NCBI RefSeq assembly: GCF_003589925.1
Contig: NZ_CP032382.1
Location: 5,642,001-5,706,000, forward strand
Source: Chryseolinea soli
GTDB lineage: Bacteria; Bacteroidota; Bacteroidia; Cytophagales; Cyclobacteriaceae
Reading direction: 5' to 3'
Length of the DNA: 64,000 nt
Shown: positions 1-64,000 of the stretch, one piece after another
Layout of the letters: each line of letters starts with the position of its first letter
How positions within the stretch are numbered: the stretch's first letter is position 1
Translations under genes and position numbers: made by a program
The notes under the pieces: generated by a model
The model's database searches: none
What the model was told of the DNA's origin: nothing
The model's input: only the letters and a program-made list of their open reading frames with translations

Positions 1-38
1 TGGTTTATCTTTAACGTTTGGAGATAAACCCCTTTCGC

Positions 39-1019
39 ATGCGCAAGACCGCTCTGTTTTTCCTGCTTTTAGCGACCAGCTCATTCCTATTTGCCCAGCC
101 CAGACCTAAGAAGACTTCAGGCAACCCGTTGTTTCCCGGCTGGTATGCCGACCCGGAAGGCGTTATCTTCGGCAACACCTACTGGATCTATCCCACCTAC
201 TCCGACGTGTTCGACCGCCAGGTGTTCTTCGATGCGTTCTCATCGCCCGACCTGGTTCATTGGACCAAACACGAGCATATTCTCGACACCGCCCGGGTGA
301 AGTGGGCGCGTCGTGCCCTGTGGGCACCGGCCGCCGTGGAGAAAGACGGGAAATATTATTTGTTCTTCGGTGCCAACGATATTCAGAGCGACGCTGAAAA
401 CGGTGGGATTGGGGTGGCCGTTGCCGATCAGCCGCAAGGCCCTTTTCAGGATCTGCTGGGCAAACCCCTCATCGGGAAATTTCAAAACGGTGCGCAACCC
501 ATCGACCAGTTTGTTTTCAGAGACAAAGATGGCACCTACTATATTATCTATGGTGGCTGGCGCCATTGCAACATGGCCAAACTGAATGACACCTTCACTG
601 CCATTGTTCCCTTTGAAGACGGAACAAGTTTCAAGGAAATTACTCCGCAGGGGTATGTCGAAGGCCCGGTGATGTTCATGAAAGATAACCGGTATTATTT
701 CATGTGGTCGGAGGGAGACTGGGGCGGCCCCGACTACTCCGTGGCCTACGCCATGGCCGACTCGCCCTTCGGACCTTTTAAACGGATCGGCAAGATCCTG
801 CAGCAGGATGCGTCGGTGGCACGCGGCGCGGGTCATCATTCCATCATGCATGTGCCTGGCGCGAAGGACTGGTATATCATTTATCACCGGCGGCCGCTCA
901 GCGAGAAAGACGCTAATCATCGCGAGACCTGCATCGAAGTCCTGCAGTTTGATCCGAATGGACTGATCAAGCCCGTGCGGTTAACCGTTGCGGGAGTGAA
1001 GCCCCAAATCATAAAATAG
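39..1019 (+). CDS. Secreted glycoside hydrolase family 43 protein
   Basis: Five-bladed beta-propeller glycosidase of the arabinanase/beta-xylosidase type, probably periplasmic or exported. From the ATG at 39 the first 20 residues form a Sec signal peptide (MRKT, hydrophobic core, ending FAQ). An in-frame TTG at 18 would only add residues ahead of it, so 39 is preferred. The three GH43 acidic residues are recognisable: general base D38 in GWYADPE, pKa-modulating D156 in PIDQFVF, and general acid E208 in YVEGPV. At about 326 residues it is the length of a single-domain GH43, with no carbohydrate-binding module. The substrate (arabinan, xylan or other) cannot be told from sequence alone. It is convergent with the next gene. 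The upstream context is cut off by the window edge. Confidence 0.9.
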   Translation: MRKTALFFLLLATSSFLFAQPRPKKTSGNPLFPGWYADPEGVIFGNTYWIYPTYSDVFDRQVFFDAFSSPDLVHWTKHEHILDTARVKWARRALWAPAAVEKDGKYYLFFGANDIQSDAENGGIGVAVADQPQGPFQDLLGKPLIGKFQNGAQPIDQFVFRDKDGTYYIIYGGWRHCNMAKLNDTFTAIVPFEDGTSFKEITPQGYVEGPVMFMKDNRYYFMWSEGDWGGPDYSVAYAMADSPFGPFKRIGKILQQDASVARGAGHHSIMHVPGAKDWYIIYHRRPLSEKDANHRETCIEVLQFDPNGLIKPVRLTVAGVKPQIIK

Positions 1020-1052
1020 CAGTGGACGTAGTGTCGCCGAACAAAGGCGATC

Positions 1053-1880
1053 TCAGAAAAGCGCGAGTTGGCTTGCCGTATCCGGTTGTGCCTTCTTCTC
1101 TGTCAATTGTATGGGCTTTGTGATCCGGAACACCGGCGTTTCCTCATAGCGCGTGGCAATAACGATCTTGGTGTTGCGGGCATTGCGCCGGAACAAATCT
1201 TCCACGATCTGCGGGTGATTGTTGTGCTTCGATAAATGCGACAACAACAGGTGGCTCATGTATTCCGGACGATGGTGCGTGAACAGGCGCAGCGCCTGGG
1301 CGTTGGAGAGGTGTCCGCGTTCGCCGCGAATGCGATTCTTCAAGTGGATAGGGTAGCGGCCGTTGTCCAGCATCTCGTCGTCATAGTTGGTTTCCAGGAA
1401 GGCGGCGTGGCATTGCTGGAAATGGTAGATCACATGCTTGCACGGCGTGCCGATGTCCGTGAATACGCCCACCTTCACTTGTCCGTCCGTTACCGTAAAG
1501 CTGTGGGGGTCGCAGGCGTCGTGCAGTTTGGGAAAGGCGGTGACCGACAAGGTGCCGATGGCCATGGGGCTGTAGGCGGCAAAGGGCTGGATCAGGTGCT
1601 CGGCCATCTTCAGTTTGCCTTCGTGTAGCGTAGGCGTGGTAATGTAGGCCGGGATGTTGAATTTCTTGACCAGTTGTGTGAGCCCATGAACGTGGTCGGC
1701 GTGTTCGTGGGTGACGAAGATGGCGCGTACTTTCCGCATGTTCAGGCCGAGGCGTTTCATGCGCTTCTCTGTTTCGCGGCACGAAATGCCGGCATCCACC
1801 AACACCGCATCGCTATCGTTCCCGATGTAGTAGCAATTGCCGTTGCTTCCCGAATTTAAAGATGAAATGTACAGGGCCAT
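1053..1880 (-). CDS. Metallo-beta-lactamase-fold hydrolase, WalJ/YycJ-like
   Basis: MBL-fold metalloenzyme of the WalJ (YycJ/VicX) group, proposed in Firmicutes to be a 5'-exonuclease acting in DNA repair or in coordinating cell division. The N-terminus ALYISSLNSGSNGNCYYI and the metal motif THEHADH are typical, with further His/Asp ligands around PKLHDACDPHSF and FTDIGT. The start is placed at the ATG at 1880, giving 275 residues and the usual family N-terminus. The frame is open 14 codons further upstream, but that part looks like leader sequence. The gene stands alone and converges on the GH43 gene. The family assignment is firm; the in vivo substrate is unknown. Confidence 0.88.
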   Translation of the reverse strand: MALYISSLNSGSNGNCYYIGNDSDAVLVDAGISCRETEKRMKRLGLNMRKVRAIFVTHEHADHVHGLTQLVKKFNIPAYITTPTLHEGKLKMAEHLIQPFAAYSPMAIGTLSVTAFPKLHDACDPHSFTVTDGQVKVGVFTDIGTPCKHVIYHFQQCHAAFLETNYDDEMLDNGRYPIHLKNRIRGERGHLSNAQALRLFTHHRPEYMSHLLLSHLSKHNNHPQIVEDLFRRNARNTKIVIATRYEETPVFRITKPIQLTEKKAQPDTASQLALF

Positions 1881-2090
1881 AAGACGCGACAAGTTAGCAA
1901 TAGCACCACACTCTATTTTCAACTTCCATGATAAAAATTTCCGACAGACGAAGCCGCTCGTCGTGCGAGCTTGTCGGTGGGCTCTGGACCAAAACGATCC
2001 TCCCTGAGATTAAACGGGGATAGAAAATCAACGTTTTAAAAATTAGTAAGTCATTTTAAATCAGATAGTTATGCGTGGATATAAAAAATA

Positions 2091-2108
2091 TTTAATCATT
2101 TGATTAAA
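2091..2108. promoter_or_regulatory. Palindromic operator upstream of tetR
   Basis: Perfect 8-bp inverted repeat TTTAATCA-TT-TGATTAAA. It lies immediately upstream of the -33-like TTTG of the tetR promoter. Nearly the same palindrome occurs at 2795-2812 before the efflux genes, so it is probably the binding site of the TetR protein encoded between them. Confidence 0.7.
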
Positions 2109-2111
2109 ATA

Positions 2112-2144
2112 TTTGACTAAATCCGAAACCAGGCTTTACCTTTG
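2112..2144 (+). promoter_or_regulatory. Bacteroidota-type promoter of tetR
   Basis: TTTG at 2112-2115 and TACCTTTG at 2137-2144 match the Bacteroidota -33/-7 pattern (TTTG, about 19-21 bp, TAnnTTTG). The start codon is 20 bp downstream at 2164. Confidence 0.55.
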
Positions 2145-2163
2145 TCGTACAATTGCATCAGAC

Positions 2164-2778
2164 ATGGCCAAAAAGAAACCAGTAGAAGCCGACGTTTCCA
2201 CGGAAGAAAAGATTAAGGAAGCCGCCCGTAAGGTGTTCACCCAAAAGGGATTTGCGGCCACGCGCACGCGCGACATTGCCGAAGAAGCCGGCCTCAATCT
2301 GGCGTTGCTGAACTATTACTTCAGGAGCAAACAGGCGTTGTTCGATATCGTGATGATGGAAAAGTTGCAATTACTGTTTGGCAATATCTTCCCGGTATTG
2401 AACGAGGAGGTCACGACGCTGGAAAGGAAGGTGGAGCAGGTGGTGCATGCCTATGTGGACATGCTCAGCGCCAACCCAGACCTGCCGCTTTTTGTGCTGA
2501 GTGAAATTCGGGCCGATCCCGAGCGGTTTGGCCAGCGCATCCAAGCGGGCAAAATTTTGCGCGATTCGTATTTTATCAAACAATTGCGGGAGCGACGTCC
2601 CGACCTGCACCCCCTCCAGTTTGTGATGAGCCTCATGGGCATGACCCTCTTCCCGTTTATCGGGCGGCCGGTACTGCAGGCCATCGGCTCGCTGAGCGCG
2701 AAAGAATACCAAGCCCTGATGGAGGAACGGAAGACGCTGATCCCCAAATGGGTGGCGGCCATGCTGAAAGTGAAGTAG
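2164..2778 (+). CDS. TetR/AcrR-family transcriptional regulator (CecR-like position)
   Basis: Ligand-responsive repressor of about 204 residues. The N-terminal helix-turn-helix domain runs from EKIKEAARKVF through TRTRDIAEEAGL to LNYYFRSKQALF, the standard TetR signature. The C-terminal half is the variable ligand-binding domain. The ATG at 2164 is chosen over the frame's open start at 2113 because it follows the promoter at 2112-2144 and gives a normal MAKKK N-terminus. The gene heads an efflux operon laid out like E. coli cecR-ybhGFSR. Palindromes before this gene (2091-2108) and before tolC (2795-2812) suggest autoregulation and repression of the pump. The inducer is unknown. Confidence 0.9.
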   Translation: MAKKKPVEADVSTEEKIKEAARKVFTQKGFAATRTRDIAEEAGLNLALLNYYFRSKQALFDIVMMEKLQLLFGNIFPVLNEEVTTLERKVEQVVHAYVDMLSANPDLPLFVLSEIRADPERFGQRIQAGKILRDSYFIKQLRERRPDLHPLQFVMSLMGMTLFPFIGRPVLQAIGSLSAKEYQALMEERKTLIPKWVAAMLKVK

Positions 2779-2794
2779 TTTTTTTTGACCCGGA

Positions 2795-2812
2795 ATTAAT
2801 CAAATGATTAAA
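2795..2812. promoter_or_regulatory. Second palindromic operator, in front of the efflux genes
   Basis: ATTAATCA-AA-TGATTAAA, with 7-bp perfect arms (TTAATCA/TGATTAA). It lies between the tetR stop and the tolC start, 13 bp before the ATG at 2826. It shares its arms and 2-bp spacer with the 2091-2108 site. This position fits repression of an internal promoter for the pump genes. Confidence 0.7.
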
Positions 2813-2825
2813 ACAAAAAAATAAT

Positions 2826-4094
2826 ATGACGACGATCTCCACCTTGCGATCCCTGGTCATGGTTGCGCTGCTGCTGGCCTCGCTGGCCGGCCACGCCCAG
2901 TCGCTCACCCTCGACGAATGTTATGCGATGGCCGAGCAAAACTATCCGCTCATCCAGCAGCGCGAACTGATTGTGAAGAGCAAGGAGTACTCCCTCAACA
3001 ATGCCCAGAAAGGTTACCTGCCGCAATTGGCGATCAATGGCCAGGCGACGTATCAATCCGATGTGACGCGGGTTCCTATCGATGCGCCAGGGTTCCGTGC
3101 GCCCCTCATCAGCAAAGATCAATACAAGATCTACGGCGAGGCCACCCAGACGTTATTTGATGGCGGCGTCATCCGCGAGCAACAAGCCAACCTGGAAGTG
3201 AATGCAAAAATAGATGAACAAAAATTGGAGGTGGAGCTCTATAAATTGAAGGATCGCGTGAACCAACTGTTTTTTGGAGCCTTGATGATCGGTGAGCAAT
3301 TGAAACAAAACGACCTGCTCATCCAAGACCTGCAGAATGGCATCGCCAAAACCGATGCGGCAGTGGCCAATGGTACAGCACTCAAAAGCAGCCTCAACGT
3401 TTTGAAGGCGGAGTTGCTCAAGGCCAGGCAGCGCGCCGTGGAGCTGAATGCCACCCGCGTAGCCTACACCGACATGCTGGGACTGTTCATCAACCGCCCG
3501 TTGGGCGACAGCGCAACGCTGGTGAAGCCAGCGGCTCCCGTGGTGGAACAAGAGATCCGCCGTCCCGAAATGCAGTTGTACGCCTACCAGGATCAGAGCA
3601 CGGAAGTGCAGTACAAAATGCTGTCGGCGCGCAACCGTCCCAAGATAAGTCTCTTCTTGCAAACCGGTTTTGGCCGTCCCGCCCTGAACATGCTGGACAA
3701 CACTTTGAAAGGCTATTACCTCGGAGGCATTCGCCTGAATTGGTCGCTCGCCGGGCTGTATACCAGCAAGGGCGACCGGGCCCTCATCGACCTCAACAAA
3801 AGGAACATCGACGTACAACGGCGCACCTTTCTGTTCAATACGAACATGACCTTGCAACAACAAAACCGCGAAGCCGCCAAGTATCAACAACTGCTGGCGT
3901 CGGACGACGAGATCATCGCGCTGCGCGTGAGCGTGAAGAACGCCGCTTCGGCCCAATTGGAGAACGGCGTGATCGACACCAACGACTACCTGCGTGAAGT
4001 GAACGCCCAAGACCAGGCGCAACAGGGCAAGATCCTTCATGAGATCCAATTTCTCCTGGCCCAATACAATCAGAAAACCACTACCGGTAATTAA
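2826..4094 (+). CDS. TolC-family outer-membrane efflux protein
   Basis: Outer-membrane channel of a tripartite exporter, 422 residues. A signal peptide ends near GHAQ (residue ~24) and is followed by SLTLDECYAMAEQNYPLIQQ-type sequence, the usual start of the first OEP repeat. Long alpha-helical stretches at ~150-220 and ~330-410 correspond to the coiled-coil barrel, and QTGFGRPALNM sits near the start of the second repeat. It is followed after 18 bp by the HlyD adaptor gene, so the exporter has its own dedicated channel. The start codon follows the 2795-2812 operator. Confidence 0.92.
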   Translation: MTTISTLRSLVMVALLLASLAGHAQSLTLDECYAMAEQNYPLIQQRELIVKSKEYSLNNAQKGYLPQLAINGQATYQSDVTRVPIDAPGFRAPLISKDQYKIYGEATQTLFDGGVIREQQANLEVNAKIDEQKLEVELYKLKDRVNQLFFGALMIGEQLKQNDLLIQDLQNGIAKTDAAVANGTALKSSLNVLKAELLKARQRAVELNATRVAYTDMLGLFINRPLGDSATLVKPAAPVVEQEIRRPEMQLYAYQDQSTEVQYKMLSARNRPKISLFLQTGFGRPALNMLDNTLKGYYLGGIRLNWSLAGLYTSKGDRALIDLNKRNIDVQRRTFLFNTNMTLQQQNREAAKYQQLLASDDEIIALRVSVKNAASAQLENGVIDTNDYLREVNAQDQAQQGKILHEIQFLLAQYNQKTTTGN

Positions 4095-4112
4095 CCTTTA
4101 TAACATTTCCAT

Positions 4113-4997
4113 ATGAAACGAATCGCATACCTCGCCGCCCTTTTGATCACGGCCTGCACAGGACACAAAAACGACTTCGACGCCTCCGGCACCTTTGAAG
4201 CGGTGGAAACCATCGTCTCCGCCGAAGCGACGGGCACCCTCAAGATGTTCAACGTCGAGGAAGGCCAGGACCTGAAGGCCGGGGAGATCGTGGGTGTCAT
4301 CGACAGCGTACAACTGTATTTGAAGAAAAAACAAATGCAAGCCCAGATCGGCGCTGTGCTGAGCCGGAAGCCCAACGTGGCCAAGCAACTGGCCGCCCTG
4401 CAAGAGCAGTTGAAGCAAGCCGAGCGCGAACAACAACGCCTCACGCGCCTGGTGAAGGCCGACGCGGCCACGCAAAAACAATTGGATGACGCCACCACAC
4501 AGGTGGACGTGGTAAAGAAACAGATCGAAGCGCAACAATCATCGTTGGGCATCACCACGTCGAGCCTGACCGAAGAGGCATCGCCTATCTTTGTGCAGGT
4601 TGCCCAACTGGAAGATCAACTGGCCAAATGCAAGATCGTGAACCCCGTCAACGGCACGGTGCTGACAAAATATGCGGAAGCCAATGAAATGGCCGTCGCG
4701 GCAAAACCGCTGTATAAGATTGCAGATTTGTCGACCATCATCCTGCGCGCCTACATCACGGGCGACCAGTTCGCGCAAGTGAAACTCCATCAAAACGTGA
4801 AGGTGCAGGTCGACGATGGCAAGGGAAATTACAAAGGATACGCCGGCACCATCGAATGGATCAGCGATAAGGCGGAGTTCACCCCCAAGACCATCCAAAC
4901 CAAAGACGAACGTGCCAACCTGGTGTATGCCGTGAAGATCAACGTGAAGAATGACGGCTTTTTGAAGATCGGCATGTACGGTGAAATAAAATGGTGA
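4113..4997 (+). CDS. HlyD/YbhG-like membrane fusion protein, probable lipoprotein
   Basis: Periplasmic adaptor linking the ABC-2 permeases to the TolC channel, 294 residues. The N-terminus MKRIAYLAALLITAC carries a lipobox (ITAC, Cys15), so it is probably lipid-anchored rather than held by a membrane helix. Next come a biotinyl-lipoyl half-motif (VSAEATGTLKMFNVEEGQ), a long coiled coil rich in Q/E/K (~70-140), the second lipoyl half (CKIVNPVNGTVLTKYAEANE) and a beta-barrel region. It overlaps the next ATPase gene by 7 bp, showing translational coupling. It corresponds to YbhG in the E. coli YbhGFSR system. Confidence 0.9.
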   Translation: MKRIAYLAALLITACTGHKNDFDASGTFEAVETIVSAEATGTLKMFNVEEGQDLKAGEIVGVIDSVQLYLKKKQMQAQIGAVLSRKPNVAKQLAALQEQLKQAEREQQRLTRLVKADAATQKQLDDATTQVDVVKKQIEAQQSSLGITTSSLTEEASPIFVQVAQLEDQLAKCKIVNPVNGTVLTKYAEANEMAVAAKPLYKIADLSTIILRAYITGDQFAQVKLHQNVKVQVDDGKGNYKGYAGTIEWISDKAEFTPKTIQTKDERANLVYAVKINVKNDGFLKIGMYGEIKW

Positions 4998-5914
4998 TGT
5001 CCATGGAAGCCGTCATCGTCAATGCGCTCTCGAAAACCTATGGACAGGAAGCCCCGCGCGCGGTGGACAACGTGTCGTTCACGGTGAGCAAGGGCGAGCT
5101 GTTCGGACTGATCGGTCCCGATGGTGCCGGCAAGACCAGCATCTTTCGCATGCTCACCACCGTGCTGCTCCCCGACGGCGGGTCGGCTTCGGTGGATGGC
5201 CTGGACATTGTCAAAGACTACAAAGAGATCCGTAACCGGGTAGGGTATATGCCGGGAAAATTTTCCCTCTATCCCGACCTCAGCATCGAAGAGAACCTTG
5301 ATTTTTTTGCCACCGTGTTCAACACCACGGTAAAAGAAAATTATGATCTCATCAAAGACATCTACGTTCAGATCGAGCCTTTTAAAAAGCGGAGGGCTGG
5401 GAAATTGTCGGGTGGTATGAAGCAAAAACTGGCGTTGTGCTGTGCCTTGATCCACAAGCCTTCCGTGTTGTTCCTGGACGAGCCCACCACGGGCGTGGAC
5501 CCGGTTTCGCGCAAGGAATTTTGGGAGATGCTGAGGCGACTAAAAGAACAGGATATCACCATCGTCGTGTCGACACCCTACATGGATGAAGCGACGCTGT
5601 GCGATCGTATCGCCCTCATTCAAAATGGAAAGATATTGGGCATCAACACGCCGGCCAACATTGTGGCTTCCTATCCCGACACGCTCTACGCCCTGCGCGC
5701 GGAACCGATGTATGCGCTGTTGCAGGCCGTCGAACGCTATGCGCACACGCTCGACAGCTATGCCTTCGGAGAATATATGCACGCGTCTTTCACAGGCGAC
5801 GTGCGGGAGGAAGACGTGAAAACCTACCTCCGCCAACAAGGCATCGCGGACGTGGAAATGAAAAAGACAACGCCCACCATTGAAGACTGTTTTATCAATA
5901 AACTGAAAAACTGA
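4991..5914 (+). CDS. ABC transporter ATPase 1, degenerate Q- and H-loops
   Basis: ABC-2-type exporter ATPase, 307 residues. Walker A is GPDGAGKTS (42-50), the signature is the canonical LSGGMKQ (139-145) and Walker B is VLFLDEP (159-165). The Q-loop position reads YMPGKFS, with Gly89 where the partner has Gln. The H-loop position reads VSTPYMDEA, with Pro196 where the partner has His. Its own nucleotide site therefore lacks two conserved residues, while its signature motif is intact. The C-terminal ~70 residues are an accessory domain. Start codons at 4997 and 5003 are alternatives. It pairs with the next gene; E. coli YbhF carries two such domains fused in one chain. Confidence 0.92.
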   Translation: MVMSMEAVIVNALSKTYGQEAPRAVDNVSFTVSKGELFGLIGPDGAGKTSIFRMLTTVLLPDGGSASVDGLDIVKDYKEIRNRVGYMPGKFSLYPDLSIEENLDFFATVFNTTVKENYDLIKDIYVQIEPFKKRRAGKLSGGMKQKLALCCALIHKPSVLFLDEPTTGVDPVSRKEFWEMLRRLKEQDITIVVSTPYMDEATLCDRIALIQNGKILGINTPANIVASYPDTLYALRAEPMYALLQAVERYAHTLDSYAFGEYMHASFTGDVREEDVKTYLRQQGIADVEMKKTTPTIEDCFINKLKN

Positions 5915-5915
5915 T

Positions 5916-6656
5916 ATGGCCGAAACCGTCATAAAAACCGATAAGCTCACGAAGCGTTTTGGTGATTTTATTGCCACCAACAGCATCACGTTCGAGGTGC
6001 ACAAGGGGGAGATCTTCGGTTTCCTCGGGGCCAACGGTGCGGGAAAGACCACCGCCATGCGCATGTTGTGCGGCCTCTCTAAACCCTCGTCGGGGAGTGC
6101 ACAGGTGGCGGGGTTTGATGTATATAAACAGACCGAACAGATCAAGCGCAACATCGGCTACATGAGCCAGAAGTTTTCGCTTTATGAGGATCTCACCGTG
6201 TTGGAGAACATCCGTTTCTTCGGCGGCATTTACGGGTTGAGCAACGCCGACATCAAAACCAAAAGCGAAACACTCCTGGCACAACTGGGCATGGAAGACG
6301 AAGCCAGGAAATTGGTTGGCTCTTTACCGCTGGGATGGAAGCAAAAGCTCTCTTTCTCCGTGGCCGTGCTGCACCGACCCAAGATCGTTTTCCTGGACGA
6401 GCCGACGGGCGGCGTAGACCCCGTGACCCGCCGGCAATTCTGGAACCTCATCTACGCCGCCGCACAAGACGGCATCACCATTTTTGTGACGACGCACTAC
6501 ATGGACGAAGCCGAATACTGCAACCGTATTTCCATCATGGTCGATGGAAAAATTGAAGCCCTCGACACCCCGCGTGCCCTGAAGCAACGCTTCAACACCA
6601 CCACGATGGACGACGTGTTCTACCAACTGGCCCGTGGCGCCAAACGAAACGAATAA
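5916..6656 (+). CDS. ABC transporter ATPase 2, noncanonical signature motif
   Basis: Second ATPase of the exporter, 246 residues, starting 1 bp after the first. Walker A GANGAGKTT (38-46), Q85 in YMSQKFS, Walker B IVFLDEP (157-163) and H194 in TTHYMDEA are all canonical. The signature is SLPLGWKQ (136-143) instead of LSGG. This complements ATPase 1. In a head-to-tail dimer, ATPase 2 Walker/Q/H with ATPase 1 LSGG makes one good site, and the reverse pairing makes one doubly degenerate site. LPLGW-type signatures are, to my knowledge, common in this drug-exporter subfamily. Confidence 0.92.
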   Translation: MAETVIKTDKLTKRFGDFIATNSITFEVHKGEIFGFLGANGAGKTTAMRMLCGLSKPSSGSAQVAGFDVYKQTEQIKRNIGYMSQKFSLYEDLTVLENIRFFGGIYGLSNADIKTKSETLLAQLGMEDEARKLVGSLPLGWKQKLSFSVAVLHRPKIVFLDEPTGGVDPVTRRQFWNLIYAAAQDGITIFVTTHYMDEAEYCNRISIMVDGKIEALDTPRALKQRFNTTTMDDVFYQLARGAKRNE

Positions 6657-6667
6657 CCCCGACACCC

Positions 6668-7774
6668 GTGAAACAATTTTTAACCTTTGTCCGGAAAGAA
6701 TTTGCACACGTGCTGCGCGACCGGAAAACGCTGCTGATCCTTTTCGGCATGCCCGTGGTACAGATCCTCATCTTTGGCTTCGCACTGACCAGCGAAGTGA
6801 AGAACTCGCGCGTGCTCATCGTGGATAACGCCAACGACGTGGCATCCCGACAACTGCTGACCAAGATCGAAGCGAGCCAGTATTTCGAAGTGGATCGCTC
6901 GGTCATGAGCCCCCTGCAAATGGAGGCCGCCTTCCGCGAAGGGGAAATCAAGATGGCCATCGTGTTCCCCGCCAACTTCAACGAAGACCTGCTGCATCAA
7001 AACCAGGCCCACGTGCAAATCGTGACCGACGCATCCGATCCCAACACGGCCACGTCACTTACCAATTATGTATCGTCCATTATCCAGGATTACCAGGCCA
7101 GCCTCAACCAAACGCTGTCCGTTCCGTTGCGTATCCTTCCGGAAACGCGTTTCATTTACAATCCTCAACTCAAGGGCGTCTACAACTACGTGCCGGGCGT
7201 GATGGCGTTGGTGTTGATGCTCGTCTGCGTGATGATGACGGCCGTGTCCATCGTCCGCGAAAAGGAGACGGGCACGATGGAAGTGCTCTTGGTGTCGCCG
7301 TTCAAGCCGGTATTGGTTATTCTTTCCAAAGCGGTGCCTTACCTCATCCTCTCCCTGGTGAACGTGGGGACTATTTTGTTGATGAGCATTTTTGTGTTGG
7401 ACTTGCCCGTGGCGGGAAATCTATTGCTGCTGCTGGCAGAGAGCACGCTGTTCATCATCACGTGTCTGACACTGGGCATTTTTATCAGCATCAAAACGAA
7501 TTCACAACAAGTGGCCATGCTTATCTCGCTCATGGGCATGTTGCTGCCCACGATGCTCTTCAGCGGGTTTATGTTTCCGATCGAGAACATGCCCTGGCCC
7601 TTGCAGATCATTTCCAACATCGTGCCCTCGAAATGGTATTACCTGATCGTGAAAGCCGTGATGATCAAAGGCCTGGGCTTTAGCGCCATCTGGAAGGAGA
7701 CGCTGATCCTCGCCGGCATGACGCTGTTCCTGTTTGTTGTCAGCCTCAAGAACTTTAAAATACGCCTCGCATGA
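6668..7774 (+). CDS. ABC-2 type permease (YbhS-like)
   Basis: Membrane subunit of the exporter, 368 residues, starting at a GTG (6668). It has an N-terminal helix after FVRKEFAHVLRDRK, a ~150-residue extracytoplasmic domain, and five further helices from about residue 175 (NYVPGVMALVLMLVCVMM onward). The REKETGTMEVLLVSP segment is the conserved cytoplasmic coupling region of ABC-2 permeases. It ends with the 4-bp ATGA overlap into the second permease, so the two are translated together and probably heterodimerise. Confidence 0.92.
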   Translation: MKQFLTFVRKEFAHVLRDRKTLLILFGMPVVQILIFGFALTSEVKNSRVLIVDNANDVASRQLLTKIEASQYFEVDRSVMSPLQMEAAFREGEIKMAIVFPANFNEDLLHQNQAHVQIVTDASDPNTATSLTNYVSSIIQDYQASLNQTLSVPLRILPETRFIYNPQLKGVYNYVPGVMALVLMLVCVMMTAVSIVREKETGTMEVLLVSPFKPVLVILSKAVPYLILSLVNVGTILLMSIFVLDLPVAGNLLLLLAESTLFIITCLTLGIFISIKTNSQQVAMLISLMGMLLPTMLFSGFMFPIENMPWPLQIISNIVPSKWYYLIVKAVMIKGLGFSAIWKETLILAGMTLFLFVVSLKNFKIRLA

Positions 7775-8889
7775 GAACGATCTTTTTCCTGCTGCAGAAA
7801 GAATTCAAACAGATCTTCCGGAACCGGGCCATCCTGGTCATGATCTCGGTCATGCCCGTCGTGCAACTCATGGTGCTGCCACTGGCGGCCAACTATGAAG
7901 TGAAGAACATCAATCTGTGCGTGGTAGATCACGACCACTCCACAACGTCTCAGAAACTGATCAACAAGATTACCTCCTCCGGCTATTTCAAACTCACCGG
8001 AAACGCCTCCTCATTCCACGAAGCCTTTCCGCTCATGGAGTCCGACGCGGCCGACCTGATTCTGGAAGTGCCACAGCATTTCGAGCGCAACCTCGTGCGC
8101 GAAGATGAGCAGAAGCTTTTCGTGGCGGTCAATGCCATCAACGGCACAAAGGCCAACCTGGGAGGGGCCTATCTGGGTTCCATTATCCGGGACTACAACC
8201 GTGAGATTCGGTTGGAGTGGAATGTGCCGGGACGTTTCAATGCGGCCCCCCTGATCGACATCTCGTCGTCGAATTGGTTCAATCCCTTGTTGAACTATCG
8301 CGTGTTCATGGTGCCGGGCATATTGGCTATCCTGGTGACCATGATCGGTGGATTTCTGACAGCCCTGAACATCGTGAAAGAAAAAGAGGTTGGCACCATC
8401 GAACAGATCAACGTAACCCCCTTGCGTAAACATCATTTCATCCTGGGGAAACTCATTCCGTTTTGGGTGTTGGGCAATGTGGTGTTCACGCTGGGCCTGC
8501 TGGTAGCCTGGGCCATCTATGGGATCGTGCCGGTGGGAAATTTGATCGTGCTGTATGTTTTTGTGGGCGTATACCTGCTCGCGGTGCTGGGCTTTGGTTT
8601 GCTGGTGTCCACGGTCTGCGAGACGCAACAGCAGGCGATGTTCATCATGTTTTTCTTTATGATGATCTTCATCCTCATGGGCGGACTCTTCACACCCATC
8701 GACAGCATGCCGGAGTGGGCGAAGCTCATTTCCCGGTTTAACCCGGTGAGCTATCTCATCAGCGTCATGCGCATGGTGGTGTTAAAGGGAAGCGATCTGT
8801 ACGACGTGCGGATTCACCTCGGCATTGTAGCACTGTTCGCCGTGGTGTTGAATGGATGGGCGGTGTTGAACTATAAAAAGACAAGCTAA
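7771..8889 (+). CDS. ABC-2 type permease (YbhR-like)
   Basis: Second membrane subunit, 372 residues, with the same plan as the previous gene: one N-terminal helix, a large external loop, then five helices. The coupling motif here is KEKEVGTIEQINVTP (~205). The conserved FTPIDSMPEWA loop near residue 308 also matches the family. It is the last gene of the tetR-tolC-hlyD-ABC-ABC operon. The following gene is convergent, and no obvious intrinsic terminator is present in the 18-bp gap. Confidence 0.92.
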   Translation: MRTIFFLLQKEFKQIFRNRAILVMISVMPVVQLMVLPLAANYEVKNINLCVVDHDHSTTSQKLINKITSSGYFKLTGNASSFHEAFPLMESDAADLILEVPQHFERNLVREDEQKLFVAVNAINGTKANLGGAYLGSIIRDYNREIRLEWNVPGRFNAAPLIDISSSNWFNPLLNYRVFMVPGILAILVTMIGGFLTALNIVKEKEVGTIEQINVTPLRKHHFILGKLIPFWVLGNVVFTLGLLVAWAIYGIVPVGNLIVLYVFVGVYLLAVLGFGLLVSTVCETQQQAMFIMFFFMMIFILMGGLFTPIDSMPEWAKLISRFNPVSYLISVMRMVVLKGSDLYDVRIHLGIVALFAVVLNGWAVLNYKKTS

Positions 8890-8907
8890 CATCATCACCG
8901 TTAAGCC

Positions 8908-9759
8908 TTACCGCACAAAGGCAAAACGCATGATGTTGCCGTTCTGGATCTCGTTCCCTTCGTTCGAAATATACAAGTGCCCGACATCGTCGAAGGCAAT
9001 GCCTTCCGGCTGATTGAAGTACTTGGGATCTAACGCATAGGCCGCTTTTGGCTTCCAGCCCGCATCGGCGATCAGCAAGGTCTTATGCACCGAGGAGAGG
9101 ATATACCATTCTCCCGTCAACGGATGAAGGGCCAGCGCCGAGGGTTGAAACGCACGCCTCACTTTGCCGGCCAACGAGGACATCCCGCTAAGGTCGATCT
9201 GGAAGGATGTTACCTTCGACCCCGAGCTGTCGGCCAGGTCGAGCGTGTAGCCTTTGATGATGTGCTTTTCCTTCCCGCATTTTTTGCAGAGCGTATACAA
9301 CTTGTTATCCGTTTCCAGGGCGCAGAGGCTTTCGTATTCGCCTTTCGGAAACACGTTTTCCCACTTCCGGGCTTTCACCTTTTTTTGTTTGATGCTGTCG
9401 GAGAAAGAGAACAGCGTGCCATCGCTGCGCAGGGTGTAGATCAGGTTTTTGTAGACGGCCACGTCTTCGAAGTCGCCGTTCTTGGAGAACTTGGTGGCAT
9501 AGGCTTTCTTCTTGTCGATGGGGAAGAAGAACAGGCGGCCGTCTTCGTCGTTGATGGCCAGCACCGTGTCAGGGTTGCCGTGATGGAAGGCGATGCCGGA
9601 GATCTCGAGCAACGATTCGCGCATAATGATCTTTTCCGGCGCCGAGAAGTCGTAGCCGGGTGGGCTGTTGTACCGCTTTAGTTCGCAAGAAAAGAGCAGC
9701 AGCAAACAGAGGGCGGAGAGGAGCCCATATTTCACAGAATGTGTTGTCTTGTTCCTCAC
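8908..9759 (-). CDS. SdiA-regulated-domain lipoprotein
   Basis: Predicted lipoprotein, 283 residues. The signal sequence contains LLLLFSC (lipobox Cys25). The rest is a beta-propeller-like repeat protein with SGIAFHHGNPDTVLAINDEDGRLF near the start and NQPEGIAFDDVGHLYISNEG near the end. This arrangement fits the SdiA-regulated/NHL-type family (PF06977), as far as can be judged by eye. The function in this family is not established; a periplasmic sensing or binding role is a guess. It converges on the efflux operon. Confidence 0.7.
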   Translation of the reverse strand: MRNKTTHSVKYGLLSALCLLLLFSCELKRYNSPPGYDFSAPEKIIMRESLLEISGIAFHHGNPDTVLAINDEDGRLFFFPIDKKKAYATKFSKNGDFEDVAVYKNLIYTLRSDGTLFSFSDSIKQKKVKARKWENVFPKGEYESLCALETDNKLYTLCKKCGKEKHIIKGYTLDLADSSGSKVTSFQIDLSGMSSLAGKVRRAFQPSALALHPLTGEWYILSSVHKTLLIADAGWKPKAAYALDPKYFNQPEGIAFDDVGHLYISNEGNEIQNGNIMRFAFVR

Positions 9760-9888
9760 GGTGTGCGAAGGTACTATTCAGGGGTCAAATCACCAGAAAA
9801 AAATTGCCGCTAGAAAAGTGACAGAGCGTGTTGTCCTGCATCCCGGCGACATTCAGGATCAAGGTTGACGGCCATTAAACGGAACGCA

Positions 9889-10656
9889 TTAGTTAAACCT
9901 GTACCCGATGTAGAGTCCAGGTCCCTTGGCATAGGTGGGCACAACGGTGAGGTTGCTGTTCTTATTTTTCCAGTGGTAGCGATGGGTCAGGTAGGCGATG
10001 TTCGTGGAGAGTATACCAATGCCGGCCCCGGCAAACACATCAGACACCCAATGGCGGTTGTTCATAATGCGCATGGCACCCACGGTGGTGGCCATGCCAT
10101 AGGCGCCGATGGTATACCAGACGCTCTGATCGCCATACTCTTTTGCCATGAACGTGGCCGTGGCAAAAGCCTGGGCGGTGTGGCCCGAAGGAAATGAAAA
10201 TTCGTCTTTACCGTCGGGACGTTCTTCGTGTGTGATCGATTTGAACGAGAAGGTGAGGGCTGCCATGATCATCTCCGATTTTACCAGCAACAGCGTCCGG
10301 TTCCGGAAATCGTTTTTCCCTTTCACCCCCGCGATGTTCAGTCCGTAGACGATCGCCACCGGTGCGTGCATGAGGTAGTTGTCTACCTTGCTGTGAAAGT
10401 TGGGCATGATGTTGTTGCGCTCCTCCCGGATCTCGTAGCGGTTGATGACGTCGTCGCTTTTTGCGGAATAGACACCCAGTCCGATCAGGAGGGCAGGTAC
10501 TTTTACGGCGTGGAGCAGCCGGTATTCTTTTTTGGCTTGGGGAGCATCTTCCTGTAGCTGCAGGTCCGGAGCCGGTTCGCTGGGTTGTGGCTTGATCTGG
10601 GCGAGAGCACCCGACGAAAGGCAAAGGGCGGCAATGAGCAGAGAGGAAAACTTCAT
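9889..10656 (-). CDS. PAP2-family phosphatase with signal peptide
   Basis: Type-2 phosphatidic acid phosphatase, 255 residues from the ATG at 10656. The frame extends upstream, but MKFSSLLIAALCL...ALAQ is a clear signal peptide. The three PAP2 motifs are visible: K-x6-RP (KSITHEERP), PSGH (SFPSGHTAQ) and R-x5-H-x3-D (RHWVSDVFAG). There is a periplasmic N-terminal linker before the first membrane segment. Likely substrates are lipid phosphates such as undecaprenyl pyrophosphate or phosphatidate, which the sequence does not distinguish. Confidence 0.88.
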   Translation of the reverse strand: MKFSSLLIAALCLSSGALAQIKPQPSEPAPDLQLQEDAPQAKKEYRLLHAVKVPALLIGLGVYSAKSDDVINRYEIREERNNIMPNFHSKVDNYLMHAPVAIVYGLNIAGVKGKNDFRNRTLLLVKSEMIMAALTFSFKSITHEERPDGKDEFSFPSGHTAQAFATATFMAKEYGDQSVWYTIGAYGMATTVGAMRIMNNRHWVSDVFAGAGIGILSTNIAYLTHRYHWKNKNSNLTVVPTYAKGPGLYIGYRFN

Positions 10657-10878
10657 AACCTCGAAAATAACGATTTTTAATGTGATTGCAAAAGTAGTGC
10701 AATCGACACCGGCCGGCAACGACATTTCAGTTTGAAAAGCACGAGGGTGGAATTGATGCCACGTTTTGCTGCGTGGCCTATAAAATATTAACTCGTGTTC
10801 AATTTGTTGAAATTACAAGCATTTACATGCCATCCCAATCCTGCCCGGCATACCCGGCATTCAAAGACTGACCCAATC

Positions 10879-11751
10879 TCACACGATCACATAGTTGCGG
10901 TATTCCCCCAGGCGGCGGCCGGTCGTCTTCTCGACCCATTCCTTGACACGGTCTTTCAGGCTGAGGCGGACACGGCTTTCGTCGAACACGAAATCCCAGG
11001 TCAGGTTGGCGATGCGGCGGTGCATAACTTGCGGGTGGGTGTCCTGGAACCGCTCGAGCCGATCGATCTCCGAGTAGTCGAACTCGCTGGTGCGGGGGAT
11101 GTTCTGGTCGATCCACTCGTCGCTGTGCCAGTAGCGGTTAAACGACACCTGTTTGTTTTGCATGGCCTTGGGCTCGCGAACATAGCCGTAGTGGAAGATG
11201 GACGCGGGGATGTGTTTCACCTTCAGCTTCCGGTTGGGCAGGATGCGGAAGCCCTGGGCATCGCGGTAGGAAAAGATGTCTTTCCGGTTGCGGATCACAC
11301 GGACTTCACGGCGATACCAGCGGTAGGAGGTGCCCACATAATCGTAGGAACCATAAAAATGTACATAGTCAAAAAGCAACCCTTCGACTTCGTGATCGTC
11401 TTTGTAGCGTTGCATGTTTTCGCGCACGGCGTCGATATACTTTTCGTGCATCACTTCGTCGGCCTGGATGTAGAAGGCCCAGTCGGCGGTGGGGTCGATG
11501 GCCCGGAAGGCTTTGTCGGTTTCGATGGCGAGCACGCGGCCATTATCCCGCACGTTGTCGTCCCACACGGTTTCGATGATCCGGATCTTGTCGGAGGGAA
11601 TCGAACGGATCAACTGCAACGTGTCGTCGTCGGAGTTGCCCACGGCGACCACCATCTCCGTGCACAAAGGCAGGATGGACTGTATGGCTTCAACGACCGG
11701 ATAGTCGTATCGTATCGCATTGCGTACAAATGTAAATCCACTCACTTTCAT
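10879..11751 (-). CDS. Family-2-like glycosyltransferase
   Basis: Soluble glycosyltransferase of about 290 residues with a GT-A N-terminus (KVSGFTFVRNA, then VVAVGNSDDDTLQLI) and a metal/nucleotide-sugar segment DWAFYIQADEVMHEKY. The start is set at the ATG at 11751. The upstream open frame would prepend about 31 low-complexity residues. It has no membrane helices. The acceptor is unknown; the nearby lipid genes lie on the other strand and are not obviously linked to it. Confidence 0.82.
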   Translation of the reverse strand: MKVSGFTFVRNAIRYDYPVVEAIQSILPLCTEMVVAVGNSDDDTLQLIRSIPSDKIRIIETVWDDNVRDNGRVLAIETDKAFRAIDPTADWAFYIQADEVMHEKYIDAVRENMQRYKDDHEVEGLLFDYVHFYGSYDYVGTSYRWYRREVRVIRNRKDIFSYRDAQGFRILPNRKLKVKHIPASIFHYGYVREPKAMQNKQVSFNRYWHSDEWIDQNIPRTSEFDYSEIDRLERFQDTHPQVMHRRIANLTWDFVFDESRVRLSLKDRVKEWVEKTTGRRLGEYRNYVIV

Positions 11752-12441
11752 GGGGGGCACAGGGGGTAAATGAGAGGGTACGCAAATTTCGATATTTATC
11801 GTGAAGTAGTCACGTAATTTTTTTTCTTTTCTAGTGTTGATCAACGAATAAATGTGTAATACCGGCGTCCTCGGTCAGGCGTTTTTTCTAAGCGTTGCCA
11901 AAACGAAAATGTCGCCTGGAAATTTCAATCGTGTGTCTGAAGAGCTCGGTCAATCGCGAAAGTTTTGGGAGGATTGAGCAAACTTTTTTTAAGCGGTTTT
12001 ACGGGCACGGTGAATGGAGTATTTCTTTACTCACAGGGGAGACTTTTCAGACGGGTCACAGGTTTTGTCGCTGATGGATGAACGGATTGGTGTTCCAACC
12101 AGGAACAGATTTTTTAAGGAAGGGGTCGATGGAGTCTGGTCCCATGAGGTACATGAATCGCTCCCCCTGGTGAGGAAACTTTGAGCGCCGGAATTCGTTT
12201 TATTACCACAAATACCGGGCAAACGGACGGGCAAGGCAAAACCCATAAAATTAGCGATCTCATCCCGGTAGTATTTGAAGGATTGAATAAAATATAGTTA
12301 TATTAATGTTACGTTTCTATTCAAAAAATACGTTTTAGGAAAAGTACCCCCCAAACGACTAGCCGGCCAGCGGGCAACGACGAGTGTCTTATGGACGGTG
12401 TTCGAAATGAAACTATTCAACCACCACGGTGCTTTTGAACT
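11752..12441. other. Intergenic region, no convincing gene
   Basis: About 690 bp between divergent genes, AT-rich near 12290-12350. A 71-codon open frame on the minus strand (12031-12246) has no recognisable domain, and its composition does not look coding. I see no tRNA, strong hairpin or repeat. It probably holds the promoters of both flanking genes. Confidence 0.4.
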
Positions 12442-13254
12442 ATGGAAAATTATCCGCGCTTTGAATTTTCAGACCCCCTGGGGAGCGATCCCTTGGAATT
12501 TTTTGCCAAACATGGATTTTTGCATTTCAACAATTTCATCTCCCGCGAAACGGTGAGCGATATCCGGGCGGAAATCCGTGTGATCGAAGACAAATTTGTG
12601 GAGCGGCAAGTGGAAAAGATCAACGGCGTTCCGATCAAATACGGGACCGACGTCGATGGACGCAAATTTATCCAACGCTTCCCTTTCAGTTCGCAGCAGA
12701 GCCCGCTCCTGAACGAGTTCCTGCAAGACCCCCGCCTCCAAGCCTTGTTTCCCCTGCTGGGCGACGATGCCGAAAATCCGCGGGTGGGCCACAACGAAAA
12801 GGACGGTCTGGTTGTCAATCACTATATCAACACCGAACTCAGCAAATTCATACGGATGGGCTGGCATACCGATTGCCTGCGCGACGTCTTTTATGGCAAG
12901 AAGATCATGCCCATGCTCAACGTAGGCATTCACCTCACCGACGCCAAGCCCGGCCAGGGAGGATTGCGTATCTTGCCGGGGACACACAAACAAACGATCT
13001 TCGGCGTGCTCTTTAAAAAACCATACTTCCTGGATCACCGCCCCGACAAGAACGAGGTCGGACTGCAAACCAGGGCGGGCGACCTCACGGTGCACGACGG
13101 CCGGCTTTGGCACCGCGTGGCGCAATCGACCGTCATGGGGGAGCAGAGCCGCCGCCAGGTCATGTATGTACCCATCATCAGCGGCGCGTATGCTATCAAG
13201 AACGAGAAAAGTCCGACGCTGATCTATCAGCATTTTCAAAACATGGTGAGGTAG
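12442..13254 (+). CDS. Phytanoyl-CoA dioxygenase (PhyH) family protein
   Basis: Fe(II)/2-oxoglutarate-dependent oxygenase, 270 residues. The jelly-roll core carries the facial triad H142-x-D144 (GWHTDCLRD) and distal H224 (DGRLWHRVA). An Arg in the following SRRQV segment is a candidate 2-oxoglutarate ligand. The family hydroxylates lipids, CoA thioesters or small metabolites. It is followed after 6 bp by an SDR gene, so the two are almost certainly co-transcribed and may act in sequence (hydroxylation, then oxidation or reduction). A lipid substrate is suggested only by the PAP2_C-type gene further on. Confidence 0.85.
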   Translation: MENYPRFEFSDPLGSDPLEFFAKHGFLHFNNFISRETVSDIRAEIRVIEDKFVERQVEKINGVPIKYGTDVDGRKFIQRFPFSSQQSPLLNEFLQDPRLQALFPLLGDDAENPRVGHNEKDGLVVNHYINTELSKFIRMGWHTDCLRDVFYGKKIMPMLNVGIHLTDAKPGQGGLRILPGTHKQTIFGVLFKKPYFLDHRPDKNEVGLQTRAGDLTVHDGRLWHRVAQSTVMGEQSRRQVMYVPIISGAYAIKNEKSPTLIYQHFQNMVR

Positions 13255-13260
13255 CCGGGA

Positions 13261-14040
13261 ATGAAGCAAGCGATCATTACGGGCGCCAGCAAAGGCCTGG
13301 GAAAAGCCTTGGCTTTAGAGATGGCCTCCCGCGGATACGAAACCTTATTGGTGGCCCGGTCCGCCCCGTTGCTCGAGACCCTGGCCGCCGAGATCTCCAG
13401 CCGGTTCAACGTGAAGGTGCACACCCTTACACTCGACCTGGCCCAAAACGAAGCCTCCCAAACCGTCTACGAATGGTGTCAGGGCGCGTCCTTCCAACCC
13501 ACGGTGTTGATCAACAATGCGGGCTATGCCTGTTGGGGATATTTTCATCGACTGCCCTTGAGCAGCCAGTTGCCCATGCTCGACCTGAATGTGCAGGGCA
13601 TGGTGTCGCTGACCCATCGCATCCTCCCGATACTCCAAAAGCAACCCCAGGCCTACATCCTCAACGTATGCAGCACATCGGCATACCAGCCCGTTCCCAC
13701 GATGGCGCTATACGCTGCAAGCAAAGCATTTGTGCGGTCCTTCACGCGGTCGTTGCGTTACGAGCTCCGGAAGGGACCCGTATCCGTCACTTGTTTGAGC
13801 CCCGGGCCCATGGCCACGAACTTTATTGCCCAGGCCAACATGCAGGCGATGCAGGCGACAGCGCAGAAGTTCGAGATGAAAGCCGACGACGTCGCGCGCC
13901 GCGGGGTGAAGGCCATGTTTGCCGGCCGGGCGGAAGTCATTCCCGGGTGGATGAATGCCCTGAGTGTGGGCTTTTCCAAAATCTTACCGGACGCGCTGTT
14001 GGAACGGATTGCCAACAACTTGTATGAATCAAAACTATAA
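13261..14040 (+). CDS. Short-chain dehydrogenase/reductase
   Basis: Classical SDR, 259 residues. It has the NAD(P)-binding motif TGASKGLG (9-16), the structural NNAG (INNAGYA), catalytic Ser in NVCSTSAY and YAASK (Tyr/Lys). The ARS after the second strand suggests NADP(H) preference. It resembles the DltE/3-ketoacyl reductase group. It starts 6 bp after the PhyH gene and is probably translationally coupled. The substrate is unknown; a ketosphinganine or hydroxy-acyl lipid is one possibility given the neighbours. Confidence 0.88.
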   Translation: MKQAIITGASKGLGKALALEMASRGYETLLVARSAPLLETLAAEISSRFNVKVHTLTLDLAQNEASQTVYEWCQGASFQPTVLINNAGYACWGYFHRLPLSSQLPMLDLNVQGMVSLTHRILPILQKQPQAYILNVCSTSAYQPVPTMALYAASKAFVRSFTRSLRYELRKGPVSVTCLSPGPMATNFIAQANMQAMQATAQKFEMKADDVARRGVKAMFAGRAEVIPGWMNALSVGFSKILPDALLERIANNLYESKL

Positions 14041-14054
14041 ATTCCGGAAATCCT

Positions 14055-14062
14055 TACCTTTG
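14055..14062 (+). promoter_or_regulatory. Putative -7 element for the PAP2_C gene
   Basis: TACCTTTG matches TAnnTTTG and lies 41 bp before the GTG at 14104. No clear TTTG -33 element is visible upstream. If real, the PAP2_C gene has its own start site in addition to any read-through from phyH-sdr. Confidence 0.4.
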
Positions 14063-14103
14063 CGAGCTTGAAATTTCCATTGGCAGATTAGATATCTATA
14101 GAT

Positions 14104-14748
14104 GTGAAAAAGAACTGGAAATATGCGTGGGGATCGCCCGCTTTCAGAACCCATTTCATTCTGACCTTAGTCGCGGGCATTGCACTGGCGATCTTCGCCG
14201 ATCGTTTCTTTCCCTTCATCCAACAACGCCCCGGCCACCTCATCGGCGATCCTGTGCTCGACTGGCTCCCGTCGTATGACCTGTCCGCTTATATTTTTGC
14301 ACTGCTGTACGTCGGGGTTATTATCGCCATCGGCACGGCCGTGAAGACCCCCGAAGTTTTGCTCACCGGCTTGCAGGCCTATGTGCTGCTCAGTTTCATG
14401 CGCATGTGTACGTTGTATTTCATCCCGTTGGAGCCGCACCCTGGTATCGTGGTGTTAGAAGATCCCTTCATCGGCTTTTTCTTTTACGACAATGGCGTGA
14501 TCACTAAAGATCTTTTCTTTTCGGGACATGTCTCGGCCATGTTACTACTCTGCCTCACGGCCACGGGACGGAACCTAAGGATGTTCCTGGCCGCCGATGC
14601 CCTGGCGATGGCCATCTGCATGTTGTTCCAACACGCGCACTACACCGTGGACATTCTTGCCGCTCCGCTCTTTGTCTTGCTTTGCGTCTACATTGCCGGA
14701 CGCCGGACGGTAACGACCGAGGCCGTTGCCGTAAGAAACGAATCGTGA
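14104..14748 (+). CDS. Sphingomyelin-synthase-like (PAP2_C) membrane protein
   Basis: Polytopic membrane protein, 214 residues, with about six helices. Residues H142 (FFSGHVSAM), H179 and D183 (HAHYTVDI) reproduce the HHD triad of the sphingomyelin synthase / PAP2_C family, which transfers a phospho-head group between lipids. The start is a GTG at 14104, because the ATG two bases earlier runs straight into a stop. It follows the PhyH-SDR pair by 63 bp. The likely reaction is head-group transfer onto ceramide or diacylglycerol; a lipid phosphatase role cannot be excluded. Confidence 0.8.
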   Translation: MKKNWKYAWGSPAFRTHFILTLVAGIALAIFADRFFPFIQQRPGHLIGDPVLDWLPSYDLSAYIFALLYVGVIIAIGTAVKTPEVLLTGLQAYVLLSFMRMCTLYFIPLEPHPGIVVLEDPFIGFFFYDNGVITKDLFFSGHVSAMLLLCLTATGRNLRMFLAADALAMAICMLFQHAHYTVDILAAPLFVLLCVYIAGRRTVTTEAVAVRNES

Positions 14749-14752
14749 ACCG

Positions 14753-14797
14753 CCCTCCGCCCTTGTTGGTGAAGAACACCAACAAGGGCGAAGAGGG
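14753..14797. terminator. Long palindrome between convergent genes
   Basis: Perfect 13-bp stem (14759-14771 with 14777-14789, loop AAGAA), extended by CCCTC/GAGGG at 14753-14757 and 14793-14797. It separates two convergent genes and could terminate both, although no long T-tract follows. Its core GTTGGTG...CACCAAC recurs at 15153-15219. Confidence 0.6.
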
Positions 14798-14802
14798 TTT
14801 GA

Positions 14803-15108
14803 TCAATTAAAAATGGCCACCAGCAGATAGGTCGCCGTGCTAAGTAGCATGACTGCAAAAAAGATTCCACTCCAGAGCCGAAGGACTAGCTTGTTCCAAA
14901 AATAGGTCAACGCGTCCTCGTTTTTTTCTTTTTTGAATTTGTCCGCCAGCCCTTTAGTCCTCAGCCATTGTATTACCGCGTATAGGGATACCGCTGTTCC
15001 GATGACCTTCACAAATCCAAAGGATTCCAAATGGAAGAAGATCAATATGTCTCCTACGAGGAACAATAGAAATCCTATGTAAAAAATCAGTCTTGGGGTG
15101 GGAGTCAT
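14803..15108 (-). CDS. Small membrane protein of unknown function
   Basis: 101 residues from the ATG at 15108; the frame upstream of it reads through the repeats and is not credible. It has three or four hydrophobic segments: IFYIGFLLFLVGDILIFFHL at the N-terminus, VKVIGTAVSLYAVIQWL in the middle, and a C-terminal helix WSGIFFAVMLLSTATYLLVAIF. A charged cytoplasmic stretch (DKFKKEKNEDA) separates the middle and last segments. I do not recognise a family. It lies downstream of dps on the same strand, with two hairpins between, so it is probably a separate transcript. Confidence 0.6.
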   Translation of the reverse strand: MTPTPRLIFYIGFLLFLVGDILIFFHLESFGFVKVIGTAVSLYAVIQWLRTKGLADKFKKEKNEDALTYFWNKLVLRLWSGIFFAVMLLSTATYLLVAIFN

Positions 15109-15152
15109 GTATTTATTTGATTCTTCGCGGCTATTTCGCCGGGCGTCCGAAA

Positions 15153-15219
15153 CTTGTTGGTGAGGAACACCAATGAGGGTGGCAGGTAACTGTTGTTGGC
15201 GCCGAACACCAACAACAGT
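15153..15219. repeat. Two tandem GTTGGTG-type palindromes after dps
   Basis: The first copy spans 15153-15177 (TTGGTG/CACCAA core with weaker flanks). The second is an 11-bp perfect stem, 15189-15199 with 15209-15219. Both resemble the 14753-14797 hairpin. They lie downstream of dps on the minus strand and may act as terminators or be copies of a dispersed palindrome. Confidence 0.6.
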
Positions 15220-15233
15220 CAAATAAAATCGAT

Positions 15234-15707
15234 CTATTTCAAATGCGACCGCAGCATCCACGCCATCTTCTCAAGACCTTCCATGAGGCCCGTGATATAA
15301 TCGCTGGTGCCGGCGTCGCCGTATTCATTGGCAAAGCGGTTGATGTTTTCGCGGAGTGTGATGATGATGGTTTCGTGATCGGTGAGGAGCTCGCGCAGAA
15401 AGCCTTGAGAGTCATTTTTCTCGCGGACTTGTTCGGTGAGGTGGGTCAATTGCAGAAAGTCTTTGAGGGTAGAGGGGGCGTAGTGGCCCAGCGAGCGGAT
15501 GCGCTCGGCCACGCCGTCCATGACTTCGTCCAGTTGGTTGTACTGGGTTTCGAAGAAGAGGTGCTGGCTATGAAAGTCGGGACCTTCTACGTTCCAGTGG
15601 GCGCGACGGGTCTTTGTGTAAAGCACAAAGATGTCGGCCAGTAGTTTGGACAATTCCTTGGCTACGCTTGCCAAGTTCTCTGCTTTGATTCCAATGTTCG
15701 TTTGCAT
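15234..15707 (-). CDS. dps: Dps-family ferritin-like DNA-protection protein
   Basis: 157-residue miniferritin that oxidises and stores Fe(II) and usually binds DNA non-specifically under starvation or oxidative stress. The intersubunit ferroxidase ligands are in the expected segment RRAHWNVEGPDFHSQHLFFE and the following QLDEVMDGVAERI. The length and all-helical composition fit the dodecameric Dps type. The N-terminus is short, without a lysine-rich tail. It sits alone between hairpins and rpiA. Control by an oxidative-stress regulator is likely for the family, but I see no specific site. Confidence 0.93.
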   Translation of the reverse strand: MQTNIGIKAENLASVAKELSKLLADIFVLYTKTRRAHWNVEGPDFHSQHLFFETQYNQLDEVMDGVAERIRSLGHYAPSTLKDFLQLTHLTEQVREKNDSQGFLRELLTDHETIIITLRENINRFANEYGDAGTSDYITGLMEGLEKMAWMLRSHLK

Positions 15708-15803
15708 ACGTGTAGAGGTGATTTATGGGTTGGAAATATACTTAATTCGGTTTTGCGTTTAGCCGTGGCGTTGTTTGCGTTTAATTCAACACGGCTTCAC
15801 AGT

Positions 15804-16484
15804 TCATTCATGTGGTTTTATTTCTTTCACCGTGCCATCGGCGTAGCCCGCGATCACGAGGTTCACCATGGTGTTGACAAACAAGCCGGTGGCCACTACG
15901 CCGGGAATGCTGCGGATGGCAGCGTCCAATTGCACCGGGTCTTCAATCGCGTTGAACTGGCAGTCGGCGGTGAAGTTTCCGTTCTCGCTAATATACTGTT
16001 GATTTCCGTTGCGCCGAAGCCGCGGCTCGCAGCCGAGGGCTTTGAGATGGTTTAGGGTGAGCTCCGCAGCAAAGGGCAGGATCTCTACCGGCAAGGGAAA
16101 TTTGCCCAGGCGTTCGACGAGTTTGGACGAATCAACAATGACAATAAATTTCTTGCTGTTGTAGGCCAGGATCTTTTCGCGGGTGTGCGCGCCGCCGCCG
16201 CCTTTGATGAGGTGGCCGTGGCGATCGGCTTCGTCGGCGCCGTCGATGTAGAGGTCGATGCTATCGATGGAGTTGAAGGGAACGATGGGAATGTTCATGT
16301 CGTGGGCGAGTTTTTCGGAGCGTTCCGAACTGGCCACGGCCCGGATGGTGAGTCCCTGTTTTATGCGTTCGCCGATCTTTTGAATAGCATAGAACACCGT
16401 GGAGCCGGTGCCTAATCCTACCACCATGCCATCTTGTACATAGCGCGCCGACCATTCGCCGGCATGTCGTTTAGCGTCGTCCAT
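15804..16484 (-). CDS. rpiA: Ribose-5-phosphate isomerase A
   Basis: Interconverts ribose-5-phosphate and ribulose-5-phosphate in the non-oxidative pentose phosphate pathway (cytosol), 226 residues. Family signatures visible are GLGTGSTVFYAI (phosphate binding), DLYIDGADEAD with the catalytic Asp region, LIKGGGGAHTREKI with catalytic Glu/Lys nearby, and the GVVATGLF segment near the C-terminus. It has the typical length of RpiA. A TACCTTTA sequence (minus strand, 16507-16514) close to the TAnnTTTG consensus lies just upstream. Confidence 0.95.
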   Translation of the reverse strand: MDDAKRHAGEWSARYVQDGMVVGLGTGSTVFYAIQKIGERIKQGLTIRAVASSERSEKLAHDMNIPIVPFNSIDSIDLYIDGADEADRHGHLIKGGGGAHTREKILAYNSKKFIVIVDSSKLVERLGKFPLPVEILPFAAELTLNHLKALGCEPRLRRNGNQQYISENGNFTADCQFNAIEDPVQLDAAIRSIPGVVATGLFVNTMVNLVIAGYADGTVKEIKPHE

Positions 16485-16569
16485 ACGGATTTGAAAAAGT
16501 GCGAACTAAAGGTAAGGGGTGGCGTGTAAAAAAAGGCTTGGCCGTTGAGAATTTTTACCGCCCACCTTC

Positions 16570-16670
16570 TCCGCCACTGGCGGATTCGGCGGACGAGCAA
16601 AGTCAACGTAATGCAGTAACTAGAAATTCTTTGCCTGCCCGCCTTCTCCGCCAGTGGCGGAGAAGGCGGG
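16570..16670. repeat. CCGCC-N3-GGCGG palindromic elements
   Basis: A 15-bp perfect stem with a 3-nt loop (16638-16652 / 16656-16670) lies 5 bp after the egtD stop on the minus strand and could terminate that operon. A weaker relative, TCCGCC-ACT-GGCGGA, is at 16570-16584. Both share the core CCGCCA(C/G)TGGCGG, which suggests a dispersed intergenic palindrome family. Confidence 0.7.
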
Positions 16671-16674
16671 GTGG

Positions 16675-17670
16675 TTAAACGCATCTCCACACCACATCTA
16701 CAAACCAGTGCCGGCTATCCTGGAATTGTTCAAAACTCCTAAACCCCGACCGCTCAGCCAGTTGCTGAATTTCCGTCAAGGAATATTTCTGAGAGATCTC
16801 CATAAACATCGGCTCGCCCTGCGCAAAGTGGATGGCGTGTGGCCCGATATGTACCCGCTGTTCGCGTTGACTCACCAGGTAGCTTTTGCAGGAGCCCGTT
16901 TCCGGGTCGTACATCGGATAGTGCACAAATTGCTCCAGGTTAAAGTCGGCTCCCAATTCGCGGTTGATGCGCTTCAGCAGGTTTAGGTTGAATGCCCGCG
17001 TGATGCCGGCTTTGTCGTTGTAAGCATCCAGGATGACCTGCGGATGTTTCTTCAAATCAAATCCCACCAACAACAAATCGCCTGGCGATAATTGCTTTCG
17101 CAGCGCTTTGCAAAACCCCAGCGCTTCTTGCGGGGGCACGTTGCCGATACTGGCCCCCATAAACAACACAACCTTTTGTTTGTCCGAGCGCAGTTTGGCT
17201 TCCTTCAACATGTCGAGGTAGTCGCCCGGCAATCCTTCCACGCGCATGCCCGGGAATTTGAGGGGCAACGTCTTCTCCAGGGTTTGGATGATGCTTTCGG
17301 AGATGTCGATGGGAAAATAGGTGTAGTCGATACCCCTGGCCTGGAGCTCGCCCAGCAGATAGCCCGATTTGGCTGTGTCGCCGGGGCCCAGTTCCACCAG
17401 GTCGAAGTCGGATGTATGGTTGCAGATCAGGGTGGCAATATCTTGTACCTGATGCTCGAATATTTCCTGCTCGCAGCCGGTCAGGTAATATTCCGGGCAC
17501 TGCATGATGCGTTGAAAAAGCTTGTCGCCCTCGGCATCATAAAAGTATTTGGCGCTAAGCGATTTGGAGGATGCGGTGAGGCCGTGAATAACATCTCGAT
17601 AGAATTCCTCGCGCGCGGCCTGCCGGTTCTTTAATCGGGTGTAGTGATCGGTTAAGAAAGGTATGGTCAT
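16675..17670 (-). CDS. egtD: L-histidine N-alpha-methyltransferase EgtD
   Basis: SAM-dependent enzyme that trimethylates histidine to hercynine, the first step of ergothioneine synthesis. It has 331 residues, the usual EgtD length. Visible signatures are SAKYFYDAEGDKLFQRI and CPEYYLTGCEQEI (histidine-binding N-terminal part), the SAM motif LVELGPGDTAKSGYLL, and FMGASIGNVPPQEA. It lies 15 bp after egtB on the same strand, so the pair is an operon. A strong hairpin follows its stop codon. Confidence 0.93.
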   Translation of the reverse strand: MTIPFLTDHYTRLKNRQAAREEFYRDVIHGLTASSKSLSAKYFYDAEGDKLFQRIMQCPEYYLTGCEQEIFEHQVQDIATLICNHTSDFDLVELGPGDTAKSGYLLGELQARGIDYTYFPIDISESIIQTLEKTLPLKFPGMRVEGLPGDYLDMLKEAKLRSDKQKVVLFMGASIGNVPPQEALGFCKALRKQLSPGDLLLVGFDLKKHPQVILDAYNDKAGITRAFNLNLLKRINRELGADFNLEQFVHYPMYDPETGSCKSYLVSQREQRVHIGPHAIHFAQGEPMFMEISQKYSLTEIQQLAERSGFRSFEQFQDSRHWFVDVVWRCV

Positions 17671-17685
17671 AAAATTTGTTCGGGG

Positions 17686-18894
17686 TTATTGTGCCAGCCG
17701 GATGCCGGTGAGCTGCCAGCGCTGGTGCGGATGAAAGAAATTTCGATACGATATGCGGCTGTGGCCGGGCGGGGTGAAGGCGGAGGCCCCGCGCAGAACC
17801 TTTTGGTTCACCATAAACTTGCCGTTGTATTCTCCTACTGCACCCGGTGCCCGTGCAAAACCGGGATAGGGGAGGTAGGCACTTTCGGTCCATTCCCAAC
17901 GGTCGCCCCAGGCAAAATTGGGCGCGGCCGCTTCCCATTCAAATTCTGTGGGCAGACGCTTACCGGCCCAGGCGGCAAATGCCGCGGCTTCGTAGTAGCC
18001 GATGTGTGTGACGGGTTGGTTTAGGTCGAGCGGAAGCAGTCCCCGCAGCGTGTAGCGGAACCAGGCGCCATCCTGTTTGTACCAATACAATGGGGCTACA
18101 ATACCGTTGGCTCTCACCCAATCCCAGCCCTCGGCATGCCAGTGCGCAAAGTGGGTGTAGCCGCCGTCCTCCATAAACTCCAGATAGGCCGCGTGCGTGA
18201 CGAGCGCCGGGGCGATGCTGAATGAAGGAAGAAATACTTTGTGACGGTTTAATTCATTGTCATAACAAAATGAATCACCCACGTGACCGATCTGATACAT
18301 CCCTTCTTCCAGAGTGATGAAAGGGGCCGATGCGTGCGAGGGTGTCTCGCAAAATTCCAGCGTGTGATCCTCGGTGTATGCCGGCAACAGCGGATTGTGG
18401 CCGAGGATGTATTTGATGTCCGTCCACAACAACTCCTGGTGTTGTTGTTCGTGATGACATCCCAGGGTGATCAGGTCCATGATCGTCGTGGGCAGGGGTT
18501 CATTCATCCAGGCCATCATGGCGGCATCGACATGCTGGCGGTATTGATAGATTTCCGCCACCGTGGGCCGGCTCAGGTTTCCGCGTTGGGTACGGACCAC
18601 GCGTGCACCAAGACTTTCATAATAACTATTGAAAACAAAATTGAAATTCGCATTAAATTCCTGGTAGCCCTCCCGGTAGGCTTTCAGCAAAAGGGTTTCA
18701 AAAAACCACGTGGTGTGCCCGAGGTGCCATTTGGGCGGGCTCACGTCCTCAACCGGTTGCACCACATAGTCTTCGGTTTGTAGCGGCGCGCATATCTCTT
18801 CCGTTAATTTGCGCACGCGTATATAGGTTTCCCGTAGTGTTCTCATCCCGGGCGATGATGCCATTATTTTTTCAGAAAGTAGCGCTTCGGTCAT
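17686..18894 (-). CDS. egtB: Ergothioneine sulfoxide synthase EgtB
   Basis: Non-haem iron enzyme joining hercynine to a thiol donor (cysteine or gamma-glutamylcysteine) as a sulfoxide, 402 residues. The DinB-like N-terminal domain carries the iron ligands H57 (KWHLGHTTWF) and H148/H152 in the H-x3-H-x-E motif (HEQQHQE). The C-terminal part is the FGE-sulfatase/C-type-lectin-like fold (RLPTEFEWEAAA, WEWTESAYLP, VLRGASAFT). There is no EgtA, EgtC or PLP-type EgtE gene nearby, so the donor may be free cysteine and the C-S lyase is encoded elsewhere or replaced. OvoA is excluded because the methyltransferase is separate. Confidence 0.92.
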   Translation of the reverse strand: MTEALLSEKIMASSPGMRTLRETYIRVRKLTEEICAPLQTEDYVVQPVEDVSPPKWHLGHTTWFFETLLLKAYREGYQEFNANFNFVFNSYYESLGARVVRTQRGNLSRPTVAEIYQYRQHVDAAMMAWMNEPLPTTIMDLITLGCHHEQQHQELLWTDIKYILGHNPLLPAYTEDHTLEFCETPSHASAPFITLEEGMYQIGHVGDSFCYDNELNRHKVFLPSFSIAPALVTHAAYLEFMEDGGYTHFAHWHAEGWDWVRANGIVAPLYWYKQDGAWFRYTLRGLLPLDLNQPVTHIGYYEAAAFAAWAGKRLPTEFEWEAAAPNFAWGDRWEWTESAYLPYPGFARAPGAVGEYNGKFMVNQKVLRGASAFTPPGHSRISYRNFFHPHQRWQLTGIRLAQ

Positions 18895-18906
18895 AAAAAA
18901 AACTTT

Positions 18907-20295
18907 TCAAACGTTGTCCAGGGTCATAAAAAGATTGTTGAGCGATTCCGAAAAAGTAGGGTGGGCAAAAATGCCGTCGCGAATTTTTTCGTAAGGGAGC
19001 TTTCCCATCATCGCCACCTCCAGCACCGACATGATCTCACCCCCGTTGGGTGCCAGGATGGAAGCGCCGAGGATTTCATGCGTGTCCTCGTCCACGATGG
19101 CTTTCATCATGCCACGCGTTTCTCCGGTCTCGATCCCGCGTGCCACCTGCGACATGCTGAGCTTGGCCACTTTGATGCGCCGCCCGTTCTCGCGGGCCGC
19201 TTTTTCGGTGAGGCCGATGCGGCCCAGCTCGGGGTCGGTGAACATGCAATACGGCACCAGCCGGTCCTGCACCGAAAGCCCAGCCTTGTCCAGCAAGTTG
19301 CGCGAAACAACGAGATAGTCATTGTAGGAAATGTGCGTGAAGGCCGGCCCCTCTCTCACATCACCGAGTGCATAAATTCCTTTTACGGAAGTTTCCAGTC
19401 GATCGTCGGTCTTTATAAAACCTTTTTTTGTGAGAACAATTCCGGCGCGCTCGGGTTTTAATTCACTGAGATTCGGGATGCGTCCGGAAGCAATCAGCCA
19501 GTGCGAACCGGTGATGGTTTGGGATGGGCCATCGGCGGACAATGTCAATTCCACCTGACCATCGGAAAGGCGTTTTGCTTTGGTGACCGTTGCCCCAAGG
19601 CGGATCTTAATGCCTTCCATTTCCAGGATATTTTTCAATTCGCCGGCAATGTCGTCGTCCTCTTTGTTGAGCAGCGCAGCGGAGCGATCCAGGATCGTCA
19701 CCTGGCTGCCGAGGCGCCGGAAGAGTTGTCCAAATTCCATGGCGATGTATCCGGCGCCGAGAATAACGAGGTGATCCGGAACGGTTTTCAGGTCCATGAT
19801 CGTAGTCGACGTGTAATAGGGCGTGTCATTCACCCCGTCGAGTGCGGGTATCTGTGGCGATGCGCCGGTATTGATGAAGATGAAATTGCCTTCCACTTCC
19901 GTGAACGTTCCATCGGGGTGATGAACGGTCAATTTTTTTTCGCCAGTGAAGCTGGCAGCGCCCGTGATGAGGTCAAGGCCGTTTGTTTTGCGGAGCCACT
20001 CTTCCAGGCGCGCGCGTTTGGCCGTTACGATCCTGTCTTTGCGTTGTATCACGGTGGCCATATCGACCACGGGAGAGGGCATCTGAATGCCCAACGCCGC
20101 CGAATGTCGTGCCAGGTAGGCTCTGCGGCCGGAAGCTATAAGCGTTTTGCTGGGCGTGCAGCCGTCGTTCACGCACGTGCCACCCACCCAACGCTTTTCG
20201 ATCAGGGCAGTTTTCCATCCGGCCTTTGCCAATCGAGCAGCAAGGGGAGAACCGGCTTGACCCGATCCGATAATAACGGCATCGTATTTCATCAT
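18907..20295 (-). CDS. Pyridine nucleotide-disulfide oxidoreductase, mercuric-reductase/Lpd-like
   Basis: FAD-dependent two-dithiol reductase, about 462 residues from the ATG at 20295 (a second ATG is adjacent). It has the FAD motif VIIGSGQAGSPLA, redox-active cysteines in GGTCVNDGCTPSKT, a NAD(P)-binding GAGYIAMEFG motif, a second FAD motif YALGDVREGPAF and a C-terminal HPTFSE active-site His-Glu on the dimer interface. No HMA domain is present. It starts 12 bp upstream of egtB, so it is probably the first gene of the ergothioneine operon. A role in keeping a thiol substrate or product reduced is an inference. The upstream open frame (to 20415) is not used. Confidence 0.88.
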   Translation of the reverse strand: MMKYDAVIIGSGQAGSPLAARLAKAGWKTALIEKRWVGGTCVNDGCTPSKTLIASGRRAYLARHSAALGIQMPSPVVDMATVIQRKDRIVTAKRARLEEWLRKTNGLDLITGAASFTGEKKLTVHHPDGTFTEVEGNFIFINTGASPQIPALDGVNDTPYYTSTTIMDLKTVPDHLVILGAGYIAMEFGQLFRRLGSQVTILDRSAALLNKEDDDIAGELKNILEMEGIKIRLGATVTKAKRLSDGQVELTLSADGPSQTITGSHWLIASGRIPNLSELKPERAGIVLTKKGFIKTDDRLETSVKGIYALGDVREGPAFTHISYNDYLVVSRNLLDKAGLSVQDRLVPYCMFTDPELGRIGLTEKAARENGRRIKVAKLSMSQVARGIETGETRGMMKAIVDEDTHEILGASILAPNGGEIMSVLEVAMMGKLPYEKIRDGIFAHPTFSESLNNLFMTLDNV

Positions 20296-20582
20296 GGTTA
20301 GGGTTTGAGAAGCGTGCAAGATGCGAAAATTGCTCCGGTCGTGACTAAGCTCGATCCTCAAAAAGCGTTGTACAAAATAGCGTGCCACAAATTGCGTTGA
20401 CTTAAAGGAGTTCAAGCATCGCTATCCGCGCGCCGGAAAGATGCTTGAGCATCAAGGTAAAATCGCAGTTTCGAATTTTCTTCGCGGCAGATGATGTCCG
20501 CGTCAAAGTAAAAGGCTAGTGTGGAAGCTGTGGAATTTATTACACACCTGATTTTTGATGAATTTAATTCGAGGTCCCGACG

Positions 20583-23500
20583 ATGGAATTTGAGGGGCTT
20601 CTTCCTATTTTTAGAAATAAACCTCCAGCTATGAAGACGAAAGCCGCGGTGAAAGAGAAGCGCCCTACTGCCAAGAAGAATGCATCCAACGTACGCGTAA
20701 AGAAAAATGGTTCCAACGGTCACGCCACGGAAACTGCGCATGGCGATGGTCACGCGATATCGTCTGACCTGTCAGGCTCAAAAGAACTTCTCAGAGTCTT
20801 AACCGAAGTAAAAAATGGCAACTTTTCCGTACGCATGCCCATCGACGAAGTCGGGCTGAACGGAAAGATATACGACACCCTCAACGAGATCATTTCGCTC
20901 AACGAAAAGATGATGCAAGAGTTCACCCGCGCCGGCAACACCATCGGCAAACAGGGTAAGCTCACCCAGCGTATCGAGATCCCCAGCACAAAAGGCGCCT
21001 GGAGCGAAGGCGTGAACTCGCTCAACGTTTTGATCTCCGACCTTGTTCACCCCACGATTGAAATTGCACACGTGATCAGCTCGGTGGCCAAAGGCAACCT
21101 CTCGCAGGAAATGCCCGAAGAGATCGGTGACCACCGGCTCGAAGGAGAGTTTCTTCGCATTGCCAAAGAAGTGAACTACATGGTGAAGCAGCTCAACCTG
21201 TTCTCCATGGAAGTAACCCGCGTAGCCCGCGAGGTAGGTTCGGAAGGAAAGTTGGGCGGCCAGGCCAAAGTGAAAGGGGTAGGGGGCGTGTGGAAAGATC
21301 TCACGGACTCCGTGAATCACATGGCCGGTAACCTCACCAACCAGGTGCGGAACATCGCGGAAGTGACGACGGCCATCGCCCGCGGAAACCTCTCCAAAAA
21401 GATCACGGTAGACGTGAAGGGAGAAATGCTCGAATTGAAAAACACCATCAACACGATGGTGGATCAGCTCAACTCCTTTAGCTCGGAAGTAACGCGTGTG
21501 GCCCTTGAAGTAGGAACGGAAGGAAGACTCGGCGGGCAGGCCACCGTAAAAGGCGTGGGGGGTGTGTGGAAAGATCTGACCGACTCCGTAAACCAAATGG
21601 CCGGCAACCTGACCGCCCAAGTGCGAAACATCGCCGGCGTGACCACCGCCGTAGCCACGGGCGACTTGTCAAAGAAAATCACCGTAGATGCCAAAGGCGA
21701 ATTGTTGGAATTGAAGAACACCATTAACACGATGGTGGATCAATTGAACTCCTTCTCTTCAGAAGTAACGCGTGTAGCCCGGGAGGTGGGTTCCGAAGGT
21801 CAATTGGGCGGTCAGGCCGACGTGCCGGGCGTAGGGGGAACGTGGAAAGATTTGACCGACTCCGTAAATCAAATGGCCGGTAACCTCACCAACCAGGTGC
21901 GGAACATCGCCGGCGTGACGACGGCCGTGGCCAATGGTGACTTGTCAAAGAAAATTACGGTAGACGTGCGCGGAGAAATGTTGGAGTTGAAGAACACGAT
22001 CAACACCATGGTGGATCAGCTCAACTCTTTCGGTTCAGAAGTAACGCGTGTGGCCCTTGAAGTGGGAACGGAAGGAAAACTGGGAGGCCAGGCCACGGTG
22101 AAAGGTGTAGGCGGTATTTGGAAGGACCTGACCGATTCGGTAAACCAAATGGCATCGAACCTGACCGGCCAGGTGCGGAACATCGCCGGTGTAACCACCG
22201 CTGTGGCGAACGGCGACTTGTCAAAGAAAATCACGGTGGACGTACGCGGGGAAATGTTGGAGTTGAAGAACACGATCAATACGATGGTGGATCAGCTCAA
22301 CTCGTTCGGTTCTGAAGTAACGCGGGTAGCCCTCGAGGTAGGTACGGAAGGAAAACTCGGTGGCCAGGCCACGGTGAAAGGCGTCGGTGGTGTTTGGAAA
22401 GACCTGACCGACTCCGTGAACCAGATGGCGGGTAACCTCACGGCCCAGGTGCGGAACGTAGCCGGTGTGACCACTGCGGTGGCCAAAGGCGACTTGTCAA
22501 AGAAAATCACGGTAGATGCGAAGGGTGAATTGTTGGAATTGAAAAATACCATCAACACCATGGTGGATCAATTGAACTCCTTCTCCTCGGAAGTGACGCG
22601 GGTAGCGCGCGAGGTGGGTTCGGATGGTCAGTTAGGCGGGCAAGCCAACGTACCCGGTGTGGGCGGAACGTGGAAAGACTTGACCGACTCCGTGAACCAG
22701 ATGGCGTCCAACCTCACCAACCAGGTGCGGAACATCGCGGAAGTGACCACCGCCGTGGCAAAGGGCGACTTGTCCAAGAAGATCGCCGTGGACGTGCGGG
22801 GGGAAATGCTCGAATTGAAAAACACCATCAACACGATGGTGGACCAGTTGAACTCCTTCGGTTCGGAAGTAACGCGCGTAGCCCGCGAGGTAGGTTCCGA
22901 AGGCCAATTGGGCGGGCAGGCCGACGTGCCGGGTGTAGGGGGAACGTGGAAAGACTTAACCGATTCGGTAAATAAAATGGCCGACAACCTGACAAACCAG
23001 GTGCGGAACATCGCCGAAGTAACCACGGCCGTGGCCAAGGGCGACTTGTCAAAGAAAATTACGGTGGATGTGAAAGGTGAAATGCTGGAGCTGAAGGACA
23101 CGATCAACACGATGGTGGATCAGCTCAACTCCTTTGCATCGGAAGTAACACGCGTGGCACGCGAAGTAGGATCCGAAGGAAAACTCGGAGGACAAGCCAC
23201 CGTAAAAGGCGTTGGTGGTGTGTGGAAAGGTTTGACCGACTCGGTGAACCAAATGGCGGGTAACCTCACGGCCCAGATCCGTAACATTGCCAACGTGGCC
23301 ATCGCCGTGGCCAATGGCGACTTGTCCAAAAAGATCACGGTGGACGTGCGCGGAGAAATTTTGCAATTGAAAGATACGCTCAACACGATGGTGGATCAGC
23401 TCCGCGGTTTTGCTTCGGAAGTAACCCGCGTGGCGCGTGAAGTGGGTACCGACGGTAAGTTGGGAGGCCAGGCCTTTGTGCCTGGTGTAGCCGGTACGTG

Positions 23501-26500
23501 GAAAGATTTGACCGATTCGGTGAACCAGATGGCGGGTAACCTCACCGACCAGGTGCGGAACATTGCCGGTGTGACCACCGCGGTGGCCAACGGCGACTTG
23601 TCCAAAAAGATCACGGTGGACGTGCGCGGAGAAATGTTGGAATTGAAGAACACGATCAACACGATGGTGGAACAGCTCAACTCCTTCGCCTTTGAAGTAA
23701 CGCGCGTGGCCCGTGAAGTGGGAACGGAAGGAAAGCTCGGCGGCCAGGCCGAAGTGCGGGGCGTAGCCGGTACGTGGAAAGACTTGACCGACTCGGTAAA
23801 CCAAATGGCCTCCAACCTGACCGGCCAGGTGCGCGGTATTGCCAAGGTAGTGACGTCGGTGGCGAAAGGAAACCTGAAACAAAAGCTGTCCATCAACGCC
23901 CTCGGCGAGTTGGCGCAGTTAACGGATACCATCAACGAAATGATCGACACGCTCGCGGTGTTTGCCGAACAGGTAACGACCGTGGCGCGCGAAGTAGGGG
24001 TGGAAGGTCGCCTCGGCGGACAAGCCAGCGTTCCCGGAGCATCCGGAACCTGGAAAGACTTGACGGAAAACGTGAACCAGTTGGCCGCCAACCTCACCAC
24101 GCAGGTGCGTTCTATCTCGGAAGTGGCGTCGGCCGTAACGAAAGGGGACTTGACGCGAACCATCCGGGTGGATGCCAAGGGCGAGTTGGAGGCCTTGAAG
24201 GATACGATCAACCAGATGATCACCAACCTCCGCGAAACGACCCTCCGGAACCAGGATCAGGACTGGCTGAAATCGAACCTGGCCAAGTTCACGCAAATGT
24301 TGCAAGGTCAGAAAGACCTGAAGACGGTGACACGCCGCATCCTCTCGGAATTGGCGCAGGTGGTGTCTACGCATTATGGTGCATTCTACATTTTGCAGCA
24401 GGACGAAGAAATGGCGCAGGTGAAACTGAAGTTGTTTGCTGCCTATGCCTACAAGGAAGAAAAAACCATTCCCCGCGAATTTGCGATCGGCGAAGGCTTG
24501 GTCGGTCAGTGTGCGCTGGAGAAGGAGAAGATCTTGCTCACCAATGTGCCCCAGGGCTATGTGAAGATCAACTCCGGGTTGGGACGGGCGAAACCTTCCA
24601 ACCTCATCATTCTGCCCATCGTGTTCGAGAACAATGTGAAAGCGGTGATCGAATTGGCGTCCCTGGATGTCTTCAACGAGACCCACCTCGACTTCCTCGA
24701 CCAGCTCACGGAAAGTTTGGGTATCGTGTTGAACACCATCGAGACCAACACCCGCACGGAAGAGCTCCTGGCCCAGTCGCAGTCGCTGGCCGGCGAATTG
24801 AAAACCCAACAGGAAGAATTGCGCAGAACAAACGACGAGTTGCAAGACAAGGCGTTCCTGCTGGTGAAACAAAAAGACGAAGTGGAAGCGAAGAACAAGG
24901 AAGTGGAAGAAGCCCGGAAGTCGCTGGAAGAAAAGGCGGAACAGCTTACGCTTACCTCCAAATACAAATCAGAATTCCTCGCGAACATGTCGCACGAATT
25001 GCGTACGCCGCTCAACAGCTTGCTCATCCTGGCCCAGCAACTCTACGAAAATGCCGAAGGCAATTTGAACGACAAACAGATCCGCTACGCCAAAACCATT
25101 CACTCGTGCGGCGACGACCTGATCCAACTCATCAACGACATCCTCGACCTTTCGAAGATCGAGTCCGGATTTATTTCGGCCAACATTTCGTCGGTACGGA
25201 TTGGTGAGATCGCTTCGTTTGTGGAGACCACCTTCAAGCCCATCTCCGAAGCGCGCAACCTCAAGTTCAAGATCGAAACCGATTACACCCTGCCCGCCAC
25301 GATGGACACCGATATCCAGCGGCTCAACCAGATCCTGAAAAACCTCTTGTCGAATGCGTTCAAATTCACCGAGAAAGGAGAGGTGGCCCTCAAGATATTC
25401 GAAGCCCAGCGGACCTGGAAACCTGGCGTGGCCACGCTCGACAACGCGTCCACGGTGGTGGCCTTCTCCATCAGCGATACCGGTATCGGCATCCCGCAGG
25501 AAAAACAACTCATCATCTTTGAAGCCTTCCAGCAAGCGGAAGGGTCGACGAGCCGGAAATATGGTGGAACGGGTTTGGGATTGTCCATCAGCCGCGGCCT
25601 CGCCGAATTGTTGGGGGGAACGATCGAGTTGGACAGCGAAGCCGGACGGGGAAGTACCTTCACGTTATACCTGCCGCTGAACAGCCTCGCCAGCAGTGCT
25701 CCCCGGCAAGTGTCGGAAAGCATCAAGGTGATCCAAGAGCTACAACTGGACAACGACGGCAACCAGATCAACAACCTGCTCGGCAACCTGCGCATCACCA
25801 GCGAAGGTGTGGAAGCCCGCAGCATGGACATCGTGAACGAAATGATCAACGACTCCGGCGACGACCGCAGCCACATCCAGGCCAATGACAAAGTGATCCT
25901 GGTGGTGGAAGACGACCTGCGCTTTGGAAAGATCATGATCGAAAAAGCCCACGAGAAAGGACTGAAGGCCGTGGTGGCCACCAACTACCTCGAAGTTTTC
26001 GACTTCATCAACCGTTTCTCGCCCATTGCCATCACGCTCGACGTGAAGCTGCCCGACACCAGCGGTTGGAAAGTGATCGACTTGCTGCGCAACGACCTCA
26101 CCTATCGCCACATTCCCATCCACGTGATCTCCGGGGAAGAGAACCGGGTGCTCGCCCTCAAACGCGGTGCGCGCAGCTTCCTGCTGAAGCCGCTGGACAA
26201 TGACGTGCTCAACAACCTCTTCAGCGATATCATCACCTACGACCGCAAGGAAAAGAAGAGCATCCTGATCGTGGAAGACAATGAACTGGATTCGTCTCAG
26301 ATCGCCAAGATCCACCGCGACGACAAAGTGGACGTCACCATTGCCGGCACCGCCCGCGAAGCGCTCGAACTGGTGCAGGCCGAAACGTTCGATTGCATCA
26401 TTTTGGACTACACCCTGCCCGACATGGACGGACCGGAACTGTTGCACGAGGTGAGCAAAGCCAAAGCAGACCTTACCCCCGTCATTGTGTACTCCGCGAA

Positions 26501-27056
26501 GGATTTTAACAAGACGGAAATGAGCAATGTGAATCTCAACTCCAGCTCACATATCGTGAAAGGCGTGAACTCCATCGAGTACCTGCTGGAAGAGACGATC
26601 TCGCACCTGCACATCAATCATAAAACACTGGCACCCGAAAAGCGGCGCATCATCGAGAACATTCGTAACAAGGAGGATATCCTCACCGGGAAAAATATCC
26701 TCGTGGTGGACGACGACGTGCGCAACCTCTTTGCCCTCACCACGGTATTCGAGCGCTTCAACATCAATGTGATCACTGCCGAATCCGGAAGGGAGGCCAT
26801 CAACATCCTCACCGAGAACCCGAAGATCGAAATGGTGCTCATGGATATCATGATGCCCGAAATGGACGGCTACGAGACCACGCAAAAGATCCGGCGCGAG
26901 CACAAAAACAACACGCTCCCCATCATTGCCGTGACGGCCAAGGCCATGAAGGGCGATCGACAAAAGTGCATCGAAGCCGGGGCCTCGGACTACATCACGA
27001 AGCCGGTGAAGATCGACCAGTTGCTTTCGTTGATGCGGTTGTGGTTTTGTAAATAA
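20583..27056 (+). CDS. Giant soluble poly-HAMP hybrid histidine kinase with three receivers
   Basis: 2157-residue cytoplasmic sensor kinase resembling fungal group III (Nik1-type) kinases. After a basic N-terminus and HAMP-like segments (~66-207) come eleven 92-residue poly-HAMP repeats (208-1219). Then follow a GAF domain (~1240-1390), a coiled coil (~1395-1455), HisKA with H1471 (MSHELRTPL), HATPase_c ([17 protein letters not shown]) and three REC domains with phospho-acceptors D1820, D1942 and D2088. No transmembrane helix or signal peptide is visible. The ATG at 20631 ([10 protein letters not shown]) is an equally plausible start. It is followed after 9 bp by a REC-kinase gene, probably in one operon. 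The signal is unknown; osmotic or redox cues are only by analogy with Nik1. Confidence 0.92.
21204..24239 (+). repeat. Eleven tandem 276-bp coding repeats (HAMP units)
   Basis: In-frame direct repeat, 11 x 276 bp = 92 codons each. Consensus landmarks are [44 protein letters not shown] and [20 protein letters not shown]. Units 2-7 are nearly identical; units 8-11 drift toward the C-terminal end. The first helix varies between [14 protein letters not shown] and [14 protein letters not shown], in a partly alternating order. Confidence 0.9.
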
Positions 27057-27065
27057 GAAATCCGT

Positions 27066-28310
27066 ATGCAACCGAAGATATTGCTCGTAGACGATCGCGA
27101 AGACAACCTGCTCTCCATAGAAACCATTTTGGCGCCCAGCGGCTATCAGTTTGTGAAAGCAAACTCGGGACGACAGGCGCTGAAGGTGCTGTTGAGCGAG
27201 TTTGATTTTGCCATGATCCTCATGGACGTGAAGATGCCCAACCTGAACGGTTTTGAAACGGCTGCGCTCATTTACGAACGCGAAAAGCTGAAACACATTC
27301 CCATCATCTTCATCACCGCCAACAACTACGGCGACGAGAACATGTTCAAGGGTTACCAGTCGGGGGCCATCGACTATATTTTCAAGCCCATCAATCCGGA
27401 TGTGTTGCGCGCCAAAGTGGGTGTGCTCATCGACCTGTACCGGAAAAACCGATTGTTGTTCGAACAGGAACAGAAACTCATCACCATCAACCGTAACCTG
27501 GAGCGCGAGATCAACGAACGCAAGGTCTCCGAGGAAAAGGTGCGGCAGCTCAACCACAAGCTGCTGGAAAACATTGCCAACCTGGAATCCGCCAACAAGG
27601 ACCTGGAGCGGTTTGCGTTCATGGCTTCCCACGACTTGCAGGAGCCCTTGCGCAAGATCAGGATGTTCAGCGACCGGTTGTTCAGCAAATACCGCGACGT
27701 GCTCCACGAAGATGCCAAGATGGTGACCCGCATTCAGCAGGCAGCCGAACGCATGCAGGCCCTCATCGTCGACATCCTGGCGTTCTCAAAGATCTCCATC
27801 GACAAGTCCGCCTTTGTCATCAGCGACCTGAACGTGGTGCTAAAAGACTTGCTGGCCGAAATGGAAGAAGAAGTGCACGAAACCAAGGCCCGGATCTCCA
27901 TCGAGCCGCTGCCCCCGCTCATGGTGAGCCCGACCCTGATGCGGCCCTTGTTCCAAAACCTGATCAGCAATGCATTGAAGTATCGCAGGAAGGATACGGA
28001 AGCCACCATCCGGATCCGTTCGGAAGTGAGCGTGGGCGTGAACGACCGCGACAAGAATTTAGTGAACCGGTATTGCCGCATTTTTGTGGAGGACAATGGT
28101 ATTGGCTTTGACCAAAAGTATGCGGAAGAGATCTTTGGCATGTTCAGGCGGCTGCACAACAACGGTGACTACGCCGGTACGGGCGTGGGTCTGGCCCTCT
28201 GCAAAAAGATAGCCGAACTGCACAACGGCTATATTTCCGCACGCAGCAAAGTAAACGAAGGCTCTACCTTTATCGTTTCCCTTCCCATCCGACCGGAGGA
28301 AGTCGATTGA
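27066..28310 (+). CDS. Receiver-histidine kinase fusion (REC-HisKA-HATPase)
   Basis: 414-residue cytoplasmic protein. The N-terminal receiver has acceptor D54 (ILMDVKMPN), a coiled-coil linker spans ~130-175, the HisKA phospho-site is H189 (MASHDLQEPL) and the HATPase_c domain contains EDNGIGFD and GTGVGLALCKKI. Nine bases separate it from the giant kinase. It may accept phosphate from the upstream hybrid kinase at D54 and so act as a second step of the relay. The kinase core type (HDLQEPLRKI) is like phytochrome-type and Bacteroidota REC-HKs. Confidence 0.92.
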   Translation: MQPKILLVDDREDNLLSIETILAPSGYQFVKANSGRQALKVLLSEFDFAMILMDVKMPNLNGFETAALIYEREKLKHIPIIFITANNYGDENMFKGYQSGAIDYIFKPINPDVLRAKVGVLIDLYRKNRLLFEQEQKLITINRNLEREINERKVSEEKVRQLNHKLLENIANLESANKDLERFAFMASHDLQEPLRKIRMFSDRLFSKYRDVLHEDAKMVTRIQQAAERMQALIVDILAFSKISIDKSAFVISDLNVVLKDLLAEMEEEVHETKARISIEPLPPLMVSPTLMRPLFQNLISNALKYRRKDTEATIRIRSEVSVGVNDRDKNLVNRYCRIFVEDNGIGFDQKYAEEIFGMFRRLHNNGDYAGTGVGLALCKKIAELHNGYISARSKVNEGSTFIVSLPIRPEEVD

Positions 28311-28706
28311 TCACCAACGTGTCGCCAATATTTTTTCCAACGACGCGCAGAGGTCTGCAAATTTTGTAGGCTTGATCATATGGTGAACCGCGCCGGCGGC
28401 CTTGATCTCGGCGATATCGGCCTCCCCGAAAAAGGTGGAGTACATGATGATGGGAATGCCGTCGAGGTGGGGTTGTTTTTTTATCTCTTGCAAAACCTGC
28501 TTGCCGTTCAGGCGTGGCATATTCAGATCGATGAATAATAGATCGGGTTGGGCGGTGATGTCGTTACCTAACAGGACAAGTGCTTCTTCGCCATTATTGG
28601 CACAAAGGCAATGGACCGAAGTGTCGACCTCCTCAATAGCGTCCCTAAAAATTTCCTGGTCTTCCTTGTCGTCATCGACCAGGAGAATAGTACGGTAAAG
28701 ACTCAT
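28311..28706 (-). CDS. Single-domain response regulator (Rcp1-like)
   Basis: 131-residue stand-alone receiver. The acidic pocket is DDD (11-13), the acceptor is D60 (LFIDLNMPR), the switch Thr/Ser lies in MYSTFF and the conserved Lys in MIKPTKF. There is no output domain, so it probably works as a phosphate shuttle or binds a target by itself, like Rcp1 of cyanobacterial phytochromes. Its stop codon directly abuts that of the convergent REC-kinase (28310/28311). On its own strand it lies 215 bp downstream of another REC-kinase, the probable cognate partner. Confidence 0.93.
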   Translation of the reverse strand: MSLYRTILLVDDDKEDQEIFRDAIEEVDTSVHCLCANNGEEALVLLGNDITAQPDLLFIDLNMPRLNGKQVLQEIKKQPHLDGIPIIMYSTFFGEADIAEIKAAGAVHHMIKPTKFADLCASLEKILATRW

Positions 28707-28921
28707 GAAGCAAATGAGTTGAATCCGGAAAACAAGACAGTGAACAAGCCGAAAAAAATTATAAGTCTAAAGATATGCAAGAATCAAATTACGCGCTGAA
28801 AAGGCCTTATAATTATTCTTTGAACGGCTTTCGAAAACCGGAACCAGGTTTAGGATGGACAATACCATTCCACCACCGGCGAATGCGAGGATGAATACGG
28901 GGAATGTCCGGCGGGTAACCG

Positions 28922-30037
28922 CTAGGAGAAATTGGGCATTTCGATAACGAAGGTTGTGCCTTTCCGGATCTGAGAGTTGATCACCACGGTACCTTTAAGC
29001 TTGTCGACCGCCTCCTGCACAATATACAACCCCAAGCCGGCGCCGTCATTGTTGTGCGTGGCCCGGAAGAACATATCGAATACTTTTGAAAGGTAGGCCG
29101 GATCAATACCGATGCCGTTGTCTTCGAATTCCATGTGTGCCTTGTCTTTGGTCACCGTGATGGCAATGCGCAAAAAGGGCTGCGGTTTCTGTTCGTCGTA
29201 GTATTTGATGGCGTTGGAAATGATGTTGTTGAAGATCACGGAAAGACGGTATTTATCCGAAAACAACGCGTAGTCTTCTTTCACGTCGATCTGTTTCGCA
29301 ATGCGCTGGGAGCCGGGCATGTACTGCATGCGCTCCAGGTTGTCGGTCACCAATTTACGGATGTCAATTTTTTCGATGGTCAGGTCCTGGCGCGCATTGC
29401 GGGAGTAGTCCAGGATCTCTTTGAGGGTATCGTCCAGCTTGTTCATGCTGGTTTCCATCATGCTGAAATATTCGTTAAAAAAATTGCCGCGTTTTTCGTC
29501 TTCTATACGGGCCAAATTGATCAAACCCAACACGGAGCGCAATGGTGCCCGCAGGTTGTGCGATACGCTGTAGACAAAACTGTCCAGCTCCTTGTTGATC
29601 TTCATCAATTCCTCGTACTGGCGGCGCATGGCATCGTTGGCGAGCATTTTGGCCGCCTCCGCTTCACGTTGCCGCACGGCGTTTATGATGGCCGACGGGA
29701 GCCGGGTTAGGTTGGACTTCAACACGTAGTCGTCGGCGCCTTGCTTTAAGGTGTTCACGGCAAATTCTTCCGATACGGCGCCCGTTACTAAGATGAACGG
29801 AATTTTCAAACCTGATTCCAGGTAGATAGCCAGGGCTTCTTGCGAGTTGAATTGGGGCAGAGAGTGGTCGGAGAGAATGACGTCTATCGGTTCTGTCTGC
29901 AGCGCGGCTATGAATTCTTCCCGGTTGTCGACGCGCTTTGTCGAAAAATCAAGGTTGGCATCACTTAAAATGTATTCAATCAACTCGAGATCATCCTCCA
30001 TGTCTTCGAGGACAAGGATTCTTAGATTCTTTTCCAT
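28922..30037 (-). CDS. Receiver-histidine kinase fusion
   Basis: 371 residues: receiver with acceptor D57 (VILSDHSLPQ), a short helical linker, HisKA H160 (VYSVSHNLRAPLRSV) and HATPase_c with FEDNGIGIDP and DGAGLGLYIV. It is soluble. The start ATG at 30037 is followed by the typical MEKNLRILVLEDM. It is the same architecture as the 27066-28310 protein but clearly diverged, so not a recent duplicate. It is likely transcribed with the single receiver downstream. It is divergent from cydA, so a link to respiratory state is conceivable but not shown. Confidence 0.92.
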   Translation of the reverse strand: MEKNLRILVLEDMEDDLELIEYILSDANLDFSTKRVDNREEFIAALQTEPIDVILSDHSLPQFNSQEALAIYLESGLKIPFILVTGAVSEEFAVNTLKQGADDYVLKSNLTRLPSAIINAVRQREAEAAKMLANDAMRRQYEELMKINKELDSFVYSVSHNLRAPLRSVLGLINLARIEDEKRGNFFNEYFSMMETSMNKLDDTLKEILDYSRNARQDLTIEKIDIRKLVTDNLERMQYMPGSQRIAKQIDVKEDYALFSDKYRLSVIFNNIISNAIKYYDEQKPQPFLRIAITVTKDKAHMEFEDNGIGIDPAYLSKVFDMFFRATHNNDGAGLGLYIVQEAVDKLKGTVVINSQIRKGTTFVIEMPNFS

Positions 30038-30351
30038 AAGAAAGTTGTAGGCGGTAAAGCAGCAACAATTTCTGTTCCCAATTTATAACGGCCTTTTTTC
30101 TACTGGAAATTGTGGAATCCCCGGTACGGATGAGTAAGGCTTTCCACAGAATGCGTAAAAACGAGCTAAAGCGTGACGAAAAACGCCCCTTTTTTTTTCC
30201 AACTTTTCCAGGCGAAACAGATCTCATCGGGGCGTCGCAATGCCATTCTTTTGGACGGTTATTTCCGGGTAGCGGTGGCTTTCTTTATTCGTGGAAAAGA
30301 ATTATAAAAAATGTATCCATTCGGGTGTATTTTCGTGTACTAAAGTGCATT
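30038..30351. other. Divergent intergenic region, kinase / cydA
   Basis: About 314 bp between the REC-kinase and cydA. The cydA frame is open back to 30112, but that part has no family similarity. I see no clear palindromic operator. Promoters for both genes must lie here. Confidence 0.4.
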
Positions 30352-31677
30352 ATGGACGACTTACTCGCAGCGCGTTTACAAATGGCCTTGTCGCTCGGGT
30401 TCCATATTATTTATGCATGCATCGGCATGGTCATGCCCTTCTTCATGGCGGTGGCCCACTACAAATGGATCACTACCGGCAACGAGATCTACGAGAACAT
30501 CACGAAAGCCTGGAGCAAAGGCGTCGCGATCTTTTTTGCCACCGGCGCCGTTTCGGGTACGATGCTATCGTTTGAACTGGGGTTGCTGTGGCCTGTATTC
30601 ATGGAGCACGCCGGACCAATTTTTGGCATGCCCTTCTCGCTGGAAGGCACGGCCTTCTTCGTTGAAGCCATCTTCCTGGGATTTTTTCTGTATGGTTGGG
30701 GTCGATTCAACAAGTGGTTCCACTGGTTCACGGGCGTGGTTGTGGGCGTTAGCGGGTTAGCTTCCGGTATTCTCGTGGTATCGGCAAATGCCTGGATGAA
30801 TAGTCCAACGGGGTTCGATTATGTCGATGGTCAATACCTCAACATCGATCCCATCAAAGCCATGTTCAACGACGCATGGTTCACCCAAGCCCTGCACATG
30901 ACCTTGGCCGCCATAGCTGCTACCGGATTTGCTGTGGCGGGTGTACATGCCCTCATGATCCTGCGGCAACGCAACATTGCCTTTCACCTGCACGCATTTA
31001 AGATCGCCGCGACATTTGGCGGCATAGCAGCGTTGTTGCAGCCCCTCAGCGGCGACCTTTCTGCAAAAGATGTAGCCACCCGGCAACCCGCCAAGCTGGC
31101 GGCGATGGAGGCGCACTATCACACGCAGCGATCGGCACCGCTCATCATCGGAGGCATCCCCAATCCGAAAACAAAAACGGTCGACTTCGCCATCGAGCTG
31201 CCCGGCATGCTCAGCTTCATGACCTACGGCAGCTTCGACGCCGAAGTGGCCGGTCTCGACAAGATCCCCGAAGCCGATCAACCCCCGGTGCCCGTGGTAC
31301 ACTACGCTTTTCAGATCATGGTAGGCATCGGTGGTTTCATGGTGCTGCTCGCCCTCACGTTACTCATCGCATTCCGCAAGCGCGAATGGTTTCAAAAAAA
31401 GTGGTTTCTCACGCTTTTTGCCCTGGCCACCCCGTTGGGTTTTGTGGCCGTTGAAGCAGGATGGACCGTAACGGAAGTGGGCCGCCAACCCTGGATCCTT
31501 CAAGGGATCATGCGCACCAAAGACGCCGTCACCCCCATGCCTGGCATCGCATGGACCTTCTATTTGTTCACGGCCGTGTACATCTCGCTCAGTCTCGTCA
31601 TTGTATTCCTGTTGAAACGCCAGATCCAGATGGTGCCGCGCTTGTATGATGTTCAACCTTCAACCAAGCCGGTATGA
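30352..31677 (+). CDS. cydA: Cytochrome bd quinol oxidase subunit I
   Basis: Haem-bearing subunit of the bd-type terminal oxidase, reducing O2 to water with quinol in the inner membrane. The ATG at 30352 gives 441 residues and the classic start MDDLLAARLQMALSLGFHII, with haem ligand H18. Other landmarks are TGAVSGTMLSFELGLLWP, ALHMTLAAIAATG (second haem-His region) and GRQPWILQG near the C-terminus. About 440 residues, against about 520 in E. coli, indicates the short Q-loop type, as in many CioA-like enzymes. It overlaps cydB by 4 bp. Confidence 0.95.
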   Translation: MDDLLAARLQMALSLGFHIIYACIGMVMPFFMAVAHYKWITTGNEIYENITKAWSKGVAIFFATGAVSGTMLSFELGLLWPVFMEHAGPIFGMPFSLEGTAFFVEAIFLGFFLYGWGRFNKWFHWFTGVVVGVSGLASGILVVSANAWMNSPTGFDYVDGQYLNIDPIKAMFNDAWFTQALHMTLAAIAATGFAVAGVHALMILRQRNIAFHLHAFKIAATFGGIAALLQPLSGDLSAKDVATRQPAKLAAMEAHYHTQRSAPLIIGGIPNPKTKTVDFAIELPGMLSFMTYGSFDAEVAGLDKIPEADQPPVPVVHYAFQIMVGIGGFMVLLALTLLIAFRKREWFQKKWFLTLFALATPLGFVAVEAGWTVTEVGRQPWILQGIMRTKDAVTPMPGIAWTFYLFTAVYISLSLVIVFLLKRQIQMVPRLYDVQPSTKPV

Positions 31678-32693
31678 GCTACGTGGTGATAACGTTTCTT
31701 TGGCTCTCGATACTCCTGTATTTTGTATTGGGTGGCGCCGATTTTGGCGCCGGCATTATTGAATTGTTTACATCGCCCCAACATGTTGGCCGCACCCGGC
31801 GCACGTTGTATCACGCCATCGGGCCCATATGGGAGGCTAACCATATGTGGCTGATCATCGCCATCGTTATTTTATTCGTGGGATTTCCGGTAATCTATAC
31901 CCAGTTGTCCATCTACCTGCACATCCCGATGTTGATCATGTTGCTGGGCATCACCGCGCGCGGAACGGCGTTTGTGTTCCGGCATTACGATGCCGTGCGC
32001 GACGAGATGCAGGAGCTGTATAACCGCGTTTTTGTGTGGTCGAGTTTTATCACGCCCCTTTTCCTGGGCATCATCGCCGGCAGCACAGTGTCCGGCCAAA
32101 TCCAACCCGATGCCAAGGATTTTCTGACCGCATACGTCTATGGCTGGCTCAATTGGTTTTCCCTCTCCGTGGGCTTCTTCACGGTAGCCCTATGCGGCTT
32201 CCTCGCCGCTGTATACCTCATCGGCGAAGCAGAAGACGACCGCGACCGCAGGGAATTCATTCGCAAAGCACGAAATGCAAACCTCATCGCCATCGCCTGT
32301 GGTGTGCTGGTGTTTGTGGCCGCCGAGATCGACAACGTGCCCCTGATGAAATGGGTGTTCAAAGACGCGGTAGGGCTGCTGGCCGTATCGGCCGCCACGG
32401 TGTCGCTGATCGCTTTGTGGGCATTGATAAGACGAAAAAGAAGGCTTGCGCTGCGGCTGCTGGTATCGTTCCAGGTGACGATGATTTTGCTGGCGATCAG
32501 CTACGCGCATTTTCCGAACATCATTATCATGGCCAATGGTGAAAGCTTGTCTCTCTATGAATACGAGGCGCCGGAGAAAACCCAGGTCGCGTTGGGTTGG
32601 GCGTTGTTGGTGGGAAGTTTGTTTATTTTGCCGGCGTTGTTTTATCTGTACTACAGTTTCCAGATCAAAAGGATGCGGCATTTTGAGGAGTGA
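31674..32693 (+). CDS. cydB: Cytochrome bd quinol oxidase subunit II
   Basis: 339-residue membrane subunit with about eight or nine helices. The family start YFVLGGADFGAGIIELF, the GPIWEANHMWLI motif and the GTAFVFRHYD segment are all present. It overlaps cydA by ATGA, so stoichiometric translation is expected. No CydX-like small open frame is obvious directly after it, and no cydDC genes are in the window. The 670 bp that follow are free of genes. Confidence 0.95.
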   Translation: MSYVVITFLWLSILLYFVLGGADFGAGIIELFTSPQHVGRTRRTLYHAIGPIWEANHMWLIIAIVILFVGFPVIYTQLSIYLHIPMLIMLLGITARGTAFVFRHYDAVRDEMQELYNRVFVWSSFITPLFLGIIAGSTVSGQIQPDAKDFLTAYVYGWLNWFSLSVGFFTVALCGFLAAVYLIGEAEDDRDRREFIRKARNANLIAIACGVLVFVAAEIDNVPLMKWVFKDAVGLLAVSAATVSLIALWALIRRKRRLALRLLVSFQVTMILLAISYAHFPNIIIMANGESLSLYEYEAPEKTQVALGWALLVGSLFILPALFYLYYSFQIKRMRHFEE

Positions 32694-32861
32694 GGGGACT
32701 GAGATGGGTGAGTGTGTGGAGCGTTACTCCATGGTTATGTTGCTAAATTGAGTTGAAAGCTTTAACAACGGAGGCAGTCAGTAAAGCCTTATTCAAGTAA
32801 CGTTTGCCCAGTTCCACGCCTGGTCATGGTAAACCTATTTTACGACGCCCCGGGTTCTCAC

Positions 32862-33099
32862 AAGCCCGTAGGGCTTCCCCATCATAACCCCCAGTGAAAC
32901 TGGGAGTAACCAACGCCTTCATTTCAACCCTGTAAGGGTTACCCACGGCGTGATACACGTTTAAAGCGCGAAACACCAAGAGGACGGAAGTCACTGAACA
33001 TCGATCCCACGAAAAGGGAAGCCCCTCCGGGGTTGATTACGGTTTATTTGCTAGCCCCGGGTTTCACCCGGGGTTATGATGGGTATGCCCTACGGGCAT
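32862..33099. repeat. Compound inverted-repeat element after cydB
   Basis: Two related ends in inverted orientation. The left end has AAGCCC-GTA-GGGCTT (32862-32876), then CCATCATAACCCC and CCCAG/CTGGG (32890-32904). The right end has CCCCGGGT-TTC-ACCCGGGG (33055-33073), TTATGATGGG and ATGCCC-TAC-GGGCAT (33085-33099). Inner segments near 32935 and 33020 also pair loosely. There is no open frame inside. It looks like a pair of REP-type palindromes or a small non-coding element. I see nothing else of note in 32694-33365. Confidence 0.7.
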
Positions 33100-33365
33100 T
33101 TCCTACCGTGAGTGACAAAGTAACTGTCCATTGGAATTTGCTTCCGATCCTGGCATGAGAAAAAGCCGCACTCTTGAAACAAGCTTTTTATATATCGATA
33201 GTTTTTGACTCGTATAGATTGCACTACTGCTCAGAGTGATTAAACCAATGGCAGCTCTCCAAATTGACATCCAGCATTGCCATCACTCGAGAATGGAATC
33301 CGGTATCTTCTTTCCATGTGAGCCATCCCAGTACAAAAACGATTCCCAACCTAAACAATGATCCC

Positions 33366-34103
33366 TTAAGGATTCATCGCCAGCAAAGCTTCTGCAGGGG
33401 CGCTGCGGCTTAGATCATAAATGTAGGCGGTTTGACCGACGTGCACTTCATATGTGTTATTTTCTATGGCGTGTATCAGATCCGTTGCCACGGCAGCCGG
33501 GGGAATTCCGCGTTCGCCGCCGATTTCCTGGGAGAAGTCTGTGTTTACGAGGGGGGGCATCAGTTCAAAGACTTTCACGGCCGAGTTCTTCGCCAACGCG
33601 ATGCGCAGCGATTGGGTGTAGGAGTGGAGTGCGGCTTTGCTGGCGCCGTAGGTGGCGGTGCGATGGTTTGGGGTGAGCGCAACAATGGACGATACGTTCA
33701 CCACCGCCGCTTCTTGTTGTTCTTTCAGCAGGGGCAACAGGGCTTCGTTCAGGCGAATGATGGAGAGATAGTTGGTCAGCATTTCATCGCCGGCTTTTTC
33801 AAAAGTCCCCTGTCCTTCGGCGAGGTCCGACAGGTAGGCCCGCCCGGCGTTGTTGACGACGATGTTGAGGGAGGGAAATTCGGCGTAGAGCTTTTTTACC
33901 AATTGTTCTACATCCTTGCCGTTCGATACGTCGGACACGATACCTTGGGCGCCGGGAATTTGTGCGAGCGCTTTCTTCAGGCGCGCTTCGTCCCTGCCGG
34001 TAACGATCACCTGGTTTCCTTTGGCGGCGAAATGTTTTGCGATCTCCAGTCCGATACCCGCGGTGCCACCGGTGATCAGGATGGTGTTCTTTGTTGTTTT
34101 CAT
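33366..34103 (-). CDS. Short-chain dehydrogenase (DltE-like)
   Basis: Classical SDR of 245 residues: TGGTAGIG (nucleotide binding, ~11-18), VTGRDEARL after strand two, NNAGRAYL, catalytic Ser in NVSSIVAL and YGASK. It resembles the DltE/YciK-type oxidoreductases widespread in soil bacteria, whose substrates are mostly unknown. It is divergent from the M3 peptidase. A TetR-type palindrome (34186-34199) lies about 80 bp upstream of its start and may control it. Confidence 0.88.
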   Translation of the reverse strand: MKTTKNTILITGGTAGIGLEIAKHFAAKGNQVIVTGRDEARLKKALAQIPGAQGIVSDVSNGKDVEQLVKKLYAEFPSLNIVVNNAGRAYLSDLAEGQGTFEKAGDEMLTNYLSIIRLNEALLPLLKEQQEAAVVNVSSIVALTPNHRTATYGASKAALHSYTQSLRIALAKNSAVKVFELMPPLVNTDFSQEIGGERGIPPAAVATDLIHAIENNTYEVHVGQTAYIYDLSRSAPAEALLAMNP

Positions 34104-34185
34104 GGTTTGGGTTGATTGATGATTCCTGTTTGTTTGATTATCGTGGTCTTTGTTTCCGCGAAAGCGGCCTTTTTTTTATAAAAAA

Positions 34186-34199
34186 ATACCAAACGGTAT
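34186..34199. promoter_or_regulatory. ATACC-N4-GGTAT palindrome, TetR-type operator candidate
   Basis: ATACC-AAAC-GGTAT, flanked by A-rich and T-rich sequence that extends the symmetry. It lies between the divergent SDR and M3 peptidase genes, 82 bp upstream of the SDR start. TACC-N4-GGTA-like sites are typical of TetR-family repressors controlling oxidoreductases. No regulator gene is adjacent. Confidence 0.45.
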
Positions 34200-34399
34200 A
34201 TTTTCTATTACACGGCTTCCCCGAAATTAGTTTACGCCGGCACGATTTATTTTCTAACGCGAGGGTTTTATTTCGACCGGAGATGTTCAACGGCAGCCGC
34301 TTAACCTCCGGGGCGTCCTGTTATGCTAATGTTACGTCCACCGTGGTGTTTTCGGGGAACTTGTATTACTTTGGGACCTTGTTAAACCCGACCAATGAT

Positions 34400-36541
34400 A
34401 TGAGACACCATTACCGGATTTCCTTGTTGCTGTTGTTTGCAGCGACGCTTTTTTCATGCAGTAAGCCCCAAAAAGAAACACCTGTTGCATCCGACGATAA
34501 TCCCCTCCTGAAGGCATGGGAGGGACCCTATGGCGGACTGCCGCCGTTCGACAAGGTGGAACACAAGCATTTTATACCGGCCTTTGAAGCGGCCACCGCC
34601 GCCAACCTGGCCGACATCGACAAGATCACCGCCCAAACCGCCGCTCCGGATTTCGACAACACCATCCTGGCCCTGGAACAAGCCGGCAAGCCCTTCAGCC
34701 GCTTACAGACGTTTCTCAACATTTGGGCAAACAACATGAACGACAGCTCCTTCCAGAAGATCGAAAGTGAACTCACCCCCAGGCTGGCCGCGTTCAACGA
34801 CCAGATCATCCAGAATGGAAAACTCTTTGCCCGCATCAAGACGGTCTATGAATCGGAGGCCCTCAAAAGCCTGACACCAGAGCAACAACGGCTCACCTGG
34901 CTGTACTATACCAACTTTGTTCATTCCGGCGCCCAGCTTGACTCCACGGCAAAACAACGCTTGTCCGACATCAACCAGAAGCTCGCCGCACTCTTCACCA
35001 AATTCAGCCAGCACGTGTTGGCTGACGAGAACGACCAATATGTGACCATCAGCAAAAAAGAAGACCTGGCCGGTCTGCCGCAAAGCCTCATCGACGGTGC
35101 TGCCGCCACCGCTGCGGATAAGAAACAGGAAAACGTCTGGCTGATCTCCAACACGCGCTCGTCGGTGGATCCGTTCCTGACGTTCTCCACCAACCGCGAG
35201 CTGCGCGAAAAAGTATGGCGCATGTTCATCAACCGCGGCGACAATGGCAACGCCAACGACAACAACGCCATCATCACCGACATCCTGCAACTGCGCGCCG
35301 AACGCGCTAAACTTTTGGGCTTTAAAACACATGCTCATTTGATGTTGGACAACAAAATGGCCAAGACACCCGAGCGTGCGATGGAGCTCATGGAAGAAGT
35401 GTGGAAACCCGCCGTCGCCCGCGTAAAAGTAGAAGTGGCCGACATGCAGGCGATCGCACAAAAGGAGGGAGCCAACATCAAGATCGCCCCGTGGGACTAT
35501 CGCTTCTATGCCGAGAAAGTAAGAAAGCAACGCTATGACCTCGATCAAAACGAAGTGAAGCCCTACATGCAGCTTGACAAAATGCGCGAGGGCATGTTCT
35601 GGGCTGCCGGTGAACTCTTCGGATTTACCTTCACCCCGCTCGACAGTGTGCCGGTATATCACCCCGACGTAAAAGTTTGGGAAGTGAAGGACAAGACCAG
35701 TGGCCGCACCGTTGGCGTTTGGTATTTCGATCCCTATGCACGCCCCGGCAAGCGCTCGGGTGCCTGGATGAACACCTACCGCAACCAACACAAACTCGAC
35801 GGCGGCATGTTGCCCATGGTATCCAACAACAGCAACTTCATCAAAGGCAAACCAGGAGAACCCGTCCTTATTTCGCTGGATGATGCTACGACGTTATTCC
35901 ATGAATTTGGACATGCACTGCACGGACTCTCCTCTGATGTAACGTATCCATCGCTACAGTCTCCCAACGTCGCCAGTGACTATGTGGAATTTCCTTCGCA
36001 GCTGAACGAGCGCTGGTTCCTCACGCCGGAAGTGCTGAACACCTTTGCGCTCCACTATCAAACCGGCAAACCCATCCCCAAGGAACTGGTGGATAAAATC
36101 AGGAAAACCAAAAGCTTCAACTCCGGATTCACCACGGTCGAGTACCTGGCCAGCGCCCTCATCGACATGAAGCTCCACCTGGAAGGCGACAAGAAAATTG
36201 ATCCCGACCAATACGAACGCGAAACCCTCACCGCCCTGGGCATGCCCGCCGAGATCGTCATGCGTCACCGCACCCCTCAATTCCTCCACATTTTCGCCGA
36301 CGACGGCTACTCCGCAGGCTACTACAGCTACCTCTGGTCCGACGTCATCTCCGCCGACGCCTTCACCGCCTTCACCGAAGCCGGCGGCCCCTACGACAAA
36401 ACGGTAAGCGACCGCTACAAACAGCACGTCCTCTCCGTTGGCAACACGATCGATCCCGCCGAAGGCTACAAACAATTCCGCGGCCGCGATCCCAAGATCA
36501 ACGCCCTCATGGAAGTGAGAGGGTTTGCTAAACCGAAATAG
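34400..36541 (+). CDS. M3-family zinc peptidase lipoprotein (Dcp-like)
   Basis: Peptidyl-dipeptidase/oligopeptidase of 713 residues. The ATG at 34400 starts a lipoprotein signal (LLLLFAATLFSC, lipobox Cys). The upstream open frame to 34091 has no plausible protein sequence. The zinc site is H501-E-F-G-H505 (LFHEFGHALHG), with the third ligand expected about 25 residues further on (DYVEFPSQ). The helical N-terminal half is typical of Dcp/PrlC. It is likely periplasmic or outer-membrane anchored and degrades short peptides. A strong terminator follows at 36559-36595. Confidence 0.93.
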   Translation: MRHHYRISLLLLFAATLFSCSKPQKETPVASDDNPLLKAWEGPYGGLPPFDKVEHKHFIPAFEAATAANLADIDKITAQTAAPDFDNTILALEQAGKPFSRLQTFLNIWANNMNDSSFQKIESELTPRLAAFNDQIIQNGKLFARIKTVYESEALKSLTPEQQRLTWLYYTNFVHSGAQLDSTAKQRLSDINQKLAALFTKFSQHVLADENDQYVTISKKEDLAGLPQSLIDGAAATAADKKQENVWLISNTRSSVDPFLTFSTNRELREKVWRMFINRGDNGNANDNNAIITDILQLRAERAKLLGFKTHAHLMLDNKMAKTPERAMELMEEVWKPAVARVKVEVADMQAIAQKEGANIKIAPWDYRFYAEKVRKQRYDLDQNEVKPYMQLDKMREGMFWAAGELFGFTFTPLDSVPVYHPDVKVWEVKDKTSGRTVGVWYFDPYARPGKRSGAWMNTYRNQHKLDGGMLPMVSNNSNFIKGKPGEPVLISLDDATTLFHEFGHALHGLSSDVTYPSLQSPNVASDYVEFPSQLNERWFLTPEVLNTFALHYQTGKPIPKELVDKIRKTKSFNSGFTTVEYLASALIDMKLHLEGDKKIDPDQYERETLTALGMPAEIVMRHRTPQFLHIFADDGYSAGYYSYLWSDVISADAFTAFTEAGGPYDKTVSDRYKQHVLSVGNTIDPAEGYKQFRGRDPKINALMEVRGFAKPK

Positions 36542-36558
36542 TACAACGAGAAAAAAGC

Positions 36559-36595
36559 AAGAAGGCAAGGCGCCATCGCCTTGCCTTCTTTTTTT
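36559..36595 (+). terminator. Rho-independent terminator
   Basis: 14-bp perfect stem (36559-36572 / 36577-36590), loop CCAT, followed by a run of T to 36595. It ends the M3 peptidase transcript. Confidence 0.9.
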
Positions 36596-36610
36596 ATGGC
36601 TTGGGATGGA

Positions 36611-36973
36611 CTAACGTTCGCGGAATTCGAAGGGAATGTCTACTTGTTCGGAGAATTCGGCGCCGGCTTCTTGGACTTCTTCGTCGTCTGCGTAGGAGTG
36701 CCAGATGACGCGGATGGCGGGGATGGATTTGAGGGCGGTGAGGAGGTCGAGGAGTAGTTTGGAGGAGGCGGTGTTGAAGTAGTCGAGTTTGATGTGGAAG
36801 TCTGTGGTCGGATTGGGCGATTGGGCGTAGCGTTTGACCCAATCCATGATGGGATTGAAAAAAGATACGGCGTCTTCCGGGAGACAGCGGCCGGAGATCT
36901 CAAAGATGTTTTTGTCTTTGTTGAGGATCACTTGTGGTGTGTCGTCGCTGCTTTCCATCGTGAGGATTTCCAT
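36611..36973 (-). CDS. SiaC-family regulatory phosphoprotein (DUF1987)
   Basis: 120-residue protein of the SiaC family. In Pseudomonas, SiaC is phosphorylated on a threonine by the SiaB kinase, dephosphorylated by SiaA, and binds a diguanylate cyclase. The diagnostic segment KLDYFNTASSKLLLDLL is present, with Thr68 at the phosphorylation position, preceded by FEISGRCLPEDAVSFF. No siaA, siaB or siaD partner is in the window, so it is an orphan here. It converges on the M3 peptidase. Confidence 0.85.
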   Translation of the reverse strand: MEILTMESSDDTPQVILNKDKNIFEISGRCLPEDAVSFFNPIMDWVKRYAQSPNPTTDFHIKLDYFNTASSKLLLDLLTALKSIPAIRVIWHSYADDEEVQEAGAEFSEQVDIPFEFRER

Positions 36974-37489
36974 ATTGCTCCAGTTAATGCCGGCCTTTAT
37001 TTTCTTACTACTTCAATTCTTGTTAACGAGGTGGTCTTTTATGGATCGTCAAAGAAATTTTGCGGTGCAAATCTATTTCTGTCTGGAATGTAGCGCAACG
37101 GTGTGGCCACTCTAAATAACCGGTGGTCAAATTTCTTTCTACGGTAACAAAGGTATTTAGAATGCCGGGTTTGGAGAAACGATGTAATGAATGCGCTGGA
37201 TTTTTTTTAATCCGAGGAAAACCAGGCCACGAATGTGGCGCCATGTTTCTATTTTGGCACATTCGTTCGAATGCGGGATCATGTTGCGATGCGTATCGGG
37301 GATGTTTGTTCTGGTCATTTTTTGCATTTTTCGGTGGCGATTGAAGAAGTGATTTAGTAGCTTTCCTTTAACCACCTGTTTGAATGTGCTTTAAACGTTC
37401 AGCGCATCGCTGTAATGCTCGACGTCAGGTTTCTATGCTGGGTTTTGTGGGGTGGTCAATGCTCTTTTAACAACCCTAAAACTACAACC
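36974..37489. other. Intergenic region, nothing recognisable
   Basis: About 515 bp between siaC and the GH116 gene. Short minus-strand frames (37023-37262, 37157-37375) have no family features. I see no strong palindrome, repeat or RNA. Confidence 0.4.
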
Positions 37490-40093
37490 ATGAAGAAGTA
37501 TTTCGTCGTTTTGTTGTGGAGCGCACTGCTCGCGCCGGTGGCCCAGGCCCAGAAATCATCGTGGCCGGTGTTAAAACATTATGAAAAGGAAGCGACCGAC
37601 CGCATCGCCATGCCGGTGGGCGGTATTGGGACAGGCAACATTTCCATTGGGGGTAATGGCCAGTGGAAGGATGTGGAAATGATGAATAAGCCCGGCATTG
37701 GTTTTTACGGCTCAACCACTCCCAAACAAGCGCCGCTCTTCATGGTGTACACCGAAGATCCTGATGGCAAAAAAGAGTCGCGGGCCTTGGTGGGGCCGAT
37801 CCCACCATACGAATACGCGGGTTCTGAAGGCAGCACAGCCCCCAACCACGGTTTCCCCCGGTTCGCGTCGGCCACGTTCGATGCAGCCTATCCGTTCGCG
37901 GTGGTGAACCTGGAGGATCCTGAAATGCCCGTTTCTGCCAAAGTCAAAGTATTCAATCCGTTTATCCCGGCGGATGCCGATGCCAGTGGCATTCCCGTGG
38001 CTGTCATTCGCTATGCGCTGACCAACAAGACCAGTGAACCCCTGACCGTGGCCGTGGCCGGCTCGCTCGACAATTTTATCGGCATGGATGGATTCAAAGT
38101 AGAATTCAATTCGTTTAATCGCGCCATCGTGCCGCAGGGAGCAAAGGATAACCGGAATGCCTTCCGGAAGACGGATCGCCTCGCCGGCATCTACATGACC
38201 TCCGACAGCGTGGACAAAGACGCGAGCACGTGGGGCACCATGGCGCTCACCACGTCTGAGATGGACAAGAACTATCGCATCAGCTATCGTACGGCCTTCA
38301 ACCCCAAGGGATGGAACGCCAACATGAACGACATGTGGATGGATTTCGCCGACGATGGCGTTTTCAAAGACATCACATTCGACGAGCAGGAAGACAGTCC
38401 GCGCGCAGGACTGGCGGTGAAATTGTCGCTGGGACCAAACGAAACGAAGGAAGTGCAGTTTTTCTTGACGTGGCATTTCCCCAACCGAAAAGACTGGAAC
38501 GACAAACAAACGGTGGGCAATTATTACACCACGCGTTATGCCGACGCCTGGGATGTTGCCGAGAAAACGCTCACGGCTTTGCCCGACCTGGAGCGAAAGA
38601 CGTTGGAGTTTGTGACGCTGTTCCTGCAAAGCGACTACCCCGACGTGGTGAAAGAGGCCGCCCTTTTCAACACGAGCACCCTTCGCTCGCAGACGGCCTT
38701 TCGCACGCGCGATGGAAATTTCTTTGGTTGGGAAGGCGCTTTTGCGTCCACGGGTTCGTGTTATGGTAATTGTACACACGTTTGGAACTATGAGCACGCT
38801 ACGCCTTTCCTGTTTGGCGAGCTTGCGAAAAAAATGCGCGAAGTGGAATATACCTATGGTTTGTGGGACGACACGGGGCTCATGAGCTTCCGTGTATCCC
38901 TGCCGTTGGAAAAGAACAAGAGTTGGAAGGCGGCCGCGGCCGACGGACAGATGGGCACGGTCATGAAAGTGTACCGCGAATGGCAGCTTTCGGGCGACGA
39001 TGCGTTTTTGAAGAAGGTCTATCCGGGCGTGAAGAAAGCACTGGCCTTCGCATGGATCAAAGGCGGATGGGATGCCGACAAAGACGGGGTGATGGAAGGC
39101 TGCCAACACAACACGATGGACATTGAATACTACGGCCCAAACCCCGAGATCGAGTTCTGGTATCTCGGCGCCCTCAAGGCCGCTGGGGCAATGGCAAACT
39201 ACGTGAAGGACAAAGAATTTGAAACCACCTGCAAACAGCTTTTTGTTCGCGGCAGTCAATGGACCGATGCTCACTTATTCAACGGCGAATTCTATATCCA
39301 CCAGATCCAGCCCGTGGCCAGCAAAGAGGCTATTGCGCCGGGTTTGCTCATCGGTATGGGCTCGAAGGATCTGAAGGACCCGGATTTTCAGATTGGTGAA
39401 GGCTGCCTGGTGGATCAATTGGTCGGGCAGAACATGGCCCACATCTGCGACCTGGGATACCTGGCGAACCCCGAGCACGTGAAGAAAACGCTCCAAAGCA
39501 TCCGTCGCTATAATTACGTGAAAACGTTTGGCGACCACTTCAACAACATGCGCTCCTATGCCCTGGGCAACGAGGCCGGTCTCATGTTAACGGCCTATCC
39601 CGATCCCTCCAAGCGTCCGGCCATCCCGTTGTCGTATTGGTCAGAGGCCTGGACTGGGTTGGAGTACACGGCCGCCACCGGCATGCTCTATGAAGGCATG
39701 CGCGAAGAAGCGCTCAGCACCATCACCGACGTGCGCGACCGCTTCAACGGCATTAAACGAAACCCTTTCAACGAAGAAGAATGCGGCAATCACTACGCCC
39801 GCGCGATGGCGAGTTGGTCGGCCATCGTAGCCCTCAGCGAATTTCACTACTCCGCCCCGACGGCAAAATTCACCATCACATCAACCCCGGGAAACTACTT
39901 CTGGTCCAACGGTTACAGCTGGGGAATGGCGCACGTAGCGCATGAGAACAACACGACCCAAGTGAAGATCGAGGTCCATGGGGGCACGCTCAAATTGAAA
40001 ACTGTTGCTACCAAAGGGGCGGAAGCGACTTTGAAGAAAATGGTGGTGTTAAGTGAAGGGGGGGAGCAAACGTTAAATCTTGTGCAGAAATAA
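37490..40093 (+). CDS. GH116 glucosylceramidase-like glycosidase, exported
   Basis: 867-residue enzyme related to the non-lysosomal glucosylceramidase GBA2 and bacterial GH116 beta-glucosidases/xylosidases. The ATG at 37490 begins a Sec signal peptide ending VAQAQ. The N-terminal beta-sandwich starts at DRIAMPVGGIGTGNISIGG. The (alpha/alpha)6 catalytic domain includes CTHVWNYEHATPFLFGE and the acid/base segment CQHNTMDIEYYGPNPE. SYWSEAWTGLEYTAA and the closing beta-domain match the family. It is probably periplasmic. The substrate may be a plant glycoside or a sphingolipid-like glucoside; the lipid idea is an inference. It is a single gene with no SusCD nearby. Confidence 0.88.
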   Translation: MKKYFVVLLWSALLAPVAQAQKSSWPVLKHYEKEATDRIAMPVGGIGTGNISIGGNGQWKDVEMMNKPGIGFYGSTTPKQAPLFMVYTEDPDGKKESRALVGPIPPYEYAGSEGSTAPNHGFPRFASATFDAAYPFAVVNLEDPEMPVSAKVKVFNPFIPADADASGIPVAVIRYALTNKTSEPLTVAVAGSLDNFIGMDGFKVEFNSFNRAIVPQGAKDNRNAFRKTDRLAGIYMTSDSVDKDASTWGTMALTTSEMDKNYRISYRTAFNPKGWNANMNDMWMDFADDGVFKDITFDEQEDSPRAGLAVKLSLGPNETKEVQFFLTWHFPNRKDWNDKQTVGNYYTTRYADAWDVAEKTLTALPDLERKTLEFVTLFLQSDYPDVVKEAALFNTSTLRSQTAFRTRDGNFFGWEGAFASTGSCYGNCTHVWNYEHATPFLFGELAKKMREVEYTYGLWDDTGLMSFRVSLPLEKNKSWKAAAADGQMGTVMKVYREWQLSGDDAFLKKVYPGVKKALAFAWIKGGWDADKDGVMEGCQHNTMDIEYYGPNPEIEFWYLGALKAAGAMANYVKDKEFETTCKQLFVRGSQWTDAHLFNGEFYIHQIQPVASKEAIAPGLLIGMGSKDLKDPDFQIGEGCLVDQLVGQNMAHICDLGYLANPEHVKKTLQSIRRYNYVKTFGDHFNNMRSYALGNEAGLMLTAYPDPSKRPAIPLSYWSEAWTGLEYTAATGMLYEGMREEALSTITDVRDRFNGIKRNPFNEEECGNHYARAMASWSAIVALSEFHYSAPTAKFTITSTPGNYFWSNGYSWGMAHVAHENNTTQVKIEVHGGTLKLKTVATKGAEATLKKMVVLSEGGEQTLNLVQK

Positions 40094-40106
40094 TAAGGAG
40101 GGGGAA

Positions 40107-40531
40107 TTCAGGAGCCAGAATCCAGGAGCCAGGAGCCAGAATTTTAGGGGGAAATGCTGTTTGTGCTTCTATTTCGATCGTCAGGATTTGCGAATTTTGT
40201 ACGGTCGATCCATCATCGGCCCTCTGACCTTGATCGATAACTCTATCAGGAAATAATTGGGAGTCCGAACCTATAGGGACAGCGTCTTTGCACTTTTGTT
40301 TTGACGGCAAGCTCCACAGATTTTGTGTTCTCAATCTTTTAAACACATCTACCTTCTGTTAGATAGCTCCCCATAGGGAATTGGAATGTCAGACTTTAGA
40401 CATCCGCAGCAAACGCATTTCGTGCTTTTATTTTTTACGTTCGCAATCACAGATCTTGCGCAGCCCATCTCCACCGCGCGTTCTAATATTCTCTAAACTG
40501 ATTTTCTGGCTACTGGCTCCTGGCTCCTGAA
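40107..40531. repeat. Inverted CAGGAGCCAG repeats bracketing a gene-free segment
   Basis: The left arm at 40107-40142 has three copies of GGAGCCAGAA/GGAGCCAGG-type sequence. The right arm at 40501-40531 is its near reverse complement (TTCAGGAGCCAGGAGCCAG when read backwards). The arms flank about 360 bp with no plausible gene, lying between two convergent genes. This could be a non-autonomous element or a long terminator-like structure. Confidence 0.6.
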
Positions 40532-40533
40532 CT

Positions 40534-42393
40534 CTACCGCTGCAGATACAATATCGCCAAAAACGCCAAAAGATTATTCGTCACATGCAACGCTACCCCT
40601 GCTGTGAGACTTTGTGTTTTCCTCGCGAAATGTCCGGCCACCATGCCGAAGGCAAAGTAGAAGGGGATGAGCATTAGTTTTTGGTGCAGGATGGCGAAGG
40701 TGAGCGACTGTGCGATGTTGGCCCAGATGAAAGGGATGTTGCGTTGGCAGGAAGAAAGGAAGATGCCGCGAAACAGCACTTCTTCGTAGAAGGGCACTAA
40801 CAACACGACAAACATAAAGCCCAGCACGGGATTGTAGAACCGGTTTATCGAGACGATGTTATCTACCACGGAGGCCATCACGGTCGAAGCTTCTTCGTTG
40901 AGGCTTATGCTGAAGGCGCCCAAAATGGTTTGATAGAACACGAGGCCGATGCGCAGCAGGAAAGCCAGTGCTATGCCCAGCCCAACCTGGCGGCGGATGA
41001 GGCCAAGGTTATAGCGCACGCGCGAAAAGAACATCCGGATGTCTTCCGGGTCGATGAGTGCGACGGTGTAGATAAACGAGATCGTACTGAAAAACAGCAT
41101 CATGTCGGCGGAAGCTTTGTTGATCGGGCTGGTGTGTTGGGATACGATCTCTTCGCTGAAGTTGCTGAGGAAGCCGGAGTAGTCGAAGAGGAGGATAGAC
41201 AGCAGGTCGCACAATAGTAACATTGAGCAGGCTACCCAGAAATGTCGCAGGCCCCAGTGGAACGATGTTTCGGGCGCGAGTTTGCCGCGTGCCCTGCGGA
41301 TGGCGCCGATGTAATGGATGGGCAGAACCCACACGTAAGGGATGATGAACACCAGGGCGATCGTGCCGAAGAGTAGGAGGATGCGTCCGGCGTCGGCCAG
41401 GGACCATCCTGCACCCGGTGACCGGATAAAAAGCTCAAGCCGGTAAACGCCCAGCGGATCGTTCATGAATTGGTCGGCGACGAAGCGTTTGTAGGAGAAG
41501 GCTGCCGAATCGGCGGAGCCGTGGGAGAGGTCGTATTCCAGTAGTTTCTGGGCGCGTTCTGTGGTTTTCCACTGGTTTTGTTTGTAGTCCTGCAGCAGGT
41601 AGGCACGGGCTTCGTCGTGCAGGCCGTTGTCGATCATGGCTTGGGCGAGGGCGGCAAGGTCCTGGTGTGTCGAGGTGTCGCGGGCGGCAAGGCGGAACGC
41701 TTCGATGGCACGGGCGGGTGCGCCGAGGTCCAGGAGCATGCGGCCTTTTTGATTCAGGATCCATCCCATGTCTGTAGAGTCCAGGTGGTTGGCCAGCACG
41801 GCCACGGCGCTGTCGATTTGTTTGATGCCTTTGTAGGCACGCGCTTGCAGCAACGAGAGATCGAGTGTGTCGTTGCTGGCCATGGCGCGGGCGGCATAGA
41901 ACAGCGCATCGCGATGGCCGTCGGTGTTGTCATATTGTTCGGCCAGTTGATTGTACACCTTCCAGCTATCGTTCTTCCACAGCGCAGGGTTGCTGTCGAT
42001 CTCCCGGGTCAGGGTTTTGAGATAAGCGATGGCGGTGTCGCCATATAAAAATTCGGAGGGATAGAGGAGTACTTCCGGTTCTTTTACGAAAACGTTCAGC
42101 AGTTCGCGGGCGCACGCTTCGGCGGCTTCCGCGTTGGGGTTGTATTCTTCGTAGTCGTCATAGTAGGCCGTTTGAATGAACCGGCAGCGTTCCACGCGGG
42201 CGTGTGGGTCTTTGGGGTAGCGCCAGATAAAATCTTTGTATTGGTCCAGGATGTTTTGATACAACGAATCCTTGGCATTGCCCAGGCGTTCCAGGTGTTG
42301 TGTGTGGTCGACGGTGAAATTGGAAGATTGTGCTGCGGCGTAACGACAAGCGATTGCCGTGAGGACGAAGAAAAGAAGATGTTTCAAAGACAT
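40534..42393 (-). CDS. CPBP-family intramembrane metalloprotease with N-terminal TPR-like domain
   Basis: 619 residues from the ATG at 42393. There is a signal peptide (FFVLTAIACRYAAAQ), then about 300 periplasmic residues of helical repeats (ALFYAARAMASNDTLDLSLLQ, QDLAALAQAMIDNGLHDEA) that look like TPRs. A C-terminal domain of about eight membrane helices follows. The CPBP (Rce1/abortive-infection) motifs are EEVLFRG, FAILHQ and ALHVTNN. The family cleaves prenylated or membrane substrates or acts in bacteriocin immunity. The exported TPR part is an unusual addition. The open frame above 42393 is not supported. Confidence 0.82.
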   Translation of the reverse strand: MSLKHLLFFVLTAIACRYAAAQSSNFTVDHTQHLERLGNAKDSLYQNILDQYKDFIWRYPKDPHARVERCRFIQTAYYDDYEEYNPNAEAAEACARELLNVFVKEPEVLLYPSEFLYGDTAIAYLKTLTREIDSNPALWKNDSWKVYNQLAEQYDNTDGHRDALFYAARAMASNDTLDLSLLQARAYKGIKQIDSAVAVLANHLDSTDMGWILNQKGRMLLDLGAPARAIEAFRLAARDTSTHQDLAALAQAMIDNGLHDEARAYLLQDYKQNQWKTTERAQKLLEYDLSHGSADSAAFSYKRFVADQFMNDPLGVYRLELFIRSPGAGWSLADAGRILLLFGTIALVFIIPYVWVLPIHYIGAIRRARGKLAPETSFHWGLRHFWVACSMLLLCDLLSILLFDYSGFLSNFSEEIVSQHTSPINKASADMMLFFSTISFIYTVALIDPEDIRMFFSRVRYNLGLIRRQVGLGIALAFLLRIGLVFYQTILGAFSISLNEEASTVMASVVDNIVSINRFYNPVLGFMFVVLLVPFYEEVLFRGIFLSSCQRNIPFIWANIAQSLTFAILHQKLMLIPFYFAFGMVAGHFARKTQSLTAGVALHVTNNLLAFLAILYLQR

Positions 42394-42632
42394 CGGGGTT
42401 ATTGGGTCGAAGTTTAGCCTCGGGAAAACGGGTCTAAATAAATAAAAATTACCCGCCCAAATTCTTTCTTTCGGCGGATAATCTAACATGGCGGAAGGCA
42501 GCGTTTGAATGTGGATGGAGTATGGATGAAGGATGACGTGCGAAACCGGATCACCGAAAGCGCGGTATTCTTTGCGAAAAGCATGCATCCCCAATCTGAA
42601 ATCAATACTTTTGAAAGACAAAAGACACCTCC

Positions 42633-43205
42633 ATGAGCAAGATCATCCTCTGCATGCACACCACCCTCGACGGTTTTGTGGCCGGTCCCAAAGGCGAAAT
42701 GGACTGGATCAACCTCAGTCCCGGGATGTTCGACTTCGTGGGCAAGCTCACCGATCGCGCTAACACGGCGCTCTATGGCCGCGTCACCTATCAAATGATG
42801 GACGGCTATTGGCCCACGGCTGGCGATCAGCCCAATGCCTCGAAACACGACATCGAACATTCGCAGTGGTACAACCGGGTAACGAAGGTGGTGTTGTCGC
42901 GTTCTATGAAAAACGAAAAGCGCGAGCGCACAAAATTTGTGGGCGACAATGTGTTGGAGGAAATCAGCAAAATAAAACAAAATGCCACCGGCGACATTCT
43001 CATCTTCGGCAGTCCCCGGGCGTGTCATACCCTCATGGCGCTCGACCTCATCGACGACTATTGGCCCTTTGTAAACCCGGTGTTGTTGGGGCAGGGTATA
43101 CCGTTGTTCGATAAAATAAAAGACCGGACGCCGCTTCACCTGGTGGGGACGAAGACCTTTGCCGAGGTGGTGAGTTTGCATTATGAGCGGAAGCGCCAGG
43201 GGTAA
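42633..43205 (+). CDS. RibD C-terminal / DHFR-like reductase
   Basis: 190-residue dihydrofolate-reductase-fold protein of the YyaP/YwjB type. Features are KIILCMHTTLDGFVAGPKGEMDW at the start, LYGRVTYQMMDGYWP, and ILIFGSPRACHTLMALDLIDDYW near the end. The family is widespread and poorly characterised and probably binds NADPH. The nearest downstream gene on the same strand is an ABC ATPase 54 bp away, which could be co-transcribed but has no clear functional link. Confidence 0.85.
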   Translation: MSKIILCMHTTLDGFVAGPKGEMDWINLSPGMFDFVGKLTDRANTALYGRVTYQMMDGYWPTAGDQPNASKHDIEHSQWYNRVTKVVLSRSMKNEKRERTKFVGDNVLEEISKIKQNATGDILIFGSPRACHTLMALDLIDDYWPFVNPVLLGQGIPLFDKIKDRTPLHLVGTKTFAEVVSLHYERKRQG

Positions 43206-43259
43206 TTCCGATTCAAGAAAGTTTGTAATTCTATTTGCCGGACGGCGACATACTGGGCT

Positions 43260-43886
43260 ATGTTGCAGATCAGGAATTTCAGGAAGGCCTATGGAAGGTT
43301 CACCGTGCTGAGCATTGACGAACTCGCGATCAAGCCCGGCGTTTTTTGGATCAAGGGTGCCAACGGTTCGGGTAAGAGCACGTTGTTGAAAGCCGCTGCG
43401 GGAATATTGGATTTCGATGGGGAGATCGTGTTGGGAGGGAAGATCAGTCTGAAAAAAGATCCGATCGAATACCGGCGGAGGGTGAATTTCGCGGAAGCAG
43501 AACCCGTGTTTCCTGAATTTTTGACCGGCAAAGAAATGATGCGTCTCTTTGCTTCGGCCAAACGTGCCCCTTCCCAGCAGCAAGACTATCTCGTCGACAG
43601 CATGCACATGAACGCCTATGTGGACGAGCCGCTCTCAACCTATTCCAGCGGCATGCTGAAAAAACTTTCCCTCGCCCTGGCTTTTCTGGGCAAGCCCGAC
43701 GTGATCCTGCTGGATGAGCCGCTGATCACGATGGACACCGCATCTTTGCAGGTGTTGTATCGCTGGATCGAAGAAAAGCACCGCGACGAGAACGTAAGCT
43801 TCTTCCTGTCGTCACATCAACCGCTCGAAACCGTGTTGACCGATACCCTGATCGTGGAGAACCAAACTGTTACACCAAACGCCTGA
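43260..43886 (+). CDS. ABC transporter ATP-binding protein
   Basis: 208-residue ATPase. Walker A is KGANGSGKST (~32-41), the signature is YSSGMLKKLSLA, Walker B is VILLDEP and the H-loop His lies in LSSHQPLE. The short length without accessory domain fits exporters of the CcmA or bacteriocin type. Its stop overlaps the start of the next gene by 1 bp (TGATG), so the following membrane protein is the probable partner. The substrate is unknown. Confidence 0.88.
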   Translation: MLQIRNFRKAYGRFTVLSIDELAIKPGVFWIKGANGSGKSTLLKAAAGILDFDGEIVLGGKISLKKDPIEYRRRVNFAEAEPVFPEFLTGKEMMRLFASAKRAPSQQQDYLVDSMHMNAYVDEPLSTYSSGMLKKLSLALAFLGKPDVILLDEPLITMDTASLQVLYRWIEEKHRDENVSFFLSSHQPLETVLTDTLIVENQTVTPNA

Positions 43887-45013
43887 TGGTTTCGCCCCTT
43901 ACCCGTGTGTTGACAAAAATATTTGTCAAAGGCTTCTACCGCGTGCATGCCGGTCTGCTGTTGTTTTTCTTTGTGACGTTGCTTACGTATGGATTCTTCA
44001 TCAATGTGCTCAACGAAACCCACCTCACCCCGGCAGACCGCATTCTCAACAATCTGATCCTGGTACTGACGCTCCTGAGTTCGCCGCTGATGGTGATCGT
44101 CGTTTTTGTGGCGTGGTTCTTCTACACGGTGAAAAGCTGGGACTATGTGTTGGGCCAAATGACAACACCAGCGAACGAATTCTTGTACTACAGCAGCACG
44201 GCGATGCCCCGGCGCGGGCAGGCGGGGAGTTGGTTTGTGGTGCAGCTGCTGATCTCGGTGCCGATGATTGTCTATGCACTATTTTCAATCGTGGTGGGAG
44301 CGGTGTATCACTACTACCTGGTTCCTGTCATCATCGTTCTTTACATCGTATTGCTTTCGGGCGTTAGCGCGGGGTTGTATGCATATGTCATCAACCGGCG
44401 GATCCGGTCGCAGAAGGGATCGTGGCTAAGCGGGTTGGTGCGGGGGTGGGATAAACCGTTCTTTAGTTTGTTTCTGTATGCCGTGATGGACAAGTTGAAG
44501 GTGGCCTTTGTGGTCACCAAACTGTTGTCGGCACTGGCCATTATCGGAGGGTTTCACATTCTTACCGACGTTCGCGAGGATACGCGTGCAGCAGGGATGG
44601 TTACGTTGGGCATGGTGATGGCGCATGCGTTGCTGCTCTATCAATCGTATCGCTTTGAACATACGGCCTTGCGCTTTTCGCTTAATTTTCCTTATCGCAA
44701 GATCCAGGTATACGTCAGTTGGGGATTGACCTATGCGTTGCTCACCTTGCCTGAGATCTTGTGGCTATTCACCCGCTTCGAAGCCGGGCTGGCCTGGGGA
44801 CTCCTACTTTTTCATGTGAGCGCCGGCCTCCTGGTCCGCAGCATCCTCTATCGCACCGCCCTCGACATGAAAAAATTCATCTACGCGGTTTTCTATTTCT
44901 TCATCCTCTCCTTTGCCGCCATTGTCTTAAAACTACTCTGTCCGCTTGTGATCGTCACACTGGCAACCTCGTGGATCGTCTTCCAAAAATACTATTACAA
45001 ACAGACCCCCTGA
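43886..45013 (+). CDS. Polytopic membrane protein, ABC partner
   Basis: 375 residues with about ten hydrophobic helices, for example LLLFFFVTLLTYGFFINVL (N-terminal), LVPVIIVLYIVLLSGVSAGLY and FIYAVFYFFILSFAAIVLKLL. I do not recognise a named family. Overlap with the ATPase gene and the helix count suggest it is the permease of a two-component ABC exporter. It is convergent with a LytTR regulator. Confidence 0.7.
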   Translation: MVSPLTRVLTKIFVKGFYRVHAGLLLFFFVTLLTYGFFINVLNETHLTPADRILNNLILVLTLLSSPLMVIVVFVAWFFYTVKSWDYVLGQMTTPANEFLYYSSTAMPRRGQAGSWFVVQLLISVPMIVYALFSIVVGAVYHYYLVPVIIVLYIVLLSGVSAGLYAYVINRRIRSQKGSWLSGLVRGWDKPFFSLFLYAVMDKLKVAFVVTKLLSALAIIGGFHILTDVREDTRAAGMVTLGMVMAHALLLYQSYRFEHTALRFSLNFPYRKIQVYVSWGLTYALLTLPEILWLFTRFEAGLAWGLLLFHVSAGLLVRSILYRTALDMKKFIYAVFYFFILSFAAIVLKLLCPLVIVTLATSWIVFQKYYYKQTP

Positions 45014-45072
45014 ATACGCGCCGAAGCTTTAGCGAAGGGGAGGCGGGTCAACGATGCATTTCCTCCTTATCA

Positions 45073-45768
45073 TTAATTCCCAAAGACCTTCATAAAATCA
45101 TCTTCGTAACTCACACCAATCGGAATTTCCTTCCCGCCCTTTAACAAAATGATCTTATTCCGCACGGATTCGATCTTTGAAAGCGGCACAATAAAAGACC
45201 GATGCACCCTGATAAACTCCTTCGCCGGCAATTTTGAAGCGATCCCCTTCATCGTCATCCGGCTGAGGATAGTCTTCCCGTTGTCCAGGTTGATCTTCAG
45301 ATAATCCGCGAACCCTTCCACATAGCCAATCTCCGCCAGGGCGATCTTCACCAGGTTATACTCCGACCGGACAAACACATGTTTCTCTATCGCCGAGGGT
45401 TGCTGGTGCAAATAATTGAAATAGTCGCGCGCCTTCGTTACGGCCGCCGTGAAGCGCTCCAGCGAATAGGGTTTGAGCAGATAGTCCACAGCGCTCAGTT
45501 CGAAGCCTTCCACCGCATATTGCGCATGGGCCGTGGTGAAGATCACCATCGTTTGTTGCGGCAGGCCTTTGTAAAATTCGATGCCCGAAACAGCGGGCAT
45601 GTTGATGTCGAGGAACAACAGGTCGACGGGATAACTCTCCAGGTGTTTGCGCGCTTCCGCGGTTTGGGTGAATGTTTTTTCGAGTTTTAGAAAATCAACT
45701 TGTTCGCAGAAGCTTTCCAGGATCTCCAACGCGAGGGGTTCATCATCGATGGCAATGGCGGATATCAT
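45073..45768 (-). CDS. LytTR-family response regulator
   Basis: 231 residues. The receiver domain has acceptor D54 (LLFLDINMPAV), acidic pair DDE (8-10) and Lys in LLKPYSLERF. The C-terminal LytTR DNA-binding domain contains the typical EGFADYLKINLDNGKTILSRMTMK and FIRVHRSFIVPLSKI. It overlaps the kinase gene by 4 bp on the same strand and is its cognate regulator. Targets are unknown. The convergent ABC exporter is a candidate, but no LytTR-box pair is obvious there. Confidence 0.93.
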   Translation of the reverse strand: MISAIAIDDEPLALEILESFCEQVDFLKLEKTFTQTAEARKHLESYPVDLLFLDINMPAVSGIEFYKGLPQQTMVIFTTAHAQYAVEGFELSAVDYLLKPYSLERFTAAVTKARDYFNYLHQQPSAIEKHVFVRSEYNLVKIALAEIGYVEGFADYLKINLDNGKTILSRMTMKGIASKLPAKEFIRVHRSFIVPLSKIESVRNKIILLKGGKEIPIGVSYEDDFMKVFGN

Positions 45769-46841
45769 GTGAAACGGAGGGTTAGTTTGATGCGATAGTG
45801 GAGCGGATCTTCGTGAACGGCCAGCGTGTAGTTCCGGCCGTACAACGACTCCAGCCGGGCGCGGGTATTCTCGATGCCCACACCGCTTTTCGCGTGTTGT
45901 TCGTGGTCGATCTTCAGCTTTTGATTTTCTACGTTCAATTCCACAAAGTTGTCGTTCACGTCGATGTGAATGTTTATAAACGAATCCTGATCGGGATTCA
46001 CGCCGTGCTTGAATGCATTTTCAATGAATGGCATCAGCACCAGCGGTGCGACTTCCTGATCGCGGATCACTCCCGTTACGCGATACGACAGGTTCATGTT
46101 TTTCGTGAGGCGTAGTTTCTGCAAGTCAATATAGTCATTCGTGTAATTGATTTCCCGCTCCAGCGGCACAAACTCATGGCGTGTTTCCGTGACCACATAG
46201 CGCATCATTCCCGACAGCTTTAGGATGGTCGACGCCGTGGTGGGCGATTTCTCGCGAATGGCCAATGCATAGATGTTGTTCAGCGTGTTGAAAAGAAAAT
46301 GCGGGTTGATCTGGTTCCGCAAGGTGGACATCTCTGCCTTGAATTTCAGGACCTCCGTGTCGAACAGTTTCATTCTCACCCGGAGGAGGATCGAGAACAG
46401 GATCACCGCAATGTATAGAAAGATGTTGTGTTTCACTTGCGTGAGAAAGGAGGCGTCGCTGCGCATGGGCGGTAAGGCAGCCGGTACGGCCGAAATCGTG
46501 TGGGTATCTATCGGGCCACGCATGCCGCGCTGCATGTGTTGTGGCGGATCCCACGGAACGTAACCGGTCATGAGCGAGGGCAGCAGCGTGATGATGAGAA
46601 ACCCCAGCAAAATGAGCACCCCATACCAAAATGTTTTTCCGCGAAAGTAAATTTTTGGGATCAGCAGGTAAAAGTTCAGGTAAAAGATGATCAGCATGAG
46701 CCCGTCGGCCAGGAAATCGCGCATCGTGGCCGGCGACAACAGGGGCATGCCGGGAGGGCGTGGCGAGAGGAAGAGGGGGATGATGAGAAACGCCAGGCAC
46801 CCCAAAACATGCCAAACGATCGTGATATATTTTTTTGTCAT
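45765..46841 (-). CDS. LytS-like sensor histidine kinase (His_kinase family)
   Basis: 358-residue membrane kinase with four hydrophobic segments (~10-25, ~45-62, ~73-92, ~139-155). A Pro/Met-rich external loop (~97-130) separates the third and fourth. The phospho-acceptor is H181 in QINPHFLFNTLNNI, and the HATPase region has MPFIENAFKHG and SGVGIENTRARL. This is the standard Bacteroidota LytS/YehU plan. The stimulus is unknown; the loop sequence gives no clue. Confidence 0.93.
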   Translation of the reverse strand: MTKKYITIVWHVLGCLAFLIIPLFLSPRPPGMPLLSPATMRDFLADGLMLIIFYLNFYLLIPKIYFRGKTFWYGVLILLGFLIITLLPSLMTGYVPWDPPQHMQRGMRGPIDTHTISAVPAALPPMRSDASFLTQVKHNIFLYIAVILFSILLRVRMKLFDTEVLKFKAEMSTLRNQINPHFLFNTLNNIYALAIREKSPTTASTILKLSGMMRYVVTETRHEFVPLEREINYTNDYIDLQKLRLTKNMNLSYRVTGVIRDQEVAPLVLMPFIENAFKHGVNPDQDSFINIHIDVNDNFVELNVENQKLKIDHEQHAKSGVGIENTRARLESLYGRNYTLAVHEDPLHYRIKLTLRFT

Positions 46842-46963
46842 AGACCTTACATGGCTTTGATAACGGATTGATTACGCTGTAAAACTATCACTCCCGCATC
46901 CGTTTCCGCACGGTGTTCTTCGTCACATCTGCGCTGTTCGTCGCAAAGTTGCTCCGGACTGCA

Positions 46964-46992
46964 TTTGGCGCGGGTTATGTCCCGTTACTTTG
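46964..46992 (+). promoter_or_regulatory. Putative promoter of the intradiol-dioxygenase-like gene
   Basis: TTTG at 46964-46967 and TTACTTTG at 46985-46992, spacing 17 bp, close to the Bacteroidota pattern. The ATG is 36 bp downstream at 47029. One mismatch in the TA of the -7 box keeps confidence moderate. Confidence 0.4.
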
Positions 46993-47028
46993 CCATATCA
47001 ATCATCACAAATTAACAAATAACGCTCT

Positions 47029-47733
47029 ATGCAAAGGAAGGAATTTATTAAGCGGTTGGGTTTTGGTAGTCTCATGGTGCCCCTGGTTGTGGCCTGCGGA
47101 AAGGATGACGACCCCACACCGGCAACCGACACCACCACGACCAGCGGAACCTGCACCGTGTCGCCGTCGGAAACCGCGGGTCCGTTCCCCACAAAGACAC
47201 CGGCCGACCTGGTGATGGTCGACATTCGTTCCGACCGCACGGGCATCGAGATGACGGTGACCATTACCATCCAGAACAGCAACAACAGCTGCGCCGCCCT
47301 GGCTGACGCCATCGTCGACATTTGGCATTGCGACAAGGATGGTTATTATTCTGAATATGGTGGATCGGGCATGCAGAGTGTCGATTACCAATCCGTTCAC
47401 TTCTTGCGCGGCCGGCAGTCTACCAATAGCGACGGCGTGGTGGCGTTCAAGACGATCTTCCCCGGCTGGTACAGCGGGCGTGCACCCCACATCCATGCGC
47501 ACATCTACGACTCCACTGGTAAATCGCTGCTTGTAACTCAAATTGCTTTTCCCACAGACGTCTGCAATACCGTCTACACGACGGCCACCAACTTCTACAC
47601 GAAAGGTACGCAAGATACTTCCAACGCAAGCGACAACGTATTTAGCGATTCGATCGCAAACGAAATGTCCACCGTGACCGGAAGCGTAGCCGATGGCTTT
47701 GCATTGACCCATACGATTGTGGTTAGCGCATAA
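47029..47733 (+). CDS. Intradiol ring-cleavage dioxygenase-like lipoprotein
   Basis: 234 residues. The signal ends in LVVACG (lipobox Cys), so the protein is probably anchored in the periplasm or outer membrane. The intradiol fold follows: AIVDIWHCDKDGYYS with the first Tyr ligand, then FPGWYSGRAPHIHAHI with the second Tyr and two His ligands for Fe(III). The family cleaves catechols between the hydroxyls, and exported members are common in Bacteroidota and fungi for unknown aromatic substrates. A Thr/Pro-rich linker follows the lipobox. The pirin-like gene is 32 bp downstream and may be co-transcribed. Confidence 0.87.
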   Translation: MQRKEFIKRLGFGSLMVPLVVACGKDDDPTPATDTTTTSGTCTVSPSETAGPFPTKTPADLVMVDIRSDRTGIEMTVTITIQNSNNSCAALADAIVDIWHCDKDGYYSEYGGSGMQSVDYQSVHFLRGRQSTNSDGVVAFKTIFPGWYSGRAPHIHAHIYDSTGKSLLVTQIAFPTDVCNTVYTTATNFYTKGTQDTSNASDNVFSDSIANEMSTVTGSVADGFALTHTIVVSA

Positions 47734-47765
47734 CAAAATAGTCAACGACTAAAGAGAAAAAGAAT

Positions 47766-48437
47766 ATGGAGCTGGAGGCGATGATTTATTTGGCGGAAAA
47801 GAGGGGGTGTACTCAAACGCAAGTGCACCGCAGCTTCCATTCTTTTAATTTTGCAACCTATCAATTGGCGCATCGTCAGCCGTTTGGCGCGCTGCGGGTA
47901 TTCAATGACGAAACCTTGATGCCGGGAGCCAGCATCACGTATTCGTTGACCGATGATCATCTCGTGCTTTTACTGCCTGTCGCCGGAGGCATCAACTTCG
48001 AGATGGGAGGGGGCACGCAATTCGTAGAAGCCGGCGAAACGGCTTGGATAAATGGGCGCAAAGGTTCGGTGCTCACCATCAACAACCCCTATGAAACCGG
48101 GGCCGTAGATTTTATATCGGCGTGGATCGCGCTGCCCGAATTAAATGATCAGCTGCCCGTTACGCTGCCGTTTGACCTCACCACGACCAACACCCTGCAC
48201 ACGCTGTTTGCCTCACCTCAAATCAAAGCCCACATCGGCAAATTCACGGGCCGCGCGGACGCCACCTTCAAAACAAGCGAAGGCAACACCCGTCTTTTTG
48301 CCTTTGTCCTGGAAGGTGCTTTCGAATTCACAGAACGCCTGCTCCTGCACCGCGATGGCCTTGCCTTAAATGCCGTCACCGAAGCCGACTTCGAATCCCT
48401 TTCCGACGGCGCGATCCTATTGATCCTGGAAGTGTAG
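47766..48437 (+). CDS. Pirin-like bicupin (YhhW-type), metal ligands missing
   Basis: 223 residues. The start IYLAEKRGCTQTQVHRSFHSFNF and RVFNDETLMPGASI match the pirin/YhhW family, some of which are quercetin dioxygenases. The usual metal-binding HPH...H set after the APG-like motif is not present here (ITYSLTDDHLVLLLPV instead), so the N-terminal cupin may bind no iron. An ATG at 47781 is an alternative start. It is possibly in an operon with the intradiol-like gene; both families act on aromatic dihydroxy compounds, but a shared pathway is an inference. Confidence 0.75.
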   Translation: MELEAMIYLAEKRGCTQTQVHRSFHSFNFATYQLAHRQPFGALRVFNDETLMPGASITYSLTDDHLVLLLPVAGGINFEMGGGTQFVEAGETAWINGRKGSVLTINNPYETGAVDFISAWIALPELNDQLPVTLPFDLTTTNTLHTLFASPQIKAHIGKFTGRADATFKTSEGNTRLFAFVLEGAFEFTERLLLHRDGLALNAVTEADFESLSDGAILLILEV

Positions 48438-48500
48438 TCAACACCCCGCATCTCAAATTTCACACCCCTGGTGATTTTACTTCTTGGAAGAGTCGAATGC

Positions 48501-48659
48501 AGTCAGGGCTAAAGCCCTTGATTGGATATGGCTTATGTGCCCCGGACTAAAGTCCGGGGGTTATTCATTTTATTATGCCCGTTCACGCTTCGAAAGATGT
48601 GTGCTAGACTAGGCCTTTAAGCCCGGTCAAAAAGTAATCCTTTGCCCGGGCTTTAGCCG
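48501..48659. repeat. Cluster of GGGC-TAAA/TTTA-GCCC palindromes
   Basis: Three related hairpins in a gene-free gap: AGGGC-TAAA-GCCCT near 48505-48518, CCCCGGAC-TAAA-GTCCGGGG at 48540-48559 (8-bp stem), and GGC-TTTA-AGCC / GGGC-TTTA-GCC at 48612-48657. They share the TAAA/TTTA loop. They resemble the dispersed intergenic palindromes common in Bacteroidota genomes. Confidence 0.65.
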
Positions 48660-48721
48660 TGACCACACACGCTGGTTACACCTGAAGGCGACCGTCCCTT
48701 TTTCATTTGGAATTCAAAAAG

Positions 48722-48744
48722 CTTTGTGTAATATTGACACAAAG
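48722..48744. promoter_or_regulatory. CTTTGTGT-N7-ACACAAAG operator candidate
   Basis: 8-bp perfect inverted repeat with a 7-bp spacer, 31 bp before the first carboxylesterase gene. The same TTGTGT-N7-ACACAA pattern occurs at 55359-55379. It is probably bound by a dimeric regulator that is not encoded next to it. Confidence 0.6.
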
Positions 48745-48775
48745 AAAATTTTATTGACCTCTAGCCCCATCCCCT

Positions 48776-50425
48776 ATGAAACTACCCGTACTGGCTTTTA
48801 CAGCACTGCTCCTCCAATTTGCGTCCATCCTCACCTTTGCACAGAAAGCGACTTCCGGCCTGCCGCTCGTCACCGGAAATGACGTGGCGGTGACCCAAAC
48901 CGAGTCCGGTAAGGTGCGGGGCTACATCCACAACGGCATTTATACCTATAAAGGAATACCCTACGCGCAAGCTGAGCGCTTCATGCCACCCTCCAAACCC
49001 AAGGCCTGGGAAGGCATCCGCAGCTCACTCGCCTACGGACCGGTTTGCCCCCTCATGGACCCCACAACGTCGGTCATGGACGAATCTGAGTTTGTCTTCC
49101 ACCACGACTGGGGTTATCCCAACGAAGACTGTCAGCGCGTGAACGTGTGGAGTCCTGGCATTGCTTCGGCCAACGACACGAAGAAGAGACCGGTCATGGT
49201 ATGGCTTCATGGTGGCGGGCACACCGCGGGCTCGTCGCAAGAGCTGCCTTCTTATGATGGTGAGAACCTGGCCAGAAAAGGTGATGTCGTGGTGGTTTCG
49301 GTAAATCATCGTTTAAATATCCTGGGCTTCCTGGACCTGTCGGCCTATGGTGACAAATACAAATCGTCGCCTAACGTGGGCATCATGGACCTGGTGGCGG
49401 CGCTGGAATGGGTGAAAGCCAACATTGCCAACTTTGGTGGCGACCCTAACAACGTTACCATCTTTGGGCAGTCGGGTGGGGGAGGAAAAGTGAGCACGCT
49501 CATGAATGCTCCCGCGGCCAAAGGATTGTATCACAAGGCCATCATCCAAAGCTGCGGCCTCGGGTTGAGGTTCACGGAAAAAGAAATCAGTTCGCGTGTC
49601 ACCAAAGCGGTGCTTGCTGAATTGAAATTACAACCCACGCAAGTTGATTCGTTGTTGAAGTTGCCTTACGCCGTGCTGGGAGCGGCGGGCAAGAAAGCGT
49701 ATGCCAAGATCAACGCCGAACTGAGGGCAGAAGGAAAAGATGTGGGCTTTTTTGGCATAAGCTTCGGACCCGTTCACGACGGCAACTACCTGCCCTACCA
49801 ACCTGCCGATGCACAAGCGAAGTCCATCGCCGCAGGCGTTCCCTTGCTGATCGGCTCCGTCAAAAATGAAGTCATGACGTCGTTGTTCATGCCCAACCTG
49901 CGTGGCGGCTCCCTGGCCGATGTGAAGGCCCACTTGCAAAAACTATACGGCGACAAAACCGAAGCCTACCTTGCCGCCGTGAAAAAAGCATATCCCGCCG
50001 ACACACGTCCTACCGACCTGTTAGATGTGGACGACATGTTCCGGAGAACCGCTGTGCGAATGGCCGACCTCAAAGTAGCCGCCGCTTCAGGCCCGGTATA
50101 CATGTACCTGTTCGCGTGGCAGTCGCCCGTCATGGAAGGCTTTTACAAAGCCGTGCATTGTATGGAGATCCCCTTTGTGTTCGACAACATTGCGCGCTGC
50201 GAGGAAATGACCGGGGGTGGAAAAGATGCCCATGCCTTGGCCGAAAAAGTGAGCCAGGCCTGGATCAATTTTGCGCGCAACGGAAACCCCAATCACAAGG
50301 GACTTCCTACGTGGCAACCCTACACGCCGGCAAACGGCGCGACCATGATCTTCGACAATCAATGCGTGGAGAAATACCACCACGATAAAGAGTTCCTGGC
50401 CATCACTCCGGACAGAACCCTTTAA
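48776..50425 (+). CDS. Type-B carboxylesterase, exported
   Basis: 549-residue alpha/beta hydrolase. A signal peptide ends near LTFAQ, then GKVRGYIHNGIYTYKGIPYA starts the type-B carboxylesterase fold. The nucleophile is S233 in IFGQSGGGGKV, against GESAGG in classical members. The expected His sits in KAVHCMEIPFVFDN, and the acid is probably a Glu near GSVKNE. It lies 10 bp before a second esterase with which it forms an operon. It is likely periplasmic, hydrolysing acyl or aryl esters of unknown origin. An inverted repeat at 48722-48744 may regulate the pair. Confidence 0.9.
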   Translation: MKLPVLAFTALLLQFASILTFAQKATSGLPLVTGNDVAVTQTESGKVRGYIHNGIYTYKGIPYAQAERFMPPSKPKAWEGIRSSLAYGPVCPLMDPTTSVMDESEFVFHHDWGYPNEDCQRVNVWSPGIASANDTKKRPVMVWLHGGGHTAGSSQELPSYDGENLARKGDVVVVSVNHRLNILGFLDLSAYGDKYKSSPNVGIMDLVAALEWVKANIANFGGDPNNVTIFGQSGGGGKVSTLMNAPAAKGLYHKAIIQSCGLGLRFTEKEISSRVTKAVLAELKLQPTQVDSLLKLPYAVLGAAGKKAYAKINAELRAEGKDVGFFGISFGPVHDGNYLPYQPADAQAKSIAAGVPLLIGSVKNEVMTSLFMPNLRGGSLADVKAHLQKLYGDKTEAYLAAVKKAYPADTRPTDLLDVDDMFRRTAVRMADLKVAAASGPVYMYLFAWQSPVMEGFYKAVHCMEIPFVFDNIARCEEMTGGGKDAHALAEKVSQAWINFARNGNPNHKGLPTWQPYTPANGATMIFDNQCVEKYHHDKEFLAITPDRTL

Positions 50426-50435
50426 TTGTACGATC

Positions 50436-51986
50436 GTGCGTCATTATAAAATAGTTTACAGTGTACTAATGGCCGTCCTCTGCGCAGCCTGCTCCACAAA
50501 AGAGCAGGCGCGTCAGGACGTATGGAGTGTTGTGAAGACGGAAGGCGGGTTGATCTCGGGAACGCTAAAGGATAGTGTTCATATTTTCAGAGGCATTCCT
50601 TTTGCCGCACCTCCCGTGGATGAACTCCGGTGGCGTGAGCCACAACCGGTGAAACCCTGGGCCGACACCCTGGCCTGTGTGGCGTTTGGTGCCAGTCCCA
50701 TACAAAATGATCCCAAGCCGTTCATGATGTGGTCGGAGGAGTTTATCACACCCGCGAAACCATTGAGCGAAGATTGTCTTTTCCTCAACGTCTGGACCGC
50801 TGCCAAATCGCCGGAAGAAAAACGACCGGTATTGGTGTGGATCCACGGCGGAGCTTTTTTGTCGGGATCAGGAGCTTGTCCGGTGTATGATGGCGAGGCG
50901 CTGGCAAAAGCAGGAGTCGTGTATGTCACCATCAACTACCGGCTGGGTGTCTTTGGATTCATGGCCCATCCCGAACTCACGGCCGAGTCGGAGCACGAGA
51001 GTTCCGGCAACTATGGGTTGCTGGACCAGGTGGCGGCTTTGCAATGGATCAAGAACAACATCGCTGCTTTTGGCGGCGACCCTTCCCGCGTGACGATCGC
51101 CGGGCAGTCGGCCGGTTCTATGGCCGTGCAATCGCTGGTAGCCAGTCCGTTGGCGAAGGGTCTCTTTCACGGTGCCATTGCCGAAAGCGGCGCCATGACC
51201 GGCCGGCCATCGATGCCGCTGAACGAAGCGGAAAAGACGGGGGTGGCGTTGTTGAAGAAAATCAATTCGGAATCCATTGACGCCTTGCGCAGTTTATCCG
51301 CCGACAGCCTTTTGGCATTGGCCAACACCTTGCCCTTTGGTTCATTCTTTCCCATTGTCGACGGCTATGTGTTGCCGGCCGATGTGAAGTCGATCTTCCA
51401 GAACAAACAACACAACGATGTGCCCGTGGTGGCCGGGTGGGTGACGGGCGATGCCGACCTCGTGTTGGGGAACATTCAATCGCCAACCCAATTCAAGGCA
51501 TCGGCGCAAACCCGCTATGGCAACCGCAGTGCCGAATTCCTGAAGCTCTTTCCTGCCGAAGATGAGGCGGGCGCCAAAGTATCACAGCGCAAGCTGGCCT
51601 TGCTCCAGTTTGCAGGCTATCCCGATCGCGCGTGGGCGTTATCCAATCAGCACAACACGTACGTGTATGAATTTACCTACGTGCCCACCGATAAACCGGG
51701 CTTCCCCAACTACGGGGCGTTTCATACTTCCGAAGTTCCTTTTGCGCTGCACACGCTGAAACTTTGGGACCGTCCTTGGGTGGAAGCGGATCTGCAGGTG
51801 GAGGCATACATGTCGTCGTATTGGATCAATTTTGTGAAGACAGGCGATCCCAATGGAAAGGGTCTTCCGGAATGGAAAAAATATGAAGCCACCACGGGCA
51901 ATGTCCAGGAACTGGGCGCTGTCTCCGTGGCCGGGCCGGGAAAGTATGCGGCAGAATTTGAATTTATAAAATCCATAAACCCATAA
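50436..51986 (+). CDS. Type-B carboxylesterase lipoprotein
   Basis: 516 residues from a GTG start at 50436. The signal MRHYKIVYSVLMAVLCAAC has a lipobox Cys, so unlike its neighbour it is lipid-anchored. The core motifs are IFRGIPFAAPPVDELRW, EDCLFLNVWT, nucleophile S225 in IAGQSAGSMAV, and the late acyl-pocket segment FHTSEVPFALHTL where the catalytic His is expected. The two esterases are clearly paralogous but divergent, so not a recent duplication. Confidence 0.9.
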   Translation: MRHYKIVYSVLMAVLCAACSTKEQARQDVWSVVKTEGGLISGTLKDSVHIFRGIPFAAPPVDELRWREPQPVKPWADTLACVAFGASPIQNDPKPFMMWSEEFITPAKPLSEDCLFLNVWTAAKSPEEKRPVLVWIHGGAFLSGSGACPVYDGEALAKAGVVYVTINYRLGVFGFMAHPELTAESEHESSGNYGLLDQVAALQWIKNNIAAFGGDPSRVTIAGQSAGSMAVQSLVASPLAKGLFHGAIAESGAMTGRPSMPLNEAEKTGVALLKKINSESIDALRSLSADSLLALANTLPFGSFFPIVDGYVLPADVKSIFQNKQHNDVPVVAGWVTGDADLVLGNIQSPTQFKASAQTRYGNRSAEFLKLFPAEDEAGAKVSQRKLALLQFAGYPDRAWALSNQHNTYVYEFTYVPTDKPGFPNYGAFHTSEVPFALHTLKLWDRPWVEADLQVEAYMSSYWINFVKTGDPNGKGLPEWKKYEATTGNVQELGAVSVAGPGKYAAEFEFIKSINP

Positions 51987-52145
51987 AGAATACCCGATAA
52001 AGCACACGGCGAAGTAGCTCCATTCACCAGGGCAACAAAGACCTTATAAGATTTCCAGCTGGCTCCCCGGAAATGCAAAGGGAAAATGGAATACGTCGCC
52101 GGCTTTATCATCTTGCGTCCCGGAGATGGGTTGGCCGGAGACGCC

Positions 52146-52192
52146 CTCCTTCGCTGAAGCTCCCGTCTTTCGCTAAAGCTACGACGGGCAAG
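52146..52192 (+). repeat. Left arm of 47-bp inverted repeat
   Basis: 47-bp sequence beginning CTCCTTCGCTGAAGC and ending ACGACGGGCAAG. It matches the reverse complement of 55249-55294 except for one extra T. It lies in the 254-bp gap before the CitMHS gene. Internal symmetry (TTCGCTGAAGC, TTCGCTAAAGC) is also visible, and a shorter relative lies near 45021-45042. Confidence 0.75.
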
Positions 52193-52240
52193 CAGGGATA
52201 CGAAAGATTGAAAACTGTAATGCACTAAAAAATAGATCTC

Positions 52241-53536
52241 ATGCTCTCGCTCTTCGGGTTTGCCACCATTGCCATTTTTCTTGTACTGATCATCACGAAA
52301 CGACTGTCGGTCATCACGGCGTTGGTGCTTGTTCCGATTGTCTTCGGCTTGTTCGCGGGTGTTTCCGTGAAGGAACTGGCCGAGATGATGCTGGGAGGGA
52401 TCAAGCAAGTGGCACCCACCGGGATCCTGCTCATGTTTGCCGTGCTCTACTTTGCCGTCATGCTCGACGTAGGATTGTTCGACCCGGTGATCGCGTTCAT
52501 CATCCGCCAGGTGAAAGGCGATCCGTTGCGCGTGGTGATTGGCACTGCCTTGCTCACTATGATCGTGCACCTCGACGGCGATGGCACGGCCACGTTCATG
52601 ATCGTGATCTCCGCCTTTCTTCCCATCTATAAAGAACTGAAGATGGATCGCCTTGTATTAGCCGGCATTGTCGCGTTGGCCGTGGGCCCGATGCATCTCG
52701 TGCCTTGGTCGGGCACGTCGGCGCGTGCTATGGCTACACTGAACTCAAATGCTACGGAGCTCTTCAATCCCAACATTCCGGCCATGATCGGCGGCGCCCT
52801 CTGGGTGATCGCGGTGGCCTATATTCTGGGGCGCAGAGAACGAAAGCGGTTGGGAAAAGTCCACCTGGACTACGATCACCATACTTCTCTTACGGATGAA
52901 CAGCGATCGCTCCGCAGACCCAAGCTGATCCTCGTCAACGCGGTCATGACCGTTTCGCTCATCGTTATTCTAATGAAAGGCTGGGTGCCCACACCGGTGT
53001 TGTTTGTGATCGCCAGTTGCCTGGCACTGCTCATCAACTATCCAAAACTAAAAGATCAACAACGCGTGATGAAAAGTCACGGTGCGAACATTTTTATGGT
53101 GTCGAGCATGATCTTCGCGGCGGGAATTTTCTCCGGCATTCTTACCGGCTCCAAGATGATCGATGCCATGGCTTCGTCGTTGGTGTCACTGATTCCCGAA
53201 CAGCATGCGTCGTTGCTCCCGGTATTGACGGCCATCACGAGTATGCCTTCGAGCCTGCTGTTTACACCGGATGCTTATTATTTCGGCGTGGTGCCGGTGT
53301 TGAGCGAAGCAGCACAACACTACCAGGTGAATCCCCTGGAGATCGGGCGCGCGGCGTTGCTGGGACAAATGACGGTAGGCTTTCCGTTGAGCCCCTTAAC
53401 GGCGTCGACGTTTTTGCTGGTGGGCTTATGCGAAGTGGACCTGGGCGATCATCAGAAATTTGTTTTCAAATGGGCCATGGGCACCACCCTGGTGATGACG
53501 CTCGTGGCGTTGCTAACCGGATCGATACACTTATGA
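52241..53536 (+). CDS. CitMHS-family citrate/carboxylate transporter
   Basis: 431-residue inner-membrane transporter with about eleven helices. The family segment HLDGDGTATFMIVISAFLPIYKEL, the GPMHLVPWSGTSARA loop and TPDAYYFGVVPVLSE match the citrate-Mg2+:H+ symporter group. It overlaps the AtuA-like gene by 4 bp (ATGA), so the transporter and the enzyme pair are coupled. The substrate may be a tricarboxylate or a branched organic acid processed by the AtuA proteins. Confidence 0.88.
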   Translation: MLSLFGFATIAIFLVLIITKRLSVITALVLVPIVFGLFAGVSVKELAEMMLGGIKQVAPTGILLMFAVLYFAVMLDVGLFDPVIAFIIRQVKGDPLRVVIGTALLTMIVHLDGDGTATFMIVISAFLPIYKELKMDRLVLAGIVALAVGPMHLVPWSGTSARAMATLNSNATELFNPNIPAMIGGALWVIAVAYILGRRERKRLGKVHLDYDHHTSLTDEQRSLRRPKLILVNAVMTVSLIVILMKGWVPTPVLFVIASCLALLINYPKLKDQQRVMKSHGANIFMVSSMIFAAGIFSGILTGSKMIDAMASSLVSLIPEQHASLLPVLTAITSMPSSLLFTPDAYYFGVVPVLSEAAQHYQVNPLEIGRAALLGQMTVGFPLSPLTASTFLLVGLCEVDLGDHQKFVFKWAMGTTLVMTLVALLTGSIHL

Positions 53537-54855
53537 AAGAAAAGATCAGGATCGGATGTGGCGCAGGATTCTCCGGCGACCGGCTTGACCCCTCGCTGGT
53601 TTTGGTGGAGCGTGGAGGATTGGATTACCTGGTGTTGGAATGCCTGGCCGAGCGCACTATTGCCCTGGCACAAAAAAGAAAACGGCAGGATCCGTTGCAA
53701 GGCTACGACCCGTTGCTGGAGCGAAGGATCGAGTCGCTGCTCGTTCCCCTTTTGCAAAACAAGGTGCGGCTCATCACCAACATGGGAGCCGCCAACCCGC
53801 TGGCTGCTGCACAAAAAATTATCGAGATCGCACGACGCAAAAATGTGAAGGTGAAGGTAGCGGCGGTTACCGGCGATGACGTGCTGGACAAGATCGATCC
53901 GCAAGACAAAGCGTTGGAGACCGGCCGGCCTTTGGTGGATTCCGGTCCGCTGCTGTCGGCCAATGCATATTTAGGGGCGCCAGGCATCATCGAGGCAATC
54001 CAGCAGGAAGCCGACATTATTATCACCGGCCGCGTGGCAGACCCGTCGTTGTTTATTGCGCCGATGATCGTTGGTTTTGGCTGGTCGATGGATCACTATG
54101 ACCTGCTCGGCAAGGGCACGGTGTTGGGCCACCTCATGGAATGCGCCGGGCAAATCACCGGTGGCTACTTTGCGGATCCCGGAAAGAAAGATGTTCCCGG
54201 CATGGCTGTGCTGGGTCATCCGTTCGTGGATGTCTGGCCGGATGGTCAGGGCATTATTGGAAAAGTCGATGACACCGGAGGTATCATCAATTTGCAAACG
54301 GCCAAGGAGCAATTGCTCTATGAGGTGGTGAACCCGTACGAATATTTTACACCCGATGTTATTGCTGATTTTACATCGGTGCAATTGACCGACCTGGGTG
54401 GCAACCGCGTGCAGGTTGCCGGCGGCAGTGGAAAACAAAAGCCTGACACCTATAAAGTAAGTGTAGGCTACCAAGCCTTCCATCTCGGCGAAGGAGAGAT
54501 CACCTACGCGGGATCAAATGCTGTAGCGCGCGCCCGGCTGGCGGGAGAGATTGTGCGGGAGCGATTGAAGGACGAATTTCCGGAACTGCGGATCGATCTC
54601 ATCGGTCAGAATTCCGTGCACGACGACCGGCTTCACCAAGCGAACACACCTTATGAAGTACGGCTTCGCGTTGCCGGCAAATCGCCTTCGTTTCAGCAAG
54701 CGTCGCGCGTTGGCGAGGAGGTGGAAGCCCTGTACACCAATGGACCCGGTGGTGGCGGAGGTGTGAGAAAATATGTGCAGGAGGTGGTGGGCATCGTATC
54801 CACCCTGATCCCACGAAACAAAGTGACGCATCACATAACCTTGTTAACGGCATGA
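53533..54855 (+). CDS. Acyclic terpene utilisation AtuA-family protein (DUF1446)
   Basis: 440 residues starting at the ATG at 53533. The frame is open far upstream, but that part lies over the transporter gene and is not used. RIGCGAGFSGDRLDPSL and ECLAERTIALAQKRK at the N-terminus, NMGAANPLAAAQ, and the Gly-rich NGPGGGGGVRKYVQE near the C-terminus are family hallmarks. AtuA belongs to the citronellol/geraniol pathway of Pseudomonas, but its exact reaction is not settled. It is coupled to the transporter upstream and to a small AtuA-like gene downstream. Confidence 0.9.
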   Translation: MKEKIRIGCGAGFSGDRLDPSLVLVERGGLDYLVLECLAERTIALAQKRKRQDPLQGYDPLLERRIESLLVPLLQNKVRLITNMGAANPLAAAQKIIEIARRKNVKVKVAAVTGDDVLDKIDPQDKALETGRPLVDSGPLLSANAYLGAPGIIEAIQQEADIIITGRVADPSLFIAPMIVGFGWSMDHYDLLGKGTVLGHLMECAGQITGGYFADPGKKDVPGMAVLGHPFVDVWPDGQGIIGKVDDTGGIINLQTAKEQLLYEVVNPYEYFTPDVIADFTSVQLTDLGGNRVQVAGGSGKQKPDTYKVSVGYQAFHLGEGEITYAGSNAVARARLAGEIVRERLKDEFPELRIDLIGQNSVHDDRLHQANTPYEVRLRVAGKSPSFQQASRVGEEVEALYTNGPGGGGGVRKYVQEVVGIVSTLIPRNKVTHHITLLTA

Positions 54856-55151
54856 AACTCTACGACATCGCCCACAGCAGGGCAGGAGACAAGGGCAACA
54901 CGCTCACCCTGTCGCTCATCGCCTACCGCTTAAAAGATTATCCGCTCCTTTGCGAAAAGGTGACGATCGAAAAGGTGAAAGAACACTTCAAAGACATCGT
55001 GAAAGGCGACATCGTCCGCTATGAGCCTCCCAATATAGCGTCGTTGCTCTTTGTGTGTCACGACGCCCTCGGCGGCGGCGTCACCACATCGTCGCGAATG
55101 GATGCGCACGGCAAAACGCTAAGTTACGCTTTGTTACAGATGGAGATCTAA
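54852..55151 (+). CDS. AtuA-like ferredoxin-fold domain protein, stand-alone
   Basis: 99-residue protein equivalent to the C-terminal domain that is often fused to AtuA (PF23544 type). It has YDIAHSRAGDKGNTLTLSLIAY at the start and LLFVCHDALGGGVTTSSRMD near the end. It overlaps the AtuA gene by 4 bp (ATGA). This is a natural gene split with its own start codon, not a frameshift. The two products probably form a complex. Confidence 0.85.
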   Translation: MKLYDIAHSRAGDKGNTLTLSLIAYRLKDYPLLCEKVTIEKVKEHFKDIVKGDIVRYEPPNIASLLFVCHDALGGGVTTSSRMDAHGKTLSYALLQMEI

Positions 55152-55248
55152 GCGCGGTATAATCCGTCTGGCGCCTTTTGCACAGAATACCTTCGTTTCC
55201 TTTCAGAAATTCGAGCTAACCTTATCGATTTCTTTGCTTGCCCGCCGA

Positions 55249-55294
55249 CTTGCCCGTCGTAGCTTTAGCGAAGACGGGAGCTTCAGCGAAGGAG
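55249..55294 (-). repeat. Right arm of 47-bp inverted repeat
   Basis: Reverse complement of 52146-52192 with a single base deletion (46 of 47 positions). Together the arms bracket the transporter-AtuA-AtuA-like cassette (52193-55248). Confidence 0.75.
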
Positions 55295-55358
55295 CGCGCG
55301 CAAACCCACCATCACCGTCCACCCCAATCCTCGTTGCAATTTCCCGAATTAACTTTAT

Positions 55359-55379
55359 ATTGTGTCAAAGTTACACAAT
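55359..55379. promoter_or_regulatory. ATTGTGT-N7-ACACAAT operator candidate
   Basis: 7-bp perfect inverted repeat with a 7-bp spacer, 14 bp before the ThuA/dehydrogenase gene. It has the same core and spacing as 48722-48744. The closeness to the start codon suggests repression or an overlap with the transcription start. Confidence 0.6.
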
Positions 55380-55393
55380 AGTTTTTCCACACT

Positions 55394-58300
55394 ATGACCC
55401 AAAAAAACGTAAGCTTATTCACCATCCTCCTGATGTTTCTGGCGCTGTCGTGCAGCAAACCAAAACACGAGGTCCGCATCCTGGTCTTCACCAAAACTGC
55501 GGGATTCCGTCACGAGTCCATCGGTGCGGGAATTGAGGCCATAAAGACGATGGCCAAAAAACACAACATCGCGGTGGACACCACCGAGAACGCGGCCAAC
55601 TTCAACGAAGACAACCTGAAGCATTACAACGCTGTGATTTTTCTGAGTACCACTGGCGACGTGCTCAACCAGGAACAACAAAACGATTTTGAACGCTTCA
55701 TCCAGGCGGGTGGAGGATACTTGGGCATACACGCCGCCACCGACACGGAATACGATTGGCCGTGGTATGGCAAACTGGCCGGTGCCTATTTCACCAGCCA
55801 CCCCAACAACCCGAACGTGCGGACGGCCGATTTCCTGACGGTTGATCACAAACATCCCGCCTCGGATTCGCTGCCCGACAAGTGGCAGCGCACCGATGAA
55901 TTTTACAACTTCAAAAACATCAACCCCGAGATCCATGTGTTGGTGAAGATCGATGAAACGTCCTACGAAGGCGGCACCAACAACGGCGACCACCCCATGG
56001 CATGGTATCACGAATTTGACGGCGGCCGTGCCTTCTACACTGCGATGGGCCACACCGACGAAAGCTTTCAGGATCCGCTGGTGCAGCGACACATTTGGGG
56101 CGGCTTGCAATACGTGCTGGGTGGCGACAAACCCGTGGAGCTGGACTATAAACTTGTGAAAACGAAACGCGTGCCCGAAGAAAACCGGTTCACCAAAATT
56201 GTGCTGGACGAAAAACTGGAAGAACCCGTAGAACTCGCCGTGCTTCCCAACAGCCAGGTTCTTTTTGTGGAGCGAAGAGGCAACGTGAAACTTTACGATC
56301 CCACCGAAAACAAGACCAAGCTGGTGACAAAGATCGCGGTCAGCACAAAATATAAATTCAAAGACGGCGGCCAATCCGAAGCGGAAGACGGCTTGCTGGG
56401 GCTGGCCATCGACCCGAAGTACAGCGAGAACCATTGGATCTATCTCTACTATTCCCCGGCCGGCGACGAGGCGAAAAACATTTTGACGCGCTACGAATTC
56501 AAAGACGGTAAGCTCAACGAGGAGTCGAAGAAAGTGATGCTGGAAGTGAAGACACAACGCGAGCAATGCTGCCATACCGGTGGGTCTATTGCCTTCGATG
56601 CCAACGGAAACTTATTCCTTTCCACAGGCGACAACACGAGCCCGCGCAACACGGCGTATGCGCCCATCGACGAACGTCCGGGAAGAAGCCCGTGGGATGC
56701 CCAGAAAGGTTCGGCCAACACCAACGACCTTCGCGGCAAAGTGATCCGCATTCATCCTGAGGCTGACGGAACCTACACCATTCCCGAAGGAAACCTCTTT
56801 GCAAAAGGTACGGAGAAAACACGTCCCGAGATTTATATGATGGGCGGAAGAAACCCTTACAGAATTTCCATCGACAAACACACCGGCTTTCTCTATTGGG
56901 GCGATGTGGGACCGGATGCCGGACAAGACTCGGTGGGCCGCGGAACCAGAGCCTACGACGAAATCAACCAGGCCCGCAAGCCCGGATTTTTTGGATGGCC
57001 TTATTTTGTAGGCGACAACCAAGCCTACTACGAGCGCGATTTTGCCACGAAGAAAGTGGGTGAGAAATTCAATCCTGAAAAACCGATCAACAACTCCCCG
57101 AACAACACGGGGCTTACGGAGTTGCCACCCGCACAGAAGGCGTTTATCTGGTATCCTTACGACGAGTCGAAAGAGTTCCCGCTGGTGGGCAAAGGTGGAC
57201 GGACCGCCATGGCCGGCCCGGTATTTTACGCTTCCGATTTCAAAGGCGCGAAGAGAGCTTTCCCGGATTATTACGACGGCAAACTCATTATTTATGAATG
57301 GATGCGCGGATGGGTAATGGCCGTGACCATGGACAACGAAGGCAACTACGTTTCCATGGAGCGCTTCATGCCCAGCCATCGCTTTAGCAATCCTATGGAT
57401 ATGGACTTCGGCCCCGATGGCGATCTCTACATGCTGGAGTATGGCACCGCCTGGTTCCAGGGCAACGACGACGCCCGCCTGGTGAAGATCGAATACAACG
57501 GCGGCAACCGCGCGCCGATGGTGCAGATGGCCGTGGACAAGCCGCAAGGCGCCGTGCCCATGACCGTGAAGCTGACCTCGACGGGAACAAAAGATTATGA
57601 CCACGACGTGCTGAAATACACCTGGAAGATCAGCGACAGCGCCGGCAAAGAAGTGGCCACCAAGAACGAAGCCGACATGGACTACACGTTCGACAAACCC
57701 GGTAGCTACAAGGCCACGCTTGAAGTGGACGATGGAAAAGGAGAGAAGACCACCCGCGAGCTGGAAATTCAAGCAGGCAACGAACCGCCCGTAGTCACCT
57801 TCGACATCACCCGCGGCAACCAGACCTTCTTCTTCCCCAACCAATCGTTCGACTATGAAGTGAAGGTGAGCGACAAGGAAGACGGCACACTCGACAACGG
57901 CATCGCAGCCGACCAGATCTCGGTCAACATCGATTACCTGGCGCAAGGGTTTGACAAAACCCAGATCGTGCAAGGCCACCTCGACGCCGACGACAACGCG
58001 CAATTCATCAAAGGCAAAGCGTTGATGGAGAAAAGCGATTGCAAGTCGTGTCACTTGATCGATAAGAAATCCATTGGCCCGATGTATATGGATGTGGCCA
58101 AAAAATACAAAGACGATCCCAAGGCCGCCGACCGCCTGGCCAAGAAGGTGATCGACGGAGGTGGCGGTGTTTGGGGCGAAGTGAACATGGCGGCCCACCC
58201 GCAGATCTCGTTGCCCGATGCCAAGGAAATGGTGAGCTATGTGTTGAGCCTGGGATCGCCCATCGTAAAAACGTCATTACCCGCGAAGGGTACCTACGTC

Positions 58301-58867
58301 ACCAAACTTGAAAAAGGTGAGGGTGCCGGCGGCGTATACCTCATCCGTGCATCCTACTCCGACAAAGGTGCCAATGGCTTGCCTCCGGCCCGTGCTGAAA
58401 AAACGCTGACACTCCGAAGCGCCACCATTGATGCCGGCAGCGCCGATAGCAATGATGGCATCCAAAAGTTCAAGCTTCCCGACACGCCCTTCACGATGAT
58501 GATCGGTCAGAAGCACAACTCCTATATAGGCTTCAAACACTTCGACATGACGGGTGTGGACGCGGCGACATTTGTCGCCTCAGCGCCCAAGCAATACGGC
58601 ATGACCGGTGGTACCGTGGAGGTGCGCATCGACAGTCCTACGGGTGAAGTGATCGGCGAATCTTCTGTCATTGTCCCCACGGTCAGCGCCGGCTCCAGCC
58701 CCGCGGCACCGACGATTGCAGTGGCGAAACTGAAACCGGTCTCCGGTTTTCACGATGTATATTTCCTGTACAAGAATGAAAAAGCAGCCGGTGGCCAGAT
58801 GTTATATGTGTTGATGCAAATCAATTTAAGCTACAATCCGAAGAGCTCGGCGGTGGCGATGAAATAG
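55394..58867 (+). CDS. Multidomain ThuA / PQQ-type sugar dehydrogenase / PKD / cytochrome c lipoprotein
   Basis: 1157 residues. A lipoprotein signal is present (FLALSC, Cys20). Domains in order: ThuA-like (~27-250, ILVFTKTAGFRHESIG, GIHAATDTEYDWPWYG); glucose/sorbosone dehydrogenase beta-propeller (~265-700, VFVERRGNVKLYD-like start, GRNPYRISIDKHTG); PKD (~705-795); a second Ig-like segment; monohaem cytochrome c with C883-K-S-C886-H887; and a C-terminal beta-sandwich resembling CBM6 (~960-1100). It would oxidise a sugar in the periplasm and pass electrons to its own haem. It is transcribed alone, with the ATTGTGT-N7-ACACAAT site just upstream. Confidence 0.88.
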   Translation: MTQKNVSLFTILLMFLALSCSKPKHEVRILVFTKTAGFRHESIGAGIEAIKTMAKKHNIAVDTTENAANFNEDNLKHYNAVIFLSTTGDVLNQEQQNDFERFIQAGGGYLGIHAATDTEYDWPWYGKLAGAYFTSHPNNPNVRTADFLTVDHKHPASDSLPDKWQRTDEFYNFKNINPEIHVLVKIDETSYEGGTNNGDHPMAWYHEFDGGRAFYTAMGHTDESFQDPLVQRHIWGGLQYVLGGDKPVELDYKLVKTKRVPEENRFTKIVLDEKLEEPVELAVLPNSQVLFVERRGNVKLYDPTENKTKLVTKIAVSTKYKFKDGGQSEAEDGLLGLAIDPKYSENHWIYLYYSPAGDEAKNILTRYEFKDGKLNEESKKVMLEVKTQREQCCHTGGSIAFDANGNLFLSTGDNTSPRNTAYAPIDERPGRSPWDAQKGSANTNDLRGKVIRIHPEADGTYTIPEGNLFAKGTEKTRPEIYMMGGRNPYRISIDKHTGFLYWGDVGPDAGQDSVGRGTRAYDEINQARKPGFFGWPYFVGDNQAYYERDFATKKVGEKFNPEKPINNSPNNTGLTELPPAQKAFIWYPYDESKEFPLVGKGGRTAMAGPVFYASDFKGAKRAFPDYYDGKLIIYEWMRGWVMAVTMDNEGNYVSMERFMPSHRFSNPMDMDFGPDGDLYMLEYGTAWFQGNDDARLVKIEYNGGNRAPMVQMAVDKPQGAVPMTVKLTSTGTKDYDHDVLKYTWKISDSAGKEVATKNEADMDYTFDKPGSYKATLEVDDGKGEKTTRELEIQAGNEPPVVTFDITRGNQTFFFPNQSFDYEVKVSDKEDGTLDNGIAADQISVNIDYLAQGFDKTQIVQGHLDADDNAQFIKGKALMEKSDCKSCHLIDKKSIGPMYMDVAKKYKDDPKAADRLAKKVIDGGGGVWGEVNMAAHPQISLPDAKEMVSYVLSLGSPIVKTSLPAKGTYVTKLEKGEGAGGVYLIRASYSDKGANGLPPARAEKTLTLRSATIDAGSADSNDGIQKFKLPDTPFTMMIGQKHNSYIGFKHFDMTGVDAATFVASAPKQYGMTGGTVEVRIDSPTGEVIGESSVIVPTVSAGSSPAAPTIAVAKLKPVSGFHDVYFLYKNEKAAGGQMLYVLMQINLSYNPKSSAVAMK

Positions 58868-58875
58868 GATCTCAA

Positions 58876-58930
58876 AGAAACTTGTTGGTGTTGTGCCCGG
58901 GCAACGTGGCACGACATCAACGGGGTTTCT
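58876..58930. terminator. Long imperfect hairpin between convergent genes
   Basis: AGAAAC...GTGCC (58876-58897) pairs with GGCAC...GTTTCT (58908-58930) with a few mismatches, forming a stem of about 22 bp. It lies between the convergent ThuA-type gene and the STN-peptidase gene and may terminate both. It contains GTTGGTG, the core of the 14.7-15.2 kb palindromes. Confidence 0.6.
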
Positions 58931-58962
58931 GAGGGAGACGTGTTGATCTGTGCCGTTGACTA

Positions 58963-61365
58963 TTATTTTAGAAAATTACGCTTGACATAGTTGTAAAACC
59001 TGCTCTCAAATTCGCTTTCGCTCAGACCAAACGTTTTTTTAACATCGCCATTCTCGGAAAGCAAATTCAGTAAGCCTTCCTCTTCCCAGGTAGTCTCTAT
59101 AAATTCGATCAGGAGAAAGCCAACATCGTATATCTTGCCATTCCCGTCCACATCATTCAGCTCTTTCAGGGTCGGGTATGGTCCCGTGCGCAGATATTCA
59201 AATTTTTCAGGAGCATAAAATTGTTGTGCCACATAGCTGGCCATGCCTTCGAAGAGCCAGGCTGCGTCGTCGGTTGTCTCAAACTGGCTGATATTGGACG
59301 CGCTCATGCGGGCGATGAATTGATAGTGCACACAATGCGCAAACTCGTGGACTGCGGCTTTAAGCAGGCTTTCACGTGTGTGATAGCTTCCGGGGTGACC
59401 GGGAGAAACCATTTTGAATAATTCCTCATCCACCGCCATGCCAACGTCGCTGTCGGGTGCTCCTGTACGCCCGATCGCAAAATGATAGTTCTCCACACCG
59501 GGATAGACCTCCACGTGAATCGGTCGTGGCAAACTGTCGATACCAAAACTACCCAGCACCCGCGCATAATTTTTTTCCACAACGGAGGCTACGTCTTGAG
59601 CACTCGCCGAGTCCCCGGCAAGGAAATGGATCACAAAGTGTTTGGTCGGGAGCGTACGGTTAAGGGGCGGATATTTTGGCGCGAAGAGTTTGTTGTCATC
59701 TCCAGGATGAGAAAAGACTGCCCTAGGAGAATTCGAGGTGCTCGCCGTTACTTGTTGGCACAATATCGAGTCTCGCACCAGGAGGGCATGATCGCTTTTG
59801 TAAGGTTGATACCGTCTCCAGAAATTCATGTCAAGCCCGTATTTTTTATTTTTCCGTGCGATGGTCTCAAACGCATTTTCCATCGTAGCATCCGGCGGAA
59901 CGGCATTGATCCCATCCCAAAATGCGAACTGATAAAGATATTCCCAGTTGCGTTGATCTTTCGGGCTAAGCACTTCGGAACTGTTGAAGGGTTTAACATT
60001 CCCGGTCTGAATGTCGGTCACGACGACGTCGCCGGTCAAAAGGATGTCGGCAAAGAAATCCGTTTTTGGTTTCACCAAGCTGGCATTCCAGCTCACGCCA
60101 ATGCTGGCGGGATACCATTTGCCTTGCCAGGCCTTGTAGGTGGTGATGGACTTTTGACCAAGAACGGCGCAACGGGAGTAGCCAAAAAGGGCCGCCGCTG
60201 CTTTCGAAGTTCCAAAGAATTTTGCGTGCTTTATGCCCTTGGGGCTAAGTTCCGTTTCGGTGCGGACAAACGCGAGGCTTTCCATGTCGATATAGAATTT
60301 TCCTTTGTACAGTGCTTTGTTTTTGTAGGCATCTTTTTGATCGAATGAAATGACATACACTTCCCGGTCATCCAGCAGGCTTGTTCCTAGCAGTTCGAAG
60401 TCGTGTTGTTTTAGAAAATTTGACCCGGGAAATTCGTCGCTATTATTTTGTGTTTTCAGATCGGCAGAAAAGATGATGTCTGTGCCGAGGCCAATTTCGA
60501 ATCCGGTCCAACGGATAAAGGTCTGCAAGATGCTCTGAATGGCATGGAAGTCTTTCACCCGTCGTCCTTTCACGACCTTGATCTGCCGCTCTGCCGAAGG
60601 GGCAGCGGATTCGCGGTACGCCTGGTAAACTGTCTCACTCGCTTCTACTGGATCACCGTCCTGGACGGCGAGGTCCCGTATAAAGTACGTATATTTAACT
60701 TTTCCCGTATCGTAGTTCTCCTGGATGCGGGCAATGGCTTCCTCGAGAATGGAATGCCCGGTTTTTGAAGTGACCACAACCGTGTTGAGCTGCGTTGTCT
60801 CCGGCTCCAACCGTATCAGCAACGAATTTTCATCATTTGATACAGAGAGATGATGTGACCGGTAGCCAACATACGACACGGTTATTTTGTTGCTGCGATG
60901 CTGTGCCGGGATATGTAAAACGAACGCTCCATCGTCATTGGTGGCCACACCCAGACTGGTTTGATCGAGCCGTATGGATGCCAGGGGTAGGGGAGTTCCA
61001 GAGCGGTTGTCCAGAACCTTTCCATCTACCACGATATCGCTATCTGCGTTGTTTTTGTTTCTCAGTACAATCTGTTCGCCCACCATCTTGTATTCAACGT
61101 TCGCCTGTTTGAAGATTTTCTCCAGGGCATCATTCAAACGAACCTGTTCGACGGAAAGCGTTATCTTTTTATTCAGTCCAACCCGTTCCCGGCTATAGGA
61201 AAATTTTAGATCATACTGCTCGCCCAATTCCGAAAGCACGCGCTCAAAGGGGACATTCTGAAAGGAAATAGAAATTTCCCTGTTGAGGTCCTGGGCCACC
61301 AGGCTGGCCCATAACAGGATTTGAAATGATACGACGACCAGGAGTGTTCTCATTGTTCTTCGCAA
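58963..61365 (-). CDS. STN / carboxypeptidase-regulatory domain protein with C-terminal gluzincin peptidase
   Basis: 800 residues with a signal peptide (to ~25, LVAQ). Next is an STN domain (~28-105, ISFQNVPFERVLSELGEQYDLKF), the module that lets TonB receptors signal to FecR. Then comes a CarboxypepD_reg-like beta-sandwich (~113-195), a region like the N-terminal part of DUF5686 proteins (~200-470), and a zinc-peptidase domain with H673-E-F-A-H677 and third ligand E706 (WLFEGMA). There is no TonB plug or beta-barrel. It overlaps fecR by 16 bp. It occupies the place of a SusC/FecA-type receptor in the sigma/anti-sigma operon. An ATG at 61353 is an alternative start. Confidence 0.82.
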   Translation of the reverse strand: MRRTMRTLLVVVSFQILLWASLVAQDLNREISISFQNVPFERVLSELGEQYDLKFSYSRERVGLNKKITLSVEQVRLNDALEKIFKQANVEYKMVGEQIVLRNKNNADSDIVVDGKVLDNRSGTPLPLASIRLDQTSLGVATNDDGAFVLHIPAQHRSNKITVSYVGYRSHHLSVSNDENSLLIRLEPETTQLNTVVVTSKTGHSILEEAIARIQENYDTGKVKYTYFIRDLAVQDGDPVEASETVYQAYRESAAPSAERQIKVVKGRRVKDFHAIQSILQTFIRWTGFEIGLGTDIIFSADLKTQNNSDEFPGSNFLKQHDFELLGTSLLDDREVYVISFDQKDAYKNKALYKGKFYIDMESLAFVRTETELSPKGIKHAKFFGTSKAAAALFGYSRCAVLGQKSITTYKAWQGKWYPASIGVSWNASLVKPKTDFFADILLTGDVVVTDIQTGNVKPFNSSEVLSPKDQRNWEYLYQFAFWDGINAVPPDATMENAFETIARKNKKYGLDMNFWRRYQPYKSDHALLVRDSILCQQVTASTSNSPRAVFSHPGDDNKLFAPKYPPLNRTLPTKHFVIHFLAGDSASAQDVASVVEKNYARVLGSFGIDSLPRPIHVEVYPGVENYHFAIGRTGAPDSDVGMAVDEELFKMVSPGHPGSYHTRESLLKAAVHEFAHCVHYQFIARMSASNISQFETTDDAAWLFEGMASYVAQQFYAPEKFEYLRTGPYPTLKELNDVDGNGKIYDVGFLLIEFIETTWEEEGLLNLLSENGDVKKTFGLSESEFESRFYNYVKRNFLK

Positions 61366-62336
61366 TTTTGCCCCGATAAAATATACTTTCCGTCCTGGAA
61401 GGAATGGCGAATGTGCAGACTATAGTCGATCACGTCGAGAACCTCTTCGGCGGTAGCGTTTTGAAAGGTTGCTTTGAAGTGGCAATGGAGCAGCACCGGA
61501 TCTTCGGCTTCGAACGGCGCATGGAAGTAATGTTCCAGATCACGAAGGACATCTTGCATGGCGGTGTCTTCAAACACAAGCTGCCGCGTTTTCCATGCGT
61601 TGGCGTTCGGATTTGATGCCATGGTTTCAACCTGATAGCGCCGTAAATCGAAACGCGCGCCTTGCCCCTGTTGTACATCAACTTTTTGAGTTGCCCCGAA
61701 ATGAGCACGTCCATGTGTGACGTCGAGCGCTATGATCTTTTCGTTATCATAACTTCTCAGGTTAAACGCGGTACCCACTACCGTTGTGGAAACTTTTCCG
61801 GTGTGCACTATAAATGGCCTTGACGTATCGCTGTGCACTTCAAAATAAGCTTCTCCTTTTAACCAAACATTTCTTTGCCGTTGCTGAAAGTTGTTGGCGT
61901 ATTGCAGTTCCGTCATTTCATTTATCCACACCACCGTGCTGTCCGGCAGAACGATCCGGGTTTGCTCTCCGGCCTTTGTTCTCACGGTATGTATGCTCCT
62001 CGCGTTTTTCTCTGCCAGAAAATACCAACCCAAACCAAGCGCAACAATAACGACGGCAGCTATTCGAAACAGCAGGCGGAAATGGATGGCTTTCGTCGCT
62101 GGCTTATCCATCCAGAGTGACTCCACCGGGTTGACAAAGGCTGCGCTAGGCTCTTCTTCTTTTTTAGTTTTAAAATAAGTGAATTGTGCCTGCCCGGGGT
62201 CGGATAATGTATGGATAGGGGAACCGTTGTAATGGGCGAAAAGAGTCTCTTCTTCCTCCAACGAGGTTTCACCACGGTAATATTTCGAGATCAGATCGTC
62301 CAGCTGTTCTTTATTCATGGCCGCGATGTTTTTCAT
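61350..62336 (-). CDS. FecR-family anti-sigma factor
   Basis: 328-residue single-pass inner-membrane protein. The cytoplasmic N-terminus is about 85 residues, the membrane helix ~88-108 (IAAVVIVALGLGWYF), and the periplasmic FecR domain includes VRTKAGEQTRIVLPDSTVVWINE and VWLKGEAYFEV. The C-terminal DUF4974-like part (FEDTAMQDVLRDLEHYF) is the STN-interacting domain in this family. It overlaps both neighbours, so the three genes form one operon. The ATG at 62318 is an alternative start with a smaller overlap. Confidence 0.93.
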   Translation of the reverse strand: MKNIAAMNKEQLDDLISKYYRGETSLEEEETLFAHYNGSPIHTLSDPGQAQFTYFKTKKEEEPSAAFVNPVESLWMDKPATKAIHFRLLFRIAAVVIVALGLGWYFLAEKNARSIHTVRTKAGEQTRIVLPDSTVVWINEMTELQYANNFQQRQRNVWLKGEAYFEVHSDTSRPFIVHTGKVSTTVVGTAFNLRSYDNEKIIALDVTHGRAHFGATQKVDVQQGQGARFDLRRYQVETMASNPNANAWKTRQLVFEDTAMQDVLRDLEHYFHAPFEAEDPVLLHCHFKATFQNATAEEVLDVIDYSLHIRHSFQDGKYILSGQNCEEQ

Positions 62337-62811
62337 ATTGTTGACGGAGCGTTATCCGTGCCCGCGACAAAGTAACGCGCACGTGATCCACACGCATTCC
62401 GGTTACTTCGGCGATTTCATTTATTTCAAGTCCTTCAATGCTTCGTAAATGAATAACCGCGCGCTGAAGTTCGGGCAGTTTTTTCACCAGGTGTTCCAGA
62501 TACGCCACCGCTTCGCGAGCCTCCAACTGACCGTGGAGATTGACGTCAGCGGCGATCGTTACGAGTTCGGCATCCAGCATGTCGCGTTTCGCGCTTTTCA
62601 ATTTGTCGAGACATTGGTTGCGCGTCATTTGCAGGGCGTAGGCCTTCAGGTTCACCACTGCGCCCAGGGACGCTCTTTTTGTCCATAGCTTCAGAAAGAT
62701 CTCTTGCACACAATCTTCCGCGTCCTGGGCATTGGCCAGCAGCGATTTGGCAAACCGGTACAAGGCACCTTTTAACGGCAGAACGTTGTTTTTGAATTCT
62801 TCTGAATGCAT
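62311..62811 (-). CDS. ECF-type RNA polymerase sigma factor
   Basis: 166 residues from the ATG at 62811; the frame above it is not supported. Region 2 includes ANAQDAEDCVQEIFLKLW. Region 4 includes LPELQRAVIHLRSIEGLEINEIAEVTGMRVDHVRVTLSRAR. This is the Bacteroidota FecI-like group paired with FecR. It is the first gene of the operon and probably activates its own promoter, as related systems do. The target set cannot be derived from this window. Confidence 0.93.
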   Translation of the reverse strand: MHSEEFKNNVLPLKGALYRFAKSLLANAQDAEDCVQEIFLKLWTKRASLGAVVNLKAYALQMTRNQCLDKLKSAKRDMLDAELVTIAADVNLHGQLEAREAVAYLEHLVKKLPELQRAVIHLRSIEGLEINEIAEVTGMRVDHVRVTLSRARITLRQQYEKHRGHE

Positions 62812-62935
62812 CCGGGTAGTAGACGGTGAAAATCGAAAAACATAACAGGAAGAAACGTATTTTTTCAGGATTGCCAAGCGGGCGCTGGCAAGCGGAAACG
62901 GGACGAATTGCAGCCCTGGTGAAAAAGGGCTGACC

Positions 62936-64000
62936 TCAAGGTTGAAACATGATCACCGTGTTTGGCCCGGGATGTTCCTTCACCACTTTCTTATTCTCCG
63001 AAGGTGTCCATGGCTGCTCGCCAAGTCCAGCAGGATCGGTGTAGGCGCCCAACAAACTAAACGTATCGATCACAAACGGAACGCCTTCCGCACCCAGCGG
63101 CGAGTTTCGATCCGCCACGTGAAAGTGCAAGTGGGGACCGGTGGTCTGACCGGTGAAGCCAATGGCGGCGATCACATCGCCTTTCCTTACGCGTTGGCCT
63201 GACTTCACGGTGATGCTACCCGGTTTAAGATGTTCGTAGAATACGACCCGGTTGTTGTCGATGGCGATGGCAATATAATTCCCCGTGGCTCTCGACGAAG
63301 GATAGTCGGGGTGTGCCGACAAGGTGAGGCTCTCCATAAAATCGATGCGGGTAGCCACCACCACGCCATCGCTGGCGGCCAGCACGGGTGCGCTGTAGCC
63401 ATACCAATTTCGCGTCGAGTCGCTGTTGCCGTTCGAGAAATGTCCTTGTTGGTCGGGCATGATGAAGTCGATGGCAAAGCGGCCGGGGATGTGTTGTTCG
63501 CCGTCGGTGGTAAACATCACGCGGCGGTGCCCGCGTTCCCAGGAGGGCTCATAAATGGCCACCCAAGGCCCGCCCCGCAACGGCATGCCTAGCACTACCG
63601 GTGAGGTTTTCGAGCGTTGAATTTTGCCACCCTGGAGCGTGTAGGTTCCTTTCGGTTGGCCGTCCACAGCCACAACGTCAAGTTGGTGGAGAAGGTGGAC
63701 GCCGCCATCGGTCTGGGGCAGGACAATCTCCAGGTAAATAACACCGGAGGCGTCGGGGTTCAATACGCCTTTTTTCTCTTTGCCGTCTGCGTCTTCGTTG
63801 TGAAAACGGTGTTTCAAATCCTCTTCGTTAAAGGAAGCCACAACGGAGTGGTCACTGGAATTGATCACTTTCAAGGCCTTCAGGGCCAACGAATCACGAA
63901 CCTGGCTCACGATCCGAAGTTCATAGTAGGCCACCCGTTTTCCGTCGATCACGGTGGGCTCGGGTGTCCAGAGCACGTTCAGATCGGCCACCGGATGTTG
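62936..64000 (-). CDS. M23-family peptidase, 5' end missing
   Basis: The gene enters from the right edge: the frame stays open to 64000, so the N-terminus (and any signal) is missing and the GTG at 63991 is not a real start. An N-terminal Ig-like part (~350-residue fragment, first half) is followed by a LytM/M23 domain with GPHLHFHVAD (HxH), VVFYEHLKPGSITVKSGQRV and GDVIAAIGFTG. The usual first-ligand motif H-x3-D is replaced by GRFAIDF, with Arg where His is expected. It may be a degenerate or atypical endopeptidase of the cell envelope. Confidence 0.8.
   Translation of the reverse strand, partial: QHPVADLNVLWTPEPTVIDGKRVAYYELRIVSQVRDSLALKALKVINSSDHSVVASFNEEDLKHRFHNEDADGKEKKGVLNPDASGVIYLEIVLPQTDGGVHLLHQLDVVAVDGQPKGTYTLQGGKIQRSKTSPVVLGMPLRGGPWVAIYEPSWERGHRRVMFTTDGEQHIPGRFAIDFIMPDQQGHFSNGNSDSTRNWYGYSAPVLAASDGVVVATRIDFMESLTLSAHPDYPSSRATGNYIAIAIDNNRVVFYEHLKPGSITVKSGQRVRKGDVIAAIGFTGQTTGPHLHFHVADRNSPLGAEGVPFVIDTFSLLGAYTDPAGLGEQPWTPSENKKVVKEHPGPNTVIMFQP

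Follow-up and report, generated by a model that had tools for sequence, protein, structure and literature searches.

In the window, the 64,000-nucleotide stretch of Chryseolinea soli contig NZ_CP032382.1 analysed here, genes for an ECF sigma factor (62811-62311) and a fecR anti-sigma factor (62336-61350) and a third gene (61353-58963) lie on the minus strand as a single operon of overlapping genes. All three open reading frames are present in the order and with the overlaps claimed in a preliminary description of this DNA: the fecR and sigma genes share 26 nt, and the end of fecR reads GAACAATGAG, in which its stop codon and the start of the third gene share an ATGA overlap. The features are listed below, with domain residues of the third protein given in the 800-aa numbering.

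62819..62851, minus strand: possible ECF promoter block of 33 nt, just upstream of the sigma ATG and common to Chryseolinea serpens
62311..62811, minus strand: ECF sigma factor gene, 166 aa, NCBIfam NF058625 (GFO_1088 / PG0214 family)
61350..62336, minus strand: fecR anti-sigma factor gene, 328 aa, with FecR domain at residues 117-210 and FecR_C at 253-319
62016..62072, minus strand: single transmembrane segment of FecR predicted from hydropathy, residues 89-107
58963..61353, minus strand: STN-CarbD-LolA-like-gluzincin gene, 796 aa, in ATGA overlap with the fecR stop
61057..61278, minus strand: STN domain, residues 30-103
60796..61035, minus strand: CarboxypepD_reg-like (CarbD; transthyretin-like) domain, residues 111-190
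59986..60750, minus strand: predicted LolA/RseB-like half-barrel domain, residues 206-460
58966..59670, minus strand: gluzincin peptidase domain (predicted M9 collagenase-like fold), residues 566-800
59335..59349, minus strand: HExxH zinc motif, H673-H677 (HEFAH), invariant in 23 of 23 rows
59248..59250, minus strand: E706, invariant in 23 of 23 rows

Because of the ATGA overlap, ATG 61353 is the most likely start of the third gene, which would give a product of 796 aa; the Met at this column begins 21 of the 22 other alignment rows and is also present in the row of G040, a genome of another family, which was entered with extra upstream codons. Counted from the first TTG, the gene spans 61365-58963.

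The sigma factor scored 183.9 bits against NF058625 (cut-off 130) and fell under the TIGR02985 cut-off, and sigma-70 regions 2 and 4 were recognized by Pfam. The anti-sigma factor matched only the FecR and FecR_C models, and no anti-sigma factor of the RseA/MucA family was found in the Pfam scan. Only one other sigma factor of this genome (L116, 3033045-3033551) exceeds the NF058625 cut-off; the protein encoded after it, of 166 aa, aligns with the initial part of the FecR profile and no more.

The 33-nt block is identical in C. serpens except at one C/T position, while the surrounding intergenic region has diverged, and among 174 loci it was present only in these two genomes. A shorter form of it occurs once in the window, at that site, the pattern having been derived from the site itself. 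The block is possibly a promoter read by the operon's own sigma factor. An M23 peptidase gene (62936-63991) lies upstream of the operon both here and in C. serpens; its membership as a fourth gene is not supported by the neighbours in G040, where, of three upstream genes of more than 200 aa, the two that share the operon's strand have a UvrD-type helicase and a transposase as their matches.

Domain architecture of the third protein

Pfam matches to STN, FecR_C and CarboxypepD_reg-like models were found on the third protein, in agreement with the earlier claim that the STN and carboxypeptidase-regulatory domains are kept. The plug and barrel had been described as absent, and indeed neither the Pfam scan nor the predicted model contains them, which rules out a missed TonB barrel. 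The N-terminus has only a signal-like hydrophobic segment, and the protein is predicted to be periplasmic; a whole-protein profile compared with PDB sequences returned SusC-type and PilQ matches only.

The middle third of the protein (residues 206-460), overlooked in the preliminary description, is predicted to form a half-barrel that in the fold search resembles LolA/LolB and RseB/MucB; a profile of this domain gave no match among the sequences of solved structures. LolA, LolB, RseB and MucB all bind lipids, and two of the four protect other anti-sigma factors.

Residues 566-800 are peptidase-like in the fold search, where M9 collagenase peptidase domains are the nearest of the listed matches to the predicted fold and TolA is not among them. 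The gluzincin domain recognized earlier at the C-terminus stands: H673, E674, H677 and E706 are all invariant in the 23-row alignment and the zinc site looks intact, E706 being presumably the third zinc ligand expected of gluzincins. Stand-alone relatives of this domain, of about 250-390 aa, occur at L042, L043, L044, L122-L124, L134-L140 and other loci; HExxH is kept in all 26 and the later-Glu pattern is matched by 23, and no sigma or FecR gene was found near them in five wider stretches (L042, L144-L147).

Distribution and relatives of the operon

About 5.8 billion proteins were searched and scores were computed for the 7994 candidates with the most words in common with the query; 31 proteins reached E ≤ 1e-10. 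Twenty-two of these, the window's own included, cover at least 95% of the query and two are shorter pieces; three, each about 510 aa long, align over 52-63%, and four are of receptor length with a plug domain. At the level of whole genomes, the full protein was present in 3 of 59 relatives, 2 of 295 genomes of the family, 2 of 390 of the order and 1 of 395 of the phylum; the four draws overlap and each includes the window's own genome, so that three distinct genomes are concerned, namely the window's own, C. serpens (74% identity) and G040 (38%). The sigma-fecR-peptidase order, expected to be conserved in relatives, is kept in all three, few though they are, and their sigma factors form one clade (100/99), as do their FecRs (96/88). 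The operon is real and, although rare, conserved; its occurrence in another family rules out a single-genus oddity.

A sister family of about 510 aa combines STN, CarbD and LolA-like domains without the peptidase. One member used as the query retrieved 181 protein clusters at E ≤ 1e-20; among the 120 listed, at lenient thresholds, the LolA-like domain was found in 120, an STN match in 110 and the peptidase in none, and the source names include Parabacteroides, Phocaeicola, Tannerellaceae, Culturomica and Microbacter. The NCBI name 'STN and carboxypeptidase regulatory-like domain-containing protein' belongs to one Parabacteroides record, the others being named carboxypeptidase-like regulatory, and was found in one paper among open-licence PMC papers. 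In 395 genomes of the class, six matches started before residue 42 and reached the LolA-like end. Five of these loci (L141, L142, L143, L169 and L170; at least 40% identity, one being the query) carry CarbD-LolA-like, sigma, FecR and STN-CarbD-LolA-like genes in that order on one strand; around the sixth (L171, 21%) no sigma or FecR gene was found in 10.5 kb. The five sigma factors belong to TIGR02985 and not to NF058625. Pfam STN stays under its cut-off in all five partners, in which the STN calls rest on a custom profile (12 to 31 bits), and FecR_C never reaches its cut-off in the five FecRs, being absent in one. NQ542_RS07340 (CarbD) and NQ542_RS07355 (STN and CarbD) of P. merdae, three locus tags apart, are both down with sialic acid in a set of 35 changed genes (PMC12893687); by analogy with the five clusters, tags 07345 and 07350 would be the sigma factor and FecR, and these would be genes of the sister family.

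Proteolysis had been proposed as the input or output of the sigma factor. It is probably not the core input, because STN-CarbD-LolA-like relatives in the same position, beside sigma and FecR, have no peptidase, and these peptidase-free clusters likewise do not support the peptidase as the common core of such systems. Since the sister type has the same core beside sigma and FecR, the comparison indicates that the LolA-like domain, rather than the peptidase, is the shared replacement for the barrel; the peptidase, present only in the Chryseolinea-type systems seen, is best taken as a lineage-specific addition.

Trees of FecR, sigma and STN were built from 37 of 38 loci (L056, which has no STN, was left out) and contained 36, 30 and 36 rows, respectively, absent rows being missing or cut by stretch ends; the STN tree, of 94 columns, has few strong branches. 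The FecR and sigma clades of the sister systems stand apart from those of the peptidase systems. Among LolA-like domains, the one from the window joins, weakly (83/55), the beta-lactamase-type fusions found in its order, and those from the sister family join Bacteroidia CarbD-LolA-like proteins (92/99). Constraining the LolA-like domains of the eight operon STN fusions together (three with peptidase and five sister clusters, the orphan L171 being excluded) cost 35.9 log-likelihood units (AU p 0.006). Together with the differing sigma subfamilies and the separate FecR and sigma clades, this result does not favour a single origin and suggests that STN was joined twice, independently, to a domain of this type. 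An exchange of modules could yield the same tree picture.

The window's genome contains 23 fecR loci (PF04773). At 18 of them, as judged by comparing coordinates with the plug matches, fecR is directly followed by a plug gene in the same orientation. One of the other five has an 888-aa partner, counted as receptor-like because it aligns over its full length, at 35% identity, with a receptor-like G040 protein that has a sub-threshold plug. Of the last four loci, one is the present operon, one encodes an STN-CarbD protein of 641 aa whose repeat, judged by eye, is glycine-rich, one encodes an STN protein of 393 aa, and one has no STN gene adjoining its fecR; besides the present operon, three fecR loci of this genome therefore have no adjoining TonB receptor. 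At L054, a sigma-fecR pair without an STN partner is followed by an acyltransferase gene. STN proteins adjoining sigma and FecR at L052 (641 aa), L063 (578 aa) and L066 (505 aa) run on into G-x-Q-x-AGL-x-N-type repeats (by eye) and represent a further class of FecR partners that lack a barrel.

Different C-terminal parts occur in CarbD-LolA-like proteins that lack STN, among them an M1 peptidase and a sub-threshold DUF1349, and all six scanned members of one such clade end in a beta-lactamase-type serine hydrolase. Fusions of this scaffold to differing enzymes (L056-L059, L069-L071 and L074) represent a modular platform in the window's order. In G040, a receptor-like protein with no fecR beside its gene (L060:985-3684) has an STN that groups with that of the operon (94/83), and it might share the operon's FecR.

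Proposed mechanism and alternatives

We tentatively prefer, while holding it somewhat short of probable, the reading of a cell-surface signalling operon whose TonB-dependent receptor is replaced by a secreted periplasmic STN protein that would read a lipidic or envelope ligand and then free the sigma factor, the peptidase being a later addition. This mechanism was put together by combining the VreA precedent, discussed below, with two others: the STN of FoxA from Pseudomonas, when no ligand is present, binds the C-terminal domain of its anti-sigma factor and shields it against proteolysis (PMC11637429), and MucB, whose N-terminal domain is LolA-like, protects MucA from AlgW, with lipids antagonizing the binding (PMC7400510). 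The STN would dock on the STN-like C-terminal domain of FecR, shielding FecR from periplasmic S41 and intramembrane M50 proteases, for which the window's genome has five and two matches, respectively. The LolA/RseB-like domain would bind a lipidic or acylated envelope ligand, and binding would alter or release the STN contact, after which cleavage of FecR would free the sigma factor. The collagenase-like zinc peptidase at the C-terminus may act on an envelope substrate or trim components of the complex.

It is doubtful, although conceivable, that Bacteroidota built, at least twice, a hybrid of both classical sigma-release systems, joining the STN docking of iron-type cell-surface signalling to an RseB-like lipid sensor; the products would be periplasmic sensors of envelope lipids acting through FecR, to which Chryseolinea and one further lineage would have added a zinc protease that may cut FecR directly.

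The third protein could instead be mainly an output, that is, a sigma-controlled periplasmic hydrolase whose STN would feed back on FecR, much as a TonB receptor signals how abundant it is. Its gene is the last of the operon, and CarbD-LolA-like scaffolds elsewhere bear interchangeable hydrolases (beta-lactamase-type or M1), but full-length relatives keep the STN, which argues for a signalling contact; this role is unlikely. Still less likely is the zinc peptidase as the site-1 protease of FecR, brought there by the STN and gated by the LolA-like domain: the invariant peptidase site, its fusion to a docking domain and the operon's conservation in three of three genomes would suit such a function, whereas sister systems with the same core have no peptidase (0 of 120 listed proteins) and the genome already has S41 and M50 proteases. 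That the protein is an adaptor, informing FecR of the state of some separate outer-membrane receptor, is highly improbable: the G040 receptor-like protein without a neighbouring fecR, whose STN joins this clade, speaks for it, but no receptor adjoins the operon in the stretches viewed and the STN trees rest on 94 columns.

What cell-surface signalling is known to read out is TonB-dependent uptake; the operon suggests that inputs other than the uptake of nutrients can set such sigma switches. If the preferred reading is true, a Bacteroidota class with a LolA/RseB-like STN partner would uncouple cell-surface signalling from transport and link it with the sensing of the envelope, and a function would be suggested for a large family that is named solely by its domains in the records found and that includes gut genera such as Parabacteroides.

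Comparison with known systems

That the STN partner is not a TonB receptor holds for this operon, but a barrel-less partner has a precedent in VreI-VreR-VreA (PUMA3) of Pseudomonas aeruginosa, in which it is likewise mostly soluble (PMC2729926). VreA has 23 kDa and a TolA/TonB-like C-terminal domain, where the third protein is peptidase-like, and the available text describes no LolA-like domain or peptidase in it; vreR seems to be a separate transcription unit, whereas fecR here is in the operon (PMC2729926). The available text of PMC9249621 contains nothing on VreA or STN.

With RseB-RseA and MucB-MucA the present system has in common that a periplasmic protein associated with an anti-sigma factor has a LolA-like fold, here a predicted one; in the present case, the anti-sigma factor is a FecR, the contact is expected to occur via STN, and CarbD and the peptidase are added. 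The sister family (NCBI STN/carboxypeptidase regulatory-like) has the same STN-CarbD-LolA-like core, and its relatives adjoin sigma and FecR, but it combines a TIGR02985 sigma factor with the lack of a peptidase, whereas the Chryseolinea type has the peptidase and an NF058625 sigma factor. With M9 collagenases the third protein shares a predicted gluzincin fold with HExxH and a downstream Glu; it scores 14.2 bits against Pfam Peptidase_M9 (cut-off 26), at 13-17% identity, and no M9 accessory domains were found on it in the Pfam scan. No paper combining all of the terms queried was found among open-licence PMC papers; what is new is a transducer that lacks a barrel and has a predicted RseB-like domain, accompanied in this operon by a putative collagenase-like protease.

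The ECF sigma factor, the one-span membrane FecR with FecR_C, the partner with an N-terminal STN and the operon arrangement are all shared with FecI-FecR-FecA, in which the partner is a receptor with plug and barrel, in contrast to the LolA-like and peptidase domains found here. The system would work like cell-surface signalling and is not a strict member of it, because the receptor feature, the plug and barrel, fails.
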